Below are positions 1-64,000 of a DNA stretch of 64,000 nt, in pieces. A model generated the notes under the pieces. The model saw only the letters and a program-made list of their open reading frames with translations. It searched no databases and had not been told where the DNA came from. The DNA lies in contig NZ_CM001165.1 of assembly GCF_000213055.1 (NCBI RefSeq), forward strand, positions 6,036,945-6,100,944, in the 5' to 3' direction. The position numbers and the translations under genes are program-made. Position 1 is the first letter of the stretch. Each line of letters starts with the position of its first letter. This DNA is from Streptomyces sp. Tu6071. GTDB taxonomy: Bacteria > Actinomycetota > Actinomycetes > Streptomycetales > Streptomycetaceae.

Positions 1-1654
1 GCTTCGCGACGGCGCCCTCGTCGGCGTCCTGGGAGAAGACCCGCTCGGCGGCCACCTTCACGTCGAGTCCCGCGTCGGACAGCTCCTCGCGCGCCTCCGC
101 CTCGTCCTTGCCGCTCACGTCCGGTACGTCCACGGGCGCGCCCCTGCTCACGGTGATCCGCACCGTCGAGCCGGCCTTCACGTTCTCGCCCGCCTGCGGC
201 TCCGTGCCGATCACGGCGCCCTGGCTGACGTCCTGGTCGAAGCGCTCGGTGACCAGGCCCGGGTCGAGCCCGCGCCCGCGCAGCGCCGTACGTGCCTCGG
301 CGAGGGTCTTGCCGGTGAGCCGGGGCACGTCGACCGTGCGCGGGCCGAGCGAGACGGTGAGGGTGACCTCGCCGTGGTCGCGGATGCGGGCGCCCGGGGA
401 CGGGTCCGTGCCCAGCACGGTGCCGCGCGGCTCGGTGGCGCTGTAGCGGCCCTTGACGTCCTTGACCCGCAGCCCCGCCTCGTCGAGGCGCCCCTTCGCC
501 TCCTTCTCGCTCTTCGCGAGCACGCGCGGGACCTCGGTGAACTGCCCCGCGTTGACGTACCAGACGCCCGCGCCGCCGCACAGCACGACGACGGCGACGA
601 CGAGCGCGGACCACAGCCTGCGCCGGGGCCGCCCGGTGCGGGCGGGCGCGGGCGTGGGCAGGACGCTCGTGTGCCCCACGTCCTCGGCCGCGGCCCCCGG
701 GCGCGGCAGGGTCAGCGCGCGCGGCAGCACGCTCGTACGGTCCTCGGCGTTGTCGTGCCCGCCCGCGCGCGCCGCCGGGGGCTCCGCGTCGAGCGCCGCC
801 CCGTCGAGGTGCGCCGTCGTGTCGCGTACCGCCGCGAGGAGGGCCACCGCGTCGCGCGGACGCGCGGCCGGCTCGCGCGCGGCGGCGGCGGCCACGAGCG
901 CGTCGAAGGCCGGGTCGAGGCCGGGAAAGAAGTGGGAGGGGGCGGGGACGTCGGTGTTCAGGTGCTGGTAGAGGACCTGCGCGGGCGAGTCCCCGTGGTA
1001 CGGCTTGCCGCCGGTCAGCATCTCGAAGAGCACGATGCCGCACGCGTACACGTCGGCGCGCTCGTCGACCGCCTCGTCGCTGATCTGCTCGGGGGCGAGG
1101 TACGAGACGGTGCCGAGGACGGCGCCCGTCGACCGCGAGGTGGTGCCCACGCCCCGTACGAGACCGAAGTCCGCGACCTTGACCCGGCCGTCGTCCCCTA
1201 TCAGGACGTTCTCCGGCTTCATGTCGCGGTGCACGAGGCCCGCGCGGTGCGCGGCGCCGAGGCCCGCGAGGACCGGCTCCAGGATGTCGAGCGCGGCGCG
1301 CGGGCTCAGCGCCCCGCGCTCGCGCAGCACGTCGCGGAGCGTGCAGCCGGGCACGTACTCCATGACCAGGTAGACCGAGGCGCCGTCCGCGTTCTGGTCG
1401 AAGACGCCCACCACGTTCGGGTGGTCGAGCCGCGCGACCGACTTCGCCTCGTGGATGAACCGCTCGACGAACAGCGCGTCCGTCGCGAGTTCGGGGTGCA
1501 TGACCTTGAGCGCGACCACCCGGTCCAGGCGCAGGTCGACCGCGCGATGCACGGTCGACATGCCCCCGGCCGCGATGAGCGCGTCCACCCGGTACCGCCC
1601 GTCGAGGACCTTCCCGACGAGCGGGGCGTTGTGATCGGCCGGCCTTGTGTCCAC
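1..1654 (-). CDS. Ser/Thr protein kinase with PASTA repeats (partial, C-terminus cut by window edge)
   Basis: Membrane Ser/Thr kinase of the PknB/PASTA type, likely sensing peptidoglycan fragments outside the cell and phosphorylating cytoplasmic proteins. Reading from GTG at 1654 gives a glycine-rich loop near residues 28-34, the ATP-binding Lys50 in VALKVM, the catalytic HRD at 142-144 and DFG at 162-164. A membrane segment (SALVVAVVVLCGGAGVWYV) follows at about residue 345. After it come at least three PASTA-like repeats, recognisable by recurring 'G...A...L...GL.V' patterns. The stop codon is outside the window. The divergent neighbour starts about 135 bp away. An Rv2175c-type DNA-binding protein, whose M. 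tuberculosis homologue is a kinase substrate, lies 4.5 kb downstream. Family assignment is secure; ligand and targets are inferred. Confidence 0.96.
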   Translation of the reverse strand, partial: MDTRPADHNAPLVGKVLDGRYRVDALIAAGGMSTVHRAVDLRLDRVVALKVMHPELATDALFVERFIHEAKSVARLDHPNVVGVFDQNADGASVYLVMEYVPGCTLRDVLRERGALSPRAALDILEPVLAGLGAAHRAGLVHRDMKPENVLIGDDGRVKVADFGLVRGVGTTSRSTGAVLGTVSYLAPEQISDEAVDERADVYACGIVLFEMLTGGKPYHGDSPAQVLYQHLNTDVPAPSHFFPGLDPAFDALVAAAAAREPAARPRDAVALLAAVRDTTAHLDGAALDAEPPAARAGGHDNAEDRTSVLPRALTLPRPGAAAEDVGHTSVLPTPAPARTGRPRRRLWSALVVAVVVLCGGAGVWYVNAGQFTEVPRVLAKSEKEAKGRLDEAGLRVKDVKGRYSATEPRGTVLGTDPSPGARIRDHGEVTLTVSLGPRTVDVPRLTGKTLAEARTALRGRGLDPGLVTERFDQDVSQGAVIGTEPQAGENVKAGSTVRITVSRGAPVDVPDVSGKDEAEAREELSDAGLDVKVAAERVFSQDADEGAVAK

Positions 1655-1790
1655 CCGGCGAGTCTACGGGGCCGACCGGAGCCGTCCGGGGCGGCCGTGT
1701 CACGCGGTGTCAGTGGCGGGTGGCACGGTGGAGGCGGTCACCGGGCGCGCTCGCCCGCCCCCCCACGTGGCCGGACGGAAGGAACTGGAC

Positions 1791-2201
1791 ATGAGCTGGG
1801 ACGTGCTGGTGCTGCGGCTGCCCGAGGGCTGCGCCTCGGTGGAGGACCTGCCCGAGGGCTCCCCCGGGCTTCCCCTCGGCCCGCGCGCCGACGTGCTCGC
1901 CGCGCTCGCGGGGGCCGTGCCCGAGGCCGACCTCTCCGACCCGGCCTGGGGGGAACTGGAGGGGCCCGGCTGGTCCATGGAGCTGAACATCGGGGACGCG
2001 GAGCCGGTCGACGCGGTCATGCTCCACGTGCGCGGCGGCGGGGACGACGTCCTCCCCGTCGTCCTGCGCATCGCGGAGGCGCTGGGCGCGCGCGCCTGCG
2101 ACCCGGCGGGCTGGGTGCTCACCGAGGCGGGCGACACGTCGGGGTGGCACGCCTTCCAGGAGTTCCGGGACCACCTGACGGGGGTGCGGAGCGGGGGGTG
2201 A
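1791..2201 (+). CDS. Small acidic hypothetical protein
   Basis: A 136-residue acidic protein that I do not recognise. It begins MSWDVLVLRLPEG and has no signal peptide, membrane segment or cysteine cluster. The composition (many Glu, Asp, Trp and Leu) suggests a soluble globular protein. The ATG at 1791 was preferred over longer in-frame starts because GGAAGGAA lies 7-14 bases upstream and protein-like composition begins here. It is transcribed divergently from the PASTA kinase, and the thiG stop faces it across about 90 bp. Nothing in its context assigns a function. Confidence 0.75.
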   Translation: MSWDVLVLRLPEGCASVEDLPEGSPGLPLGPRADVLAALAGAVPEADLSDPAWGELEGPGWSMELNIGDAEPVDAVMLHVRGGGDDVLPVVLRIAEALGARACDPAGWVLTEAGDTSGWHAFQEFRDHLTGVRSGG

Positions 2202-2293
2202 GGCGGGACGGGGCGGGGCCGACGCGTCCGCGGATCGCAGCCCCGCCCGCGCGCCGCAGCCCCGTCCGTGGACCGCAGCCCCGTCCCCGTACC

Positions 2294-4463
<2,170 letters not shown>

Positions 4464-4472
4464 CAAGCCCCC

Positions 4473-4560
4473 TCCCTTCGCCGGAATGACCCGGATCAGG
4501 TTCATACGGTCGGAGGCCGCAGCCCCCCTCTCAGCCCGGTCCGCCCGGACTCCCGCGGTG
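4473..4560 (-). promoter_or_regulatory. TPP (THI-box) riboswitch before thiO
   Basis: On the minus strand the region has the THI-box signatures in order: GGGAGTCCGG, then GGGCTGAGAGGG, then CCTCCGACC, then GAACCTGATCCGGGTCA, then CCGGCGAAGGGAG. These are the two TPP-binding helical arms and the closing helix P1. The ribosome-binding purines of thiO follow the 3' strand of P1 within about 10 bases of the GTG start. That geometry suggests TPP binding blocks translation initiation, as known for other actinobacterial thi genes. No intrinsic terminator is seen between aptamer and start. Confidence 0.95.
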
Positions 4561-4803
4561 TGCGCGGCACAGCTTAGGCGGTGCGGGCGCGGCCCCCGGC
4601 GGCGGTCCCCGCTCCACCCGGGCCACGGGCCGTCCCGTCCCGGCCCCTCGGCCCCGGTCGTACGGCCTCCGCCGGGAGGCCCCGGCCCCGGTCCCGATGG
4701 CCCCCGGTCCCCGGTCCCGGATCGTGGGCGGAGGGTCGGTGTGGGCGGGATCTCTTGCGGGCTCGGGCCCGGGGGGTGGGGTGGGCGGCCTAGAGTTGCG
4801 GGC

Positions 4804-6021
4804 GTGAGCGGAGACCGGGAGCAGCAGGGGCGGGTCGTTGTCGTCGGCGCCGGGATGGCGGGCGTGCGGACCGTCGTGGCGCTGCGCGAGGAGGGGTACG
4901 GCGGGGACGTCGTACTGCTCGGTGAGGAGCCGCACGCCCCGTACGACCGCCCGCCGCTCTCCAAGTCCGTGCTCCTCGGCAGCGCCGAGACCTCCGCCTT
5001 CGACGTCGACTTCGCCGCGCTCGGCACCGAACTGCGCCTCGGGGTCCGCGCGAGCGGACTGCGCGCCGCCGCGCACGAGATCGACACGAGCGAGGGCCCG
5101 CTCGGCTACGACCACCTCGTGCTCGCGACCGGCGCCGCGCCCGTACGGCTCCCCGGCACGGCCCAGCACCCCCACGTCCACCTCCTGCACACCCTCGACG
5201 ACGTGCGGGCCCTGCGCGAGGTGCTCGCGCGCCGCGCCGAGGTGGCCGTCGTCGGCGCCGGCTGGATCGGCGCCGAATTCACGACCGCCGCGCGCGAGGC
5301 GGGCTGCGCCGTCACCGTCCTGGAGGCCACCGGGCACCCGCTCAGCGGCGCGCTGCCCGCCGAGGTCGCCGCGCCGATGGCGAAGTGGTACGCCGAGGCG
5401 GGCGCCCGGCTGCGGACCGGCTCCCGCGTCGCCGCCGTCGAGGACACGGCCGTCGTGCTGGAGGGCGGCGAGCGCGTACCCGCCGACGCCGTCCTCGTCG
5501 GCATCGGCGCCCGCCCCGTCACCGGCTGGCTCGAAGGCTCCGGCATCGACCTCGCCCCGGACGGCTCCGTCCGCACCGACGCCTGGCTGCGCACCTCGCT
5601 GCCCGACGTCCACGCCGTCGGCGACTGCGCCTCCTTCCCGTCGCGGCGGTACGGGCGGCGCCTCCTCGTCCACCACTGGGACAACGCCCTCCAGGGCCCG
5701 CACACCCTGGCCGGCGTCCTCACCGGCGAGCGCGCCGAGCCCTACGACCCGGTGCCCTACTTCTGGTCCGAGCAGTTCGGCCGCTTCGTGCAGTACGCGG
5801 GCGACCACGCGGGCGCGAGCCGCCTCGTGTGGCGCGGCGCCCCGGACGGGCCCGCCTGGTCCGTGTGCTGGCTGGAGGAGGACGGGCGGCTCGCCGCCGT
5901 GCTCGCCGTCGGCCGCCCCCGCGACCTCGCCCAGGGCCGCAAGCTCATCGCCTCGGGCGCGACGCTCGACCCCGCGCTCCTCGCGGACCCGGCGCGACCC
6001 CTGAAGACGGCCGTGCGCTGA
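4804..6021 (+). CDS. FAD-dependent NAD(P)/ferredoxin reductase-like oxidoreductase
   Basis: A 405-residue flavoprotein of the class that includes ferredoxin and rubredoxin reductases serving oxygenases. It has an N-terminal FAD-binding GxGxxG (VVVVGAGMAGVRT, about residue 11), a central NAD-binding GxGxxG (VAVVGAGWIGAEF, about 150), and the second FAD motif DVHAVGDCA (about 275). No redox-active CxxxxC disulfide is present, which separates it from lipoamide dehydrogenases. The C-terminal reductase domain includes PYFWSEQFG, typical of the group. The GTG start has no clear Shine-Dalgarno but has TAGAGT 7 bases upstream, suggesting a leaderless message. Its electron acceptor is not apparent from the neighbours. 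Confidence 0.9.
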   Translation: MSGDREQQGRVVVVGAGMAGVRTVVALREEGYGGDVVLLGEEPHAPYDRPPLSKSVLLGSAETSAFDVDFAALGTELRLGVRASGLRAAAHEIDTSEGPLGYDHLVLATGAAPVRLPGTAQHPHVHLLHTLDDVRALREVLARRAEVAVVGAGWIGAEFTTAAREAGCAVTVLEATGHPLSGALPAEVAAPMAKWYAEAGARLRTGSRVAAVEDTAVVLEGGERVPADAVLVGIGARPVTGWLEGSGIDLAPDGSVRTDAWLRTSLPDVHAVGDCASFPSRRYGRRLLVHHWDNALQGPHTLAGVLTGERAEPYDPVPYFWSEQFGRFVQYAGDHAGASRLVWRGAPDGPAWSVCWLEEDGRLAAVLAVGRPRDLAQGRKLIASGATLDPALLADPARPLKTAVR

Positions 6022-6109
6022 GCCGCTCACCGGGCCCCGTTCCCCGGGCCCGTCGCCCGCGGGGACCCTCCCGCTACCGCCCGGCCGCCCGGGATGGCAC
6101 GCTTGTCCC

Positions 6110-6475
6110 GTGACCCAGATTGATGCCAAGACCGAAGCGCTCGTCCCCGAGTGGCTCAGCCTCCCCGACATCGCCGAACGGTTCGACGTCGAGGTGACCC
6201 GGGTGCGCCAGCTGGTGAAGGAGGGCCAGCTCGTCGCCGTCCGCCGGGGCGAGAACAACGCGCTCTACGTGCCCGCCGCCTTCCTCGACGGCAACCGCAC
6301 CGTGCGGGGACTCGCCGGGCTGCTGACCCTGCTGCGCGACGACGGCTTCGACGACGTGGAGATCATCCAGTGGATGTTCACCCCCGACCCGACGCTTCCC
6401 GGCACCCCCGCCCAGGCCATGAGCGAGAACCGTGGCACGGAGGTGAAGCGCCGCGCCCAGGCCCTGGCCGTCTGA
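6110..6475 (+). CDS. Rv2175c-family winged-helix DNA-binding protein
   Basis: A 121-residue protein matching the actinobacterial Rv2175c family: an N-terminal helix-turn-helix (LSLPDIAERFDVEVTRVRQLVKEG, split around residue 25), a basic patch AVRRGENN, then the conserved GLLTLLRDDGFDD and IIQWMFTPDPTL stretches. The M. tuberculosis homologue lies next to the kinase gene pknL and is phosphorylated near its N-terminus. Here a threonine stands at residue 8 and a PASTA kinase is encoded 4.5 kb away. The GTG at 6110 gives the family's usual length. DNA targets are unknown. Between the reductase and thiE, all on the plus strand. Confidence 0.88.
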   Translation: MTQIDAKTEALVPEWLSLPDIAERFDVEVTRVRQLVKEGQLVAVRRGENNALYVPAAFLDGNRTVRGLAGLLTLLRDDGFDDVEIIQWMFTPDPTLPGTPAQAMSENRGTEVKRRAQALAV

Positions 6476-6553
6476 GCCGGGCCGCGGGACCACGGTGACG
6501 CCCACCCCTGGGCGAGTGGCATGATCGTCAGGTCATACGAACAGGGGTGGGAC

Positions 6554-7261
6554 ATGCCGGACCGGACACCGCACGCGGCGGCGCGCACCGTACTCGCGGA
6601 CGCCCGTCTCTACCTCTGCACGGACGCCCGCAAGCACCGGAACGACCTCCCCGCCTTCCTCGACGCCGTCCTCTCCGGCGGCGTCGACATCGTCCAGCTG
6701 CGGGACAAGAGCCTGGAAGCCGCCGAGGAACTGGAACTGCTCCAGGTCTTCGCCGACGCCTGCCGCCGCCACGGCAAACTCCTCGCCGTGAACGACCGCG
6801 CCGACGTCGCCCACGCCGCCCGCGCCGACGTGCTCCACCTCGGCCAGGGCGACCTCCCCGTCCCCGCCGCGCGCGCCCTGATCGGCCCCGACGCGCTCAT
6901 CGGCCGCTCGACCCACAGCGAGGCGGAGGCCGCGGCGGCGGCCGTGCAGGACGGCGTCGACTACTTCTGCACCGGCCCCTGCTGGCCGACCCCCACCAAG
7001 CCGGGCCGCCCGGCGCCCGGCCTTCCCCTCGTGCGGTACGCCGCCGCCCTCGGCACCACGCGCCCCTGGTTCGCGATCGGCGGCATCGACGCGGCCCGCC
7101 TCGACGAGGTCCTCGACGCGGGCGCGCGCCGCGTCGTCGTCGTACGCGCGCTGACCGAGGCCGAGGACCCGGAGCACGCGGCCCGCGAGCTCGCCCGCCG
7201 GTTGCGCGCGCTGCCCCTGGGGACGCCCTCCGTCCAAAGCGTGGACAAGAAGTCCGCGTAA
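6554..7261 (+). CDS. thiE: Thiamine-phosphate synthase ThiE
   Basis: Joins HMP pyrophosphate and thiazole phosphate to give thiamine monophosphate. The 235-residue TIM-barrel protein shows DIVQLRDKS, the metal and pyrophosphate site [20 protein letters not shown], and the loop [16 protein letters not shown] that holds the substrate phosphate. The ATG at 6554 follows AGGGGTGGG at a suitable distance. It is separated from thiOSG by two unrelated genes and lies on the opposite strand, and no second THI-box is visible before it, so it may not share the riboswitch control of the thiazole genes. Confidence 0.96.
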
Positions 7262-7306
7262 CGGGCATAACGCCCTTCCGTAGCGCCCTGACCGGCGGCT
7301 ACTGGC

Positions 7307-7312
7307 TACCCT
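7307..7312 (+). promoter_or_regulatory. Probable -10 element of a leaderless metF promoter
   Basis: TACCCT lies exactly 6 bases before the metF ATG, and no ribosome-binding purine run is present in that gap. This spacing places the transcription start on or next to the A of the ATG. No good -35 hexamer was found, so this is inference from the -10 and the missing Shine-Dalgarno. Confidence 0.45.
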
Positions 7313-7318
7313 GCCCGT

Positions 7319-8239
7319 ATGGCCTCCGGCACCGCATCCACCTGGACCTCCGAGCACCCGACCGTGGCGGAGGTGCTCGCGAGCGGCAAACGCTCCTACT
7401 CCTTCGAGTTCTGGGCGCCGAAGACCCCGAAGGGCGAGCGCAACCTGTGGAACGCGCTGCGCCGCGTCGAGGCCGTCGCGCCGAGCTTCGTCTCGGTGAC
7501 GTACGGCGCGGGCGGCAGCACCCGTACCGGCACCGTGCGCGCCACGCAGGCGATCGCCGAGAACACCACCCTCGTCCCGGTCGCCCACCTCACCGCCGTC
7601 GAGCACTCGGTCGCCGAACTGCGCCACATGATCGGGCAGTACGCGGACGGCGGCGTCCGGAACATCCTCGCCGTGCGCGGCGACCCGCCCGGGGACCCGC
7701 TCGGGGACTGGGTGGCGCGCGAGGACGGACTGACCTACGCCGCCGAACTCGTCCGCCTCATCAAGGAATCGGGAAATTTCTGCGTGGGTGTCGCGGCCTT
7801 CCCCGACATGCATCCGCGCTCCGAGAACTGGGACTCCGACGTCCGGTACTTCGTCGACAAGTGCCGTGCCGGGGCGGATTACGCGATCACGCAGATGTTC
7901 TTCGATCCGGCCTCCTACCTGCGCCTGCGCGACCGGCTCTCCGCCGCCGGGTGCGAGACCCCGGTGATTCCCGAGGTCATGCCGGTGACGAGCGTGCGCC
8001 AGCTCGAACGGCTCTCGCGGCTGAGCACCGCCGTCTTCCCCGAGACGGTGAAAGAACGCATGCTCGCGGCGAAGGACGACCCGGCGGCTGTACGCTCCTT
8101 GGGAATCGAGTTCGCCACAGAGTTCTGCGCGCGACTGCTGGCCGAGGATGTCCCGGGGCTGCACTTCATCACGCTCAACAACTCCACGGCGACACTGGAG
8201 ATCCACGAGAATCTGGGCCTGCCCCACCACAGGCCCTGA
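7319..8239 (+). CDS. metF: Methylenetetrahydrofolate reductase MetF
   Basis: Reduces 5,10-methylene-THF to 5-methyl-THF, the methyl donor for methionine synthesis, using FAD. The 306-residue protein fits the bacterial single-domain length. The catalytic Glu is in [10 protein letters not shown] (about residue 31). [14 protein letters not shown] and [12 protein letters not shown] bind flavin and folate, and the family's ITQMFFD motif is present near residue 188. It follows thiE by 57 bp on the same strand. The ATG appears leaderless. Confidence 0.96.
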
Positions 8240-8282
8240 TCCGACGGACCCCGGCCCCCATGCCGGGGCGAGAGGGGCGTAC

Positions 8283-9455
8283 ATGGGCTGGGCGGTCCTC
8301 TATTTCGCTTTTGCCGTAGTGGCGTTGTGGCTCCTCGGGGAGGTGCTGCTCCAGTACAAGGCGCGGCTGCGCTGGCGCCTGCTCGCCTTCGCCGGGTTCC
8401 TCGGCGTCGTGCTCGGCGTGCTCATGGCCTCGGTCTTCGTGATCGTCCTCGGCGCGCTCGCCTTCGCGGCCGGACAGACCCTCGTCACGCTCTCCTTCCG
8501 GCGCGGCTTCGCGGCCGGCTGGGCCCTCAAGGGCAAGGCGGGCGAGAAGCTCGGCGCGCTCGGCGACCGCGTGCGCGGCGAGCGGGAGCGGGGCCCCGCG
8601 CTGGAGGTCTCGGACCTGCGCGACGAGAGCGACGCGGTCGCGCCGGGGGCGGCGGGTTCCACGGGTTCCGCGCCGACCGGGGGCGCCGCGGGTGCCGGTG
8701 AGTCCGGTGAAGCCGGGGAGGCCGCCACCTCGGCGGTCTTCGACGCGGTCAACGTCGCGGAGGGCCGGGGCGTCCTGAGCGAGTCGTCCTCACCGGCGGA
8801 GGCCGACTGGCGGGCCCCGGCCGCCGACCACACCCCCGGCTACCAGTCCGGGTACGACCCATACACCGCCCACGGCTACGCCCCCGAGGCGCCGCCCGCC
8901 GCGTGGGACCCCAACGGCGCGCAGCAGCAGCCCGCCTACGACGACGCGGGGGCGGGCGCCGTCGCGTACGGCACGGGTCCGGCCGGGATGTACGAAGCGA
9001 GGGCGTACGGCACGGGCGCGTACGACCCGGGTGCGGGTGCGGGTGCGTACGACACCGGCTCCTTCGCGCACGCGTCCCCCTTCGGCGGCGCGTTCGCGCA
9101 ACAGCCCCAGGACCCCAGCGGCACGTGGGCGGGGCTCGTCCAGGGCGACGCCACCGGAACGTGGGGCACCACGACGGACGGCTGGGGGCAGCAGTACGGG
9201 CAGCAGCAGTACGCGGCCCCCCAGGAGCAGTACCAGCAGCCCGCGGCGGACCCCTACGCGGTCCCGTACGCGGATCCCTACGCCGACCCGTACGCGACAT
9301 CCGGCTACGGCTACCCCGTGCAGGAACCCTCCCCGCAGGAGACCCCGCCCGGCGGGGTGTGGGTGCCGCGCCAGCGCGGCGAGGGCGAGGAGCAGGGCGG
9401 GGCGTGGCCGGCGGGCTCGTACGAGGGGAGCGAGGGGTACGGGTACCGGGGGTGA
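8283..9455 (+). CDS. Membrane protein with Tyr/Gly/Pro-rich low-complexity C-terminus
   Basis: A 390-residue protein I cannot name. The N-terminal 75 residues contain one membrane helix (AVLYFAFAVVALWLLGEVLL) and a second long hydrophobic stretch (LLAFAGFLGVVLGVLMASVF, continuing to about residue 68). The rest looks disordered and is rich in Ala, Gly, Tyr, Gln and Pro, with short repeats such as YGTG, AGAGAY and tandem YADPYADPYA. Many tyrosines at regular intervals recall phase-separating or surface-adhesive tails, but that is only resemblance. It starts at an ATG 43 bp after metF and may be cotranscribed with it. Confidence 0.8.
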   Translation: MGWAVLYFAFAVVALWLLGEVLLQYKARLRWRLLAFAGFLGVVLGVLMASVFVIVLGALAFAAGQTLVTLSFRRGFAAGWALKGKAGEKLGALGDRVRGERERGPALEVSDLRDESDAVAPGAAGSTGSAPTGGAAGAGESGEAGEAATSAVFDAVNVAEGRGVLSESSSPAEADWRAPAADHTPGYQSGYDPYTAHGYAPEAPPAAWDPNGAQQQPAYDDAGAGAVAYGTGPAGMYEARAYGTGAYDPGAGAGAYDTGSFAHASPFGGAFAQQPQDPSGTWAGLVQGDATGTWGTTTDGWGQQYGQQQYAAPQEQYQQPAADPYAVPYADPYADPYATSGYGYPVQEPSPQETPPGGVWVPRQRGEGEEQGGAWPAGSYEGSEGYGYRG

Positions 9456-9534
9456 GGGCAGCCTCGGCCCTGCCCAGAGCTTCCGGGAAAAGCGCTCACG
9501 CTTTCGGGTGAGACGTTGTGCGGGTTTCCCCGAG

Positions 9535-9556
9535 TTATCCACAGATGTTCGTGGAT
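9535..9556. promoter_or_regulatory. DnaA-box-like nonamer within an inverted repeat
   Basis: TTATCCACA at 9535-9543 matches the classical DnaA-box consensus. The same bases form the left arm of an inverted repeat ATCCAC-N8-GTGGAT (9537-9556). It lies in the 217-bp space between two convergent genes, so it is not in an obvious promoter. Whether DnaA binds here is unknown; one box alone does not make an origin. Confidence 0.35.
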
Positions 9557-9672
9557 GGCGCGGGTGGGGGGTGGGGTTGGGGGAGGATGGTATTGGGGTC
9601 GCCCCCCGGGCGGGAGGGGGCTGTTCACCCCCCCGCGCGAAGGCCACGCCCCCTGCGAGGGGCACCACCCCC

Positions 9673-11166
9673 TCACGTCGACCCCGTGAACCCCGCCCCC
9701 TCCACGATCAGCCCCGCGACGAGCGCTCCCGACATCCCCGCGTGCGGCAGTCCGCCGCCCGGGTGGGACCAGCCGCCCACCGCGTGGAGGCCCGGCAGCG
9801 CCGTCGAGTTGGCCGGGTGGAGCCACCGGCCGCCGCCGGCGGCGAGCGCCGGGGCGGGAACCGCGCCGCCCGGCGTGCCCGTCGCCTCCTCGGCCGCCGC
9901 CGGGGTCAGCGTCTCGTGCCACAGCAGACGCGCGCGCAGCTCCGGTACGACGGCGGCCCCGACCCGGTCGATCAGCTCCGCCACGTACCCCTCCGGCACC
10001 TCGGCGCCCGCCGGGACCGTCACCGTCAGCGTCACCGCCTCGTGCCCCGCGCCGGGGACCCGGTCCGGGTCGTCGGGGCGCAGCACCGTCACGGTCGGCC
10101 GGTCCGGCAGCCTCCCCGCCGCGAGCGCCGCGCGCTCCGCCGCCGCGTCGGGGCTGTGCAGCACCGTGCGCACGACGGTCCCCTCGGGGCGCTCCCCGCG
10201 CAGCGCGAGCAGTACGAGGAGACGCGCCGCACCCTCCGTACGGGGCGGCACGCCGTCCGCCGGCCACGGCGCGGTACCGCCCAGCAGCCGCGCGAGCACT
10301 GCCGGGGCGACCCCCGCCACGACGTGCTCCGCCTCCACGACCGAGCCGTCCGCGAGTTCGGCACCGGCCGCACGCCCGTCCTTCTCGACGATCCGCGTCA
10401 CCTCGGAGCCGAACACGAACTCCACGCGCCGCTCGACGCACCGCGCGTGCACCGCGTCCGCGAGCGCGCGCAGGCCGCCCCGTACCGCCCACACCCCGAA
10501 GGTGTGCTCGATGAACGGCAGTACGGCCGCGCTCGCCGGGACCCGCTCCGCGTCGAGTCCGGCGGCGAGCGCGTAGCTCTCCAGGAGCGCCCGCAGCCGC
10601 GGCTCGCGCAGCTCCAGCTCACCCACCTCGGCGAGCGTCGTCGCGCGCCGCTCGCGGCGCAGCAGCCTGCGCACGGGGAGCGCCGGGTACGGCTCGCGCG
10701 CGGCGAGAACCTGCCAGTTGGGCCACTGGGTCTCCTCCAGGAGCGGGCGGCGGGTACGGTCCCACGCCTCGCGCGCCCGGCCGAGGAAGTCCGTCCACCG
10801 CGCGCCGGTACCCGCGCCGAGGGCGGCGTCCAGCGCCTGCGCGACGCCGCCGCGCGAGGCGTTCGGCAGCGCGAACTCCGTACCGTCGGCGAAGACGTGG
10901 CGTGCCGCGGGGTCCACCTGTTCCAGGACGACCCGGTCCTCCAGCTCGGCGCGGCCCGTCTTCACGAACAGGTCCCGGTACACGGCGGGCAGCGTCAGGA
11001 GCCCCGGCCCCGTGTCGAAGCGGAACCCGTCCCGCGCGTACTCGCCGAGCGCGCCCCCGTACGTCGCGCCCCGCTCGTGCACCACCACCCGGTGCCCCGC
11101 GATCGCGAGCCGCGCCGCCGCCGCCATGGCGCCGAGCCCCGCGCCGATCACCACAATCCGTGCCAT
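9673..11166 (-). CDS. CrtI-type FAD-dependent oxidoreductase (phytoene desaturase-like)
   Basis: A 497-residue flavoprotein of the carotenoid desaturase/isomerase superfamily. The N-terminal Rossmann motif is IVVIGAGLGAMAAAARLA, followed by the DTGPGLLTLP segment typical of CrtI relatives. The C-terminal FAD contact GLHAVGGWSHPGGGLPHAGMSG is also characteristic when read in its two halves. No phytoene synthase or cyclase genes are nearby, so a carotenoid role is not supported by context, and many Streptomyces carry orphan CrtI-like enzymes. ATG start at 11166. Convergent with the low-complexity membrane protein. Confidence 0.88.
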   Translation of the reverse strand: MARIVVIGAGLGAMAAAARLAIAGHRVVVHERGATYGGALGEYARDGFRFDTGPGLLTLPAVYRDLFVKTGRAELEDRVVLEQVDPAARHVFADGTEFALPNASRGGVAQALDAALGAGTGARWTDFLGRAREAWDRTRRPLLEETQWPNWQVLAAREPYPALPVRRLLRRERRATTLAEVGELELREPRLRALLESYALAAGLDAERVPASAAVLPFIEHTFGVWAVRGGLRALADAVHARCVERRVEFVFGSEVTRIVEKDGRAAGAELADGSVVEAEHVVAGVAPAVLARLLGGTAPWPADGVPPRTEGAARLLVLLALRGERPEGTVVRTVLHSPDAAAERAALAAGRLPDRPTVTVLRPDDPDRVPGAGHEAVTLTVTVPAGAEVPEGYVAELIDRVGAAVVPELRARLLWHETLTPAAAEEATGTPGGAVPAPALAAGGGRWLHPANSTALPGLHAVGGWSHPGGGLPHAGMSGALVAGLIVEGAGFTGST

Positions 11167-11470
11167 GCCAGCGACTTTATCCGCCCCTCACACCCGCCCC
11201 GCGCCCCGTCCCGCGTCCCCCGCGCGGACCCGACCGGGCCCCCGCCCCCAGGCCCTGAGTACCGCTACTCAGACCCCGGGTTGAGTACGGCGACGGATGG
11301 GCCCCGACCTGCGCGGACGGCACAGTGGTGCACGGATCGGGGCCTGCCGCCCCGTACCGCCGGCACGGGGCGGCGGAACGGCGCGGTGGGCTCCTTGGCC
11401 CAAGAGCGCCCGTTACCTCGCCGCTGTACGGGTACCCGGAACCGCGCATGACGGCGGACGGACGACGGGG
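11167..11470. other. Divergent intergenic region (CrtI-like / membrane protein)
   Basis: About 300 bp between divergently read genes. Apart from the CTGAGTA dyad at 11255-11272 and its extra half-site, I see only GC-rich sequence without a convincing promoter pair. The downstream gene can be read in frame from 11297, so part of this stretch may be coding if that earlier start is used. Confidence 0.5.
11255..11272. promoter_or_regulatory. Perfect palindrome with extra half-site upstream of membrane gene
   Basis: CTGAGTA and TACTCAG flank a 4-base centre, giving a perfect 7-bp dyad, and TTGAGTA at 11281-11287 repeats one half-site. The element is in the divergent region between the CrtI-like gene and the following membrane gene, about 90 bp before the first and 200 bp before the second. 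This is a likely binding site for a dimeric regulator that I cannot name. Confidence 0.45.
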
Positions 11471-12091
11471 GTGGCCGTGGTGGGACAGGGCGCGCGGGGA
11501 GAAGAGGTACCGGCGGAAGTGGAGCGGCCGACCGGTCCGCGCGCTCAGCCGCGGTGGATGCGCCTCGCCCTCACCGCGTGCGGTCTCGCGCTCCTGCTCA
11601 GTACGGCTCTGTGGGCGGGCGGGGACAACCTGCTGATCTTCTGGCTTCCGTGCTGCGGCGTTCTCGCGGCCGGGATGGCCGTCGTGGTGCTCTTCCGCCT
11701 CCGTCGAGCCGTGCGGACCACCGGGCTCGGGCCGCTCGCCTTCCTGAGGACGCGCCGCCGGTTGATGTGCGGTTACCCGCCCCGGGACAGTGCCGGGCAC
11801 CGGGTCGCCTGGTTCGTGCTCCAGGAGGACCAGCGGCGGCCGGTGCGCGAGCAGTGGCCGCGCGGGCGCTGGCGGTGGGGCCTGCCTGCGTTCTACGTCG
11901 TCCTCGGCCTGGTGTGGGCGCTGGGCGGCAATTGGTTCCTCGCGCTCGTCTGGTGGGCGAACAGCGCCGCCACGGGCCTCAGCATCTGGGCCCGGCGCGG
12001 CGTGGAGGAGTGGCTGGACTGGCTGACCCGCGAAGTGCACGAGGCGGACACCGGTCCGGCTGGGGTGCGGCCCCCTGCGCCCCGGCGCTGA
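11471..12091 (+). CDS. Hypothetical integral membrane protein
   Basis: About 206 residues, unrecognised. Hydrophobic segments at roughly residues 31-48 (LTACGLALLLSTALWAG), 51-70 (LLIFWLPCCGVLAAGMAVVV) and 135-165 (FYVVLGLVWALGG, then FLALVWWANSAA) indicate three or four membrane helices with Arg-rich connecting loops. The start is uncertain: GTG at 11471 was taken because the composition upstream looks non-coding, but the frame is open back to 11297. The stop is 37 bp from the convergent TetR gene. Confidence 0.7.
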   Translation: MAVVGQGARGEEVPAEVERPTGPRAQPRWMRLALTACGLALLLSTALWAGGDNLLIFWLPCCGVLAAGMAVVVLFRLRRAVRTTGLGPLAFLRTRRRLMCGYPPRDSAGHRVAWFVLQEDQRRPVREQWPRGRWRWGLPAFYVVLGLVWALGGNWFLALVWWANSAATGLSIWARRGVEEWLDWLTREVHEADTGPAGVRPPAPRR

Positions 12092-12128
12092 TTCCCCGGG
12101 TCCTCGTCCTCCCGACGCGACCGCCCCC

Positions 12129-12752
12129 TCACCCCGGTCGTCCCGCCACCCGCCCCCGCAGCAGCAGCGACAGCGCCCCGTGCACCTCGGCGAGTGAGCG
12201 TTCCGGCTGGAACGCCTGCCAGTCGAGTGCCGCGACGAGGACCATGCCGACGAGTGCCGCCGCCGTGAGCGGGACGTCGATCTCCTCGCTCAGCTCCCCG
12301 GCCGCGACCCCCTCCGTGAGGGTTTCCTCGACGACCGCCACGACCTCCTGCCGCACGACGCCGAGCGTGGCCTGCCAGGCCCGGTTCGTGCGCCACAGCT
12401 CCGCCACGTAGAGCTGGGTGAACGCGGGATAGCGGTCGATGAAGACGAGCCCCGCCCGGATCATCGCGTCCAGCGCGACGACCGGGCCGTCGCCCGCCGC
12501 GGCCGTCCGTTCCGCCGCCTCGCGCAGTGCCGCCGTGAGCAGCCCGACGCCGTGCCGCAGCAGCGCCTCGAAGAGCCCCGCCTTGCTCTGGAAGTTGTAG
12601 TAGACGGTGCCTTTGGCGACGCCGGCCCGCTCCGCGATCTCGTCGACGGTGGTCGAGGAGAAACCCTGCTCCGCGATGAGCGTGACCGCCGCCTCGTAGA
12701 GCTTCTGCCGCGTCGCCTGCCGCCGGTCGCCGCCGGTGCTGCTGCTGTCCAT
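12129..12752 (-). CDS. TetR-family transcriptional regulator
   Basis: A 207-residue repressor of the TetR/AcrR type. The N-terminal DNA-binding helix-turn-helix is clear: KLYEAAVTLIAEQGF, then TTVDEIAERAGVAKGTVYYNF at residues 30-50. The C-terminal ligand domain is variable, as usual. ATG at 12752 was chosen because GGGGG precedes it and the family consensus begins shortly after. It lies 37 bp downstream of the YhgE/Pip gene on the same strand and probably controls that export pair. The palindrome at 15657-15668 before the ATPase gene is a candidate operator. Confidence 0.93.
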   Translation of the reverse strand: MDSSSTGGDRRQATRQKLYEAAVTLIAEQGFSSTTVDEIAERAGVAKGTVYYNFQSKAGLFEALLRHGVGLLTAALREAAERTAAAGDGPVVALDAMIRAGLVFIDRYPAFTQLYVAELWRTNRAWQATLGVVRQEVVAVVEETLTEGVAAGELSEEIDVPLTAAALVGMVLVAALDWQAFQPERSLAEVHGALSLLLRGRVAGRPG

Positions 12753-12789
12753 ACCCCCGATTCTCACAGGCCCGCCCCCCACCCGTCGC

Positions 12790-14931
12790 TCACAGGCTCA
12801 GCTCCGGGTGCAGCCGCTCCACCGTCCACACCTGCGCCCGCCGCGCCCGCCACGCCGTCAGCGCGAGCGCCGCGAGGGTGAAGCCGCCGAGCACCGCGCA
12901 GCCCTCCCACACCGGGCCGAGCCCGCCGCCCGTCACGAGCCGCCGCAGCGCCTCGACGACGTAGCTCATGGGCAGGAAGGGATGGAGCGCGTGGAAGAAG
13001 GCGGGACTCGTCTCGACCGGGTACGTCCCGCCCGCCGAGGTGAGCTGGAGCATGAGCAGCGCGAGCACGAGGATGCGCCCCGCGGCGCCGAACTGCGCGT
13101 TGAGCCACTGCACGAGCGCGGCGAAGCACGCCGTGACGAGGAAGAGGAACGCGATGGTGGCCACCGGTCGCTCCAGGTCGAGCCCGATGCCCCAGTGCAG
13201 TACGGCCATGAGCGCCCCGGCCTGTGCGAAGCCGAGCGCCACGACCGGCAGCCAGGACGCGAGCGTGGCGCGCGCCGCGGCGGTACCCGTCGCGAGCGCC
13301 CGCCGGTTGAGCGGGGCGATGAGCATGTACGCGACCATCGCGCCGACCCACAAGGCGAGCGGGATGAAGTACGGGGCGAAGCCCGTCCCGTAGTTGGGCG
13401 CCTTGTGCAGGTCGTGCGAGGCGAGCCGGACCGGGTCGGCCATCGCCCCGGCGTGCGCGGCGCGCGCGTCGTCGCCGTAGTCGGGGATCTTGCCCGCGCC
13501 CTCGTGCAGCCCGTTCGCGAGCGTCCCGGAGCCGTCTGAGAGGCGGCGCAGCCCGGCGGAGAGGTCGCCCGCGCCGCTGTGCAGCGCGCCGAGTCCCTCG
13601 TCGAGCGTCGTCGCGCCCGTGCGCGCCGTGCCGAGACCGGTCCGGAGCCGGTCCGCGCCGTCCGCGACGCGCTGCGCGCCCTTGTCGAGCGCGTTGATTC
13701 TCGCCACCGCCGTGTCGAGGTCGTCGGCGAGGTGCGGAGCCTGCTTCTGGAGGGCGCGGGCCTGCGTCGTGAGCGTGGCGAGGTCGTGGTCGAGCCCGTC
13801 GACGCCGCCGCGCTCGCCGATCAGGGTGTCGAGGTCGCCGGAGACCGTCGCGACCTGGGCCGCCGCCTTCTTCGCCTCCGCGAGGGCGGGGCAGGCGGGG
13901 GAGGGGTCGGTGGCGCCGGACGGCGACGGCGCTCCGGAGGGCGTGGCGCCGGGAGCGGGGCTCGCGGACCGTCGCGCGCCGCACTGCTCGGCGTACACCT
14001 TGTCGAGCGTCGCCGAGGCGGTACGGGCCTCGCGCGCCGCCTCCGGCGCGGCCTTCACCAGGTCGTCGAGGTGCGCGCGGACCGTGCCCGCGCCGTCCGC
14101 GACGAGCCCGGCGGCCTCGCCCAGGGACTTCTGGTTCTCGCGGAGGAAGGGCCCGAGCTGCCCGGCGGCCTTGTTCACCTTCCCGGCCAGTTCCCCGGTC
14201 CCGTCCGCGACCTTCCCCGCGCCGCTCGCGAGGTCGGCCGCGCCCGCGTCGAGCGTGCCGAGACCGCGGACGAGCCCGTCCCCGCCGTCCTGCGCGTCGG
14301 CGAGCCCGGACACGAGCTTCCCCGCGCCGCTCCCCGCCTCGTCGCTGCCGTTCTTCAGCTTGTCCGCGCCGCTCGCGGCCTTCGACGTCTGGTCGTGCAG
14401 GTCGGAGAAGGAGACGAAGATCCGGTCGAGGAAGGAGCGGGTCGCGCGCGTCGAGGCGGCGGACCTGACCTCGGAGAAGACGGTGCGCGAGATCTGCCCG
14501 ACGATGTAGTTGTTCGCGTCGTTGGTCCGGACGTCGAGCGTGCCGGTCCCGGTCTTGTCGCCCGCGTTCGACGCGATGCGGGAGCTGAGGTCGGCGGGGA
14601 GGGTGAGCGAGAGGTAGTACGTGCCGTTCTCGACGCCCTCGCGGGCGTGGCGCGCGTCGGTCTCCTGCCAGTCGAAGGTGTCGCTGTCGCGCAGCCCCCG
14701 CACGATCTGCCGCCCCGCGTCCACCTCCTGGCCCTTGGCCTTCGCGCCGGTGTCCTCGTTGACGAGGGCGACGGGGATCTTGTCGAGCCGCCCGTACGGG
14801 TCCCAGAACGACCACAGGTAGAGGGCTCCGTAGAGCAGCGGGAGCAGCAGGAGCGCCACGAGCGCCGCGCGCGGCAGCCGCCCGCGCCCGAACCGCCGCA
14901 GCTCAAGCGCCGCGAGTCGCGGGGACCGCAC
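12790..14931 (-). CDS. YhgE/Pip-family (ABC-2-like) membrane protein
   Basis: A 713-residue export-type membrane protein. One membrane helix near the N-terminus (ALVALLLLPLLYGALYLWSF, residues 22-42) is followed by a large extracytoplasmic region of about 440 residues. That region carries heptad-like 'GA..L..G...L..G' repeats typical of YhgE/Pip proteins. Five or so helices follow at the C-terminus (about residues 510-700). A Pro/Ser-rich insert interrupts the repeats near residue 330. Its GTG start lies inside the upstream ATPase gene with a 29-bp overlap, so the two are translationally coupled and probably form one transporter. The substrate is unknown. Confidence 0.9.
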   Translation of the reverse strand: MRSPRLAALELRRFGRGRLPRAALVALLLLPLLYGALYLWSFWDPYGRLDKIPVALVNEDTGAKAKGQEVDAGRQIVRGLRDSDTFDWQETDARHAREGVENGTYYLSLTLPADLSSRIASNAGDKTGTGTLDVRTNDANNYIVGQISRTVFSEVRSAASTRATRSFLDRIFVSFSDLHDQTSKAASGADKLKNGSDEAGSGAGKLVSGLADAQDGGDGLVRGLGTLDAGAADLASGAGKVADGTGELAGKVNKAAGQLGPFLRENQKSLGEAAGLVADGAGTVRAHLDDLVKAAPEAAREARTASATLDKVYAEQCGARRSASPAPGATPSGAPSPSGATDPSPACPALAEAKKAAAQVATVSGDLDTLIGERGGVDGLDHDLATLTTQARALQKQAPHLADDLDTAVARINALDKGAQRVADGADRLRTGLGTARTGATTLDEGLGALHSGAGDLSAGLRRLSDGSGTLANGLHEGAGKIPDYGDDARAAHAGAMADPVRLASHDLHKAPNYGTGFAPYFIPLALWVGAMVAYMLIAPLNRRALATGTAAARATLASWLPVVALGFAQAGALMAVLHWGIGLDLERPVATIAFLFLVTACFAALVQWLNAQFGAAGRILVLALLMLQLTSAGGTYPVETSPAFFHALHPFLPMSYVVEALRRLVTGGGLGPVWEGCAVLGGFTLAALALTAWRARRAQVWTVERLHPELSL

Positions 14932-15625
14932 GGTCGTCCACCTCGTTCCCTGTCGAGTCGGTACGTATCACCTGGGCGTCCTCGGGAGGTTCGCCGCACA
15001 CCGCGAGCACCGTGACGCCGGAGGCGGCGAGCGTCCGCAACAGCGCCCAGACCTCGGCGCGTTCGTCGTCGGAGAGCTTGAGGTCGACGTCGTCCACGGC
15101 GAGCAGCCGGGGCCGCCCGAAGAGCGCGAGCGCGAGGGCGAGGCGCAGCGCCTCGACCCGCTCCAGGTCGCGCACGGCGGTACGGGGCCCCTTCGGCAGC
15201 GCGCCGGGATCGAGCCCCGCGGCGGCGAGGGCGGCCTCCGCCCGCGCCCCGCGCTCGGCCCGGCGCCGGGGGAGCAGCGCGAACCCCCTTTCGAGGAGGG
15301 CGCGTTCGCGCACGTGCTCGGCGACGGTGAGCGCGGGGTCGAGCTCGCTGACGCCCGGCACGTGGGCGAGTGCCGCGATCCGCCGCACGGCCCCGAGCCG
15401 CCGGGGCAGCGGCAGCCCCGCGACGCGCGCGGAGCCCTCGTGCGTGCGCATACGGCCGCAGAGGGCGAGCAGGAGACACGTGCGCCCGCTGCCCGAGGCC
15501 CCCGTGACGGCGAGCAGCGCCCCCGGCTCCGCGTGGAACCCGATCCCGCGGAAGACCCAGCCGCGGGGCCCTTTTAGCCCGAGACCGAGGACGTCGAGAG
15601 CGGCACCGCGGTGCTCCGTCTCCAT
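14903..15625 (-). CDS. ABC transporter ATP-binding protein
   Basis: A 240-residue ATPase subunit partnering the YhgE/Pip protein that it overlaps by 29 bp. The Walker A motif is GASGSGRTC (about residues 41-49) and Walker B is LLAVDDVD (about 169-176). The ABC signature is degenerate: DLERVEALRLALALAL stands where LSGGQ is expected, and the residue after Walker B is Asp rather than catalytic Glu. ATP hydrolysis may therefore be weak or unusual. The ATG at 15625 follows GGAAAGGGG. Likely the first gene of a regulated ATPase / permease / TetR unit. Confidence 0.88.
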   Translation of the reverse strand: METEHRGAALDVLGLGLKGPRGWVFRGIGFHAEPGALLAVTGASGSGRTCLLLALCGRMRTHEGSARVAGLPLPRRLGAVRRIAALAHVPGVSELDPALTVAEHVRERALLERGFALLPRRRAERGARAEAALAAAGLDPGALPKGPRTAVRDLERVEALRLALALALFGRPRLLAVDDVDLKLSDDERAEVWALLRTLAASGVTVLAVCGEPPEDAQVIRTDSTGNEVDDRAVPATRGA

Positions 15626-15656
15626 GCGGGACCCCTTTCCTTCGCTCTCTCTTGTT

Positions 15657-15668
15657 CTGACCAGTCAG
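15657..15668. promoter_or_regulatory. Candidate TetR operator
   Basis: CTGAC-CA-GTCAG is a perfect 5-bp dyad about 32 bp upstream of the ATPase start. It sits just after an AT-rich run (TTTTTTGTA on the minus strand) that would be the promoter region. TetR-family regulators commonly bind such short dyads next to transport genes that they repress. The link to the TetR gene two positions downstream is inferred. Confidence 0.5.
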
Positions 15669-15830
15669 TACAAAAAACCCCCACCAGTATGCACATCCGC
15701 GCGAGAGAGTCCGCCGATCGGGGCGAATGTCCAGCTCAGGGCCGATTGTCAGTGCGGGAAGCGAGGATGGGGGCACACGCGGTCACGGTGACAGGGAGCG
15801 GAGCGCGCTCCAGGACGGAGGAGGTACGCC

Positions 15831-16925
15831 ATGGCCCACACGCCCAGCGGTGACGCCGCAACCCCTCGACCGGAGAGCGGAGCCCGCGAGGAGGGGAGGC
15901 GCGGTCGCGGCGTCCGTGAGGAGCGGGGTGAGCCGCCGGAGCAACTGCGGCTCCCGGAGCCCGCCCAGACGACTGTCGTTCCCACGGCGCCCCGCTCTCC
16001 CCGCACGCCCCGCCGCGTCGCCCGTCAGCTCGCCTTCCCCGTCGCTCCCGCCCAGCCCGTGCGCCCGGGACCGCGCGGCCCGGCGGCGAGGACCCCGCGC
16101 CCCGGCGAGCGCGACCGCCCGGCGGCGACGCGGGCGGGCGCGCCTTCCCGGGACGTACTCGCCGAAGAGCCCCGTACGCCTGCGGAGGAGGCCCGTTCGG
16201 CCGGGTCCCCCGGCGAAGCGGGACGCCCGGGAGGTGGCGAGGTGCGGTCCGCCGAGGCGGAGCGCCCGGGAGGTGCCGAGGTGCGCCCCGCCGAGGCGGA
16301 GCGCCCGCGACGTGTCGAGGTGCGGCCCGCCGAGGCCCAGCCCCCTCGCGAGGAGCCCGGCCCGGCGAAGGAGTCCGCGCGGGAGGCGGGGGACGTCCCG
16401 GCCTCCGGCCCCCCTGCCGGTGCGCCCGAAGCCGTGGCGCCCGGTCCCGTGCCCGTCCCCCCGGCCGTCATCCCCCGGCAGCCCACGCCGCCCGGCGAGG
16501 ACGTGCACCCCGTGCTGCGCAAGGCCGGGGCACCGCCCGCCGCGCGGGACCTGCTCGAACGGGCCCGCGAGGAACTGGCGGTGGCGCGGGACGGGACCGG
16601 CCCGGAGCGCTACGCCGCCGCGCACCGGGCCGCGCTGCGGGCCGCTTCGGCCGTACTCGCCGTGCACGGACCGCCGCCGGGCACCCGGCCGCGTGGCCGC
16701 CGGGGCATCCGCAGCGCCTGGGAGACCCTTGCCGAGGCGGTCCCGGACCTCGCCCCGTGGACCCTCCTCTTCACCGCGAGCGCCGCCCACCGCGCCCGCG
16801 CCGAGGCGGGCCTCCACGACCCGGCGAGCAGCGACCAGGCCGACGAACTCCTCCGCGCGGCGGAGGACTTCACGCACAAGGCGACCACCCTCCTGGCCCT
16901 CCCCGAACCCCACACGATCCCCTGA
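15831..16925 (+). CDS. SAV_6107-type HEPN-domain protein with long disordered N-terminus
   Basis: A 364-residue protein. Residues 1-225 are Pro/Arg/Glu-rich and probably disordered, and include a 13-residue unit repeated three times. The C-terminal 140 residues form a helical bundle that I match to the Streptomyces family named after SAV_6107 and classed as HEPN. Within it, ERYAAAH fits the R-x4-H pattern of HEPN ribonucleases, although this could be chance. The start is firm: ATG at 15831 follows GGAGGAGGT. No nucleotidyltransferase antitoxin gene is adjacent; a methyltransferase gene follows after 199 bp. Confidence 0.78.
   Translation: MAHTPSGDAATPRPESGAREEGRRGRGVREERGEPPEQLRLPEPAQTTVVPTAPRSPRTPRRVARQLAFPVAPAQPVRPGPRGPAARTPRPGERDRPAATRAGAPSRDVLAEEPRTPAEEARSAGSPGEAGRPGGGEVRSAEAERPGGAEVRPAEAERPRRVEVRPAEAQPPREEPGPAKESAREAGDVPASGPPAGAPEAVAPGPVPVPPAVIPRQPTPPGEDVHPVLRKAGAPPAARDLLERAREELAVARDGTGPERYAAAHRAALRAASAVLAVHGPPPGTRPRGRRGIRSAWETLAEAVPDLAPWTLLFTASAAHRARAEAGLHDPASSDQADELLRAAEDFTHKATTLLALPEPHTIP
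16224..16340 (+). repeat. Three in-frame 39-bp tandem repeats
   Basis: Three consecutive 39-bp units encode RPGGGEVRSAEAE, RPGGAEVRPAEAE and RPRRVEVRPAEAQ within the disordered part of the HEPN-domain protein. The period is an exact multiple of three, so copy-number change would not shift the frame. Confidence 0.85.
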
Positions 16926-17124
16926 CCCACCGGCTCCCCGAAGCCCCGCCCAGCCCTCGACGCCCCCGCGCCCACGGCAACCCGCTCGCCCCGCACCTCC
17001 GACCCCCGCGCCGATCGGGAGCGGGGGCGCGGGGCCGGAGCCGCCGCGAGGCCCACCCCGCGGGAAGGGCTCACCAGGGAATAAGGTGGCCCCACCACTC
17101 CGCCCACCCCTCCGCAGGAGCACC

Positions 17125-17877
17125 GTGTCCGACCCGATGCGCCCCCGCGCCGCCCTTCGTACCGCCGTCGTCTGGGACGTCCTCAAAGACGCCGTCGACG
17201 GTGCGGGGCAGACCCTGGACGTGCTCGACACCGGCGGGGGCACCGGGAACTTCGCCGTGCCCGTCGCCGGGCTCGGCCACCGGGTCACCGTCGTGGACCC
17301 CAGCCCCAACGCGCTCTTCGCGCTCGAACGCCGTGCCGCCGAGGCCGGGGTCGCCGCTCGCGTGCACGGGGTGCAGGGCGATGTCCACGGGCTCTTCGAC
17401 GTCGTCGGCCGCGAGAGCTTCGACGTCGTGCTGTGCCACGGCGTCCTCGAATACCTCGACCAGCCCGCCGCCGGGCTCGGCAACGTCGTCGCCGCGCTGC
17501 GGCCCGGCGGCACGCTGAGCCTCCTCGCCGCCGGGCTCGGCGGCGCCGTCCTCGCGCGCGCGCTCGCCGGGCACTTCTCGGAGGCCCGCGAAGCCCTCGA
17601 CGACCCCGAGGGGCGCTGGGGCGCGGCCGACCCCGTACCGCACCGCTTCACCGCCGCGCAGCTCACCGCGCTCGTCGCGGACGCCGGTGTCGAGGCCGGC
17701 GCCGTGCACGGCGTACGGGTCTTCTCGGACCTCGTGCCCGGCGTCCTCGTCGACACCGAACCCGGCGCGCTCGACGCCCTCCTGCGCCTCGAAGCCGCCG
17801 CCGCGGCCCGCCCCGAGTTCCATGCGGTGGCCACCCAGTTGCACGTGCTCGGCCGCAAGAGCCCGGCCCGCGACTGA
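17125..17877 (+). CDS. SAM-dependent methyltransferase
   Basis: A 250-residue class I methyltransferase. Motif I is VLDTGGGTGNFAVPVA (about residues 32-47), followed by the acidic residue of motif II in TVVDPSPNAL. Motif IV is FDVVLCHGVLEY and a later glycine pair is LRPGGTLSLL. The layout resembles CmoA/SmtA-type small-molecule or tRNA methyltransferases, but the substrate is unknown. The GTG start at 17125 follows GCAGGAG. The gene stands alone, 199 bp after the HEPN gene. Confidence 0.88.
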   Translation: MSDPMRPRAALRTAVVWDVLKDAVDGAGQTLDVLDTGGGTGNFAVPVAGLGHRVTVVDPSPNALFALERRAAEAGVAARVHGVQGDVHGLFDVVGRESFDVVLCHGVLEYLDQPAAGLGNVVAALRPGGTLSLLAAGLGGAVLARALAGHFSEAREALDDPEGRWGAADPVPHRFTAAQLTALVADAGVEAGAVHGVRVFSDLVPGVLVDTEPGALDALLRLEAAAAARPEFHAVATQLHVLGRKSPARD

Positions 17878-18052
17878 GCCGCCGGGGGATCGGCATTCCT
17901 CGACCCGCCGTCCTCGGCACAGGCGCCGTATGATCGGAGGAGGCCGCCCGGCATGGCGTCGGGGTTCGCGGGAATGCTGGTGACAACCGGTGTGCCGGCG
18001 GACCCTCGGTGTCCGGCCGGTCGCGTCCGGTGAATTGGCGGAGAGGGGCGGG

Positions 18053-18081
18053 TTTCACGGGGGCGATTCCCTGCCTATCCT
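18053..18081 (+). promoter_or_regulatory. Candidate promoter of the DUF3040 gene
   Basis: TTTCAC and TATCCT are separated by 17 bp and lie about 50 bp before the start codon. The -10 is close to the vegetative consensus. A second TATGAT at 17929-17934 has no fitting -35 hexamer. Confidence 0.45.
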
Positions 18082-18130
18082 GAAGGGGACCCCCGGTCGC
18101 TCCGGCGACTGCACGATGAGGAGGACTCCC

Positions 18131-18547
18131 GTGCCGCTCTCAGAGCACGAGCAGCGAATGCTCGAGCAGATGGAGCGAGCGCTGTACGCCGAAGATCCCA
18201 AATTCGCGACAGCGCTTGAGGGAAGCAAGCTGCGCACGTACACCCGTCGCCGGGTGTACCTGTCGGTCGTGGGCTTCCTGGTCGGCATCGCGCTCCTCGT
18301 CGGCGGAGTCGGCCAGGGCGGTGTGAGCAGCGTCGTCTTCGGCGTCATCGGCTTCCTCGTGATGCTCGTCTGCGCGGTACTCGCGATCACCGGCTGGCGC
18401 AAGGCTCCCAAGCCCGGCGAGCAGCAGGCCCCGGCGCCCGGCGGCGAGGCGACGGCCCCACGCGGCCGTACCGCCCGCCAGAAGCGCGGAATGATGGACC
18501 GCATCGAACAGCGCTGGCAACGGCGCCGCGACGAATCCGGCCAGTAG
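18131..18547 (+). CDS. DUF3040 membrane protein
   Basis: A 138-residue small membrane protein of the actinobacterial DUF3040 family, recognised by its N-terminus VPLSEHEQRMLEQMERALYAEDPKFA and two adjacent helices (SVVGFLVGIALLVGGV and VVFGVIGFLVMLVCAVLAI, residues 42-88). The tail is cytoplasmic, basic and Arg-rich. GTG at 18131 is favoured by GAGGAG 7-12 bases upstream; an ATG five codons earlier sits before that ribosome site. Such genes often lie just before dcw clusters in actinobacteria, but the function is unknown. Confidence 0.92.
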   Translation: MPLSEHEQRMLEQMERALYAEDPKFATALEGSKLRTYTRRRVYLSVVGFLVGIALLVGGVGQGGVSSVVFGVIGFLVMLVCAVLAITGWRKAPKPGEQQAPAPGGEATAPRGRTARQKRGMMDRIEQRWQRRRDESGQ

Positions 18548-18709
18548 CAGCTTTCCTGTCGCGTCGGCTTCGCCTCCGGGAGCGCCGGTGCCGGTGTCGG
18601 GGGACCTGACGTGATCGGTGGGCTCGTTCCTCACCCGCCCGCGCGACGGGTGTCCCGGCGCCGTCGCGCTCCCCGGACTCGGCCGACGCCGCTCGTCCCC
18701 GCAAGCCTC

Positions 18710-18744
18710 GGAAGGGGCGGACCCCGCTCGGGTCCGCCCCTTCC
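18710..18744. terminator. Strong hairpin between convergent genes
   Basis: GGAAGGGGCGGACCC and GGGTCCGCCCCTTCC form a perfect 15-bp stem around a 5-base loop, in the 225-bp gap where DUF3040 (plus) meets the transglutaminase gene (minus). No U-run follows on either strand, as is usual in streptomycetes. Likely a bidirectional terminator. Confidence 0.8.
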
Positions 18745-18772
18745 GCGTACCCGCGTATCCGCGGGTGATTCC

Positions 18773-21154
18773 TCAGCTCGCCTCGCGCGTCCCGCGCACC
18801 CGCCGCCACCCCGCGAGCCGCTCCCGTACCGCCGCGCTCCGCGCCGACAGGGCGCGGCCCAGGCGGCCCGCCGAGGAGCGGGGGGTGAAGAGGGCGCGGA
18901 GCCGGTCGGTGCGGCCCGAGCCCGCCCGCAGCCCCGCCAGTACCCGGCGGACGTCGGCGGCGACCGGCGGCGGGGTCGCCGCGGGGGCGTACCGCACGTG
19001 CTCCAGGGCGTCGACCAGTCGGCCCAGGGCGGCGGCGGACTCCTCGTCCAGGTGACCCGCGCGGACCAGCCGTGCCGCCGCCGCGCGCGGGCTGAGCGTC
19101 TCGTCCGGCGGGATGCCGAGATCCCAGGCGGTGTCGAGCACCTCGGCCCACGCCGCCCGCACCCGCTCCCCGAGCGCGGAGACGTCGCGCCCCGGGCCCC
19201 CGCCGAGCCGCCGCGCGCGCAGCCTGCGCCGCCACAGCACCGGCAGGAGCGGCACCGCGAGGACCACGAGCACGAGAAGCCCCACCCCGATGAGCGTGCC
19301 CGTGGGCGGTCCGTCGTCGCCGTGCGCCACGACCGCCTGCGGGCTCGGTCCGCCGCACTCGCCGAGGCGCCGGTCGGCCGCCGGGCAGGTGGCGTCCGTC
19401 GAGGCCGAGGTCGAGGGCGCGGCCGACTCGCTCGTCTCGGGCTGCTCGGGCGCCGTGCTCGCCGCGCCCCCCTCGGGCGCCTCCGGTTGCGTGTACTCCG
19501 GGGTCGTGCCCCGGCTCGGGGTCGGCTCGAAACGAGTCCAGCCCACCCCCTGGAAGTACAGCTCCGGCCACGCGTGCGCGTCCCGCAGGCCCACCGACAT
19601 CGTGCCCTCGTCCCCGGTCTGCGTGCCGGGCGTGAACCCGATCGCGACCCGCGCCGGGATGCCGAGCGTGCGGGCCATCGCCGCCATCGAGAAGGAGAAG
19701 TGGACGCAGAAGCCCTCCTTCTGCTGCAGGAACCGGGCGATCGCCTGCGGGCCGCTGCCCGCGCCGACCCGCGTGTTGTACGTGAAGCCGCCGTCGTAGG
19801 CGAACCAGTCCTGGAGCCGCACCGCGCGCTCGTAGTCGTTGGCGGCGCCCTTCGTGACCTTCCGCGCGGTCGCCGCGACGACGTCGGGCAGATTGCCCGG
19901 CACGGAGGTGTACGCGCGGCGGATGTCCTCGGGAGCCGGCCGGGCGTTGGCGAGCTGGCGGGCCGTGGGACGGACGTCGAGGCTCTCAACGCGGTACGAG
20001 GCGTTCCGCGTCGTCTGGCCGCGCTCGCCGACGAGGGTGCGCCCCTCCGGCTCGTACCGCCAGCGCCCGTTGATGTCCACGGAGCTGGCCGGGTAGGGGA
20101 GCGGCAGCCAGTCCTGCCCGTAGTCGCCCGCGACCTGCACGGACGTCGTGACGGTCCCGGTGGCGACGTCGGGGGAGAGCCCGGTGGGCTGCGGGAGCTG
20201 GTCGGGGACCTCGGTGATGCGGCGTTCGGACGGCGACCAGGAGGTGCCGTCGAACCTGTCGAGCGAGACGATCCGCAGGTACAGGTCGGAGATGTTCGCC
20301 GCGTCGGTGCGGTAGCGCAGGACCTCGCGGTCGTCGGGCTGGTTGAGGGCGTCCTGGAGCGAGACGAGCGGGTTGACCGCCGAGATCGTGCCGCCCCCGC
20401 CGCCCGTGCCGCCGCCGCCCCTGCCGTCGAGCAGCCCGCCGTCCAGCGCGGGCAGCGCGAGCGGTACGACGAGCGCGACGCCGAGCGCGAGGACACCGAT
20501 CCTGCGGCCGTTGCGCACCGGGGACAGCTGGGGCGGCTTCCCCCGCCCGTCCGCGCCGCGCACGCCGAAGACCCGCCCCCAGCGCGCGACCCGGTCGCGG
20601 CTCTCGGCGAGCAGCAGGAGCAGGTAGCCGCCCGCGGCGAGGAGGAAGAGGAGCCAGCCCGAGCCCTCCTCGGCGATCCCGGTGGCGACCGAGTAGAGCG
20701 CGAGCAGCGGCAGCCCGGCGGCGGAGGCCGCGCGGAACGTCACCGCGAGCGTGTCGACGAGCAGGCCCACCACGAGGACCCCGCCGATCAGCAGGAACGT
20801 GATGCCGTCGGTGAGCGGCGCGGGGATCGTGTACCCGCGCACGTCGTGCTGCCCGGCCTCGAAGAGCTGCCCGAAGTGCCGCATCGCCTCCGGCCCGGGG
20901 ACGAAACCGGCCAGGGCCTGCGCGCGCGCGAAGACGACGGTCAGCAGGAGCAGCGCCACGAGCGCCTGGATCGCCACCACGAGCGGGCGCGGCAACTGCG
21001 CCCGGCGCGCGAGCGCCCCCGCCCCGGCCACGAGCGCGAGCAGCAGGAGGCACAGCGCGAACCACGTCGCGCTCTCCACGAGCGGCAGCAGCGCGGCGGC
21101 GGAGAGCGCCGTCGCCACCGTCGCCGCGAGAGTGACCCGACCCCGCCCGCTCAT
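18773..21154 (-). CDS. TgpA-type membrane transglutaminase-like protein
   Basis: A 793-residue membrane protein. About six N-terminal helices (residues 8-190) and a further one near 215-235 precede a large extracytoplasmic transglutaminase-like domain. The catalytic Cys is in KEGFCVHFSFSMAAMARTLG (about 475) and the His-Asp side is in LRDAHAWPELYF (about 520). A Ser/Pro/Glu-rich linker, another helix (LIGVGLLVLVVLAVPLLPVL) and a cytoplasmic DUF4129-like tail complete it. It overlaps the DUF58 gene by ATGA, giving the well-known MoxR-DUF58-transglutaminase operon. Role unknown; protein maturation or envelope modification is plausible. Confidence 0.93.
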   Translation of the reverse strand: MSGRGRVTLAATVATALSAAALLPLVESATWFALCLLLLALVAGAGALARRAQLPRPLVVAIQALVALLLLTVVFARAQALAGFVPGPEAMRHFGQLFEAGQHDVRGYTIPAPLTDGITFLLIGGVLVVGLLVDTLAVTFRAASAAGLPLLALYSVATGIAEEGSGWLLFLLAAGGYLLLLLAESRDRVARWGRVFGVRGADGRGKPPQLSPVRNGRRIGVLALGVALVVPLALPALDGGLLDGRGGGGTGGGGGTISAVNPLVSLQDALNQPDDREVLRYRTDAANISDLYLRIVSLDRFDGTSWSPSERRITEVPDQLPQPTGLSPDVATGTVTTSVQVAGDYGQDWLPLPYPASSVDINGRWRYEPEGRTLVGERGQTTRNASYRVESLDVRPTARQLANARPAPEDIRRAYTSVPGNLPDVVAATARKVTKGAANDYERAVRLQDWFAYDGGFTYNTRVGAGSGPQAIARFLQQKEGFCVHFSFSMAAMARTLGIPARVAIGFTPGTQTGDEGTMSVGLRDAHAWPELYFQGVGWTRFEPTPSRGTTPEYTQPEAPEGGAASTAPEQPETSESAAPSTSASTDATCPAADRRLGECGGPSPQAVVAHGDDGPPTGTLIGVGLLVLVVLAVPLLPVLWRRRLRARRLGGGPGRDVSALGERVRAAWAEVLDTAWDLGIPPDETLSPRAAAARLVRAGHLDEESAAALGRLVDALEHVRYAPAATPPPVAADVRRVLAGLRAGSGRTDRLRALFTPRSSAGRLGRALSARSAAVRERLAGWRRVRGTREAS

Positions 21155-22848
21155 GACTCCCGCTCCCTGTCGTCCGGCCGCCGGTCCCGTTCCCACCGCG
21201 CGACACGCTCGATCCGCTCGTAGGACGAGGGCGTGCGGGGCCCCGGGGGATCGGGAGGCGGAAGGTACGCGCCCGGGGCGCCCCCGCCCCCGTACGCACC
21301 GCCCCCGAAGTTCTCGCCGCGCGGGGCGCTTTCCCCGTACGTGCCACTGCTCCCGTACGTGCCGCCGCCCCCGTACGGCCCCGCGCTCTCCGGCTCGTGT
21401 CCCGCGTGGAGCGCGCCCGCCTGGCGCCACAGCTCGGCGAGCGCGGCGCCACGCGGGACGCGCAGCACCGTCCAGCCCGCCTCGCGCAGGGCCCGCGCGC
21501 ACTCCTCCGGTCCCGGTTCCGCCTGCTCGGGGTCCGCGGGACGGCCCCACCCGGGGCCGTCGAGGAGGAAGGCGACCGCGCTCGCGCCCCGGCCGCGCGC
21601 CCGCGCGAGCAGCGCGGTCTGCTCCGCGTCGAGCGCGCCGACGAAGGCGACGAGCAGCCCCTCCGTACCGCCGTGCAGGGCGTCGTGGGCCGCCGCGAGG
21701 CCCGTGCCCGCCGAGTGGTCGATGACCGCGAGGACGTCGAGGAGCGCGCCCGCGGCCTCGGCGGCCTCGTGGCGCGCGGTCGCGAAGCCGTCGCTGCCCG
21801 GGACGGCGTCGAGCGCGCCCTCGTCGGTGAGGAGGCGTACGTCCATCTCGCGTTCGAGGAGGTGCGTGAGCACCGAGGCGGTTCCCGAGACGGCCCACTC
21901 GAAGGCGCTGTCCGGGCCGCCGCCCGCGTAGGCCGCGCGCCGCGTGTCGAGCAGCACCGTGCAGCGCGACCTGCGCGGCTGCTCCTCGCGCCGCACCATC
22001 AGCTCCCCGTACCGCGCCGTCGAGCGCCAGTGGACCCGGCGCAGGTCGTCGCCGTGCCGGTAGCCGCGCGGGATGACGTCGTCCTCGCCGGTGAACGAGA
22101 GCGCGCGCTGCCGCCCGCCGCCCTCGCCGGGGGCCTGCCCGCCGAGCCCCGCCGCGGGCAGCGGGACGACGGCCGGGAGCACGGTGAGGGTGTCGCGCGC
22201 GCTGAAGGAACGGCTCAGCTCGCACATCCCGAAGGGGTCGCTGAGCCGCAGTTGCAGGGGACCGAGCGGGAAGCGCCCCCGCATGTCGGAACGCACCCGG
22301 TACGAGACCTCGCGGCGCCCGGCCGCCTCGACGCGGTCCAGGACGAAGCGCGGGCGCGGCCCGAGCTGGTAGGGGACCCGGTCCTGGAGCATGAGCAGTC
22401 CGGTCGTGAGCCGCGAGACGTTCTCGACGCGCAGGTGCACGCGGGCCTCCTCGCCCGCCTGCACCCGCAGCGGGCTGAGCCTGCGGCTGCCCGTGACGCG
22501 GTGGCGGGTGCGGAAGAGGACGGCGGCGGCGACGAGCGGGAGCACCGCGAGCAGCACCCCGACCCGGAGCAGTTCGCCCTGCCCGAGGACGTACGCGCAG
22601 ATCCCGGCGGCGACCCCGGCGGCGAGGAAGGACCGGCCGCGCGTCGTCAGCCCCGCGAACGCGGTCCGCAACGGCCCGCGCGCCGCGCCCTCCTCCTGGT
22701 CCTCGGCGACCGGCGCGAGCGCGGGCTGCCCGCCCGGGGGCACGGGGCCCCCGGACCGCTGCGGGGGGACGGGACCGCCGGACGTCCGTACGGCCTCGTC
22801 CTCGGGACCCCGTACGGCCGTGCCCCGCCCGGCCCCCCGGCCCTTCAC
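21151..22848 (-). CDS. DUF58 protein
   Basis: A 565-residue protein whose N-terminus is Pro-rich and cytoplasmic, followed by two close membrane helices (about residues 72-112). A DUF58 domain then carries the signature IPRGYRHGDDLRRVHW and STARYGELMVRREE. A von Willebrand-like segment with TVLLDTRRAAY follows. The last 90 residues are Gly/Tyr/Pro-rich. The GTG start overlaps the MoxR stop (GTGA) and the stop overlaps the transglutaminase start (ATGA). DUF58 proteins are the usual partners of MoxR ATPases, probably presenting substrates or assembling with them. Confidence 0.93.
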   Translation of the reverse strand: MKGRGAGRGTAVRGPEDEAVRTSGGPVPPQRSGGPVPPGGQPALAPVAEDQEEGAARGPLRTAFAGLTTRGRSFLAAGVAAGICAYVLGQGELLRVGVLLAVLPLVAAAVLFRTRHRVTGSRRLSPLRVQAGEEARVHLRVENVSRLTTGLLMLQDRVPYQLGPRPRFVLDRVEAAGRREVSYRVRSDMRGRFPLGPLQLRLSDPFGMCELSRSFSARDTLTVLPAVVPLPAAGLGGQAPGEGGGRQRALSFTGEDDVIPRGYRHGDDLRRVHWRSTARYGELMVRREEQPRRSRCTVLLDTRRAAYAGGGPDSAFEWAVSGTASVLTHLLEREMDVRLLTDEGALDAVPGSDGFATARHEAAEAAGALLDVLAVIDHSAGTGLAAAHDALHGGTEGLLVAFVGALDAEQTALLARARGRGASAVAFLLDGPGWGRPADPEQAEPGPEECARALREAGWTVLRVPRGAALAELWRQAGALHAGHEPESAGPYGGGGTYGSSGTYGESAPRGENFGGGAYGGGGAPGAYLPPPDPPGPRTPSSYERIERVARWERDRRPDDRERES

Positions 22849-23858
22849 CGGCCGCCGCTCGCGGGGCGGCCCCCGCGACCGCCGCTGTCCGGGATCGGCA
22901 CCTGCTGGAGCAGTTCGACGACGATCGCCTCGGCGCTGCGCCGCCCGAGCTGGGCCTGCGTCGTCGGCAGCAGCCGGTGCGCGAGCACCGGCACCGCGAG
23001 CGCCTGCACGTCGTCGGGGAGCACGAAGTCCCGCCCGGCGAGCGCGGCCGAGGCGCGCGCGGCCCGGACGAGGTGGAGCGTGGCGCGCGGCGAGGCGCCG
23101 AGCCGCAGCTCGGGGTGGGCCCGGGTCGCCTGCGTGAGCGCGACCGCGTACCGCTCGATGTCCTCCGCGATGTGCACGCCGCGCACCGCCTCGACGAGCT
23201 TGGCGATCTCGTCGACGTGCGCGACGGGGACGAGCGCGTCGAGCGGCGAGGCGGCGCCGTGCGAGCCGAGCATCTTCAACTCGGCCTCGGCGGAGGGGTA
23301 GCCCATCGAGACGCGCGCCATGAAGCGGTCGCGCTGCGCCTCGGGGAGCGGGTAGGTGCCCTCCATCTCGACCGGGTTCTGCGTCGCGACGACCATGAAG
23401 GGACGCGGCAGCGGGAAGGTCTCGCCGTCGAGCGTGACCTGCCCCTCCTCCATCGCCTCCAGGAGCGCCGACTGCGTCTTCGGCGAGGCCCGGTTGATCT
23501 CGTCGCCGATCACGATCTGCGCGAAGACGGCCCCGGGCTTGAAGTCGAAGGTGCCGGAGACCTGGTCGTAGACGGAGACGCCGGTGATGTCCGAGGGCAG
23601 CAGGTCCGGCGTGAACTGGATACGGCGCACGGAGGCGTCCACGGAACGCCCGAGCGCCCGCGCGAGCATCGTCTTGCCGACCCCCGGCACGTCCTCGATG
23701 AGCAGGTGCCCCTCCGCGAGCAGCACGGTCAGCGCGAGCCGGACGACGTCCGGTTTGCCCTCGATGACCGTCTCGACGGCGCTCCGCACCCGGCCCGCCG
23801 TCCCGCTCAGCTCTCTCAGGTCCCCCCGCGCGTCGGCGCGCTCGTCAAAGGTCGTCAC
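22845..23858 (-). CDS. MoxR-family AAA+ ATPase
   Basis: A 337-residue AAA+ chaperone-like ATPase. Walker A is EDVPGVGKTMLARAL (about residues 53-67) and Walker B is IVIGDEINRASPKTQ with the MoxR-typical NRA. Sensor 1 is in FMVVATQNPVEMEGTYPL and the arginine finger region is PEAQRDRFMARV. GTG at 23858 follows GAGGAG at good spacing. It heads the coupled MoxR-DUF58-transglutaminase operon, whose products are thought to cooperate in activating or assembling envelope proteins. Confidence 0.95.
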   Translation of the reverse strand: MTTFDERADARGDLRELSGTAGRVRSAVETVIEGKPDVVRLALTVLLAEGHLLIEDVPGVGKTMLARALGRSVDASVRRIQFTPDLLPSDITGVSVYDQVSGTFDFKPGAVFAQIVIGDEINRASPKTQSALLEAMEEGQVTLDGETFPLPRPFMVVATQNPVEMEGTYPLPEAQRDRFMARVSMGYPSAEAELKMLGSHGAASPLDALVPVAHVDEIAKLVEAVRGVHIAEDIERYAVALTQATRAHPELRLGASPRATLHLVRAARASAALAGRDFVLPDDVQALAVPVLAHRLLPTTQAQLGRRSAEAIVVELLQQVPIPDSGGRGGRPASGGR

Positions 23859-24183
23859 CCGGCCCTCCTCGGCCCACGGCCCCGAGCGGGGCCACCCCGT
23901 CCACCGGGTTGCGCCCGGCTCGCGGCGAGCCGGCACCCGACATGTCCTGGACCCCGCGCGGACCACTCCACGCGGGCTCCCCACGCATTCTTGTTGCCGT
24001 TATCGGTTCGTGTCACTCGCCCGCGGACAACAGCTCACCGCTTGTCAGTCCTTGCGGCATTTGTCCGCCGGATCCGGCCGGTACCCGGCCGCTGCGACCA
24101 GCGCGACCGCCGGTACCCGGCCGCGACGGCCAGCGGACCCTGGGCACGGGTCCGGACGCCGCGCGGCCGGGGGAGGGACCGGC
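23859..24183. other. Non-coding gap between carbonic anhydrase and MoxR genes
   Basis: About 325 bp that must hold the carbonic anhydrase terminator and the MoxR-operon promoter, both on the minus strand. A 6-bp hairpin GGACCC-N7-GGGTCC at 24135-24153 is a possible terminator. A near-palindromic GCCGGTACCCGGCCG occurs twice, about 31 bp apart (24077 and 24108). GATAAC on the minus strand near 24019 is a possible -10, but no matching -35 was convincing. Confidence 0.4.
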
Positions 24184-24714
24184 TCAGGCCGCCGGGGCGG
24201 GGTCGACCTCGTGCAGCAGCCCCGTGTGCACGTCGAAGACGAAGCCGCGCACGTCGTTCGCCTCGACCAGGAACGGCGAGGTGCGCACCCGCTGCATCGA
24301 CTGCCGCACGTCCTGCTCCGCGTTCGTGAACGCCTCGACCGCCCACGAGGGACGCTGGCCCACCTCGCGCTCCAGCTCGTGGCGGAAGTCCTCCGTCAGC
24401 GATTCGAGGCCGCAGTTGGTGTGGTGGATGAGGACGACGCTGCGGGTGCCCAGCGCGCGCTGGCTGATGGTCAGGGACCGGATCACGTCATCGGTCACCA
24501 CACCGCCCGCGTTGCGGATCGTGTGGCAGTCGCCGAGGTCGAGGCCGAGCGCGGCGTGCAGGTCGAGACGGGCGTCCATGCACGCCACGACGGCGACCTT
24601 CTGCACGGGCCGGGCGTCCATGCCGGGGTCGGTGAACGTCTTCGCGTACGCCTCGTTCGCGGCGACGAGCCGGTCGGTGACCGAGGTGTTGGGGGTGATG
24701 GGGGCGGAAGTCAT
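24184..24714 (-). CDS. Beta-class carbonic anhydrase
   Basis: Interconverts CO2 and bicarbonate using zinc. The 176-residue protein has the three zinc ligands Cys45 (in ACMDARLD), His98 and Cys101 (in IHHTNCGL), and the Asp47-Arg49 dyad of the CxDxR motif. It resembles the short mycobacterial Rv1284-type enzymes. The ATG at 24714 has TACCGT 7 bases upstream and only a weak TGGAG, suggesting a leaderless transcript. It is divergent from the dcw cluster. Confidence 0.94.
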
Positions 24715-24828
24715 GCTCCAGACGGTACCGAACCGCGGCGGCGGGCCCGTCGCGCGCGTATCCGTACGAACGTGATCATGGCGCGCGGGCCCGGGTTTCA
24801 CGGGCTCCGCGACGCGCAGGGTCGTTGA

Positions 24829-24856
24829 TTGACCGGGCGACAGGGTGGACTAAAGT
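24829..24856 (+). promoter_or_regulatory. Promoter of the dcw operon
   Basis: TTGACC and TAAAGT, separated by 16 bp, closely match the vegetative (HrdB-type) consensus. This is the only convincing promoter between the divergent carbonic anhydrase gene and rsmH, so it is the likely main entry point for the operon. Predicted start is near 24863. Confidence 0.7.
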
Positions 24857-24913
24857 GACGCGAAGCGGGACCCCGGACACCCCGCCGGAGACTGTCGCGG
24901 TCCCGTGCCCGCC

Positions 24914-24936
24914 GCGGCCCCGCGTCCCGGGGCCGC
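24914..24936 (+). promoter_or_regulatory. Perfect leader hairpin upstream of rsmH
   Basis: GCGGCCCC and GGGGCCGC form an 8-bp perfect stem with a 7-base loop, followed by TTCT. It lies about 50 bases into the predicted leader RNA. It could act as an attenuator, a pause site or simply a stabilising structure. Confidence 0.4.
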
Positions 24937-25136
24937 TTCTCCACGACGCGCGGCGGACACGTACGACCCGGCCCCCTCCCGTTCCGGCCGGCCGGTGCCG
25001 CGAGGCGCCGGCGGGTCACTCCCCTTCCGAGCGGGAGGGGACCAGGCCGCGCGTCCCGCCGCGCAAGGGGAGCGCCGGGGGAGCACAGCGCGGGACCAAT
25101 GCGCGGGACCAGGGCGCGAGGCGCCTTTCGACGAGG

Positions 25137-26183
25137 GTGACGGGCAGGACATTGCACACGGACCACACGCCCGAGGGCACAGCACCCGACGGCACAGCGC
25201 AGGACCCGCCCGCACCGGCCGCGGGGACGGCCGAGGGGCGTCACGTGCCCGTCATGCTGCGCCGCTGCCTCGACCTCCTCGGCCCCGCCCTCGCCGAGCC
25301 CGGCGCCGTCGTCGTCGACTGCACCCTCGGCCTCGGCGGCCACAGCGAGGCCCTGCTCAGCACCTTCCCCGCCGCCCGCCTCGTCGCGCTCGACCGCGAC
25401 AAGGAGGCGCTGCGCCTCGCCGGGGAGCGCCTCGCCCCCTTCGGCGAGCGCGCGATGCTCGCCCACGCCGTCTACGACGAGCTGCCCGACGTGCTCGACC
25501 GGCTCGGCATCCCGCGCGTCCAGGGCATCCTCTTCGACCTCGGCGTCTCCTCGATGCAGCTCGACGAGGCCGACCGCGGCTTCGCCTACGCGCAGGACGC
25601 CCCGCTCGACATGCGCATGGACCAGACGGCGGGCCTGAGCGCCGCCGAGGTCCTCAACACCTACCCGCCCGGGGAACTCGTCCGCATCCTGCGCACCTAC
25701 GGGGAGGAGAAGCAGGCCCGCCGGATCGTCTCCGCTGTCGTGCGCGAGCGCGAGAAGGAGCCCTTCGCCCGCAGCGCGCGCCTCGTCGAGCTGATCCGCG
25801 AGGCGCTGCCGCAGGCCGCCAAGCGCACCGGCGGGAACCCGGCGAAGCGCACCTTCCAGGCCCTGCGCATCGAGGTCAACGGCGAACTGTCGGTCCTGGA
25901 ACGCGCGATCCCCGCGGCGGTCAACACCCTCGCCGTCGGCGGCCGGATCGCCGTCCTCGCCTACCACTCCCTGGAGGACAGGCTCGTCAAGCAGGTCCTG
26001 TCCACCGGGGCCACGAGCACCGCCCCGCCCGGCCTCCCCGTCGTCCCCGAGCGCTACCAGCCCCGCCTCAAACTCCTCACGCGCGGCGCCGAACTGCCCG
26101 CCGAGGAGGAGGTCGCCGCCAACCGCCGTGCCGCGCCCGCCCGCCTGCGCGGAGCAGAGCGCATCCGCGAGGGGGCCGTGTGA
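25137..26183 (+). CDS. rsmH: 16S rRNA m4C1402 methyltransferase RsmH (MraW)
   Basis: Methylates N4 of C1402 in 16S rRNA. The 348-residue protein has [13 protein letters not shown], the SAM site [35 protein letters not shown] with its DMRMD continuation, and the C-terminal [13 protein letters not shown], all diagnostic of RsmH. The start is uncertain: GTG at 25137 gives the usual N-terminal extension, but TTG at 25152 has a better-placed GGCAGGA. First gene of the dcw operon, 97 bp before ftsL. Confidence 0.95.
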
Positions 26184-26280
26184 GCGGACGCAGGCCGCCC
26201 CGTACCCGTACCGGAACCGGCCGCAGCCGCGGCAGGGGAACCGGCCGTCGCGCCCGCGCGTGTCACCCCCCGGAGGAGTC

Positions 26281-26868
26281 GTGAACGGTGTCCTGCGCGG
26301 CCGGGCGGCGGCGCTCGCCCGGCTGCTGCCCGAGCGCGGCACGAACCGGGCGGCGCGCACGCCCTTCGTGCTGCTCGTCGTCGTGCTCCTCGCCGGGGGG
26401 CTCATCACGCTCCTCGTGCTCAACTCCTCGCTCAACGAGGGCTCCTTCCAGGTGAGCCGGCTCAAGAAGCAGTCCACGGACCTCACCGACGAGCAGCAGG
26501 AACTCCAGCGGGACGTGGACGCGTACTCCGCGCCCGACGCCCTCGCCCGCCGCGCCGCCGAGCTGGGCATGGTGCCGGGCGGCGACCCGGCGTTCCTCGC
26601 GCCGGACGGGACGGTACGGGGCCGCGCCTCGGCCGCGCCCCCCGTCGCCCTCGTACGGCCGAGCGCACCGGAGCAGCCCGCCCCGAAGCCGAGCCCCACA
26701 CCGACGGCCTCCCCGAGCCCGAGCACGAGCCAGAGCCAGAGCCCGAGCACGAGCCCGAGCACGAGCCCGAACCCCGGCCCAGGCTCCACTCCGGGCCCGG
26801 GCGCCAGCACCTCCCCGAGTCCCACCCCCACCCCGTACACGAGCCCGGACCCCACCCCCGGAAGGTGA
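26281..26868 (+). CDS. ftsL: Cell division protein FtsL-like, with extended Pro/Ser/Thr tail
   Basis: Bitopic divisome protein of 195 residues: a short cytoplasmic N-terminus, one helix (TPFVLLVVVLLAGGLITLLVL, residues 27-47), then a coiled-coil periplasmic segment (SLNEGSFQVSRLKKQSTDLT and the following heptads to about residue 90). After AAELGMVPGG it continues for about 80 residues of Pro/Ser/Thr, much longer than typical FtsL. GTG at 26281 follows GGAGGAG. The position between rsmH and ftsI is the canonical ftsL locus, which supports the assignment despite low sequence conservation. Confidence 0.88.
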   Translation: MNGVLRGRAAALARLLPERGTNRAARTPFVLLVVVLLAGGLITLLVLNSSLNEGSFQVSRLKKQSTDLTDEQQELQRDVDAYSAPDALARRAAELGMVPGGDPAFLAPDGTVRGRASAAPPVALVRPSAPEQPAPKPSPTPTASPSPSTSQSQSPSTSPSTSPNPGPGSTPGPGASTSPSPTPTPYTSPDPTPGR

Positions 26869-26872
26869 CGCC

Positions 26873-28837
26873 GTGACCGACAGGGAACCGCCCCGCCGCC
26901 GGGTGCCAGGCCCCGCCAGGCCCGCCGAACGCCCGCGTGCCGGGGCGCGGGCGGGAGCCCGCCCGGGGCCCGGCGCCCGGCCGCGCCGCAGCCCCTCAGG
27001 ACCGGGGCCCAGGCTCCAGGGGCCGCGCACCATCCGCCTCGGCTCGCCGCGCCCCAGGCTCCGGCTCGTCGGCGTCACGATCACGCTGATCATGGCGGTC
27101 TTCGTGGGGCGGCTGCTCCAGATCCAGGCCGTCGACGCGGACTCCTTCACGACGGCCGCGCAGAAGAACCGCGTCGTCGTCCACGAGATCGCCCCCGAGC
27201 GCGGCGCCGTGACCGACCGCAAGGGGGTCGAGCTGGCCACGAGCGTCGACGCCTACGACATCACCGCCGACCCCTCGATGTTCGGCCGCGAGCAGACCCA
27301 CGTGAAGGACGCCCCCGAGCAGGCCGCGGCCCTCCTCGCCCCGATCCTCGGCAAGGACGAGGAGGAGGTGGCCGCCCAGTTGCGCGGCACGGGCCGCTAC
27401 GCGCTCCTCGCGACCCGGCAGACCCCGCAGGTCTGGACGCAGATCAAGGACCTCAAGAACGCCTTCCAGGAGAAGGCCACGAAGGACAGGCCCAGCATCC
27501 TCGCCGGGGTCTTCCAGGAGCCGACGAGCAAACGCGTCTACCCCAACGGGGACCTCGCCGCCGGGATACTGGGCTGGGTCAACTCCGAGGGCAAGGGCGC
27601 GGGCGGCCTGGAGGCGCAGTACGAGACCTCCCTCGCGGGCACCCCCGGCGAGGTGCGCTACGCGCAGGCCGGGGGCCGCCAGGTCCCCACGGCGGGTGGC
27701 AGCGAGCACCCCGCCGTGGCCGGTACGGACGTGCGGCTCACCCTCGACCGCGACATCCAGTGGGCCGCGCAGCAGGCCATCACCGACCAGGTGAAGAAGT
27801 CCAAGGCCGACCGCGGCTACGTCATCGTCCAGGACACCCGTACCGGAGAGATCCTCGCGCTCGCCAACGCGCCCGGCTTCGACCCGAACGACCTGCGGCA
27901 CGCCGACGTGGACGCGCTCGGCAACCCGGCCCTCCAGGACGCCTACGAACCCGGCTCCACCAGCAAGATCATGTCCATGGCCGCCGTCCTGGAGGAGAAC
28001 AAGGCGACCCCGGGCACCCACGTCACCGTGCCCGGCGAACTGCGCCGCGGCGACCGCATCTTCCACGACGACATCGCGCACGGCACCTGGCACCTCACCC
28101 TCAACGGGGTGCTCGCCAAGTCCTCCAACATCGGCACGATCCTCGCCACCGGACAGCTCGGCGGGACGCAGCAGCAGGCGAACCGGGTTCTCCACTCCTA
28201 CCTGCACAAATTCGGCATCGGCAGCCCCACCGGACTCGGCTTCCCCGGCGAGACCTCCGGCATCCTCGCGCCGCCGGACAAGTGGAACACCTCGCAGCAG
28301 TACACGATCCCCTTCGGCCAGGGCCTGTCGATCAACGCGGTGCAGGCCGCCTCGGTCTACTCCACGATCGCCAACGGCGGAGTCCGCACCGAGCCGACCC
28401 TCGTCAAGGCGACCAAGGGCCCGGACGGCCGCTGGGCCCCCACCGACCCCGCGAAGAAGACCCGCGTCGTGAGCGACAGGACCGCCAAGACGCTCGCGAC
28501 CATGCTGGAGTCCGTCGTCGACGACAAGGAGGGCACCGGCACCTCCGCGCGCATCCCCGGCTACCGCGTCGCCGGCAAGACGGGGACGGCCAACCGGGTG
28601 GACCCGAAGACCGGGCTCTACCGCGGCTACACCGCCTCCTTCGCCGGCTTCGCCCCCGCCGACAAGCCCCGCGTCACCGTCTACTGCGCCATCCAGAACC
28701 CGACGAAGGGCGGCTACTTCGGCGGCCAGATCTGCGGACCCATCTACAAGAGCGTCATGGAGTTCGCGCTGAAGACCCTCCAGGTCCCGCCCACCGGCGC
28801 CGCACCCGCGCGGCTCCCGACCACTTTCGAGCCCTGA
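26873..28837 (+). CDS. ftsI: Septal penicillin-binding protein FtsI (PBP3)
   Basis: Transpeptidase cross-linking septal peptidoglycan. The 654-residue protein has a long Arg/Pro-rich cytoplasmic N-terminus and a membrane helix at about residues 64-82. A PBP dimerisation domain (RGAVTDRKGVELA) precedes the catalytic domain with S362-T-S-K365, S417-S-N419 and K569-T-G571. The start is GTG at 26873, four bases after the ftsL stop, so the two are probably coupled. The basic tail may interact with cytoplasmic partners. Confidence 0.96.
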   Translation: MTDREPPRRRVPGPARPAERPRAGARAGARPGPGARPRRSPSGPGPRLQGPRTIRLGSPRPRLRLVGVTITLIMAVFVGRLLQIQAVDADSFTTAAQKNRVVVHEIAPERGAVTDRKGVELATSVDAYDITADPSMFGREQTHVKDAPEQAAALLAPILGKDEEEVAAQLRGTGRYALLATRQTPQVWTQIKDLKNAFQEKATKDRPSILAGVFQEPTSKRVYPNGDLAAGILGWVNSEGKGAGGLEAQYETSLAGTPGEVRYAQAGGRQVPTAGGSEHPAVAGTDVRLTLDRDIQWAAQQAITDQVKKSKADRGYVIVQDTRTGEILALANAPGFDPNDLRHADVDALGNPALQDAYEPGSTSKIMSMAAVLEENKATPGTHVTVPGELRRGDRIFHDDIAHGTWHLTLNGVLAKSSNIGTILATGQLGGTQQQANRVLHSYLHKFGIGSPTGLGFPGETSGILAPPDKWNTSQQYTIPFGQGLSINAVQAASVYSTIANGGVRTEPTLVKATKGPDGRWAPTDPAKKTRVVSDRTAKTLATMLESVVDDKEGTGTSARIPGYRVAGKTGTANRVDPKTGLYRGYTASFAGFAPADKPRVTVYCAIQNPTKGGYFGGQICGPIYKSVMEFALKTLQVPPTGAAPARLPTTFEP

Positions 28838-28888
28838 CCGGCGGACCCCGCACCCCGCGCACCCCCGGAGACCCACCAGGAACCGCCC

Positions 28889-30622
28889 GTGACAACGATC
28901 ACCCCCGATCCGGGGAACCGCCGCCGACCCCCGGGACCCGACGGCGCGCCAGCCCCCGCACAGAGCCCCTCATTTCGCGGCGAGCCCATCCCGCCCGGTA
29001 CGCTCACCGCCGTGCCACGCCCCGATCAGCCCCACACCCCCCGGGAGAACGGTCCCGTGACGTACCCCGGCCCTCCGCGCCCCGCCAAGACCGCGGCCAC
29101 CCCGCTCGACGACCTCGCGGAAGCACTGGGGGTCGAGCCGCGCGGCGGTCGCGGCCCCGCTCCCGCCGATGTCACCGGCATCACCCACGACTCCCGCGCC
29201 GTGCGCCCCGGCGACATCTACGCGGCGCTCCCGGGTGCCCGCTTCCACGGCGCCGACTTCGCCGCGCAGGCCGCCTCGCTCGGCGCCGTCGCCGCGCTCA
29301 CCGACCCCGCGGGGGCCGAGCGCGTCCTCGCCGCGGGACTCCCCGTCCTCGTCGTCGGCGACCCGCGCGGCCGGATGGGCGCCCTCGCGGCGCGCATCTA
29401 CGGCAACCCCGGCGACGACCTCCTCCAGATCGGCATCACCGGGACCTCGGGGAAGACCACCACCGCGTACCTCATGGAGGGCGGCCTGCGCGCCGCCGGG
29501 CACTCCACCGGGCTCATCGGCACCGTCGAGACCCGCATCGGCGACGAGCGCCTCAAGTCCGAGCGCACCACGCCCGAGGCCACCGACCTCCAGGCGCTCT
29601 TCGCCGTCATGCGCGAACGCGGCGTGGACGCCGTCGCCATGGAGGTCTCCAGCCACGCCCTCGTGCTCGGCCGGGTCGACGGCGTCGTCCACGACGTCGC
29701 CGTCTTCAACAACCTGAGCCCGGAGCACATGGAGTTCCACTCCGGCATGGAGGACTACTTCCAGGCCAAGGCGCAGCTCTTCACCCGGGCGCGCAGCCGC
29801 AGGGGCGTCGTCAACCACGACGACGAGTACGGGCGCAGGCTCATCACCGAGGCCGAGGTGCCGATCGTCACCTTCTCCGCCGAGGGCCACCCCGACGCCG
29901 ACTGGCGCGCCGAGGACGTCGAGATCGGCCCCACCGACTCCACGTTCACCGTCGTAGGCCCCGACGGCTCCCGCTACCCGGCCCGCGCCCCGCTGCCCGG
30001 CGCCTTCAACGTCGCCAACACCCTCGCCGCCGTCGCGGCCCTCGCCGAGGCCGGGACGGACCCCCGCGTCGCCGCCGAGGGCATCGGGGCCGTCCCGGGC
30101 GTCCCCGGGCGCCTGGAGCGCGTCGACGAGGGCCAGCCGTACCTCGCCGTCGTCGACTACGCGCACAAGACCGACGCCGTCGAATCGGTGCTCCGCTCGC
30201 TGCGCCGCGTCACCGAGGGCCGCGTGCACGTCGTCCTCGGCTGCGGCGGCGACCGCGACACCACCAAACGCGGCCCGATGGGCGCCGCCGCGGCGCGCCT
30301 CGCCGACACCGCCGTACTCACCTCCGACAACCCGCGCTCCGAGGACCCGCTCGCGATCCTCGCCGCGATGCTCGCGGGCGCCGCCGAGGTGCCCGTGCAC
30401 GAGCGCGGGGACGTCCTCGTCGACGCCGACCGCGCGGCGGCCATCGCCGCCGTCGTCGCCCGCGCCGAGCCCGGGGACACCGTGCTCATCGCGGGCAAGG
30501 GTCACGAACAGGGCCAGGACGTCAACGGGGTCGTCCGCCCCTTCGACGACCGCGAGGTCCTCAAGGAAGCCATCCGCAAAGCCGCGGCCACCCCGGCCGC
30601 GCAGCAGAAAAGCGTGGGATGA
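28889..30622 (+). CDS. murE: UDP-MurNAc-tripeptide ligase MurE
   Basis: Adds the third stem-peptide residue, a diaminopimelate, to UDP-MurNAc-L-Ala-D-Glu. The 577-residue protein shows DSRAVRPGDIYAAL, the ATP loop GITGTSGKTTTAYL, the SSHAL motif with conserved His, DYAHKTDAV, and TSDNPRSEDP, the DNPR motif that selects diaminopimelate over lysine. The N-terminal 65 residues are Pro-rich. A later GTG near 29057 is an alternative start that would remove most of this extension. It lies 51 bp after ftsI. Confidence 0.96.
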   Translation: MTTITPDPGNRRRPPGPDGAPAPAQSPSFRGEPIPPGTLTAVPRPDQPHTPRENGPVTYPGPPRPAKTAATPLDDLAEALGVEPRGGRGPAPADVTGITHDSRAVRPGDIYAALPGARFHGADFAAQAASLGAVAALTDPAGAERVLAAGLPVLVVGDPRGRMGALAARIYGNPGDDLLQIGITGTSGKTTTAYLMEGGLRAAGHSTGLIGTVETRIGDERLKSERTTPEATDLQALFAVMRERGVDAVAMEVSSHALVLGRVDGVVHDVAVFNNLSPEHMEFHSGMEDYFQAKAQLFTRARSRRGVVNHDDEYGRRLITEAEVPIVTFSAEGHPDADWRAEDVEIGPTDSTFTVVGPDGSRYPARAPLPGAFNVANTLAAVAALAEAGTDPRVAAEGIGAVPGVPGRLERVDEGQPYLAVVDYAHKTDAVESVLRSLRRVTEGRVHVVLGCGGDRDTTKRGPMGAAAARLADTAVLTSDNPRSEDPLAILAAMLAGAAEVPVHERGDVLVDADRAAAIAAVVARAEPGDTVLIAGKGHEQGQDVNGVVRPFDDREVLKEAIRKAAATPAAQQKSVG

Positions 30623-30626
30623 ACCT

Positions 30627-32048
30627 GTGATCGCCCTCTCTCTCGCCGAGATCGCTGACATCGTCGGCGGGCGGACCCACGACATACCGGACCCGGAGCT
30701 TCGCGTCACGGGTCCCGTCGTCACCGACTCCCGGGCCGTCGAGGACGGCGGACTCTTCGTCGCCTTCGCCGGCGAACGCGTCGACGGGCACGACTACGCC
30801 GCCGGAGCCGTCGCGGCGGGCGCCGTCGCCGTCCTCGCGACCCGGCCCCTCGGCGTGCCCGCGATCGTCGTGGACGACGTCACGGCGGCCCTCGGCGCCC
30901 TCGCCCGCACCGTCGTGGAGCGCCTCGGCACCGCTGTGATCGCCATGACCGGCTCGGCGGGCAAGACGTCCACCAAGGACCTCATCGCGCAGCTCCTGAG
31001 CCGCCGCGGGCCCACCGTGTGGCCACCGGGCAACCTCAACAACGAGATCGGGCTCCCGCTGACCGCGTTGCGCGTCACCGAGGAGACCCGCCACCTCGTC
31101 CTGGAGATGGGCGCCCGCGGCATCGGCCACATCCGCTACCTCACGAGCCTCACCCCGCCGTCCATCGGCATCGTCCTCAACGTCGGCTCTGCCCACATCG
31201 GCGAGTTCGGCGGCAAGGAGAAGATCGCCGAGGCCAAGGGCGAGATGGTCGAGGCCCTGCCCGAGTCCGGACTCGCCGTGCTCAACGCGGACGATCCGCT
31301 CGTACGCGGCATGGCCCCCCGTACCCGGGCACGGGTCCTCCTCTTCGGCGAAGCGGACGATGCGGAAGTCCGGGCCGAGAACGTCACGCTTACGGACACC
31401 GGACGCCCCCGGTTCCTCCTGCGCACACCCACCGGGTGCGGCGAAGTGACCTTGCGCCTGTACGGTGAGCACCACGTGTCGAACGCGCTCGCCGCCGCAG
31501 CCGTCGCCCATGAGCTGGGCATGCCCGCCGAAGAGATCGCCCTTGGTCTCAGCGAGGCACGCTCCCTCTCCCGCTGGCGGATGGAGGTCACCGAGCGCCC
31601 GGACGGCGTGACGATCGTCAACGACGCCTACAACGCGAGCCCCGATTCCGTACGAGCAGCACTGCGCGCGCTCGTCGCGATGGGCTCGGCAGCCCGAGAC
31701 AAGGGCGGCCGGACCTGGGCGGTGCTCGGGACGATGGCGGAACTCGGGGACGAATCGCTCGCCGCCCACGACGCCGTCGGACGGCTGGCCGTCCGGCTCA
31801 ACGTGAGCAAGCTCGTCGCGGTCGGGGGCCAGGAGGCGGCCTGGCTGCGGATGGGCGCATACAACGAGGGTTCGTGGGGTGAGGAGTCGGTGCACGTGTC
31901 CGACACACAGGCGGCGATCGACCTGCTACGCGGGGAACTGCGACCGGGGGACGTCGTCCTGGTGAAGGCGTCCCGGGCGGCGGGCCTGGAGAAAGTCGCC
32001 CAGGCCCTCCTGGAAGGCGCCGGTGAGGGCGAGGCCGCCGCGCGATGA
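30627..32048 (+). CDS. murF: UDP-MurNAc-pentapeptide synthetase MurF
   Basis: Ligates D-Ala-D-Ala to the tripeptide precursor. The 473-residue protein starts [15 protein letters not shown]. It has the N-terminal [14 protein letters not shown], the ATP-binding [15 protein letters not shown], the Mur-family [10 protein letters not shown] and [10 protein letters not shown], and the C-terminal [13 protein letters not shown] at 30627 lies four bases after the murE stop. The stop overlaps the mraY ATG as ATGA, so expression of the three genes is tightly linked. Confidence 0.97.
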
Positions 32049-33115
32049 AGCAAATCCTCTTCGCGGGAGCGATCGGTCTCTTCCTGACCCTCATCGGCAC
32101 CCCGTTGCTCATCAAGCTGCTCGCCCGCAAGGGCTACGGCCAGTTCATCCGTGACGACGGGCCGCGCGAGCACCACAGCAAGCGCGGCACGCCGACCATG
32201 GGTGGCATCGCCTTCATCCTCGCCACGCTCATCGCGTACTTCCTCACCAAGCTCATCACCGGCAGCCCGACCAGTTTCTCCGGGCTCCTGGTGCTGTTCC
32301 TGATGACGGGCATGGGCCTGGTCGGCTTCCTCGACGACTACATCAAGATCGTCAAACAGCGCTCGCTCGGCCTGCGGGCCAAGGCGAAGATGGCCGGACA
32401 GCTCATCGTCGGCATCGCCTTCGCCGTGCTCGCCCTGCAATTCGCCGACCAGCGCGGCAACACCCCGGCCTCCACGAAGCTCTCCTTCGTCACCGACTTC
32501 GGCTGGACCATCGGCCCGGTGCTCTTCGTGGTCTGGGCGCTCTTCATGATCCTGGCCATGTCCAACGGCGTGAACCTGACGGACGGTCTGGACGGCCTCG
32601 CCACCGGCGCCTCCGTCATGGTCTTCGGCGCCTACACCTTCATCGGCGTCTGGCAGTTCCAGGAGTCCTGCGCCAACGCGGCCACGCTCACCAACCCGGC
32701 CGCCTGCTTCGAAGTGCGCGATCCGCTCGACCTCGCCGTCGTCGCCTCCGCCCTCATGGGCGCCTGCTTCGGCTTCCTGTGGTGGAACACCTCGCCCGCC
32801 AAGATCTTCATGGGCGACACCGGCTCGCTCGCCCTCGGCGGCGCCCTCGCGGGCCTCGCGATCTGCTCGCGCACCGAACTGCTCATCGCCCTCCTGGGCG
32901 GCCTGTTCGTGCTCATCACGCTCTCCGTCGTCATCCAGGTCGGCTCCTTCAAGCTGACCCGAAGGCGCGTCTTCCGCATGGCACCGCTCCAGCACCACTT
33001 CGAGCTCAAGGGCTGGTCGGAAGTCCTCGTCGTGGTCCGCTTCTGGATCATCCAGGGCATGTGCGTCATCGTCGGCCTCGGTCTCTTCTACGCGGGATGG
33101 GCGGCCGACAAGTGA
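32045..33115 (+). CDS. mraY: Phospho-MurNAc-pentapeptide translocase MraY
   Basis: Integral membrane enzyme that transfers phospho-MurNAc-pentapeptide to undecaprenyl phosphate, making lipid I. The 356-residue protein has about ten helices. Catalytic motifs are [11 protein letters not shown] (the Asp pair), [13 protein letters not shown] and [12 protein letters not shown], and the nucleotide-binding [11 protein letters not shown] is present. Start ATG overlaps murF by ATGA; stop overlaps murD by GTGA. Confidence 0.97.
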
Positions 33116-34536
33116 CCGCACCGGACTTCGCGGGCACCCGCGTCACCGTCGCCGGGCTCGGCGTCTCGGGGATGCCGGCCGCACGCGTCCTCCACGCGCG
33201 CGGAGCACTCGTCACCGCCGTCACCGACGCCGACGACGAGCGCTCCCGCGCCCAGGCCGGGGAACTGCGCGCCCTCGGCATCACCGTGCGCCTCGGCGAC
33301 GGCTCGACCCTCCCCGAGGGCACCGAACTCGTCGTCACCGCCCCCGGCTGGCAGCCCGGCAAGCCGCTCTTCGCCGCCGCCGAGGCGGCCGGGGTGCCGG
33401 TCTGGGGCGACGTCGAACTCGCCTGGCGCCTGCGCGGCCCCGACGCCGCGCCCTGGCTCGCCGTCACCGGCACCAACGGCAAGACGACGACGGTACGGAT
33501 GCTCGCCGCGATCCTCGAAGCGGCGGGCCACCGCACCGCCGCCGTCGGCAACATCGGCGTCTCGCTCCTCGACGCGGTCCTCGCCGAGGAGCCCTACGAC
33601 GTCCTCGCCGTCGAGCTGTCGAGCTATCAGCTGCACTGGGCGCCCTCGGTCCGGCCGCACTCCGCGGCCGTCCTCAACCTCGCGCCCGACCACCTCGACT
33701 GGCACGGCTCGATGGCCGCGTACGCCGCCGACAAGGGCCGGGTCTACGAGGGCAACCAGGTCGCCTGCGTCTACAACAGCGCCGACCCGGCCACCGAGGA
33801 ACTCGTACGCGCCGCCGACGTGGAGGAGGGCTGCCGGGCCATCGGCTTCACGCTCGGCACCCCCCGCCCCTCCGAACTCGGCGTCGTCGAGGGCTACCTG
33901 GTGGACCGGGCCTTCGTGCCCGACCGCGCCCAGCAGGCCCAGGAACTCGCCGAGGTCGCCGACGTCGATCCGCCGGCCCCGCACAACGTCGCGAACGCCC
34001 TCGCCGCCGCCGCCCTCGCCCGCGCCTTCGGCGTCCCGGCCACGGCGGTCCGCGAGGGGCTGCGCGCCTTCCGGCCCGACCCGCACCGCATCGAGCACGT
34101 CGCCACGATCGACGGGGTCTCCTACGTCGACGACTCCAAGGCGACCAACACGCACGCCGCCGAAGCCTCGCTCGCCGCGTACGAACCGATCGTGTGGATC
34201 GCCGGGGGACTCGCGAAGGGCGCGTCCTTCGACGAACTGGTGCAAGGCGCCGCGAAACGCCTGCGGGCCGTCGTCCTCATGGGCCGCGACCGCGCGCTGA
34301 TCCGCGAAGCCCTCGCGCGACACGCCCCGAACGTACCCGTGGTCGACCTCGACCGGGCCGACACTGGGGCGATGTCCGAAGCGGTGCGCGAGGCGGCCGG
34401 GCTCGCCGAGAGCGGCGACACGGTCCTGCTCGCCCCGGCGTGCGCCTCGATGGACATGTTCACCAACTACAACGTGCGCGGCGACCTCTTCGCCGAGGCG
34501 GTCCGCGCACGCGCCACCGCTGCCGAAGGCGACTGA
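33112..34536 (+). CDS. murD: UDP-MurNAc-L-Ala:D-Glu ligase MurD
   Basis: Adds D-glutamate to UDP-MurNAc-L-Ala. The 474-residue protein begins with a Rossmann-like domain ([17 protein letters not shown]). It has the ATP loop [36 protein letters not shown], the substrate motif [17 protein letters not shown], and the C-terminal [11 protein letters not shown]. The GTG start overlaps the mraY stop as GTGA, so translation should be coupled. ftsW begins 59 bp downstream. Confidence 0.97.
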
Positions 34537-34595
34537 ACCGGACCGGCCCGCCGCCGGGCCGGTCCGCGCCAGGACGACTGGAGGGGACAGCGACG

Positions 34596-36047
34596 ATGGC
34601 CGCTGAGCGTACGGCCGAGGGCGGGCGGTACAGCTCCGCCCGCGTGCACCGCAGCCGCAGCCCGAGGGCGCCCCGCGCGGGCCTCCCGCTGCGCGGCAGG
34701 ACCTTCGCGGGACGGGCGCGCGGCACGGGGAGCGGGGCGGGGGGCGGCGGCTCGTCCCGCACGCCCCGCGCCCCGCGCCCGAGGGGCCCGCGCGGCAATC
34801 CGCTGCGCGGGCTCCCCGCCCGGCTCATGCGGGCCTGGGACCGGCCGCTCACCGCGTACTACGTGATCCTCGGCGCGAGCCTGCTGATCATCGTGCTCGG
34901 CCTCGTGATGGTCTACTCCGCGTCCGTCATCACGGCCCTCAACTACGGGCTCGCGGGCTCCTTCTTCTTCCGCAAGCAGCTCGGCGCCGCGCTCATCGGC
35001 GGCCTGCTCCTCGTCGCCGCCGCGCGGATGCCCGTCAAGCTGCACCGGGCGCTCTCGTACCCGCTGCTCGTCGCCGCGGTCGTCACGATGGCCGCGGTGC
35101 CGCTCATCGGCGTCTCCGTGAACGGCAACAGGAACTGGATCAACCTCGGCTTCTTCCAGATCCAGCCCTCCGAGTTCGGCAAGCTCGCGCTCGTCCTGTG
35201 GGGCGCCGACCTGCTCGCGCGCAAGAGCGAGAAGCGGCTGCTCAACCAGTGGAAACACATGCTGGTGCCGCTCGTGCCCGTGACGTTCCTGCTCCTCGGG
35301 CTCATCATGCTCGGCTCGGACATGGGCACCGCGATGATCCTCACCGCGATCCTCTTCGGGCTGCTGTGGCTCGCGGGCGCGCCCACGCGGATGTTCGCCG
35401 GGGTGCTCGGCTTCGTCGGGCTGCTCGGTGTGATCCTCGTCAAGACGAGCGACAACCGCCTCGCCCGCTTCGCCTGCCTCGGCTCCACCGACGCCCACGC
35501 CTTCAACGACAAGTGCCAGCAAGGCGTGCACGGCCTCTACGCCCTCGCCTCCGGCGGCTTCTTCGGCTCCGGGCTCGGCGCGAGCGTGGAGAAATGGGGT
35601 GAACTCCCCGAAGCCCACACGGACTTCATCTTCGCCGTGCTCGGCGAGGAACTGGGCCTCGCGGGGACGCTGTCGGTGATCGCCCTCTTCACGGCTCTAG
35701 GCTATGCGGGTATCCGCGTGGCCGGACGCACGGAGGACCCCTTCGTGAGGTACGCCGCGGGAGCGGTCATCACCTGGATCACGGCGCAGGCCGTGATCAA
35801 CCTCGGTGCGGTGCTCGGTCTGCTGCCGATCGCCGGGGTGCCGCTGCCGCTGTTCTCCTACGGGGGTTCCTCGCTGCTGCCGACCATGTTCGCCATCGGG
35901 CTCCTCATCGCCTTCGCACGCGACGAGCCCGCTGCGCGAGCGGCCCTCGCCCTGCGGGGGCCCGGCTTCGGCCGCAAGCGGTTCGCGGTGAGATGGAACA
36001 CGATGCGACGGCGCGCCCCGGGGGCGCGTCCGTCCGGAGAGCGGTGA
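34596..36047 (+). CDS. ftsW: Septal peptidoglycan glycosyltransferase FtsW
   Basis: SEDS-family polymerase working with FtsI at sporulation and vegetative septa. The 483-residue protein has about 85 residues of basic, Gly/Arg/Pro-rich cytoplasmic N-terminus, then ten membrane helices. SEDS signatures are NRNWINLGFFQIQPSEFGKL, GSDMGTAMI, the extracellular loop with AHTDFIFAVLGEELG, and PLPLFSYGGSSLL near the end. ATG at 34596 is preceded by GGAGGGG at 12-15 bases. It is followed by murG after 6 bp. Confidence 0.97.
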   Translation: MAAERTAEGGRYSSARVHRSRSPRAPRAGLPLRGRTFAGRARGTGSGAGGGGSSRTPRAPRPRGPRGNPLRGLPARLMRAWDRPLTAYYVILGASLLIIVLGLVMVYSASVITALNYGLAGSFFFRKQLGAALIGGLLLVAAARMPVKLHRALSYPLLVAAVVTMAAVPLIGVSVNGNRNWINLGFFQIQPSEFGKLALVLWGADLLARKSEKRLLNQWKHMLVPLVPVTFLLLGLIMLGSDMGTAMILTAILFGLLWLAGAPTRMFAGVLGFVGLLGVILVKTSDNRLARFACLGSTDAHAFNDKCQQGVHGLYALASGGFFGSGLGASVEKWGELPEAHTDFIFAVLGEELGLAGTLSVIALFTALGYAGIRVAGRTEDPFVRYAAGAVITWITAQAVINLGAVLGLLPIAGVPLPLFSYGGSSLLPTMFAIGLLIAFARDEPAARAALALRGPGFGRKRFAVRWNTMRRRAPGARPSGER

Positions 36048-36053
36048 ATTTCG

Positions 36054-37148
36054 GTGCATGTCGTACTCGCCGGCGGGGGGACCGCCGGCCACATCGAGCC
36101 GGCGCTCGCCCTCGCGGACGCCCTGCGCAGGCAGGACCCCACCGTGGGGATCACGGCTCTCGGCACGGAACGCGGCCTGGAGACCCGGCTCGTACCCGAG
36201 CGCGGCTATGAACTCGCCCTCATCCCCGCGGTCCCGCTGCCGCGCAAACCGACCCCCGAGCTGATCACCGTGCCGGGCCGGCTGCGCGGCACCATCAAGG
36301 CCGCCGAGCAGGTCATCGAGCGCACCAAGGCGGACTGCGTCATCGGCTTCGGCGGGTACGTGGCGCTGCCTGGCTACCTCGCGGCGAAGCGCACCGGCAC
36401 CCCGATCGTCGTGCACGAGGCCAACGCGCGCCCCGGGCTCGCCAACAAGATCGGCTCGCGCTACGCCTCCGGCGTCGCGGTCTCGACCCCCGACAGCAAG
36501 CTGCGCGGCGCCCGTTACATCGGCATCCCGCTGCGCCGCACCATCGCGACGCTGGACCGCGCCCGGGTGCGCCCCGAGGCCCGCGCCGCCTTCGGCCTGG
36601 ACCAGAACCTGCCGACGCTCCTCGTCTCCGGCGGCTCCCAGGGCGCCCGCCACCTCAACGAGGTCGTCCAGCGGGTCGTCCCGCTGCTCCAGCGCTCCGG
36701 CATCCAGGTCCTGCACGCGGTCGGTCCCAAGAACGAGCTGCCACGCGCCGACAACATGCCCGGAATGCCGCCGTACATCCCGGTACCGTACGTGGACCGG
36801 ATGGACCTCGCGTACGCCGCCGCCGACATGATGCTGTGCCGCGCGGGGGCGATGACGGTCGCCGAACTCTCCGCCGTGGGCCTGCCCGCCGCCTATGTCC
36901 CGCTGCCCATCGGCAACGGCGAACAGCGGCTCAACGCCCAGCCGGTGGTGAAGGCGGGGGGCGGACTCCTCGTGGACGACGCGGAACTGACGCCGGAGTG
37001 GGTGCAGTCCCAGGTGGTGCCGGTGCTCGCCGACCCGCACCGGCTCTACGAGATGTCCCGCGCCGCCGCCGAGTTCGGCCGCCGGGACGCCGACGAGCTG
37101 CTCGTCGGCATGGTGTACGAGGCGATCGCCGCACGCAGGAACCGCTGA
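36054..37148 (+). CDS. murG: UDP-GlcNAc:lipid I N-acetylglucosaminyltransferase MurG
   Basis: Converts lipid I to lipid II at the cytoplasmic membrane face. The 364-residue GT-B enzyme starts [20 protein letters not shown] with the first glycine-rich loop, has [16 protein letters not shown], the second loop [15 protein letters not shown], and the UDP-GlcNAc site [21 protein letters not shown] at 36054 lies 6 bp after ftsW, supporting coupling. Length is normal. Confidence 0.97.
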
Positions 37149-37190
37149 GGGGCCCTGGAAGCCCCCGCATCACGAGGAGGCTGAGGGAGC

Positions 37191-37988
37191 GTGGCCGGAG
37201 CGAGGACCGCCCAGGGCGGCGAAGGACGTACCGGGGTCGAAGCACCCCATGACGCCGAGCGGTCCCCGGCCCCGCCCCCGCCCCCGCGCGGCCTGCCGGG
37301 ACTCCGGTTCTGGCTCGTCGCCGGGGGCCTCGTGCTGCTCCTCGGCGGGGCGCTCTACCTGCTCTACGGCTCGCCGTGGCTCAAGCTCAGGCAGGTGAGC
37401 GTCACGGGGACCGAGGTGCTGACCCGGCGCGAGGTGGAGGAGGCCGCGGCGGCCCCCGCGGGAAGTCCGCTCATTTCCGTGGACACCGACGCGCTCGAAG
37501 CGAATGCGCGCGCCCGGCTGCCCCGTATCGAATCCGTGGAAATCGACCGTTCCTGGCCGCACGGACTGCACATCGCGGTCACGGAGCGTAAACCCGTTCT
37601 CGTACGGGAAAAGGGCGGAAAATTCGACGAAGTGGACGCGCACGGCGTGCTTTTCGCCACGGTGGGCACTCCTCCGCGCGGTATTCCGCGCCTCGATCTC
37701 GACGCGTCCGACTCGCCCTCGCTGCACCGCTTCGGCACCGCGCGACTGTTGCGCGAGGCGGCCACCGTCGCGGCCCGCGTCCCGTCGCCCGTGGTCAAGG
37801 AGCTGCGGACGATCCGGATTCGTTCCTACGACGACGTGACACTGCTGTTGCGGGACGGGCGGACGGTGGCGTGGGGGAGTGGTGAGAAAAGCGCGGCGAA
37901 GGCCCGCACCCTGACCGCCCTGATGAAAGCGGCGCCCAAGGCGAGGTACTTCGACGTCTCCGTTCCGGTCGCTCCGTCAGTTCGCTGA
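37191..37988 (+). CDS. ftsQ: Cell division protein FtsQ
   Basis: Bitopic divisome scaffold of 265 residues. A Pro-rich cytoplasmic N-terminus precedes one helix (FWLVAGGLVLLLGGALYLLYG, about 41-61). A POTRA domain follows, beginning LKLRQVSVTGTEVLTRREVEEAA and continuing through LPRIESVEIDRSWPHGLHI. The beta domain with TERKPVLV and VKELRTIRI completes it. GTG at 37191 follows GAGGAGG some distance upstream and GAGGGAG directly before it. The gene ends at the 374-bp ftsZ promoter region. Confidence 0.95.
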   Translation: MAGARTAQGGEGRTGVEAPHDAERSPAPPPPPRGLPGLRFWLVAGGLVLLLGGALYLLYGSPWLKLRQVSVTGTEVLTRREVEEAAAAPAGSPLISVDTDALEANARARLPRIESVEIDRSWPHGLHIAVTERKPVLVREKGGKFDEVDAHGVLFATVGTPPRGIPRLDLDASDSPSLHRFGTARLLREAATVAARVPSPVVKELRTIRIRSYDDVTLLLRDGRTVAWGSGEKSAAKARTLTALMKAAPKARYFDVSVPVAPSVR

Positions 37989-38117
37989 CGCACGCGCTGA
38001 GTTGACGCGGGATTGACCCCGAATTGGCCCGAAAAATCGCGGTACTGACCCCTGGTTGGGCATCGCCACGGCTGATCACATAGGGTGAAAAGAAAAACGG
38101 GAGGTTCGGCGTGTTCG

Positions 38118-38147
38118 TTGAACGCGCGCCACTTGTCGACTTAGTGT
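38118..38147 (+). promoter_or_regulatory. Main candidate ftsZ promoter
   Basis: TTGAAC at 38118-38123 and TAGTGT at 38142-38147 with an 18-bp spacer. The predicted start near 38154 falls in the centre of a 13-bp palindrome, so a protein bound there could block initiation. Confidence 0.6.
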
Positions 38148-38148
38148 C

Positions 38149-38161
38149 CTGTTCGGAACAG
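38149..38161. promoter_or_regulatory. Palindrome on the predicted ftsZ transcription start
   Basis: CTGTTC-G-GAACAG is a perfect 6-bp dyad around one base, beginning two bases after the -10 hexamer of the main candidate promoter. Its placement and symmetry suggest an operator. The binding protein is not known to me. Confidence 0.5.
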
Positions 38162-38362
38162 TCAGCGAAGTCCCAGCAACAGACACACTGGTAACCCTCT
38201 CTCACTGGGGTAGAACACAGGGGAACTCTTACGGGAGTAACCCTAAACTTCAGGGTGAGGGTTCGGGTCGGCGCTTCGGACCGTCCCTTATTCGGCATCA
38301 GTCGACGCACGCCGGGCGGCGAGGCATCGACACGTAAATCGAGGCGAGAGGCAGCCTTCGAC

Positions 38363-39580
38363 GTGGCAGCACCGCAGAACTACCTCGCAGTCATCAAAGT
38401 CATCGGTGTCGGCGGCGGTGGTGTCAATGCCATCAACCGGATGATCGAGGTCGGGCTCAAGGGCGTCGAGTTCATCGCGATCAACACCGACGCGCAGGCC
38501 CTGCTCATGAGCGACGCCGACGTCAAGCTCGACGTCGGTCGCGAACTGACCCGGGGCCTGGGAGCCGGCGCCAATCCGGCGGTCGGCCGCAAGGCGGCCG
38601 AGGACCACCGCGAGGAGATCGAGGAGGTCCTCAAGGGGGCCGACATGGTCTTCGTCACGGCGGGCGAAGGTGGCGGCACCGGCACCGGCGGCGCACCCGT
38701 CGTCGCCAACATCGCACGCTCCCTGGGCGCCCTCACGATCGGCGTGGTCACCCGTCCCTTCACCTTCGAAGGGCGGCGCCGGGCCAACCAGGCGGAGGAC
38801 GGCATCGCCGAACTCCGCGAAGAGGTCGACACCCTCATCGTCATCCCCAACGACCGACTGCTGTCCATCTCGGACCGGCAGGTCAGTGTCCTGGACGCGT
38901 TCAAGTCCGCGGACCAGGTCCTGCTCTCCGGTGTCCAGGGCATCACCGACCTGATCACGACCCCGGGGCTCATCAACCTCGACTTCGCGGACGTCAAGTC
39001 CGTGATGAGCGAGGCGGGCTCCGCCCTCATGGGCATCGGCTCCGCGCGCGGCGACGACCGTGCCGTCGCGGCGGCCGAACTGGCCATCTCCTCACCGCTG
39101 CTCGAAGCCTCCATCGACGGGGCGCGCGGGGTCCTGCTGTCCATCTCGGGCGGCTCCGACCTCGGTCTCTTCGAGATCAACGAGGCGGCTCAACTGGTGA
39201 GCGAGGCGGCGCACCCGGAGGCCAACATCATCTTCGGCGCCGTCATCGACGACGCCCTGGGCGACGAGGTCAAGGTCACCGTCATCGCGGCCGGCTTCGA
39301 CGGGGGCCAGCCCCCCGCCAAGCGGGACAACGTGATCGGTGCCAGCACCGGCAAGCGCGAGGAGCAGCCGCAGGCCCGTACGAGCGAGCCGGTCCGTCCG
39401 GCCTTCGGCGGCCTCGGCTCCGTCACCCCGCGCGAGGAGCCGGCCCCCCGCCCGGAGCCCGAACCGGCCCCGGTCAACGAGGCGCCGGCCCCGCAGCTCC
39501 CGCAGCCCTCGGTCCCCCCGGCCCGTCCCTACCCGGACAGCCAGGCCGAGGAGCTGGACGTGCCGGACTTCCTGAAGTGA
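38363..39580 (+). CDS. ftsZ: Cell division GTPase FtsZ
   Basis: Tubulin homologue forming Z-rings for vegetative cross-walls and sporulation ladders. The 405-residue protein has the nucleotide loop [14 protein letters not shown], the tubulin signature GGGTGTG at residues 103-109, and the catalytic T7 loop NLDFAD at 205-210. A Pro/Glu-rich linker (residues 318-393) ends in the conserved C-terminal peptide [11 protein letters not shown] that binds SepF and other partners. GTG at 38363 matches the N-terminus [13 protein letters not shown] known from Streptomyces. The stop overlaps the next gene by GTGA. Confidence 0.98.
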
Positions 39581-40305
39581 TAGGCACGCGCGAGGAAGCG
39601 GGCGGCGCGCACTTCGCCCTCACCGACAGGTGGGGCGGGGTGAGCGCCGCTCCGTACGAGGAGCTGAACCTCGGCGGCGCCGTCGGCGACGCGCCGGGGG
39701 CGGTCCTCGCCAACCGGGCGCTCGCGGCCAAGGACCTCGGTCTCGATCCCGCGCACGTGGTCTGGATGAACCAGGTCCACGGGCGCGAGGTCGCCGTCGT
39801 CGAGGAGCCGTGGGGGGAGGGGCCCGTACCCGCCGTCGACGCGGTCGTCACCGCGCGGCGCGGGCTCGCGCTCGCGGTGCTCACCGCGGACTGCGTGCCC
39901 GTCCTGCTCGCCGACCCCGTCGCCGGGGTCGTGGGCGCCGCGCACGCCGGGCGGCCCGGACTCGTCGCCGGGGTCGTTCCCGCGGCGGTCGAGGCGATGC
40001 GGGAGCTCGGCGCCGAGCCCGCGCGGATCGTGGCCCGCACCGGGCCCGCGATCTGCGGGGCGTGTTACGAGGTGCCCGAGGCCATGCGCGCCGAGGTCGC
40101 CGCGCTCGCGCCCCGGGCGCACGCCGAAACAAGCTGGGGCACGCCGGCGCTCGACGTGGCGGCGGGGGTGCTCGCGCAACTCGACGCGCTCGGCGTGCGC
40201 GACGTGCGCCGCTCGCCCACCTGCACGCGCGAGTCGGCGGATCACTTCTCGTACCGCGGGGACCGGGTCACCGGGCGTCTCGCGGGCTACGCGTGGCTGG
40301 ACTGA
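39577..40305 (+). CDS. pgeF: PgeF/YlmD-type copper-oxidase-fold protein (YfiH family)
   Basis: A 242-residue protein of the YfiH/DUF152 family, laccase-fold enzymes whose E. coli member edits misincorporated residues in peptidoglycan precursors. Catalytic residues are the His in NQVHGREV (about 62), the Cys in [13 protein letters not shown] (about 107) and the His in GAAHAGRPG (about 125). GTG overlaps the ftsZ stop. In streptomycetes this gene (ylmD) lies in the division cluster and its loss affects spores. The substrate here is inferred from the family. Confidence 0.9.
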
Positions 40306-40311
40306 TGGGGC

Positions 40312-41046
40312 ATGACGGACTCTGGGGCACGTAAGGAACAACTCGCCGCGAACCTCGCGAAGGTGGAGGAAAGGATCGCCAAGGCGTGTGCCGCGGCGGG
40401 CCGTTCGCGCGGCGACGTGACATTGATCGCGGTCACCAAGACCTATCCGGCGAGCGATGTGCGTCTTCTCTCCTCGCTCGGTGTCGGACAGGTCGGCGAG
40501 AACCGCGACCAGGAGGCCGGCCCGAAGGCCGCCGCGTGCGCGGACCTCCCGCTCACGTGGCACTTCATCGGGCAGTTGCAGACCAACAAGGCGAAGTCCG
40601 TGGCGCGGTACGCCTCGTACGTGCACTCCGTGGACCGCGCGCGGCTCGCCGCCCCCCTCGGGGCGGCTGCGGTGCGCGAAGGGCGGGAGATCGGCGCGCT
40701 CGTCCAGGTCGCGCTCGACGCCGAGGGCGATCCCGCGGCGCACGCCGGCCGGGGCGGGGCCCACCCGGACGAGGTCCCGGAACTCGTGGACCGCATCGCC
40801 GCCACCGAGGGACTGCGTCCCGCAGGACTCATGACGGTGGCTCCGCTGGCGGGGCGTTACGCGGGGGACGCGCGCGCCGCCTTCGCGCGGCTCGCGGAAC
40901 TGGCGAGCCTCGTGCGCGCCGCGCATCCGGCTGCCACGATGGTCTCCGCCGGGATGAGCGGTGACCTGGAGGAGGCGATCGCTGCCGGGGCGACACATGT
41001 ACGGATCGGCAGCGCGATACTCGGCACGCGTTCCCCCCTCGGGTAA
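40312..41046 (+). CDS. ylmE: YggS/YlmE-family PLP homeostasis protein
   Basis: A 244-residue pyridoxal-phosphate-binding protein (PLPBP) with an alanine-racemase-like barrel. The PLP lysine is in [14 protein letters not shown] (about residue 44). Other conserved pieces are [38 protein letters not shown] and [12 protein letters not shown] with [11 protein letters not shown] binding the phosphate. The family maintains PLP and amino-acid balance and has no known catalytic turnover. ATG at 40312 is 6 bp after ylmD. Between ylmD and sepF as in other Gram-positives. Confidence 0.94.
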
Positions 41047-41114
41047 CGTCGCCAAGCAAGTCGGACCACAGCACAAAATATGGTCATTACCCGTCAAAGA
41101 GGCGGAAAGACCTC

Positions 41115-41148
41115 GTGGATCGCGGGCAGGTGGTCCTTGTCGATCCAC
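41115..41148 (+). promoter_or_regulatory. Inverted repeat in the sepF leader
   Basis: GTGGATCG and CGATCCAC form a perfect 8-bp stem with an 18-base loop. It ends 22 bases before the sepF start and just upstream of its GGAGG ribosome site. It lies 50 bp after the ylmE stop and could be an operator or an RNA hairpin affecting sepF translation. Confidence 0.45.
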
Positions 41149-41170
41149 CACAGAGCGGAGGACTCAGAGC

Positions 41171-41779
41171 ATGGCCGGCGCGATGCGCAAGATGGCGGTC
41201 TACCTCGGCCTCGTGGAGGACGATGGGTACGACGGCCCGGGGTTCGACCCCGATGACGAGTTCGAGCCCGAGCCGGAGCCCGAGCGCGACCGCAGGCGGC
41301 ACAACCCGCCGCACCAGGAGCCCGAACCGGACGAACCGGTGCGTTCCGCCCAGCCTCCGGCGCCGCGCGAACCCGTGTCGCTGCCCGTGGAGTCGGGTCG
41401 TCCGGCGCGTATCGCGCCCGTGTCATCCATCACACCAGAACGTCCGAGCATGGAGAAGAACGCGCCGGTGATCATGCCCAAGGTTGTCTCGGAGCGGGAG
41501 CCGTACCGCATCACGACGTTGCACCCCCGGACCTACAACGAAGCCCGTACCATCGGGGAACACTTCCGCGAGGGCACGCCGGTGATCATGAACCTGACCG
41601 AGATGGACGACACGGACGCGAAGCGACTTGTCGACTTCGCGGCCGGTCTGGTGTTCGGCCTGCACGGGAGCATCGAGCGAGTGACTCAGAAGGTTTTCCT
41701 GTTGTCGCCTGCTAACGTCGATGTAACGGCGGAGGACAAGGCTCGCATCGCAGAGGGCGGGTTCTTCAACCAGAGCTGA
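41171..41779 (+). CDS. sepF: Cell division protein SepF
   Basis: Membrane-anchoring and bundling partner of FtsZ. The 202-residue protein has an N-terminal amphipathic stretch [17 protein letters not shown], an acidic and Pro-rich linker (residues 18-105), and the conserved SepF core beginning [19 protein letters not shown]. The core continues through [21 protein letters not shown] to [17 protein letters not shown] at 41171 follows GGAGG. Streptomyces encodes several SepF-like proteins; this is the dcw-linked one. Confidence 0.96.
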
Positions 41780-41847
41780 GACCGAATGACGCACAACGGA
41801 ACGGCTCGTGACGGCGGGCTCGCAGGACAGGGGAGTGGGAAGCGCTC

Positions 41848-42132
41848 ATGAGCGTCGTGCTGGATGTGCTCTACATCGCGCTGATGTGTTTCCTGTTGGT
41901 CCTGATCTTCCGGCTCGTCATGGACTACGTGTTCCAGTTCGCCCGCTCCTGGCAGCCGGGCAAGCCCATGGTGGTCGTTTTGGAGGCCGCCTACACTGTC
42001 ACCGATCCACCGCTCAAGCTTCTGCGGCGGTTCATCCCGCCGCTGCGCCTCGGGGGCGTGGCGCTCGACCTGTCCTTCTTCGTACTGATGATCATCGTCT
42101 ACATCCTGATCTCCGTCGTGAGCCGGCTGTGA
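41848..42132 (+). CDS. sepG: YggT-family membrane protein SepG (YlmG)
   Basis: A 94-residue protein with two membrane hairpins: VVLDVLYIALMCFLLVLIF near the start and ALDLSFFVLMIIVYILISVV near the end. Between them lies the YggT signature YTVTDPPLKLLRRFIPPLR. In Streptomyces venezuelae SepG helps recruit SsgB and position FtsZ. ATG at 41848 follows a purine-rich AGGGGAGTGGGAAG. It lies between sepF and divIVA, as in other actinobacteria. Confidence 0.94.
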   Translation: MSVVLDVLYIALMCFLLVLIFRLVMDYVFQFARSWQPGKPMVVVLEAAYTVTDPPLKLLRRFIPPLRLGGVALDLSFFVLMIIVYILISVVSRL

Positions 42133-42187
42133 GCGCGATGTCAACTACGTTCTTGCCGAATGCCGACGACTACGTTGAGGTGAAGAG

Positions 42188-43507
42188 ATGCCATTGACCC
42201 CCGAGGACGTGCGGAACAAGCAGTTCACGACCGTCCGCCTCCGAGAAGGCTATGACGAGGACGAGGTCGATGCCTTCCTCGACGAGGTAGAGGCCGAACT
42301 GACCAGGCTCGCGCGGGAGAACGAGGACCTGCGGGCGAAACTCGCCGCAGCCACCCGTGCCGCCGCGCAGAACCAGCAGCAGAACATGCGCAAGGGTCCC
42401 GAGCAGCCGGAACGGCCGCAGGGTCCCGGGCCCGCCGCCATATCCGGTCCGCCGCAGGGGCAGCAGCACCCTGGACAGCCGCAGCACCCGGGGCAGCCCC
42501 AGCACCCCGGTCAGCCGCAGCACCCCGGCCAGCCCCAGCACCCGGGTCAGCAGCAGCACCCGCAGCAGCAGCACATGGGCGGTCCGCCCCAGCTGCCCTC
42601 CGGTGCCCCGCAGCTCCCCTCCGGTCCGGGCGGTCACGGTCCGCAGGGTCCCGGCCCGATGGGCCAGGGTCCGATGGGCGGCCCGCAGGGCCCCGGTCCC
42701 ATGGGACAGATGGCTCCGCAGGGCCCCGGCCCGATGGGGCAGCAGGGTCCCGGCCCCATGGGCCAGCAGGGTCCCGGTCCGATGGGCCAGGGTCCGATGG
42801 GTGGCCCGCAGGGCCCGATGGGCCAGCCGCAGCAGCAGATGGTCGGCCCGCTCGGCCACGGCGGCCCGCAGCTGCCGCAGCCCGGCCAGGGTCCCGGTGG
42901 CGACAGCGCCGCGCGTGTCCTCTCGCTCGCCCAGCAGACCGCCGACCAGGCGATCGCCGAGGCGCGTTCCGAGGCCAACAAGATCGTCGGTGAGGCCCGC
43001 AGCCGCGCCGAAGGTCTGGAGCGCGACGCCCGTGCCAAGGCGGACGCCCTGGAGCGGGACGCGCAGGAGAAGCACCGCGTCGCGATGGGCTCCCTGGAGT
43101 CCGCCCGCGCCACGCTGGAGCGCAAGGTCGAGGACCTGCGCGGCTTCGAGCGCGAGTACCGGACGCGACTGAAGTCGTACCTGGAGTCGCAGCTGCGCCA
43201 GCTGGAGACGCAGTCGGACGACTCGCTCGCCCCGCCGCGTGTCTCCTCGACGCCGTCGCTGCCGCCGTCCCCCTCGCCCTCCATGGCCCCGGCCGGTGCG
43301 CCGTCCTTCGGCGGCGGGCACAACGGTCCCGGCCCGATGGGTGGCCCCACGCCGCCTTCGGCCGGTCCCTCGTACGGGGGCGGGCAGCAGCAGATGTCCC
43401 CGGCGATGACGCAGCCGATGGCGCCGGTACGGCCGCAGGCGCCGCAGCCGATGCAGCAGGCTCCGTCGCCGATGCGGGGATTCCTGATCGACGAGGACGA
43501 CAACTGA
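42188..43507 (+). CDS. divIVA: Polar growth protein DivIVA
   Basis: Essential coiled-coil protein marking hyphal tips and directing apical wall growth. The 439-residue protein has the membrane-binding N-terminus [20 protein letters not shown] followed by a short coiled coil ([19 protein letters not shown]). A Gln/Pro/Gly/Met-rich low-complexity linker spans residues 65-235. A long second coiled coil (about 240-345, [20 protein letters not shown] onwards) and a Pro-rich tail ending in FLIDEDDN follow. This split-coil architecture is characteristic of streptomycetes. Confidence 0.97.
42461..42574 (+). repeat. In-frame 18-bp repeats encoding HPGQPQ in DivIVA
   Basis: At least four consecutive 18-bp units encode HPGQPQ, flanked by related QQHP-containing copies. 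A second low-complexity block follows at 42654-42830 with recurring GPMGQ and GPQGP. Both belong to the linker between the two DivIVA coiled coils; such regions vary in length between species. Confidence 0.85.
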
Positions 43508-43546
43508 GCCGACCGCCGCTGCGTGAGGCGGAGTCGGTCGGCGTTC

Positions 43547-43585
43547 CCACCGGGCCCCCAGGTCTTTGACCTGGGGGCCCGGTGG
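43547..43585. terminator. Strong bidirectional terminator between divIVA and ileS
   Basis: CCACCGGGCCCCCAGGTC and its exact complement form an 18-bp perfect stem around a TTT loop, 40 bp after the divIVA stop and 120 bp from the ileS stop on the other strand. CGTTT follows on the plus strand. Confidence 0.88.
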
Positions 43586-43617
43586 CGTTTCGTGGCGCCG
43601 GGAGCGGGGGCCGTTGC

Positions 43618-43694
43618 GGGGCTCCGCCCCGGACCCCGCTCCTCGATCGCCGGAGGGGCTTGATTCATGGGGCTCCGCCCCACGCCCCCTCCGG
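43618..43694. repeat. GGGGCTCCGCCCC dispersed repeat, copy 1
   Basis: A unit starting GGGGCTCCGCCCCGG, then CCCCGCTCCTCGATCGCC and GGAGGGGCTTG, followed by a partial second unit. It lies in the convergent divIVA-ileS gap, ending 11 bp before the ileS stop. The arms GGGGC and GCCCC, and CTCC with GGAG, let each half fold into a hairpin. Confidence 0.8.
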
Positions 43695-43705
43695 CGACCA
43701 GCGGC

Positions 43706-46700
43706 TCAGCCCACCTTGTGCAGCGCGAACGTCAGCCCGAGACCCGCGTCCTCGAAGGGCTTGCCGTAGAGCTCCGTCGGCTCGCCCTCCGCGTAGTCCG
43801 TGGCCAGGACCTCGTCCGCGATCAGTGCCGCGTGCTCGCGCAGGGCCTCGGCCAGGGCCGGGTCCTGGGTCGTCCAGCGCAGGGCGATGCGGTCGGCCAC
43901 GTCGAGTCCGCTGTTCTTGCGGGCCTCCTGGACGAGGCGGATCGCGTCGCGGGCCAGGCCGGCGCGGCGCAGTTCCTCGGTGATCTCCAGGTCGAGGGCG
44001 ACCGTGGCGCCCGCCTCCGAGGCGACCGCCCAGCCCTCGCGCGGGGTCTCCGTCAGGAAGACCTCCTCGGGGGAGAGGGCCACCTCGGCGCCGTCCACGA
44101 GGACCGTCGCCGTGCCCGTCTCGCGCAGGGACGCCGAGAGCGCCGCCGCGTCCGCGTCGGCGACCGCCTTCGCGACCGCCTGCACGCCCTTGCCGAACCG
44201 CTTGCCGAGCGCACGGAAGTTCGCCTTCGCGCTCGTGTCCACGAGGGAGGCGCCGACCTCGCCGAGCGAGGCGAGCCCCGCGACGTTCAGCTCCTCCGCG
44301 ATCTGCGCCCGCAGCTCCTCGCCCAGCGTCTCGAAGCCCGTCGCCGCGATGAGCGCGCGGCTCAGCGGCTGCCGGGTCTTGACGCCGGACTCGGCGCGCG
44401 TCGCGCGGCCCAGCTCCACGAGCCGCCGCACGAGCGCCATCTGCCGCGACAGCTCCTCGTCCACGGCCCCGGAATCCGCTTCGGGCCAGCTCGCCATGTG
44501 CACCGACTCCGGTGCCGAGGCGTCCACGGAGACCACGAGGTCCTGCCAGACCCGCTCCGTGACGAAGGGGACGAGCGGGGCCATGAGCCGCGTGACCGTC
44601 TCGACGACCTCGTGCAGGGTGCGCAGCGCCGCCTTGTCGCCCTGCCAGAAGCGGCGGCGCGAGCGGCGCACGTACCAGTTGGAGAGGTCGTCGACGAAGG
44701 CGGAGAGGAGCTGCCCGGTGCGGTGGGTGTCGTACGACTCCAGCGCCTCGGTGACCCCGGCGGTGAGCTTGTGCAGCTCGGACAGGAGCCAGCGGTCGAT
44801 GACGGGGCGCTCGGCGGGGGCCGGGTCGGCGGCCGAGGGCGCCCAGTGCGACGTCCGGGCGTACAGGGCCTGGAAGGCCACGGTGTTCCAGTACGTGAGG
44901 AGCGTCTTGCGGACGACCTCCTGGATCGTGCCGTGCCCGACGCGGCGTGCCGCCCAGGGCGAGCCGCCCGCGGCCATGAACCAGCGCACCGCGTCGGCGC
45001 CGTGCTGGTCCATGAGCGGGATCGGCTGGAGGATGTTGCCCAGGTGTTTGGACATCTTCCGGCCGTCCTCGGCGAGGATGTGGCCGAGGCACACGACGTT
45101 CTCGTAACTCGATTTGTCGAAGACGAGCGTGCCGATCGCCATCAGCGTGTAGAACCAGCCGCGGGTCTGGTCGATCGCCTCGGAGATGAACTGCGCGGGG
45201 TAGCGCGCCTCGAACAGCTCCTTGTTGCGGTACGGGTAGCCCCACTGCGCGAACGGCATCGAACCCGAGTCGTACCAGGCGTCGATGACCTCCTCGACGC
45301 GCGTGGCCCCGGCGCCGCACTCGGGGCACGCGAAGGTGACCGCGTCGATGTACGGGCGGTGCGGGTCCAGGCCCGACTGGTCGGTGCCGGTCAGCTCGCT
45401 CAGCTCGGCGAGGGAGCCGACGCACGTGAGGTGGTTGTCGGGGCAGCGCCAGACGGGCAGCGGGGTGCCCCAGTAGCGCTTGCGCGAGAGCGCCCAGTCG
45501 ACGTTGTTCTTGAGCCAGTCGCCGAAGCGGCCGTGCTTGACGTTCTCCGGGTGCCAGTTGGTCTTCTCGTTCTCCTCCAGGAGGCGGTCGCGCACGGCGG
45601 TCGTGCGGATGTACCAGGAGGGCTGCGCGTAGTAGAGCAGCGCGGTGTGGCAGCGCCAGCAGTGCGGGTAGCTGTGCTCGTACGGGACGTGCTTGAAGAG
45701 CAGGCCGCGGGCCCTGAGGTCGGCGACGAGGTCCTCGTCGGCCTTCTTGAAGAACTGCCCGCCGACGAGCGGCACGTCCTCGGCGAAGGTGCCGTTGGAG
45801 CGGACCGGGTTGACGACGGGGAGACCGTAGGCGCGGCACACGCGCAGGTCGTCCGCGCCGAAGGCGGGGGACTGGTGGACGAGCCCGGTGCCGTCCTCGG
45901 TCGTCACGTACGTGTCGTTGACGACGTAGTGCGCGGCCTCGGGGAACTCGATCAGCTCGAAGGGGCGCCGGTAGGTCCAGCGCTCCATCTCGGCGCCGGT
46001 GAAGCGCTCGCCCGTCGCCTCCCAGCCCTCGCCGAGGGCCTTCTCCAGGAGCGGTTCGGCGACGAGGAGGCGCTCGGTGCCGTCCGTCGCGACGACGTAG
46101 GCGACCTCGGGGTGCGCGGCGACGGCGGTGTTCGAGACGAGCGTCCAGGGCGTCGTCGTCCACACGAGCAGCGCGGTGTTCCCGGCGAGCGGGCCGGAGG
46201 TGAGCGGGAGACGCACGTAGACCGAGGGGTCGACGACGGTCTCGTACCCCTGCGCCAGCTCGTGGTCCGAGAGGCCCGTCTCGTCCTTCGGGCACCACGG
46301 GGCGACGCGGTAGTCCTCGACGAGGAGGCCCTTGTCGAAGATCTGCTTGAGCGACCACCACACGGACTCGACGTACTCGGGGTCCATCGTGCGGTAGGCG
46401 TTCTCGACGTCGAGCCAGTAGCCCATGCGGGTCGTCAGCTCGGTGAAGGCGTCGGTGTGGCGGGTCACGGACTCGCGGCACTTCGCGTTGAACTCCGCGA
46501 TGCCGTACGCCTCGATGTCCTTCTTGCCGGTGAAGCCCAGCTCCTTCTCGACGGCCAGCTCGACCGGCAGGCCGTGGCAGTCCCAGCCGGCCTTGCGGCC
46601 GACGTGGTAGCCACGCATCGTGCGGTAGCGCGGGAAGACGTCCTTGAAGACGCGCGCCTCGATGTGGTGCGCGCCCGGCATGCCGTTGGCGGTCGGCGGG

Positions 46701-46852
46701 CCCTCGTAGAAGACCCACTCGGGGCGGCCCTCGGACTGGGCGAGCGTCCTGGCGAAGGTGTCGCGCTCGCGCCACAGGTCGAGCACGTCGTGTTCGAGAG
46801 CGGGGAGGTCCACCTGGGCGGGGACGGGTCGGTACTGCGGCGGGGTCGTCAT
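43706..46852 (-). CDS. ileS: Isoleucyl-tRNA synthetase, IleRS2-like with altered HIGH motif
   Basis: Charges tRNA-Ile. The 1048-residue class I synthetase has a Rossmann core, an editing domain (WTTTPWTLVSNTAVA) and the KMSKS-type loop GRKMSKHLGN. The N-terminal signature reads PTANGMPGAHHIEAR: G60-A-H-H63 stands where HxGH is expected. Swapped GxHH has been described in mupirocin hyper-resistant IleRS2 proteins. Length and the overall pattern fit the eukaryote-like IleRS2 branch common in actinobacteria. ATG at 46852 follows GGAGGAG. It is controlled by a T-box leader. No second ileS is present in the window. Confidence 0.95.
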   Translation of the reverse strand: MTTPPQYRPVPAQVDLPALEHDVLDLWRERDTFARTLAQSEGRPEWVFYEGPPTANGMPGAHHIEARVFKDVFPRYRTMRGYHVGRKAGWDCHGLPVELAVEKELGFTGKKDIEAYGIAEFNAKCRESVTRHTDAFTELTTRMGYWLDVENAYRTMDPEYVESVWWSLKQIFDKGLLVEDYRVAPWCPKDETGLSDHELAQGYETVVDPSVYVRLPLTSGPLAGNTALLVWTTTPWTLVSNTAVAAHPEVAYVVATDGTERLLVAEPLLEKALGEGWEATGERFTGAEMERWTYRRPFELIEFPEAAHYVVNDTYVTTEDGTGLVHQSPAFGADDLRVCRAYGLPVVNPVRSNGTFAEDVPLVGGQFFKKADEDLVADLRARGLLFKHVPYEHSYPHCWRCHTALLYYAQPSWYIRTTAVRDRLLEENEKTNWHPENVKHGRFGDWLKNNVDWALSRKRYWGTPLPVWRCPDNHLTCVGSLAELSELTGTDQSGLDPHRPYIDAVTFACPECGAGATRVEEVIDAWYDSGSMPFAQWGYPYRNKELFEARYPAQFISEAIDQTRGWFYTLMAIGTLVFDKSSYENVVCLGHILAEDGRKMSKHLGNILQPIPLMDQHGADAVRWFMAAGGSPWAARRVGHGTIQEVVRKTLLTYWNTVAFQALYARTSHWAPSAADPAPAERPVIDRWLLSELHKLTAGVTEALESYDTHRTGQLLSAFVDDLSNWYVRRSRRRFWQGDKAALRTLHEVVETVTRLMAPLVPFVTERVWQDLVVSVDASAPESVHMASWPEADSGAVDEELSRQMALVRRLVELGRATRAESGVKTRQPLSRALIAATGFETLGEELRAQIAEELNVAGLASLGEVGASLVDTSAKANFRALGKRFGKGVQAVAKAVADADAAALSASLRETGTATVLVDGAEVALSPEEVFLTETPREGWAVASEAGATVALDLEITEELRRAGLARDAIRLVQEARKNSGLDVADRIALRWTTQDPALAEALREHAALIADEVLATDYAEGEPTELYGKPFEDAGLGLTFALHKVG

Positions 46853-47135
46853 GGGGCTCGTTGCTCCTCCGGCGGATCTGCTGTTCCGTCGGAGGGACGA
46901 GAGCCGACGCGCTCCCGCGGTACCACCCTCCTTGGCCGCCGGGCGACTGCCCTGCGGCCCCCTCATTGGGTCCGCGAAGCCGGTTCTACGGCCGCGGGGC
47001 ACTCACCCCTGGCTTTCCTCCGGCGGCTCCGGGGGTGATCTTCGCGACGCGCGTGCCCCCGGGCTTCCACCGTCCCCGGGTCGCTCCTGGCCGCTTCTCG
47101 GCGCTACTCGTCCCCATCCACACCTGTGTTTCGCT
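46853..47135 (-). promoter_or_regulatory. T-box riboswitch controlling ileS (translational type)
   Basis: The minus strand carries the T-box core AGGGTGGTACCGCGG at 46915-46929, which pairs with the uncharged tRNA acceptor end. About 110 bases upstream, GAAGATCACCCC offers an ATC isoleucine specifier at 47037-47039. Downstream, CCCTCCG can pair with the CCGGAGGAG that holds the ileS ribosome site, forming a sequestrator. No terminator is seen, so control should be at translation initiation, as established for actinobacterial ileS T-boxes. The short stem I also fits that group. Confidence 0.9.
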
Positions 47136-47141
47136 GCCGCA

Positions 47142-47147
47142 AGTGTA
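47142..47147 (-). promoter_or_regulatory. Candidate -10 of the ileS promoter
   Basis: TACACT on the minus strand, giving a predicted start near 47135 and a T-box leader of about 280 bases. The -35 region is not well conserved. Confidence 0.45.
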
Positions 47148-47416
47148 CGGGTACGGGGTGGGCGGGCCGCCACGGCTCCACCCGGGCCCGCCCGCTCCCG
47201 GCCGGACGGGCGGCGGGGCCGCCGGGGGAGGGCGCACGGTGGCGCGTGGCGGACGGGCGGCGTGGCCCGTTGCCGTGCGGGGGATGTCGATTTATCGTCC
47301 CACCACCGTGTGTGCGGGGCTGTTTCGCGTACGCGGGGGCAGGAACGAGGAATATCGCAGGCCGGTCCGGTGCTGCGTCTGCGGCAAGCGGTACGACGAA
47401 GGTGATGGAGGAGATC

Positions 47417-47842
47417 GTGCCCACTACGCGCGGCGGAGCGACGGACCCCGCTGAACTGGCGGTACGGCCCGGCGAGGACCCCTGGACGGCTGAGGAGGCC
47501 GCCGAGGCGAGGCATGGCCTGGAACAGGAGATCGCCGGGCTGCGGGCCGAGCTGGAGACGGCCGAGGCGGACCTCGCGAGCCTGATGCGGGACTCCGCGG
47601 ACGGGGCGGGGGACGACGAGGCGGACACCGGGACGAAGAACGTGACCCGGGAGCACGAGCTGGCGCTCGCCGCGGGCTCGCGGGAGCGGCTCGAACAGAC
47701 GGAGCGGGCGCTGCTGCGGATGGACGCGGGGACGTACGGCGTGTGCGAGAACTGCGGGAAGCCGATCGGGAAGGCGCGGATGCAGGCGTTTCCGCATGCC
47801 ATCTTGTGCGTGGACTGCAAGCAGAAGTCGGAGCGGCGCTGA
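47417..47842 (+). CDS. TraR/DksA-family zinc-finger protein
   Basis: A 141-residue protein. Its N-terminal two thirds are helical and acidic (LEQEIAGLRAELETAEADLA), forming the coiled-coil finger of DksA-like proteins. A C4 zinc finger is near the C-terminus: CENC at about residue 114 and CVDC at about 133, with KPIGKARMQAFPHA between. DksA relatives act in the RNA polymerase secondary channel, but many actinobacterial members are uncharacterised. The GTG at 47417 is favoured by GGAGGAG; an ATG at 47405 precedes that site. Streptomyces homologues I recall have a long Lys/Ala-rich N-terminus, which is absent here. Confidence 0.88.
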   Translation: MPTTRGGATDPAELAVRPGEDPWTAEEAAEARHGLEQEIAGLRAELETAEADLASLMRDSADGAGDDEADTGTKNVTREHELALAAGSRERLEQTERALLRMDAGTYGVCENCGKPIGKARMQAFPHAILCVDCKQKSERR

Positions 47843-47869
47843 GCCTCGGGGGGCCGGGCGGGAGGGGCC

Positions 47870-47969
47870 GGGGCTTCGCCCCGGGCCCCCTTTTCGGGGC
47901 TCCGCCCCGGGGCCGGTTCGGGGCTCCGCCCCGGGCCCCGCTCCTCAAGCGCCGGAGGGGCTGATTTTT
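47870..47969. repeat. GGGGCTCCGCCCC dispersed repeat, copy 2 (degenerate tandem)
   Basis: Follows the zinc-finger gene stop by about 28 bp. One full unit (47920-47969: GGGGCTCCGCCCCGGG, CCCCGCTCCTCAAGCG, CCGGAGGGGCTGA) is preceded by two partial cores, GGGGCTTCGCCCC and GGGGCTCCGCCCC. It occupies half of the space before lspA and ends with TTTTT, so it may terminate transcription. Confidence 0.8.
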
Positions 47970-48042
47970 CGGGGCCGGGCGGGGGTTCGGGCTTGTGACG
48001 TACTCTCGGAGCCGTTCGGTTCATCGGGTTTGAGGACGTCAC

Positions 48043-48657
48043 GTGGCTGAGGCGGAGCGCACCATCGAGAGAGTCTCGTCCGAGCGTACGGGCAAGGGGC
48101 CGCGGCGCGTGCTCGCGTTGTTCGTGGTGGCCGTGCTCGTGTACGCCGTCGACCTCGTGAGCAAGCTGCTCGTGGTCGCGCGGCTGGAGGGGCACGGGGA
48201 CGGGTCCGTGCAGGTCATCGGGGACTGGCTGCGGCTCACCGCGATCCGGAACTCCGGGGCGGCCTTCTCGATGGGCGAGGCGTACACGATCGTCTTCACG
48301 ATCATCGCCGTCGGCGTCATCGTCGTGATCGCCCGGCTCGCCCGCAAGCTGCACAGCCTGCCCTGGGCCGTCGCGCTCGGGCTGCTCCTCGGGGGCGCCC
48401 TCGGGAACCTCACGGACCGCGTCTTCCGCTCCCCGGGCGTCTTCCGGGGCGCCGTCGTCGACTTCATCGCCCCCAAGGGCTACGCCGTCTTCAACCTCGC
48501 GGACTCCGCGATCGTGTGCGGCGGCATCCTCATCGTCCTGCTCTCCTTCCGCGGTCTCGACCCGGACGGCACCAGGCACCGTGACGAGAAGGCAGCCGAG
48601 GAAAAGGGCGAGGGCGAGGACGAGGAGAAGGGCCGGGCGGAGAGCGTGGGCGAGTAG
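48043..48657 (+). CDS. lspA: Lipoprotein signal peptidase LspA
   Basis: Aspartic protease cleaving lipoprotein signal peptides at the membrane. The 204-residue protein has four helices. The catalytic Asp residues are in [13 protein letters not shown] (about residue 126) and [13 protein letters not shown] (about 153). [11 protein letters not shown] is the conserved LspA loop. The C-terminal 35 residues are highly charged (Glu/Lys-rich), longer than in E. coli LspA. The GTG start has weak ribosome-binding purines (TTGAGGACGTCAC). Followed by the pseudouridine synthase gene. Confidence 0.95.
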
Positions 48658-48687
48658 CTCCCGTACCTGCCTTCCTCACCCGTCCGG

Positions 48688-48693
48688 CATACT
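48688..48693 (+). promoter_or_regulatory. Probable -10 of a leaderless promoter
   Basis: CATACT lies exactly 6 bases before the GTG of the pseudouridine synthase gene. No Shine-Dalgarno is found in the gap, so the message probably starts at the GTG, independently of lspA. Confidence 0.45.
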
Positions 48694-48699
48694 CGACGG

Positions 48700-49641
48700 G
48701 TGAGCGCTATTCCCGAGGTCCGTACCCTTCCCGTCCCCGACGGCCTGGAGGGCGAGCGTGTCGACGCCGCCCTCTCGCGCATGTTCGGCTTCTCCCGCAC
48801 CAAGGCAGCCGAGCTGGCGGCGGGCGGAAAGGTGCAGGTCGACGGCTCGGTGGTGGGCAAGTCCGAGCGGGTGCGCGGTGGGGCCTGGCTGGAGGTCGAG
48901 ATGCCGCGGGCCGCCGCGCCCGTGCAGATCGTCGCCGAGCCCGTCGAGGGCATGGAGATCGTCCACGACGACGAGGACGTCGTGGTGATCATGAAGCCGG
49001 TCGGTGTCGCCGCGCACCCCAGCCCCGGCTGGACGGGCCAGACCGTCATCGGCGGCCTCGCCGCCGCCGGGTACCGCATCTCCACCTCGGGCGCCGCCGA
49101 GCGCCAGGGCATCGTGCACCGCCTCGACGTCGGCACCTCCGGGCTCATGGTGGTCGCCAAGTCCGAGCGCGCGTACACCTCGCTCAAGAACCAGTTCCGC
49201 GTCCGTACGGTCGACAAGCGCTACCACACGCTCGTCCAGGGCCACCCCGACCCGACGTCGGGCACCATCGACGCCCCCATCGGCCGCCACCCGCAGCACG
49301 ACTACAAGTGGGCCGTGACCGCCGAGGGCAAGGCGTCGGTCACCCACTACGACCTCATCGAGGCGTTCCGCGCCGCGTCCCTCCTCGACGTCAAGCTGGA
49401 GACGGGCCGCACCCACCAGATCCGCGTGCACATGTCCGCGCACCGCCACCCCTGCGTCGGCGACCTCACCTACGGGGCCGACCCCACGCTCGCCAAGCGG
49501 CTCGGCCTCACCCGGCAGTGGCTGCACGCGGTCCGCCTCGGCTTCACCCACCCCGGCACGGGCGACTGGGTCGAGTACGCGAGCGACTACCCCGAGGACC
49601 TCCAGCGCGCCCTGGACCGGGTCCGTGCCGAGAGCCGCTGA
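48700..49641 (+). CDS. RluA/RluD-family 23S rRNA pseudouridine synthase
   Basis: A 313-residue enzyme with an N-terminal S4 RNA-binding domain ([22 protein letters not shown]) and the RluA catalytic core. The catalytic Asp is in [19 protein letters not shown] (about residue 139). [22 protein letters not shown] is the second conserved block. Its place directly after lspA is that of RluD/YlyB in many bacteria, so large-subunit rRNA is the likely target. It ends 10 bp before the GNAT gene. Confidence 0.93.
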
Positions 49642-49651
49642 GGAGGGCCCG

Positions 49652-50155
49652 ATGAGCGCCGGGACACTCGCGGGCGGCACGCTGCCCGACGGCACCGCGT
49701 ACGTCGTGCGGCGCGCGGAGAGCGACGAGGACCGCGCGGCGTGCTTCCTCGTGCGCAAAGAGGTCTTCGTCCAGGAGCAGGGCGTGCCCGAGGACCTGGA
49801 GTACGACGCGCTCGACGCGGAGGCCGCGCACGTCCTCGCGCTCGCCGAGGACGGCACCCCGCTCGGCGCCGGACGGCTCCTCCACGGCGAGGCCGCGTGG
49901 GAGCCGACCGGGCACACGGCGGGGGCGGGCTCGCTCGGGCGGCTCGCCGTGCGCGGCGCGGCCCGCGGCGGCGGGGTCGGGGCGGCGCTCGTCACCGGCA
50001 TCGAGCGGCTCGCCGCCGGACTCGGGCTCACGAGCGTCGACCTGCACGCGCAGACCCACGCGCTCGGTTTCTACGAGCGGCTCGGATACGTGGCGTACGG
50101 GGGGACTTACCTCGAAGCCGGGATCAAACACCGGGCGATGCGGAAGGCTGTCTGA
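49652..50155 (+). CDS. GNAT-family N-acetyltransferase
   Basis: A 167-residue acetyltransferase. VRKEVFVQEQGVPEDLEYD resembles ElaA-type GNATs. The acetyl-CoA loop is GRLAVRGAARGGGVGAALV (about residues 99-117), and the C-terminal HAQTHALGFYERLGYVAYG is typical of the fold. The ATG at 49652 follows GAGGAGGG and lies 10 bp after the pseudouridine synthase stop, so cotranscription is likely. Substrate unknown. Confidence 0.9.
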   Translation: MSAGTLAGGTLPDGTAYVVRRAESDEDRAACFLVRKEVFVQEQGVPEDLEYDALDAEAAHVLALAEDGTPLGAGRLLHGEAAWEPTGHTAGAGSLGRLAVRGAARGGGVGAALVTGIERLAAGLGLTSVDLHAQTHALGFYERLGYVAYGGTYLEAGIKHRAMRKAV

Positions 50156-50220
50156 GGCCGGGGGCCACCGGCCACGCGAGCCCGGGGCCCGCCACCCACG
50201 TGTTCGGTAAAGAAACACCC

Positions 50221-50298
50221 ATGGGAGGGTGGGGGTACCCCTCGGGGGGTGATTCCGGTGGGGATCGGTCCTGGTGGAGGGGTGGCCCGTACGACTGA
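50221..50298 (+). CDS. Possible 25-residue Gly/Trp/Tyr-rich peptide
   Basis: ATG at 50221 opens a 25-codon frame reading MGGWGYPSGGDSGGDRSWW then RGGPYD, ending at TGA 22 bp before the antiporter start. The ribosome-binding signal (GGTAAAGAAA) is weak. The composition is non-random, with four Trp/Tyr positions and nine Gly, but it may be a chance reading in GC-rich DNA. If real it could be an antiporter-linked small protein or leader peptide. Confidence 0.25.
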   Translation: MGGWGYPSGGDSGGDRSWWRGGPYD

Positions 50299-50319
50299 GC
50301 CCCCTGGGAGGCCCCCGCC

Positions 50320-51906
50320 GTGGACCAACTGGCGCTGCTGATCCTGCTGCTGCTCGGAGCCGTGCTCACCGTGCCGCTCGGGGACAAACTCGGGCTGCCC
50401 GCCCCGGTGCTCATGACGCTCCTAGGGGTCGTCCTCGCGCTGCTGCCCTTCGTGCCGAACGTCAGCATCCCGCCCGAGTTCATCCTGCCCCTCGTCCTGC
50501 CGCCGCTGCTCTACGCGGCGGTGCAACGGACGTCCTGGCGCCAGTTCGCGGCGAACAGACGGCCCATCTTCCTGCTCGCCGTCGCGCTCGTCTTCGTCAC
50601 GACGGCCGCCGTGGCCGCCGTGGCCAGCGCGATCGTCCCGGGCCTGCCGCTCGCCGCCGCCGTCGCGCTCGGCGCGCTCGTCGCGCCGCCCGATCCGGTC
50701 GCCGCGACCGCCGTCGCCGGCTCGCTCGGGCTGCCCCGCCGCCTCGTCTCCATCCTGGAGGGCGAGGGCCTCTTCAACGACGTCACCGCGATCGTGCTCT
50801 ACCACGTCGCGATCGGCGCGGCGGTCGGCGGCAGCTTCTCGCTCCCCTCGGCCGTGGGTCTCTTCTTCCTCTCGGCCGCCGTCGCCGTCGCGGTCGGCCT
50901 CGCGCTCGGCTGGCTCACCAGCAAGCTCCTCGACTTCCTCGGCGACGCGACCCTCCAGACCGGCCTCACCCTCCTCGTCCCCTTCGTCAGCTACGTCCTC
51001 GCCGAGGAACTGCACGGCTCCGGCGTGCTCGCCGTCCTCACCACCGCGCTCTTCCTCTCCGAGTACGCACTCGACGCCGACGACGTCCTCGGGCGGATCA
51101 CCGGGCAGACCTTCTGGCAGGTCGTCGACACCCTCGTCACCGGGATCGCCTTCGGGCTCATCGGCCTCGAACTGCACACCGTCTTCGGCACGGCGGGCGA
51201 CCGGGTCTGGGAGATGATCGGCTGGGGCCTGCTCGTGGCGGCCGTCGTCATCGGCGTGCGGTTCCTGTGGCTGCTGCCCGCGAGCTGGCTGGCGCAGCGG
51301 CTGCACAAGAAACGCGACGTCGCCGAGGACATCCCGACGAGCTGGCGCGAGACCGTCGTCATGTGGTGGGCGGGGATGCGGGGTGTGGCCTCGGTCGCCC
51401 TGGCCCTCGCCATCCCGCTCACGACGGACGCGGGCGACGCCTTCCCCGGGCGGGACGAACTCGTCTTCATCGCCTTCTGCGTCATCATGGTCACCCTCGT
51501 CTTCCAGGGGCTCACGCTGCCGTGGCTCGTGCGGAAGCTCGGGGTACGGGCCGATACGGACGCCGAGCGGAAGATCGAGCACGACCTCGCCATCCGCGCG
51601 GCGAAGGCGGCCCGGCGCAGGCTCCACGAGATCGAGGGCGTCCAGGACCTGCCCGACGACGTCATCGAACGCCTCCAGCGCGGTGCCTTCGACATCGGGG
51701 CGCGGATCAGCCCGGAGATCATGGACGACGAGCGGCGCGAGCACCTGGCGCAGCGTGTGGCGCGCGTGAAGGCGTTCAGGAAGGTGCAGAAGGAGATGAT
51801 GTCGGCGGCGCGGCATGCGGTGCTTTCGGCTCGGAGCGAGCCGGGGGCGGATCCGGAGATCGTGGACCGGGTGTTGCGGCAGCTTGACGTGCGGTCTTTG
51901 CACTGA
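50320..51906 (+). CDS. Na+/H+ antiporter (CPA1/NhaP type)
   Basis: A 528-residue cation/proton antiporter with twelve or so membrane helices. The ion-binding signature is LVAPPDPVAATAVAGSLGLP (about 125-144), followed by ILEGEGLFNDVTAIVLY, both diagnostic of the CPA1 branch. A cytoplasmic C-terminal tail of about 110 residues is charged and coiled-coil-like. The GTG start has GGGAGG upstream. The gene ends at a block of tandem repeats. Confidence 0.94.
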   Translation: MDQLALLILLLLGAVLTVPLGDKLGLPAPVLMTLLGVVLALLPFVPNVSIPPEFILPLVLPPLLYAAVQRTSWRQFAANRRPIFLLAVALVFVTTAAVAAVASAIVPGLPLAAAVALGALVAPPDPVAATAVAGSLGLPRRLVSILEGEGLFNDVTAIVLYHVAIGAAVGGSFSLPSAVGLFFLSAAVAVAVGLALGWLTSKLLDFLGDATLQTGLTLLVPFVSYVLAEELHGSGVLAVLTTALFLSEYALDADDVLGRITGQTFWQVVDTLVTGIAFGLIGLELHTVFGTAGDRVWEMIGWGLLVAAVVIGVRFLWLLPASWLAQRLHKKRDVAEDIPTSWRETVVMWWAGMRGVASVALALAIPLTTDAGDAFPGRDELVFIAFCVIMVTLVFQGLTLPWLVRKLGVRADTDAERKIEHDLAIRAAKAARRRLHEIEGVQDLPDDVIERLQRGAFDIGARISPEIMDDERREHLAQRVARVKAFRKVQKEMMSAARHAVLSARSEPGADPEIVDRVLRQLDVRSLH

Positions 51907-51944
51907 CGGGAGTTGCCTGGCCCGGGCCGGGGGGTCGGCCTCAC

Positions 51945-52144
51945 GGGGCTCCGCCCCGGGCCCCGCTCCTCAAACGCCGGAGGGGCTGAGTTATGGGGCG
52001 CTGCCCCATGCCCCGCTCCTCAAGCGCCGGAGGGGCTGGGTTGTGGGGTGTTGGCCCGTGTCCTGCTCCTCAAGCGCCGGGGGGGGCTGGGTTGTGGGGT
52101 GTTGGCCCGTGTCCTGTTCCTCGAGCGCCGGAGGGGCTGGATTT
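51945..52144. repeat. Four tandem copies of the GGGGCTCCGCCCC repeat (about 50-bp period)
   Basis: Units at 51945-51994, 51995-52044, 52045-52095 and 52096-52144. Each has a variable head (GGGGCTCCGCCCC, GGGGCGCTGCCCC, GGGGTGTTGGCCC twice) and a conserved middle CTCCTCAAGCGCCGGAGGGGCTG. Units 3 and 4 share the same altered head, so they probably arose by duplication. Located after the antiporter stop. Confidence 0.88.
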
Positions 52145-52205
52145 GGGGGGCTTGGCGGGGCGGGATTGGATCGGGGGGAGGGCTGTTTTGGGGAGTCACT
52201 GGCGG

Positions 52206-52211
52206 TAAAGT
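52206..52211 (+). promoter_or_regulatory. Candidate -10 before the receptor-like gene
   Basis: TAAAGT fits TANNNT and lies about 32 bp before the predicted ATG; no convincing -35 was found. Confidence 0.35.
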
Positions 52212-52243
52212 CTCAACTCCACGTTGTCCAAAGGGGGTTGGGC

Positions 52244-55189
52244 ATGGTGAGACGGGGGTCGGACGGGCTGGTCCTGTGCCGGAGGCCGCAGCGTGCGCGG
52301 GTTCGGGCGAGTTTGGGGGTTCAGGCCAGGATCGAGGGGCTGGTCCGCGACTTCCGCGGGGGTGAACCGCTCGTCCCGATGTTCGTGCTGCACGCCGAGG
52401 AGAGCGCCGGGGACGAGCGGGCGAACCGGATTCTCGACGACGTGCTGGCGGTGCAGGTCGATCACGGGGCCCGCTGCGCCGTGCTCGATCCGCGCGCGCC
52501 GGGTCCCGAGCAGCCCCTCGGGCCCGGCGGGGACCGGGCCCGCGCCGCGCTGCTGCTCCAGGGCGTCGACACGCCCCGGGCCTGGGGCGACTCGGAGTGG
52601 CCCCGGATGCCCGGGGTCCCGTACCGCCGCTACCGCTTTCCGCGGCTGCGGCTCGTGCACGCCATCGCCGACGCGGTGCGCGAGGTCGACCAGCAGGGCG
52701 AGGCGCGCGTCGACCCGGCCGCCGAGCGGCGCGCGCTCGTCGAGCAACTCGCCCGCCAGCGCTGGCGGCCCCGCGCCGCGCACCGCCGCAACGCGCTCGG
52801 CGAACGCCTCAGCGAGGCCGGTACCGCGGGACTCCTCGCGGCGGTGCTCGCCGTGCTCACCGCGCTGCTCCCGCTCTTCGAGGCGCCCATCGCCTTCTCG
52901 GTGGCCTGCGGCTTCCTCCTGCTCCTCGCCGTGCTCTACTTCGTGCCCGTGGGGCGTGCCCCGCTGCTGCTGTGGATGCGCAGGGAGAGCCGCTGGTTCC
53001 TCACCACGACCTTCCTGCTGCCCGTGCAGGGCCGCCAGTCCTACGAGGCAGGGCTGCTGCACCCCTTCCGGTCCTGGCGTTCCGTCACCGAGCGGGCCGC
53101 CGACGTCGCGGGCTCGCTGCGCGACGGGGGCAACGCGCAGCTCCAGCTCCACGTGCTCGCGCTCCTGGAGGACCTGCGCGACGCGCACCGGCGCTGGAGC
53201 TGGGACCTGCGCGGCTTCAAACGGCTGCGGCCCCCCGTGCTCTTCCTGCGCCGCGCCGACGCGGGCGACGGCGGGATCGCGCTGCTCCAGGCGATCAGCG
53301 ACGTACGGACCGTGCGGAGCGAACTCGACCCGCTGCTCGTCGTCGCCTCGGTGGACGCGGCCGACGTCGAGGGGCTGGACGAGCGCCGCGCACCGGACCC
53401 GGTGGAGCGCCCGGCCCCGTACGACTTCGCGGACCGCCTGGCCCGGCTGCACGAGGACTGGGAGGGCGCGCTGCGGGCCCGGCAGTCGCCCAGCTCCTCC
53501 GGCACCGTGCCGTGGGCGCTGCGGATCGCCGTGCCCGCGGCGGAGCTGGAACCGCCGGTCCAGCAGGTGCGCTGGTGCGAACGCGCTGCCGCGCGGCCGA
53601 GGGCGGCGCGGGTGCTGTGGTCGGCGTGGGCGGGGATCGTGGTCCTCGGCGTCGCGGCGGGGCTGCTCATCTCGTACCAGGCGGACCTGGCGGACACGTA
53701 CTGCCGCACCGGGCTGTTCAGCGCCGACCGGGACACCGAGCTGGTGGGCTCGGGCGCGACGCGGGAGTGCGTCGGGCTGTCCACGGGGGCCGTGCGGTTC
53801 GGGGCCGGACTGCCCCCGGCGAAGAAGGGCGACACACCGCCCTGGCGGCTGGAGGACGTCGAGAAGCGCATCGCCGACGCGAACGCCAAGGCCGGCGCAC
53901 ACGCCTTCACGGTCGTCTACGCGGGCCCGCTGAGCACTGCCGACGGGGACAACTCCTCGCCGGTCAAGGGCGCGGAGGAACTGGCGGGCGTGGCGCTCGC
54001 GCAGCACCGCTTCAACGCCGACGAGGGCAAGACGAAGATGCGGGTCCTCGTCGCCAACGGCGGCGTGGACATGGGCCACCAGACGGAGATGGCGCGCCGG
54101 ATCGTCGCCTACGCGCGCCGGGACCCGAGCGTCGTCGGCGTCGTCGGGCTCGGCAGGAACACGACGGACACCGGGGAGGCGGTGGGCATCCTGCGCGACG
54201 CGCAACTGCCGGTGGTCTCGGGCACCAACTCCTCGGAGTCCCTTCCCGGTGCGTACCGCAACTGGTACTCGCTCGCCGCGAACGACGACTGGCAGGCCCG
54301 CAAGCTCGCCGTCATCGCCCGGCAGCTCGCCGGGCGGGAGGACCGGGCGGGCCGGGACACCCGCACCACCGTGCTGCTGACCCGGTCCGGGCCGGGCACG
54401 AAGGACCAGTACACGAAGGACCAGGCGGACGCTTTCAGGAAGCACCTCACGGGCGGCGACACGGGACTCGACAAGCCGTCGCGGGAACTCACCTACCAGG
54501 TCAGCGGCGGCAAACCGGCCGCCTCTGTCGTGGACACCGCCTGCAAGGTCGGGGACGAACGGGACCCGCTCGTCGTGCTCGTCGCGGGGCGCGCCGAGGA
54601 CCTGCCGCCGCTCACCCGCAGGTTCGGCACCGTGTGCGCCGGGCGCGACATCTCGGTCATCACCGGGGACGACGTCTCCAAGGCGCACTTCCCGCAGGAG
54701 TCGCTGCCCGCCAACGTCACGATCTACCACAGCACGCTCGTCGACCCCTGGGCGTGGTACGACGCGGCCTTCTACGAGGAGGCGCAGAGTTTCCTGCCCG
54801 GCATACCGGAGGGCATCGGCCCGGGGGACGACGCGCTCGCCAGCGGGCAGACGGCGCTCGCCCACGACGCGACCTGGGCGCTCGCGGAGGCGGCGGACAA
54901 GGCGGAGGGCCGCGGCCCCGCCGAGACCTGGTTCTGGCTCGCCAAGGGCGAGGACACGATCACGAAAGCCACCGGCGACATCGGCTTCGCCCACTACCCG
55001 CAGGCCGAGGGGCACGGGGCCCAGTCGATGGCCATGTGGCGCGTGTCCCGCAGCCCGAAGGACGGCAAGCTCGAATCCGTGCTCCTGTGCGGCATCAAGG
55101 CGGGCCACGAGGACTGGATGCCGGACGCCGGGGACTGCCCGATCGACAAGACGGCGGAGCAGGCGGAGAAGGACCGCGGGGGACGGTGA
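52244..55189 (+). CDS. Receptor-like membrane protein with periplasmic-binding-protein (PBP1-type) ectodomain
   Basis: A 981-residue protein whose overall architecture I do not recognise. Residues 1-190 look cytoplasmic and globular. Two close helices follow (about 193-211 and 214-235), then a cytoplasmic segment with PPVLFLRRADAG and ELDPLLVVASVDA, reminiscent of Walker-B and sensor strands of P-loop ATPases, though no Walker A is present. A third helix (457-477) leads to an extracytoplasmic domain of 500 residues resembling branched-chain amino-acid binding proteins (VVGVVGLGRN, VVSGTNSSES, VTIYHSTLVDPW). No permease or ATPase gene is adjacent, so a sensor role is more likely than transport. 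ATG at 52244 follows AAGGGGG. Confidence 0.85.
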   Translation: MVRRGSDGLVLCRRPQRARVRASLGVQARIEGLVRDFRGGEPLVPMFVLHAEESAGDERANRILDDVLAVQVDHGARCAVLDPRAPGPEQPLGPGGDRARAALLLQGVDTPRAWGDSEWPRMPGVPYRRYRFPRLRLVHAIADAVREVDQQGEARVDPAAERRALVEQLARQRWRPRAAHRRNALGERLSEAGTAGLLAAVLAVLTALLPLFEAPIAFSVACGFLLLLAVLYFVPVGRAPLLLWMRRESRWFLTTTFLLPVQGRQSYEAGLLHPFRSWRSVTERAADVAGSLRDGGNAQLQLHVLALLEDLRDAHRRWSWDLRGFKRLRPPVLFLRRADAGDGGIALLQAISDVRTVRSELDPLLVVASVDAADVEGLDERRAPDPVERPAPYDFADRLARLHEDWEGALRARQSPSSSGTVPWALRIAVPAAELEPPVQQVRWCERAAARPRAARVLWSAWAGIVVLGVAAGLLISYQADLADTYCRTGLFSADRDTELVGSGATRECVGLSTGAVRFGAGLPPAKKGDTPPWRLEDVEKRIADANAKAGAHAFTVVYAGPLSTADGDNSSPVKGAEELAGVALAQHRFNADEGKTKMRVLVANGGVDMGHQTEMARRIVAYARRDPSVVGVVGLGRNTTDTGEAVGILRDAQLPVVSGTNSSESLPGAYRNWYSLAANDDWQARKLAVIARQLAGREDRAGRDTRTTVLLTRSGPGTKDQYTKDQADAFRKHLTGGDTGLDKPSRELTYQVSGGKPAASVVDTACKVGDERDPLVVLVAGRAEDLPPLTRRFGTVCAGRDISVITGDDVSKAHFPQESLPANVTIYHSTLVDPWAWYDAAFYEEAQSFLPGIPEGIGPGDDALASGQTALAHDATWALAEAADKAEGRGPAETWFWLAKGEDTITKATGDIGFAHYPQAEGHGAQSMAMWRVSRSPKDGKLESVLLCGIKAGHEDWMPDAGDCPIDKTAEQAEKDRGGR

Positions 55190-55224
55190 GGGGCGGGGCG
55201 GGGCACGCGTGAGGGCCGCGCGGG

Positions 55225-55301
55225 CCGCCCCCGGCCACGGATCGCGAAGCCGCCCCCCGGCCACGGATCGCCAAGCCGCCCCCCGGCCACGGATCGCGAA
55301 G
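55225..55301. repeat. Three tandem 25-26-bp repeats
   Basis: Three units of CCGCCCCCCGGCCACGGATC plus GCGAAG, one with GCC instead of GCG, lie between the receptor-like gene and the convergent MscS gene. They are followed at 55325-55372 by short CCGCTG/CCGCTC units. Non-coding on both strands as far as I can tell. Confidence 0.8.
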
Positions 55302-55355
55302 CCCCCGCCCCCGAGCCGCTCCCGCTCTCCCCGACCGCTGCCGCTGCCGCTGCCG

Positions 55356-56687
55356 CTACCGCTTCCGCCCCGCCCCCGGCCGCACGTCGTGGCGGCGCGG
55401 GTCGGGTGCGTGGACGCGGTCGTGCGGGCCCCGGCCGCGGTGGCCGTCGAGGTGCGCGCCCGCGTCCGCCGCCTCCGCGCGGCGGACGGCGGGTTCCGTC
55501 TCCTCCCCGTCCTCCGCGCGCGGGTCCTCGTCCGGCGGGAGGTCGTGGCCGTCCTCGCGCAGCGGGTAGTCCGCCGCGTTGTTGCTGTGCACCTCGGAGG
55601 GGCGCGGCTGGGTGTCCTTGCGGAGGCTCGGCGTGGGGGCGCTGTCCGGGGGCTCGGCGGCCGGGACCGTGGCGACGCTCGGCAGGGCGTACGGGTGGTG
55701 GGCGCTGAGCCAGGCAATGAGCCGCTCGCGGACCACGACCCGTACCGTCCAGATGTCGTCCGCGTCCTTCGCGGTGACCACGGCCCGCACCTCGATCGTC
55801 GTCGGCGTCGTGTCCGTCACGGCGAGACTCCAGTCGCGGCCGTCCCAGGCCGGGCAGTCGGCGAGGACGCGCCGCAGCTCCTCGCGCATGAGCGGGACGG
55901 GGGCCGAGTGGTCGAGCTGGAAGAAGACGGTGCCGGACATCTGCGCGCCGCCGCGCGACCAGTTCTCGAAGGGCCGCGAGGTGAAGTACGAGACGGGCAT
56001 CGTGATGCGCCGCTCGTCCCACGTGCGCACCGCGAGGAACGTCAGCGTGACCTCCTCGACGACGCCCCACTCGCCGTCCACGACCACGGTGTCCCCGATC
56101 CGGACCATGTCGCCGAAGGCGATCTGGAAACCGGAGAAGAGGTTGCCGAGGGTCGACTGCGCGGCGACACCCGCGACGATCCCGATGATCCCCGCGGAGG
56201 CGAGCACCGACTTCCCCGCCGTCCGCAGGTCGGGGAAGGTCATGAGCATCGAGGCGACCGCGATGACGATGACGAGGGCCGTGACGATCCGCATGATGAG
56301 CGTCATCTGCGTACGGACCCTGCGCACCCGCGCCGCGTCGTGCGTCATCGCCGCGTACCGCGCGTAGGAGGACTCCAGGACCGTCGAGACGACCCGGACC
56401 AGGAGCCACGCCGTCGCCCCGATGAGGACGAGGGTCAGGATCAGGCCGATCGCGCCGTCGAAGCGCTCCACCACGTTCCAGGTGATCTCCCGGTAGCTGC
56501 CGCGCAGGAGCGCCGCGAGCAGCAGCACCTGCCAGGGCACCCGGCACTCGCGGAGCTTCTCCCACAGCGGGGTCTCGTTGTGCCGTACCGCCGCGCGCGC
56601 GAGGAGCCGGTCCGAGCTCCAGCCGAGCACCAGCGTGAGCAGGACGGAACCGCCGATCACGAGGACGGGGCGCAGGATCTCTTCCAT
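55356..56687 (-). CDS. MscS-family mechanosensitive channel
   Basis: A 443-residue channel protein. Helices at about residues 8-28, 48-68, 85-108 and 132-155 precede the pore helix and beta domain (LASAGIIGIVAGVAAQSTLG, then NLFSGFQIAFGDMVRIGDTV). These carry the MscS signature. The C-terminal 100 residues are hydrophilic, His/Asp/Arg-rich and probably disordered. ATG at 56687 was used; TTG at 56696 with GGAG upstream is an alternative. Probably an osmotic release valve. Confidence 0.9.
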   Translation of the reverse strand: MEEILRPVLVIGGSVLLTLVLGWSSDRLLARAAVRHNETPLWEKLRECRVPWQVLLLAALLRGSYREITWNVVERFDGAIGLILTLVLIGATAWLLVRVVSTVLESSYARYAAMTHDAARVRRVRTQMTLIMRIVTALVIVIAVASMLMTFPDLRTAGKSVLASAGIIGIVAGVAAQSTLGNLFSGFQIAFGDMVRIGDTVVVDGEWGVVEEVTLTFLAVRTWDERRITMPVSYFTSRPFENWSRGGAQMSGTVFFQLDHSAPVPLMREELRRVLADCPAWDGRDWSLAVTDTTPTTIEVRAVVTAKDADDIWTVRVVVRERLIAWLSAHHPYALPSVATVPAAEPPDSAPTPSLRKDTQPRPSEVHSNNAADYPLREDGHDLPPDEDPRAEDGEETEPAVRRAEAADAGAHLDGHRGRGPHDRVHAPDPRRHDVRPGAGRKR

Positions 56688-56767
56688 GGGTGTCAAAGGT
56701 CTCCGGGTCTCGGTCGGCCCCCGGGGCCTGGCGCGTCCGGGTCGGGGGCGCTGGCAGGATGGCCGGT

Positions 56768-57337
56768 ATGGACATCCTGCTTTTTCACTCCGCCTACGGA
56801 CTGCGACCGGCCGTGCACGAGGCGGCCGACCGGCTGCGGGCGGCCGGACACCAGGTGCGCGTGCCCGACCTGTACGAGGGGCAAACGGCGGGGACGGAGG
56901 AGGAGGCCGCCGAGCTGCGCGAGTCGATCGGCAACGACCGCCTGCTGACCAGGGCCGTCAAGGCCGCCGCGCCCTTCAGTGACAAAGGACTCGTCTACGC
57001 CGGGTTCTCCCTCGGCGCCGCTCTCGCGCAGAACCTCGCGCTCGGTGACGAGAACGCGCGCGGCCTGCTCCTCCTCCACGGCACCTCGGACCTGCGCGAG
57101 GACGCGGCCGTCGACGACCTCCCCGTACAACTGCACGTCGCCGACCCCGACCCGGCCGAGACGCACGAGTGGCTGAGCCTGTGGTACCCGCAGATGCGGC
57201 GGGCGGGGGCCGACGTGGAGATCTACCGGTACCCGGGCGCGGGACACCTCTTCACCGACCCCGCCCTGCCCGACTACGACGCGGAGGCCGCCGAGCAGGC
57301 GTGGCGGACGGCGCTGGGGTTCCTGGACAGCCTGTAG
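56768..57337 (+). CDS. Dienelactone hydrolase-family protein
   Basis: A 189-residue alpha/beta hydrolase. The nucleophile elbow is GFSLGAA with Ser instead of the Cys of classical dienelactone hydrolases (about residue 80). The acid is probably the Asp in LHVADPDPAE and the His is in YPGAGHLFTD (about 158). The ATG at 56768 has CAGGAT 7 bases upstream and no ribosome-binding site, so the message may be leaderless. Divergent from MscS, convergent with the DsbA-like gene. Substrate unknown. Confidence 0.88.
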   Translation: MDILLFHSAYGLRPAVHEAADRLRAAGHQVRVPDLYEGQTAGTEEEAAELRESIGNDRLLTRAVKAAAPFSDKGLVYAGFSLGAALAQNLALGDENARGLLLLHGTSDLREDAAVDDLPVQLHVADPDPAETHEWLSLWYPQMRRAGADVEIYRYPGAGHLFTDPALPDYDAEAAEQAWRTALGFLDSL

Positions 57338-57359
57338 CCCCCTGGGCGGCTCGCCTCTC

Positions 57360-57410
57360 GGGGCTCCGCCCCGAACCCCGCTCCTCGAACGCCGGAGAGG
57401 CTGGAATGTT
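57360..57410. repeat. GGGGCTCCGCCCC dispersed repeat, copy 7
   Basis: Single unit GGGGCTCCGCCCCGAA, CCCCGCTCCTCGAACGCC, GGAGAGGCTGGAATG, starting 22 bp after the hydrolase stop. Its right end forms the left arm of the hairpin at 57393-57438. Confidence 0.8.
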
Positions 57411-57438
57411 CCCGTCCCAGGAAATTCCAGCCCCTCCG
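57393..57438. terminator. Hairpin terminator between convergent genes
   Basis: CGGAG-A-GGCTGGAAT pairs with ATTCCAGCC-C-CTCCG, a 15-pair stem with one mismatch and a 16-base loop. It lies in the 113-bp gap between the dienelactone-hydrolase-like and DsbA-like genes, 12 bp before the latter's stop. Confidence 0.75.
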
Positions 57439-57450
57439 CTCCTGAGCGTC

Positions 57451-58305
57451 TCAGCCCTTGAGCGCCGTGTCGATCGCGGTCCTGTAGTCGGCGGCGGTCA
57501 TCGGCGCGTTCTGGCCGTCGCTGCCGACGATCTTCTTGCCGTCCATGACGAGCGAGGGCGTGCCGGTGACGCCGTACTTGTCGGACTGCTTGTTGAAGTT
57601 CTTGCTCATCTCGATCGCCCAGCGGTCGTACGTGCCGTCCTTGACCTGCTTCTCGAAGGTCGCGTTGTCCTTGAGCGCGGGGACGGTCGCGGCGATCTTG
57701 AGGAGGTACGAGTCCGAGTTGAGCTTGTCGTCGGTCTCGTCCGGGTGCCACTTCTTCGCGTACATCGCGGTCTTGTAGTCGAGGAAGGCGTCCGGGCTGA
57801 CGTTGAGCGCGGCGCCGAGGGCGCTCATCGCGTTCTTGGAGCCGGAGCCGCGGCTGCCGAGGTCGATCTTGCTGCCGGAGCCCGAGTCCCCGTCGAGGAA
57901 GGTCGCGCCGACGTACTCGACCTTGAACTTGCCCGCGTCGAGGTCCGCGTGGAGGTCCGGGCCCACGGTCTGCTCGAACTGCGAGCAGATCGGGCAGCGC
58001 GGGTCCTCGAAGAGGGTCAGCGTCTTCTTCGCCGAGTCCTTGCCGAGGACGACGGTCGTGCCGTTCGCGCCGCTCGTGTTCTTCGGCTTGACGAGGGTGT
58101 CCGACTTCGCGGACTCCCACTGCGAGGGCTTGTTGCCCTGGGCGACGGCGACGGCTATCCCGGCGCCTATCGCGAGGACGGCGACGACGCCGCCCGCGAC
58201 GAGGAACTGCCGCTTGCGGGCGTCCTTCTTCGCCTGGCGCTCGCGTTCGGCGCGCAGCCGCTCGCGGGCGGTGGCCTTGGCCTGCTGGCTGTTGCGCTGG
58301 CTCAT
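57451..58305 (-). CDS. DsbA-like membrane-anchored thioredoxin-fold protein
   Basis: A 284-residue envelope thiol protein. A basic cytoplasmic N-terminus (SQQAKATARERLRAERERQ) is followed by one anchor helix (FLVAGGVVAVLAIGAGIAVAV, about 34-54). The extracytoplasmic thioredoxin domain has the active site DPRCPICSQFE (CPIC, about residues 106-109) and the cis-Pro in VTGTPSLVMDG. The type resembles actinobacterial DsbA/BdbD proteins that oxidise secreted proteins. ATG at 58305, 76 bp downstream of a membrane-protein gene with two luminal-side cysteines. Confidence 0.93.
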   Translation of the reverse strand: MSQRNSQQAKATARERLRAERERQAKKDARKRQFLVAGGVVAVLAIGAGIAVAVAQGNKPSQWESAKSDTLVKPKNTSGANGTTVVLGKDSAKKTLTLFEDPRCPICSQFEQTVGPDLHADLDAGKFKVEYVGATFLDGDSGSGSKIDLGSRGSGSKNAMSALGAALNVSPDAFLDYKTAMYAKKWHPDETDDKLNSDSYLLKIAATVPALKDNATFEKQVKDGTYDRWAIEMSKNFNKQSDKYGVTGTPSLVMDGKKIVGSDGQNAPMTAADYRTAIDTALKG

Positions 58306-58381
58306 GGGGGTGACTCCGTAATCCGTAAGACGTGTGAGGACGTGCGAAACGAGGCCGTGCTCACGGGCACGGCGGGGGACT

Positions 58382-59071
58382 TCAGGCGGTGAGAGCGACC
58401 GCGGGAGGTCCCCGGCGTCCTACGGAGTGGGCCAGGAGCAGCAGGTGGGGGCGGGCCACGCGGGCGAGGGCGCGCCCGAGGTGGGCGCGGGCCGCGCGGG
58501 ACCGGGCGGTGGCGCAGGCCACGGCGAGCAGCAGCGGCCGGAAGGCGAACCAGGTGAGCGTGCCGAGCGCCCGCGCGAGGGCCTTCTCGCCGCCGCGCAG
58601 CCAGGCCGCCGCCAGCATCCCGACGGCGAGGTGCGCGCCGAGCAGCAGCCAGGCGGCGCCCGGACGCGGGTCGGTGAGGAGGCTCGCGGCGCCGGTGGGC
58701 TCGCCCCCGGCGAAGTGGCTCAGCGGGACCCCGACCGGGCCACCGCCGCACAGGACGTCGATGCCGACGCTGCGCAGCGGACCGGCGACCGGACCGCCGC
58801 TCTCGCCGTAGCAGAGGTGCTGGCCCGTCGTGAAGACGGTGTCGGCGGCGAGCTCCAGCGGGACGAGAAGCGCGGCGATGGCCCCGTAGCGCCGCTCACG
58901 GCCCGCTAGCGCGTACGCGAGCGCGAAGACGGCCCCGGCGACCACGAGGAGCGGCGCGAGGGGCAGCGGGGAGCGGGAGAGGACCACGTGGGAGGCAGCG
59001 GAGAGCGTCACCACGAGCGCGGTGAAGAACGTCGCGCGCAGTGCTCTGAGCTGGGTCCCTGAGATGTCCAT
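58382..59071 (-). CDS. Polytopic membrane protein upstream of the DsbA-like gene
   Basis: A 229-residue protein with five or six helices, unrecognised. Helices include TFFTALVVTLSAASHVVLS (about 14-32) and LAPLLVVAGAVFALAYALA (about 38-56). A loop between helices holds two Cys (GQHLCYGESGG and DVLCGGGPVG) 22 residues apart, on the side expected to be extracytoplasmic. The C-terminus is Arg/His-rich. The position next to a DsbA-like gene in the same direction suggests an envelope redox or assembly partner, but no VKOR or DsbB signature was found. Confidence 0.75.
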   Translation of the reverse strand: MDISGTQLRALRATFFTALVVTLSAASHVVLSRSPLPLAPLLVVAGAVFALAYALAGRERRYGAIAALLVPLELAADTVFTTGQHLCYGESGGPVAGPLRSVGIDVLCGGGPVGVPLSHFAGGEPTGAASLLTDPRPGAAWLLLGAHLAVGMLAAAWLRGGEKALARALGTLTWFAFRPLLLAVACATARSRAARAHLGRALARVARPHLLLLAHSVGRRGPPAVALTA

Positions 59072-59220
59072 CGCTGTCGAGTCTGCCACGGGCCCGGTTA
59101 AGCGAGCCCTAAAGGGATGCTGTGGAAAGGCCCGGGGTGACAGGCGCCACCACGAAGCCGTGTGGCGCAAGGGAATCATCCGTCCGCCCCCGGGACAACA
59201 CCCCGGAGGCGGAAGGCCGC

Positions 59221-60558
59221 TCAGAGCCCGGGGATGCGGCCGTTGCGGAAGAGGTCCACGAAGATCTGGTGATCACGGCGCGCGACCGTTCCGTAGCGGT
59301 GCGCGAAGTCGACGAGGAGCGGTGCGAAGCCCTCCTCGGCGGCCGCGAGGGCGGCGTCGATGGCCCGCTCGGTCGAGAAGGGCACCAGCTCCGAGTGCTC
59401 GCTCTCGTCGTCCGCCGCCGCGTGCATCGCGGCCGTGGCACGCCCGAGGTCGGCGACGACGGCGGCGATCTCCTCGTACTCGTCGATGTCGCTCCAGTCG
59501 AGGTCGACCGCATACGGGGAGATCTCGGCGACGAGCTGTCCCGCGCCGTCCAGCTCGGTCCAGCCGAGCCACGGGTCGGCGTGCGCCTGGAGGGCGCGCT
59601 GCGAGATGACCGTGCGGTGCCCCTCGTGCAGGAAGTAGGCGCGTGCCGCCGCGTCGTCCACGTGCCGCGAGACGGCCGGGGTCTGGGCCTGCTTGAGGTA
59701 GATCACGACGTCGTTCTCCAGCGCGTCGCTGTTCCCCTCCAGGAGGATGTTGTACGAGGGCAGCCCGGCGGAGCCGATGCCGATGCCGCGCCTGCCGACG
59801 ACGTCCTTGACGCGGTAGGAGTCGGGCCGCGCGAGGCTCGACTCGGGCAGCGTCTCCAGGTAGCCGTCGAAGGCGGCCAGCACCTTGTACCGCGTCGCCG
59901 CGTCCAGCTCGATCGTGCCGGGCCCGGCGGTGAAGCGGCGCTCGGCGTCGTGGATCCCGGTCATCGACTCCAGGAGCCCGAAGCGGGTCAGCGAGCGGGC
60001 CTCGCGCAGCGCGCCGAGCAGCGGCCCGTCGGCGGTGTCGAGCGTGAAGGGCGGGACCTCGTCGCTCTTGGCGCCGGTCGCGAGCTGGTGGATCCGCTCG
60101 CGATACGCCTGCGCGTACAGGGTGACCAGCTCCGTGATCTGCGCGTCGCTGAGCGCCTTCGCGTAGCCGATGAGGGCGACCGAGGCGGCGAAGCGCTTGA
60201 GGTCCCACGTGAAGGGACCGACGTACGCCTCGTCGAAGTCGTTGACGTTGAAGACGAGGCGACCGCGGGCGTTCATGTACGTGCCGAAGTTCTCGGCGTG
60301 GAGGTCGCCGTGCACCCACACGCGGCTCGTGCGCTCGTCGAGGTACGGGCCGGTGTGCTGCTCGCGCGCGAGGTCGGCGTAGAAGAGGCAGGCCGTGCCG
60401 CGGTAGAACGCGAAGGCGGAGGCCGCCATCTTGCGGAACTTGACCCGGAAGGCGGCGGGGTCCGCCGTCAGCAGCTCTCCGAAGGCCGTGTCGAACACGC
60501 CGAGGATGTGCTCCCCGCGCTCCTCGGCGGGGATGGCAGTGGGCTGCGGGACGGACAT
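59221..60558 (-). CDS. DUF2252 protein
   Basis: A 445-residue cytoplasmic protein of the DUF2252 family, recognised by VWVHGDLHAENFGTY, VFNVNDFDEAYVGPFTWDL and LGWTELDGAGQ. The HGDLH and NDFD motifs resemble the catalytic and metal-binding motifs of aminoglycoside-phosphotransferase-like kinases, so a small-molecule kinase is a reasonable guess. The ATG at 60558 follows AGGAGG. It is divergent from dnaE, sharing a 133-bp region with a large palindrome. Confidence 0.9.
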   Translation of the reverse strand: MSVPQPTAIPAEERGEHILGVFDTAFGELLTADPAAFRVKFRKMAASAFAFYRGTACLFYADLAREQHTGPYLDERTSRVWVHGDLHAENFGTYMNARGRLVFNVNDFDEAYVGPFTWDLKRFAASVALIGYAKALSDAQITELVTLYAQAYRERIHQLATGAKSDEVPPFTLDTADGPLLGALREARSLTRFGLLESMTGIHDAERRFTAGPGTIELDAATRYKVLAAFDGYLETLPESSLARPDSYRVKDVVGRRGIGIGSAGLPSYNILLEGNSDALENDVVIYLKQAQTPAVSRHVDDAAARAYFLHEGHRTVISQRALQAHADPWLGWTELDGAGQLVAEISPYAVDLDWSDIDEYEEIAAVVADLGRATAAMHAAADDESEHSELVPFSTERAIDAALAAAEEGFAPLLVDFAHRYGTVARRDHQIFVDLFRNGRIPGL

Positions 60559-60602
60559 CGCGGGTGCCTCCTTGGGCGGTGAACCGGGGGTTGGATTCTT
60601 CC

Positions 60603-60645
60603 CCGGACGGACAACGACCGGAGGGCCGGTCGTGGTTCCGTCCGG
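60603..60645. promoter_or_regulatory. Two-tier palindrome between DUF2252 and dnaE
   Basis: An outer 9-bp arm CCGGACGGA / TCCGTCCGG and an inner 8-bp arm ACGACCGG / CCGGTCGT share one axis with an AGGG centre; only 2 and 3 unpaired bases separate the arms. It begins 45 bp from the DUF2252 start and ends 47 bp before the dnaE start, 3 bp before TAGACT (60648-60653), the likely dnaE -10. It therefore covers the -35 position. Since the flanking genes diverge, it is not a terminator. Confidence 0.7.
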
Positions 60646-60647
60646 CA

Positions 60648-60653
60648 TAGACT
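60648..60653 (+). promoter_or_regulatory. Candidate -10 of the dnaE promoter
   Basis: TAGACT fits the TANNNT pattern, predicting a start near 60660 and a leader of about 30 bases that includes GGAGG before the GTG. Confidence 0.5.
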
Positions 60654-60691
60654 TCCCGGGTCCCTTTCGTCCCGCCGCCCCCGGAGGCCCC

Positions 60692-63600
60692 GTGTCAGCG
60701 AAGACGCCGTTCACTCACCTGCACGTGCACACGCAGTACTCGCTCCTGGACGGCGCGGCGCGGCTCAAGGACATGTTCCAGGCGTGCAACGAGATGGGCA
60801 TGACGCACATCGCGATGTCCGACCACGGCAACCTGCACGGCGCCTACGACTTCTTCCACCAGGCGAAGAAGGCGGGCGTCACGCCCATCATCGGCATCGA
60901 GGCGTACGTGGCGCCCGAGTCCCGCCGCAACAAGCGCAAGATCCAGTGGGGCCAGCCGCACCAGAAGCGCGACGACGTCTCCGGTTCCGGTGGTTACACT
61001 CACAAGACGATCTGGGCGGCGAACAGCACCGGGCTGCACAACCTCTTCAAGCTCTCCTCCGACGCCTACGCCGAGGGCTGGCTCCAGAAGTGGCCCCGCA
61101 TGGACAAGGAGACGATCTCCCAGTGGTCCGAGGGCCTCATCGCCTCGACCGGCTGCCCCTCGGGCGAGGTGCAGACGCGGCTGCGGCTCGGGCAGCCCGA
61201 GGAGGCGCTCAAGGCGGCGGCCGACTACCAGGACATCTTCGGCAAGGACCGGTACTTCCTGGAGCTGATGGACCACGGCATCGACATCGAGCACCGGGTC
61301 CGTGACGGACTCCTGGAGATCGGCAAGAAGCTCGGCATCCCGCCGCTCGTCACCAACGACTCGCACTACACGTACGCGCACGAATCCGTCGCCCACGACG
61401 CGCTGCTGTGCATCCAGACCGGCAAGAACCTCTCGGACCCCGACCGCTTCCGCTTCGACGGCACCGGCTACTACCTCAAGACGACCGACGAGATGTACGC
61501 CATCGACTCCTCGGACGCCTGGCAGGAGGGCTGCCGCAACACGCTCCTGGTCGCCGAGCAGATCGACACGACAGGCATGTTCGAGAAGCGCGACCTCATG
61601 CCGAGGTTCGAGATCCCGGACGGCTTCACGGAGATCACCTGGTTCCAGGAGGAGGTCCGCCGCGGCATGGAGCGCCGCTACCCGGCGGGCGTCCCCGACG
61701 ACCGGCAGAAGCAGGCCGAGTACGAGATGGACGTCATCATCCAGATGGGGTTCCCCGGCTACTTCCTCGTCGTCGCGGACTTCATCATGTGGGCGAAGAA
61801 CAACGGCATCGCGGTCGGCCCCGGGCGAGGCTCCGCGGCCGGCTCGATCGTCGCGTACGCGATGGGCATCACCGACCTCGACCCGATCGAGCACGGACTG
61901 ATCTTCGAGCGCTTCCTCAACCCCGAGCGCATCTCGATGCCCGACGTCGACATCGACTTCGACGAACGCAGGCGCGTCGAGGTCATCCGCTACGTGACCG
62001 AGAAGTACGGCGCCGACAAGGTCGCCATGATCGGCACGTACGGCAAGATCAAGGCGAAGAACGCCATCAAGGACTCCGCGCGCGTCCTCGGCTACCCGTA
62101 CGCGATGGGCGACCGCATCACCAAGGCGATGCCCGCCGACGTCCTCGGCAAGGGCATCGACCTCGACGGCATCACCAACCCCACGCACCCGCGCTACTCC
62201 GAGGCGGGCGAAGTGCGCGGGATGTACGAGAACGAGCCCGACGTCAAGAAGGTCATCGACACCGCCAAGGGCGTCGAGGGCCTCGTGCGGCAGATGGGCG
62301 TCCACGCCGCCGGCGTCATCATGTCCAGCGAGCCGATCATCGACCACGCCCCGGTCTGGGTCCGGCACACGGACAACGTGACGATCACGCAGTGGGACTA
62401 CCCGCAGTGCGAGTCGCTCGGCCTGCTGAAGATGGACTTCCTCGGCCTGCGCAACCTGACGATCATGGACGACGCCGTCAAGATGGTGAAGTCCAACAAG
62501 GGCAGGGAACTCGACCTCCTCGCCATCCCGCTCGACGACCCGAAGACGTACGACCTGCTGTGCCGGGGCGACACGCTCGGCGTCTTCCAGTTCGACGGCG
62601 GCCCGATGCGCTCCCTGCTGCGCCTCATGAAGCCCGACAACTTCGAGGACATCTCCGCCGTCTCGGCCCTGTACCGGCCGGGCCCGATGGGCATGAACTC
62701 GCACACGAACTACGCGCTGCGCAAGAACGGCCAGCAGGAGATCACCCCGATCCACCCCGAGCTGGAGGAGCCGCTCAAGGAGGTCCTGGGGCTCACGTAC
62801 GGCCTCATCGTGTACCAGGAGCAGGTGCAGAAGGCCGCGCAGATCGTCGCCGGTTACTCGCTCGGCGAGGCGGACATCCTGCGCCGCGTGATGGGCAAGA
62901 AGAAGGCCGACGAACTGGAGAAGAACTTCGTCCTCTTCCAGGCCGGTGCCCGCAAGAACGGCTACAGCGACGAGGCGATCCAGGCCCTGTGGGACGTCCT
63001 GGTCCCCTTCGCCGGGTACGCCTTCAACAAGGCGCACTCCTCGGCGTACGGGCTCGTCACCTACTGGACCGCGTACCTCAAGGCGAACTACCCGGCCGAG
63101 TACATGGCCGCCGTGCTCACCTCGGTCCGCGACGACAAGGACAAGTCGGCCGTCTACCTCAACGAGTGCCGCCGCATGGGCATCCGGGTGCTGCCGCCGG
63201 ACGTCAACGAGTCGCTCGCGAACTTCGCGGCCCAGGGCGACGACGTGATCCTCTTCGGTCTCACGGCGGTCAGGAACGTCGGTCAGAACGTCGTGGACTC
63301 GATCATCCGCAGTCGCAAGGCGAAGGGGAAGTACGCCTCGTTCCCCGACTACCTCGACAAGGTCGAAGCCGTCGTCTGCAACAAGCGCACGACGGAATCC
63401 CTCATCAAGGCGGGTGCCTTCGACCAGCTCGGGCACACCCGCAAGGGCCTCACCGCGCAGTACGAGCCGATGATCGACAACGTCGTCGCGGTCAAGCGCA
63501 AGGAGGCCGAGGGGCAGTTCGACCTCTTCGGCGGCATGGGCGACGACGACGGCAAGGACGAGCCGGGCTTCGGGCTCGACGTGACCTTCGGCGACGACGA

Positions 63601-64000
63601 GTGGGAGAAGAGCTATCTCCTCGCGCAGGAGCGCGAGATGCTCGGCCTCTACGTCTCCGACCACCCGCTCTTCGGCCTGGAGCACGTCCTCTCGGACAAG
63701 GCGGACGCGGGGATCGGGCAGCTCACGGGCGGCGACTTCGGCGACGGCGCCGTCGTCACGGTCGGCGGCATCATCTCCGGCCTCCAGCGCAAGATGACCA
63801 AGCAGGGCAACGCGTGGGCGATCGCCACGGTGGAGGACCTCGCGGGCTCCATCGAGTGCATGTTCTTCCCGGCCACGTACCAGCTCGTCTCGACCCAGCT
63901 CGTCGAGGACACCGTCGTCTTCGTCAAGGGCCGGCTCGACAAGCGCGAGGACATCCCGCGCCTCGTCGCGATGGAGATGCAGGTCCCCGACCTCTCCCAC
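60692..64000 (+). CDS. dnaE: DNA polymerase III alpha subunit DnaE (partial, C-terminus beyond window)
   Basis: Replicative polymerase subunit, 1103 residues seen without a stop. The PHP domain starts HLHVHTQYSLLDG with SDHGNLHGAYDFF. The polymerase catalytic Asp triad is in PGRGSAAGSIVAYA and PDVDIDFDERRR (about residues 415-430). The FNKAHSSAYG fingers motif and the clamp-binding QFDLFGG (about 943) are present. An OB fold (VVTVGGIISGLQRKMT) follows near the end. The GTG at 60692 follows GGAGG at six bases. Only the last stretch, probably 70-80 residues, is missing. The reading frame is continuous; no intein was seen. Confidence 0.98.
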   Translation, partial: MSAKTPFTHLHVHTQYSLLDGAARLKDMFQACNEMGMTHIAMSDHGNLHGAYDFFHQAKKAGVTPIIGIEAYVAPESRRNKRKIQWGQPHQKRDDVSGSGGYTHKTIWAANSTGLHNLFKLSSDAYAEGWLQKWPRMDKETISQWSEGLIASTGCPSGEVQTRLRLGQPEEALKAAADYQDIFGKDRYFLELMDHGIDIEHRVRDGLLEIGKKLGIPPLVTNDSHYTYAHESVAHDALLCIQTGKNLSDPDRFRFDGTGYYLKTTDEMYAIDSSDAWQEGCRNTLLVAEQIDTTGMFEKRDLMPRFEIPDGFTEITWFQEEVRRGMERRYPAGVPDDRQKQAEYEMDVIIQMGFPGYFLVVADFIMWAKNNGIAVGPGRGSAAGSIVAYAMGITDLDPIEHGLIFERFLNPERISMPDVDIDFDERRRVEVIRYVTEKYGADKVAMIGTYGKIKAKNAIKDSARVLGYPYAMGDRITKAMPADVLGKGIDLDGITNPTHPRYSEAGEVRGMYENEPDVKKVIDTAKGVEGLVRQMGVHAAGVIMSSEPIIDHAPVWVRHTDNVTITQWDYPQCESLGLLKMDFLGLRNLTIMDDAVKMVKSNKGRELDLLAIPLDDPKTYDLLCRGDTLGVFQFDGGPMRSLLRLMKPDNFEDISAVSALYRPGPMGMNSHTNYALRKNGQQEITPIHPELEEPLKEVLGLTYGLIVYQEQVQKAAQIVAGYSLGEADILRRVMGKKKADELEKNFVLFQAGARKNGYSDEAIQALWDVLVPFAGYAFNKAHSSAYGLVTYWTAYLKANYPAEYMAAVLTSVRDDKDKSAVYLNECRRMGIRVLPPDVNESLANFAAQGDDVILFGLTAVRNVGQNVVDSIIRSRKAKGKYASFPDYLDKVEAVVCNKRTTESLIKAGAFDQLGHTRKGLTAQYEPMIDNVVAVKRKEAEGQFDLFGGMGDDDGKDEPGFGLDVTFGDDEWEKSYLLAQEREMLGLYVSDHPLFGLEHVLSDKADAGIGQLTGGDFGDGAVVTVGGIISGLQRKMTKQGNAWAIATVEDLAGSIECMFFPATYQLVSTQLVEDTVVFVKGRLDKREDIPRLVAMEMQVPDLSH

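Follow-up and report, generated by a model that had tools for sequence, protein, structure and literature searches.

The single ileS gene found in Streptomyces sp. Tu6071 encodes, with a probability that we put at roughly 0.94, the ordinary housekeeping isoleucyl-tRNA synthetase (IleRS) of the genus, a type-2 enzyme whose first class I signature is naturally swapped from HxGH to GxHH. The gene lies in the 64,000-nucleotide stretch of DNA analysed here, which we call the window. The trait is inherited and was not newly gained in the Tu6071 strain. Both the link of this motif to resistance and its genus-wide presence in Streptomyces are already known and in print.

A housekeeping synthetase of type 2

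Judged by domain make-up and nearest solved relatives, the window IleRS is of type 2. Its profile score of 900.3 bits against the ileS equivalog TIGR00392 (cut-off 621.4) places it within that family, and it carries the domains PF00133, PF08264 and PF19302 (DUF5915; 148.8 bits). PF06827 (zf-FPG_IleRS) is absent from a domain scan of the whole protein. The E. coli IleRS1 shows the reverse in its own scan, with PF06827 present and PF19302 absent, and the use of DUF5915 as a type-2 marker is our own reading of these two scans. Among solved chains, the IleRS2 entries 8c8u, 8c8v, 8c8w and 8c9d and the Thermus enzyme 1ile score highest, at 873-887 bits, against 346 bits for the type-1 chain 1ffy. 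In two quick trees that include few IleRS1 rows (116 and 82 rows, see below), the protein groups with IleRS2 and apart from IleRS1 on a branch with an SH-aLRT of 100. Two other assignments were rejected: type 1, since neither HxGH nor the C-terminal zinc finger is present, and MupA/MupB, with scores of 742.2 and 725.2 bits (NF000257 and NF000258) against an exception-model cut-off of 1900.

The motif itself had been reported in a first-pass annotation of this DNA, which read GAHH where class I enzymes have HxGH; translation confirms both its exact coordinates and its residue numbers (Table 1). It stands in the protein context GPPTANGMP-GAHH-IEARVFKD (DNA context GPPTANGMPGAHHIEARVFKD). Aligned with IleRS representatives, GAHH sits without a gap over the HVGH of Priestia megaterium IleRS2 (8c8u) and of Thermus IleRS (1ile), and over the GVHH of chain 8c8w, identified from its letters and from PMC10485003 as the published GVHH mutant. 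The annotation would have been undermined by a canonical HxGH elsewhere in the catalytic core, and a scan of the whole protein found no H-x-G-H anywhere. The pattern [GA]-x-H-H occurs exactly once, so placed that glycine stands at position 1 and histidines at positions 3 and 4, as in the published G/AXHH definition, and the sole H-x-G-[HNT] string, HLGN, arises because it is part of KMSKHLGN. Residue 591 (in C-L-G-H) is a histidine like His582 of the Priestia enzyme (PmIleRS2), a position at which IleRS1 has a stacking phenylalanine (PMC10485003). Asp335 in the CP1 editing domain is probably the counterpart of Asp334 of S. griseus IleRS, for which a role in post-transfer editing has been described (PMC4861432).

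Table 1. Features of the ileS region, in window coordinates
Feature	Position	Strand	Basis or remark
ileS, type-2 isoleucyl-tRNA synthetase	43706..46852	-	1048 aa plus stop, intact frame, start ATG 46850-46852
First class I signature, GAHH for HxGH, residues 60-63	46664..46675	-	letters GGCGCGCACCAC; alignment to 1ile, 8c8u, 8c8w
Second class I signature, KMSKH for KMSKS, residues 599-603	45044..45058	-	translation and alignment
Asp335, CP1 editing domain	45848..45850	-	aligned with the conserved second D of GAED (Thermus) and GPDD (E. coli)
Putative T-box leader, RF00230-like	46890..47129	-	cmscan 39.4 bits, E 2.2e-7, below the gathering score of 93
T-box core GGTGGTACCGCG	46916..46927	-	sequence
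Specifier context GAAGATCAC, isoleucine codon ATC	47035..47043	-	cmscan and sequence
CCUCCG, shared arm	46890..46895	-	predicted to pair with the Shine-Dalgarno (sequestrator) or the T-box side (antisequestrator)
CGGAGG, Shine-Dalgarno of ileS, sequestered arm	46866..46871	-	sequence and predicted hairpin
divIVA, neighbour	42188..43507	+	PF05103
TraR/DksA-type zinc-finger gene, divergent neighbour	47126..47842	+	PF01258; GTG start set mechanically, true start probably further in
lspA, neighbour	48043..48657	+	PF01252

The gene was also said to be the only ileS of the window and to occupy the normal housekeeping position, and this holds: the neighbourhood comprises sepF, divIVA, a traR/dksA-type gene, lspA and a pseudouridine synthase gene. 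Such a setting is, we assume, where actinobacterial ileS usually lies. A search for a second ileS in the complete genome (7.5 Mb, 2 contigs, completeness 100, contamination 0.7), proposed in the same annotation, found none with either the window protein or E. coli IleRS1 as query. The window protein retrieved itself and one further gene, the next best, which is a ValRS (1166 bits to NF004349, cut-off 704); E. coli IleRS1 retrieved the same two genes and one weak piece.

Close relatives share the swap, so that the window gene is the normal housekeeping ileS of its group. Each of the 61 genomes searched within the genus has it in its primary IleRS (60 with GAHH, one with GTHH), and so does every one of the 80 named Streptomyces loci; GAHH is thus not due to chance. 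One of the named loci, L108 (Streptomyces jumonjinensis), has in its record an in-frame stop inside ileS, probably a sequence error. That GAHH is a sequencing artefact, or the protein a dead synthetase-like relic with the real IleRS encoded elsewhere, is an explanation for which no support was found and which we regard as extremely improbable. An artefact or pseudogene is ruled out by the intact 1048-residue frame, the 900-bit TIGR00392 score, a copy in genome G010 that is 97% identical, and the swap in 61/61 genomes; the searches of the genome found no further IleRS.

Probable mupirocin resistance

The first-pass annotation had named GxHH as the cause of very high mupirocin resistance in some IleRS2 enzymes, and the published work says as much (PMC10485003, PMC4861432). 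In this context, Brkic et al. connected G/AXHH with mupirocin hyper-resistance in 2023, naming S. griseus IleRS2 as a carrier and counting the motif in 86 IleRS2, and in no IleRS1, of their 379-sequence tree (PMC10485003). They give a Ki for mupirocin of 6.6 mM for the IleRS2 of D. radiodurans, a natural carrier, and report that motif exchange in one direction lowered the Ki 823-fold and in the other, per their table, raised it about 175- and 430-fold (PMC10485003). Earlier, Cvetesic et al. (2016) had measured 10 mM as the Ki of the S. griseus IleRS and found that E. coli is rescued by this enzyme at 100 uM mupirocin (PMC4861432).

Published work on the enzymes of S. griseus, Deinococcus, Thermus and Priestia allows a mechanism to be proposed. 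The tip of helix alpha1 would be displaced in IleRS2, so that the histidine at the third position could take over the catalytic work of the first and leave the adenine undisturbed. Binding of mupirocin would push the tip back, and the bulky third-position histidine would then clash with the drug, a clash that could raise the Ki into the millimolar range. The displaced helix tip is also the explanation offered in PMC10485003, where the clash between histidine and mupirocin is modelled.

Among the 80 named loci with the swap are those of S. californicus and S. fimicarius, whose enzymes are 83-84% identical to the window IleRS. Both species presumably stand near S. griseus. From close orthologs such as S. 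griseus IleRS we infer that the window enzyme is insensitive to mupirocin, in support of the earlier suggestion that the primary synthetase may be so. If this is right, a whole genus of soil bacteria, and not one strain, should be insensitive through its resident IleRS. The second residue of the window motif, alanine, is outside the list of Ile, Val, Leu, Met and Tyr in the Fig. 1 legend of PMC10485003, yet it is the rule in the genus.

Spread and age of the swap

We followed the motif beyond the genus in two samples. In the class sample of 148 genomes, motifs were read in 70 (41 in an upper and 29 in a lower identity group; L026, which the class alignment lacked, was read from the named-locus set), and these fall into two types of IleRS2: 41 rows with GxHH, at least 60% identical to the window protein, and 29 rows with HYGH, at about 37-45%. 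Outside the class sample, 46 loci were read from a phylum sample of 149 genomes, 33 of them swapped and 13 canonical. Trees of 116 and 82 rows were built quickly from hand-picked subsets with the motif columns kept in; two extra hits, L146 and L147 in G025 and G040, were excluded and are ValRS of the alt_ValS kind. The 116-row tree unites 68 GxHH rows, drawn both from the window's class and from beyond it, in a single clade; another 4 GxHH rows make up a clade that stands apart, and the motif state changes only twice.

Protein searches extended the picture; each covers the best 120 of about 8000 scored proteins, and all counts from them describe near relatives of the queries. Around the Thermus IleRS, 94 of these best 120 have GxHH and 26 have HxGH. 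GxHH occurs there in proteins labelled Deinococcus (17/17, with Deinobacterium), Marinithermus, Oceanithermus, Armatimonadetes, Anaerolineae and Chloroflexi. Because the window motif belongs to a GxHH clade and the same swap recurs under labels such as Deinococcus, Armatimonadetes and Chloroflexi, the sequences place its origin far before Streptomyces, in an old inherited clade. Twenty-five of the 26 HxGH proteins are Thermus-like (P0241-P0265), and their position among GxHH relatives is in line with the reversion described in PMC10485003. The remaining one, P0351, stands apart as a lone HIGH/KMSKS protein among GxHH relatives and is perhaps another reversion. In an alignment of 104 swapped rows the second residue is Ala in 44, Thr in 25, Val in 20, Ile in 9, Ser in 3, Leu in 2 and Phe in 1, a wider range than the five residues of the published legend (PMC10485003).

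How the swap came to be kept is a separate question. The resistance may be real and still a by-product: GxHH would be an old active-site solution, passed on vertically and retained for reasons other than mupirocin, for instance because the IleRS2 fold tolerates it, and it would not be an adaptation by which soil Streptomyces withstand mupirocin producers. The single large clade with only two state changes and the reach of GxHH to distant labels among the 94 proteins fit such an account, to which we give somewhat less than even odds. An old origin is nevertheless compatible with repeated exposure to such inhibitors, and the loss of the swap in the Thermus-like proteins and P0351 could reflect relaxed selection. 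Selection by antibiotics is also what Brkic et al. (PMC10485003) and Cvetesic et al. (PMC4861432) argue.

Several single loci deserve mention. In the genus coded g141, G229 (L219) and G310 (L218) have HYGH and G299 (L244) has GTHH, and this mixture of IleRS2 types within one genus suggests replacement of ileS. In L257, L258 and L260, which are type-1-like, the motif reads HLGT or HMGT, the fourth histidine being replaced by threonine; L233 is a canonical-type IleRS2 with HFGN for HYGH. A second IleRS2 is present in one of the 61 genus genomes, at L145:7090-10287(-) (G038 C1:6676138-6679263). It has canonical HYGH and KMSKS signatures, scores 786 bits against TIGR00392 and is 41-43% identical to the window IleRS. 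Its neighbours encode AMP-binding/carrier/reductase, DUF2817, CmcI-like, JmjC/cupin and phosphopantetheinyl transferase domains, and it has the appearance of a copy for self-resistance within a small biosynthetic cluster, for which sbzA of the SB-203208 cluster offers a comparison (PMC9113183).

The second signature

A changed second signature accompanies the swap in the window protein, where KMSKH replaces KMSKS. KMSKH is found in 61/61 genus genomes. In the class sample (70 genomes read), KMSKH stands in 31 and RMSKH in 10 of the 41 GxHH rows, and KMSKS in all 29 HYGH rows. Beyond the class, the 33 swapped loci divide into 25 with KMSKS, 3 with KMSKR, one with KMSKH (L254) and 4 with the loop of the separate lineage described below; of the 13 canonical loci, 12 have KMSKS and one has KLSKR. 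In the 116-row tree, KMSKH is nested inside the GxHH clade.

A separate GxHH lineage (L239, L240, L241 and L256, with P0121-P0240, near relatives from the best 120 of about 8000 scored) has a different loop, [PAE]MHKS, in 117 of 124 rows. In this form the first lysine of KMSKS is lost. The individual loops in these 124 rows are PMHKS (89), AMHKS (21), EMHKS (7), EMHRS (4), EMHYS (1), EFSKS (1) and EMHGS (1), and the first signature is GVHH in 117, GAHH in 3, AVHT in one, AVHH in one and missing in two fragments. Apart from the IleRS whose motif was read in G111, G162, G169 and G204, a search with E. coli IleRS1 of these genomes and of the congeners G123 and G182, of which G111 is 82% and G123 62% complete, gave no other IleRS above about 140 bits. 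DUF5915 occurs once in each of the six.

These patterns raise the idea that both signatures were remodelled together. GxHH would favour a histidine in the KMSKS loop, or gain from one, in a second step that adjusts how ATP is handled or how the drug is kept out. Histidine in the pentapeptide is seen in swapped enzymes only (31 of 62 swapped against 0 of 20 canonical rows in the 82-row tree), and a second GxHH clade with its own histidine-bearing loop points the same way. Against this, the origins are few: in the 82-row tree the loop state changes four times and the swap three times, so that an independent-pairs sign test has 3 pairs, gives p 0.5-1 and is unable to reach 0.05. The usual loop is moreover kept in 28 of the 33 swapped rows outside the class sample and, as KMSKS, KMSKR or KMSKT, in 94/94 GxHH proteins of the Thermus-IleRS set (best 120 of about 8000). 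Since these 94 do without it, GxHH does not require a loop change, and KMSKH was rejected as its necessary partner; a tendency of the two to occur together may exist. We consider a functional coupling of the two signatures unlikely; the evidence for joint remodelling in two GxHH lineages is suggestive and comes from few independent events.

On a similarly doubtful footing we would read the second signature as rebuilt separately, as [KR]MSKH across the actinomycete GxHH lineage to which the window belongs and as [PAE]MHKS elsewhere, with members in the same phylum; should the loop histidine compensate for the swap, these enzymes would activate isoleucine through a modified class I mechanism. 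A text search of the literature, which does not extend to alignments in figures, found no relevant paper with the string KMSKH. The KMSKS loop is taken as near-universal in class I synthetases, and here it is changed in two lineages with swapped HIGH motifs, one of them without the first lysine. Such lineages would allow a direct test of how the two motifs share their work.

Comparison with known systems

The closest described system is S. griseus IleRS (SgIleRS2), which shares with the window enzyme the genus, type 2, the non-canonical motif and the housekeeping role (PMC4861432, PMC10485003). It differs in species; the Ki of 10 mM belongs to the S. griseus enzyme, whose motif is taken here from the published statement that it is non-canonical (PMC4861432, PMC10485003). 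D. radiodurans IleRS2 likewise has a swapped first signature, but it reads ALHH, with alanine as the first letter, it comes from another phylum, and the Ki of 6.6 mM is that of the Deinococcus enzyme (PMC10485003). Among the best 120 of about 8000, each of the 17 proteins labelled Deinococcus or Deinobacterium has KMSKS, unlike the KMSKH of the window. The nearest solved structures are the 1032-residue P. megaterium IleRS2 as wild type (8c8u) and as GVHH mutant (8c8w), which align gap-free at both signatures. The wild type has HVGH and both chains have KMSKS, in contrast to GAHH and KMSKH in the window.

The plasmid-borne MupA and MupB (NF000257, NF000258) are resistant type-2 IleRS as well. 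They are acquired second genes (PMC10485003), whereas the window gene is the resident ileS.

A putative T-box leader upstream of ileS

A translational T-box probably governs the expression of ileS and would do so by sensing uncharged tRNA-Ile; the element is recognised by sequence and would act as others of its kind do. The core, an isoleucine specifier and a hairpin predicted to hide the Shine-Dalgarno are all found, with a cmscan score below the gathering value (Table 1), and the leader is consequently not reported at the Rfam gathering threshold. The core GGTGGTACCGCG occurs in 80/80 named Streptomyces loci, in the stretch of up to 700 bases that precedes the GPPTAN codons, and in 0/80 of the control stretches, 700 bases each, taken further along these loci. 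The exact specifier string GAANATCAC is present in 70 of the 80 and absent as such from 10. Two alternative hairpins that share CCUCCG are predicted, one hiding the Shine-Dalgarno (z -2.96) and one on the T-box side (z -3.72).

Translational T-boxes before ileS have already been described in Actinobacteria (PMC1262725, which we take to be Seliverstov et al. 2005), and the window leader is for this reason a known element. Like those, it has a T-box core and, ahead of ileS, a hairpin that covers the Shine-Dalgarno, and in a comparison by description, not base by base, no difference was noticed (PMC1262725). Elsewhere in the window, a candidate TPP riboswitch lies at 4456-4566 on the minus strand, with 56 bits.
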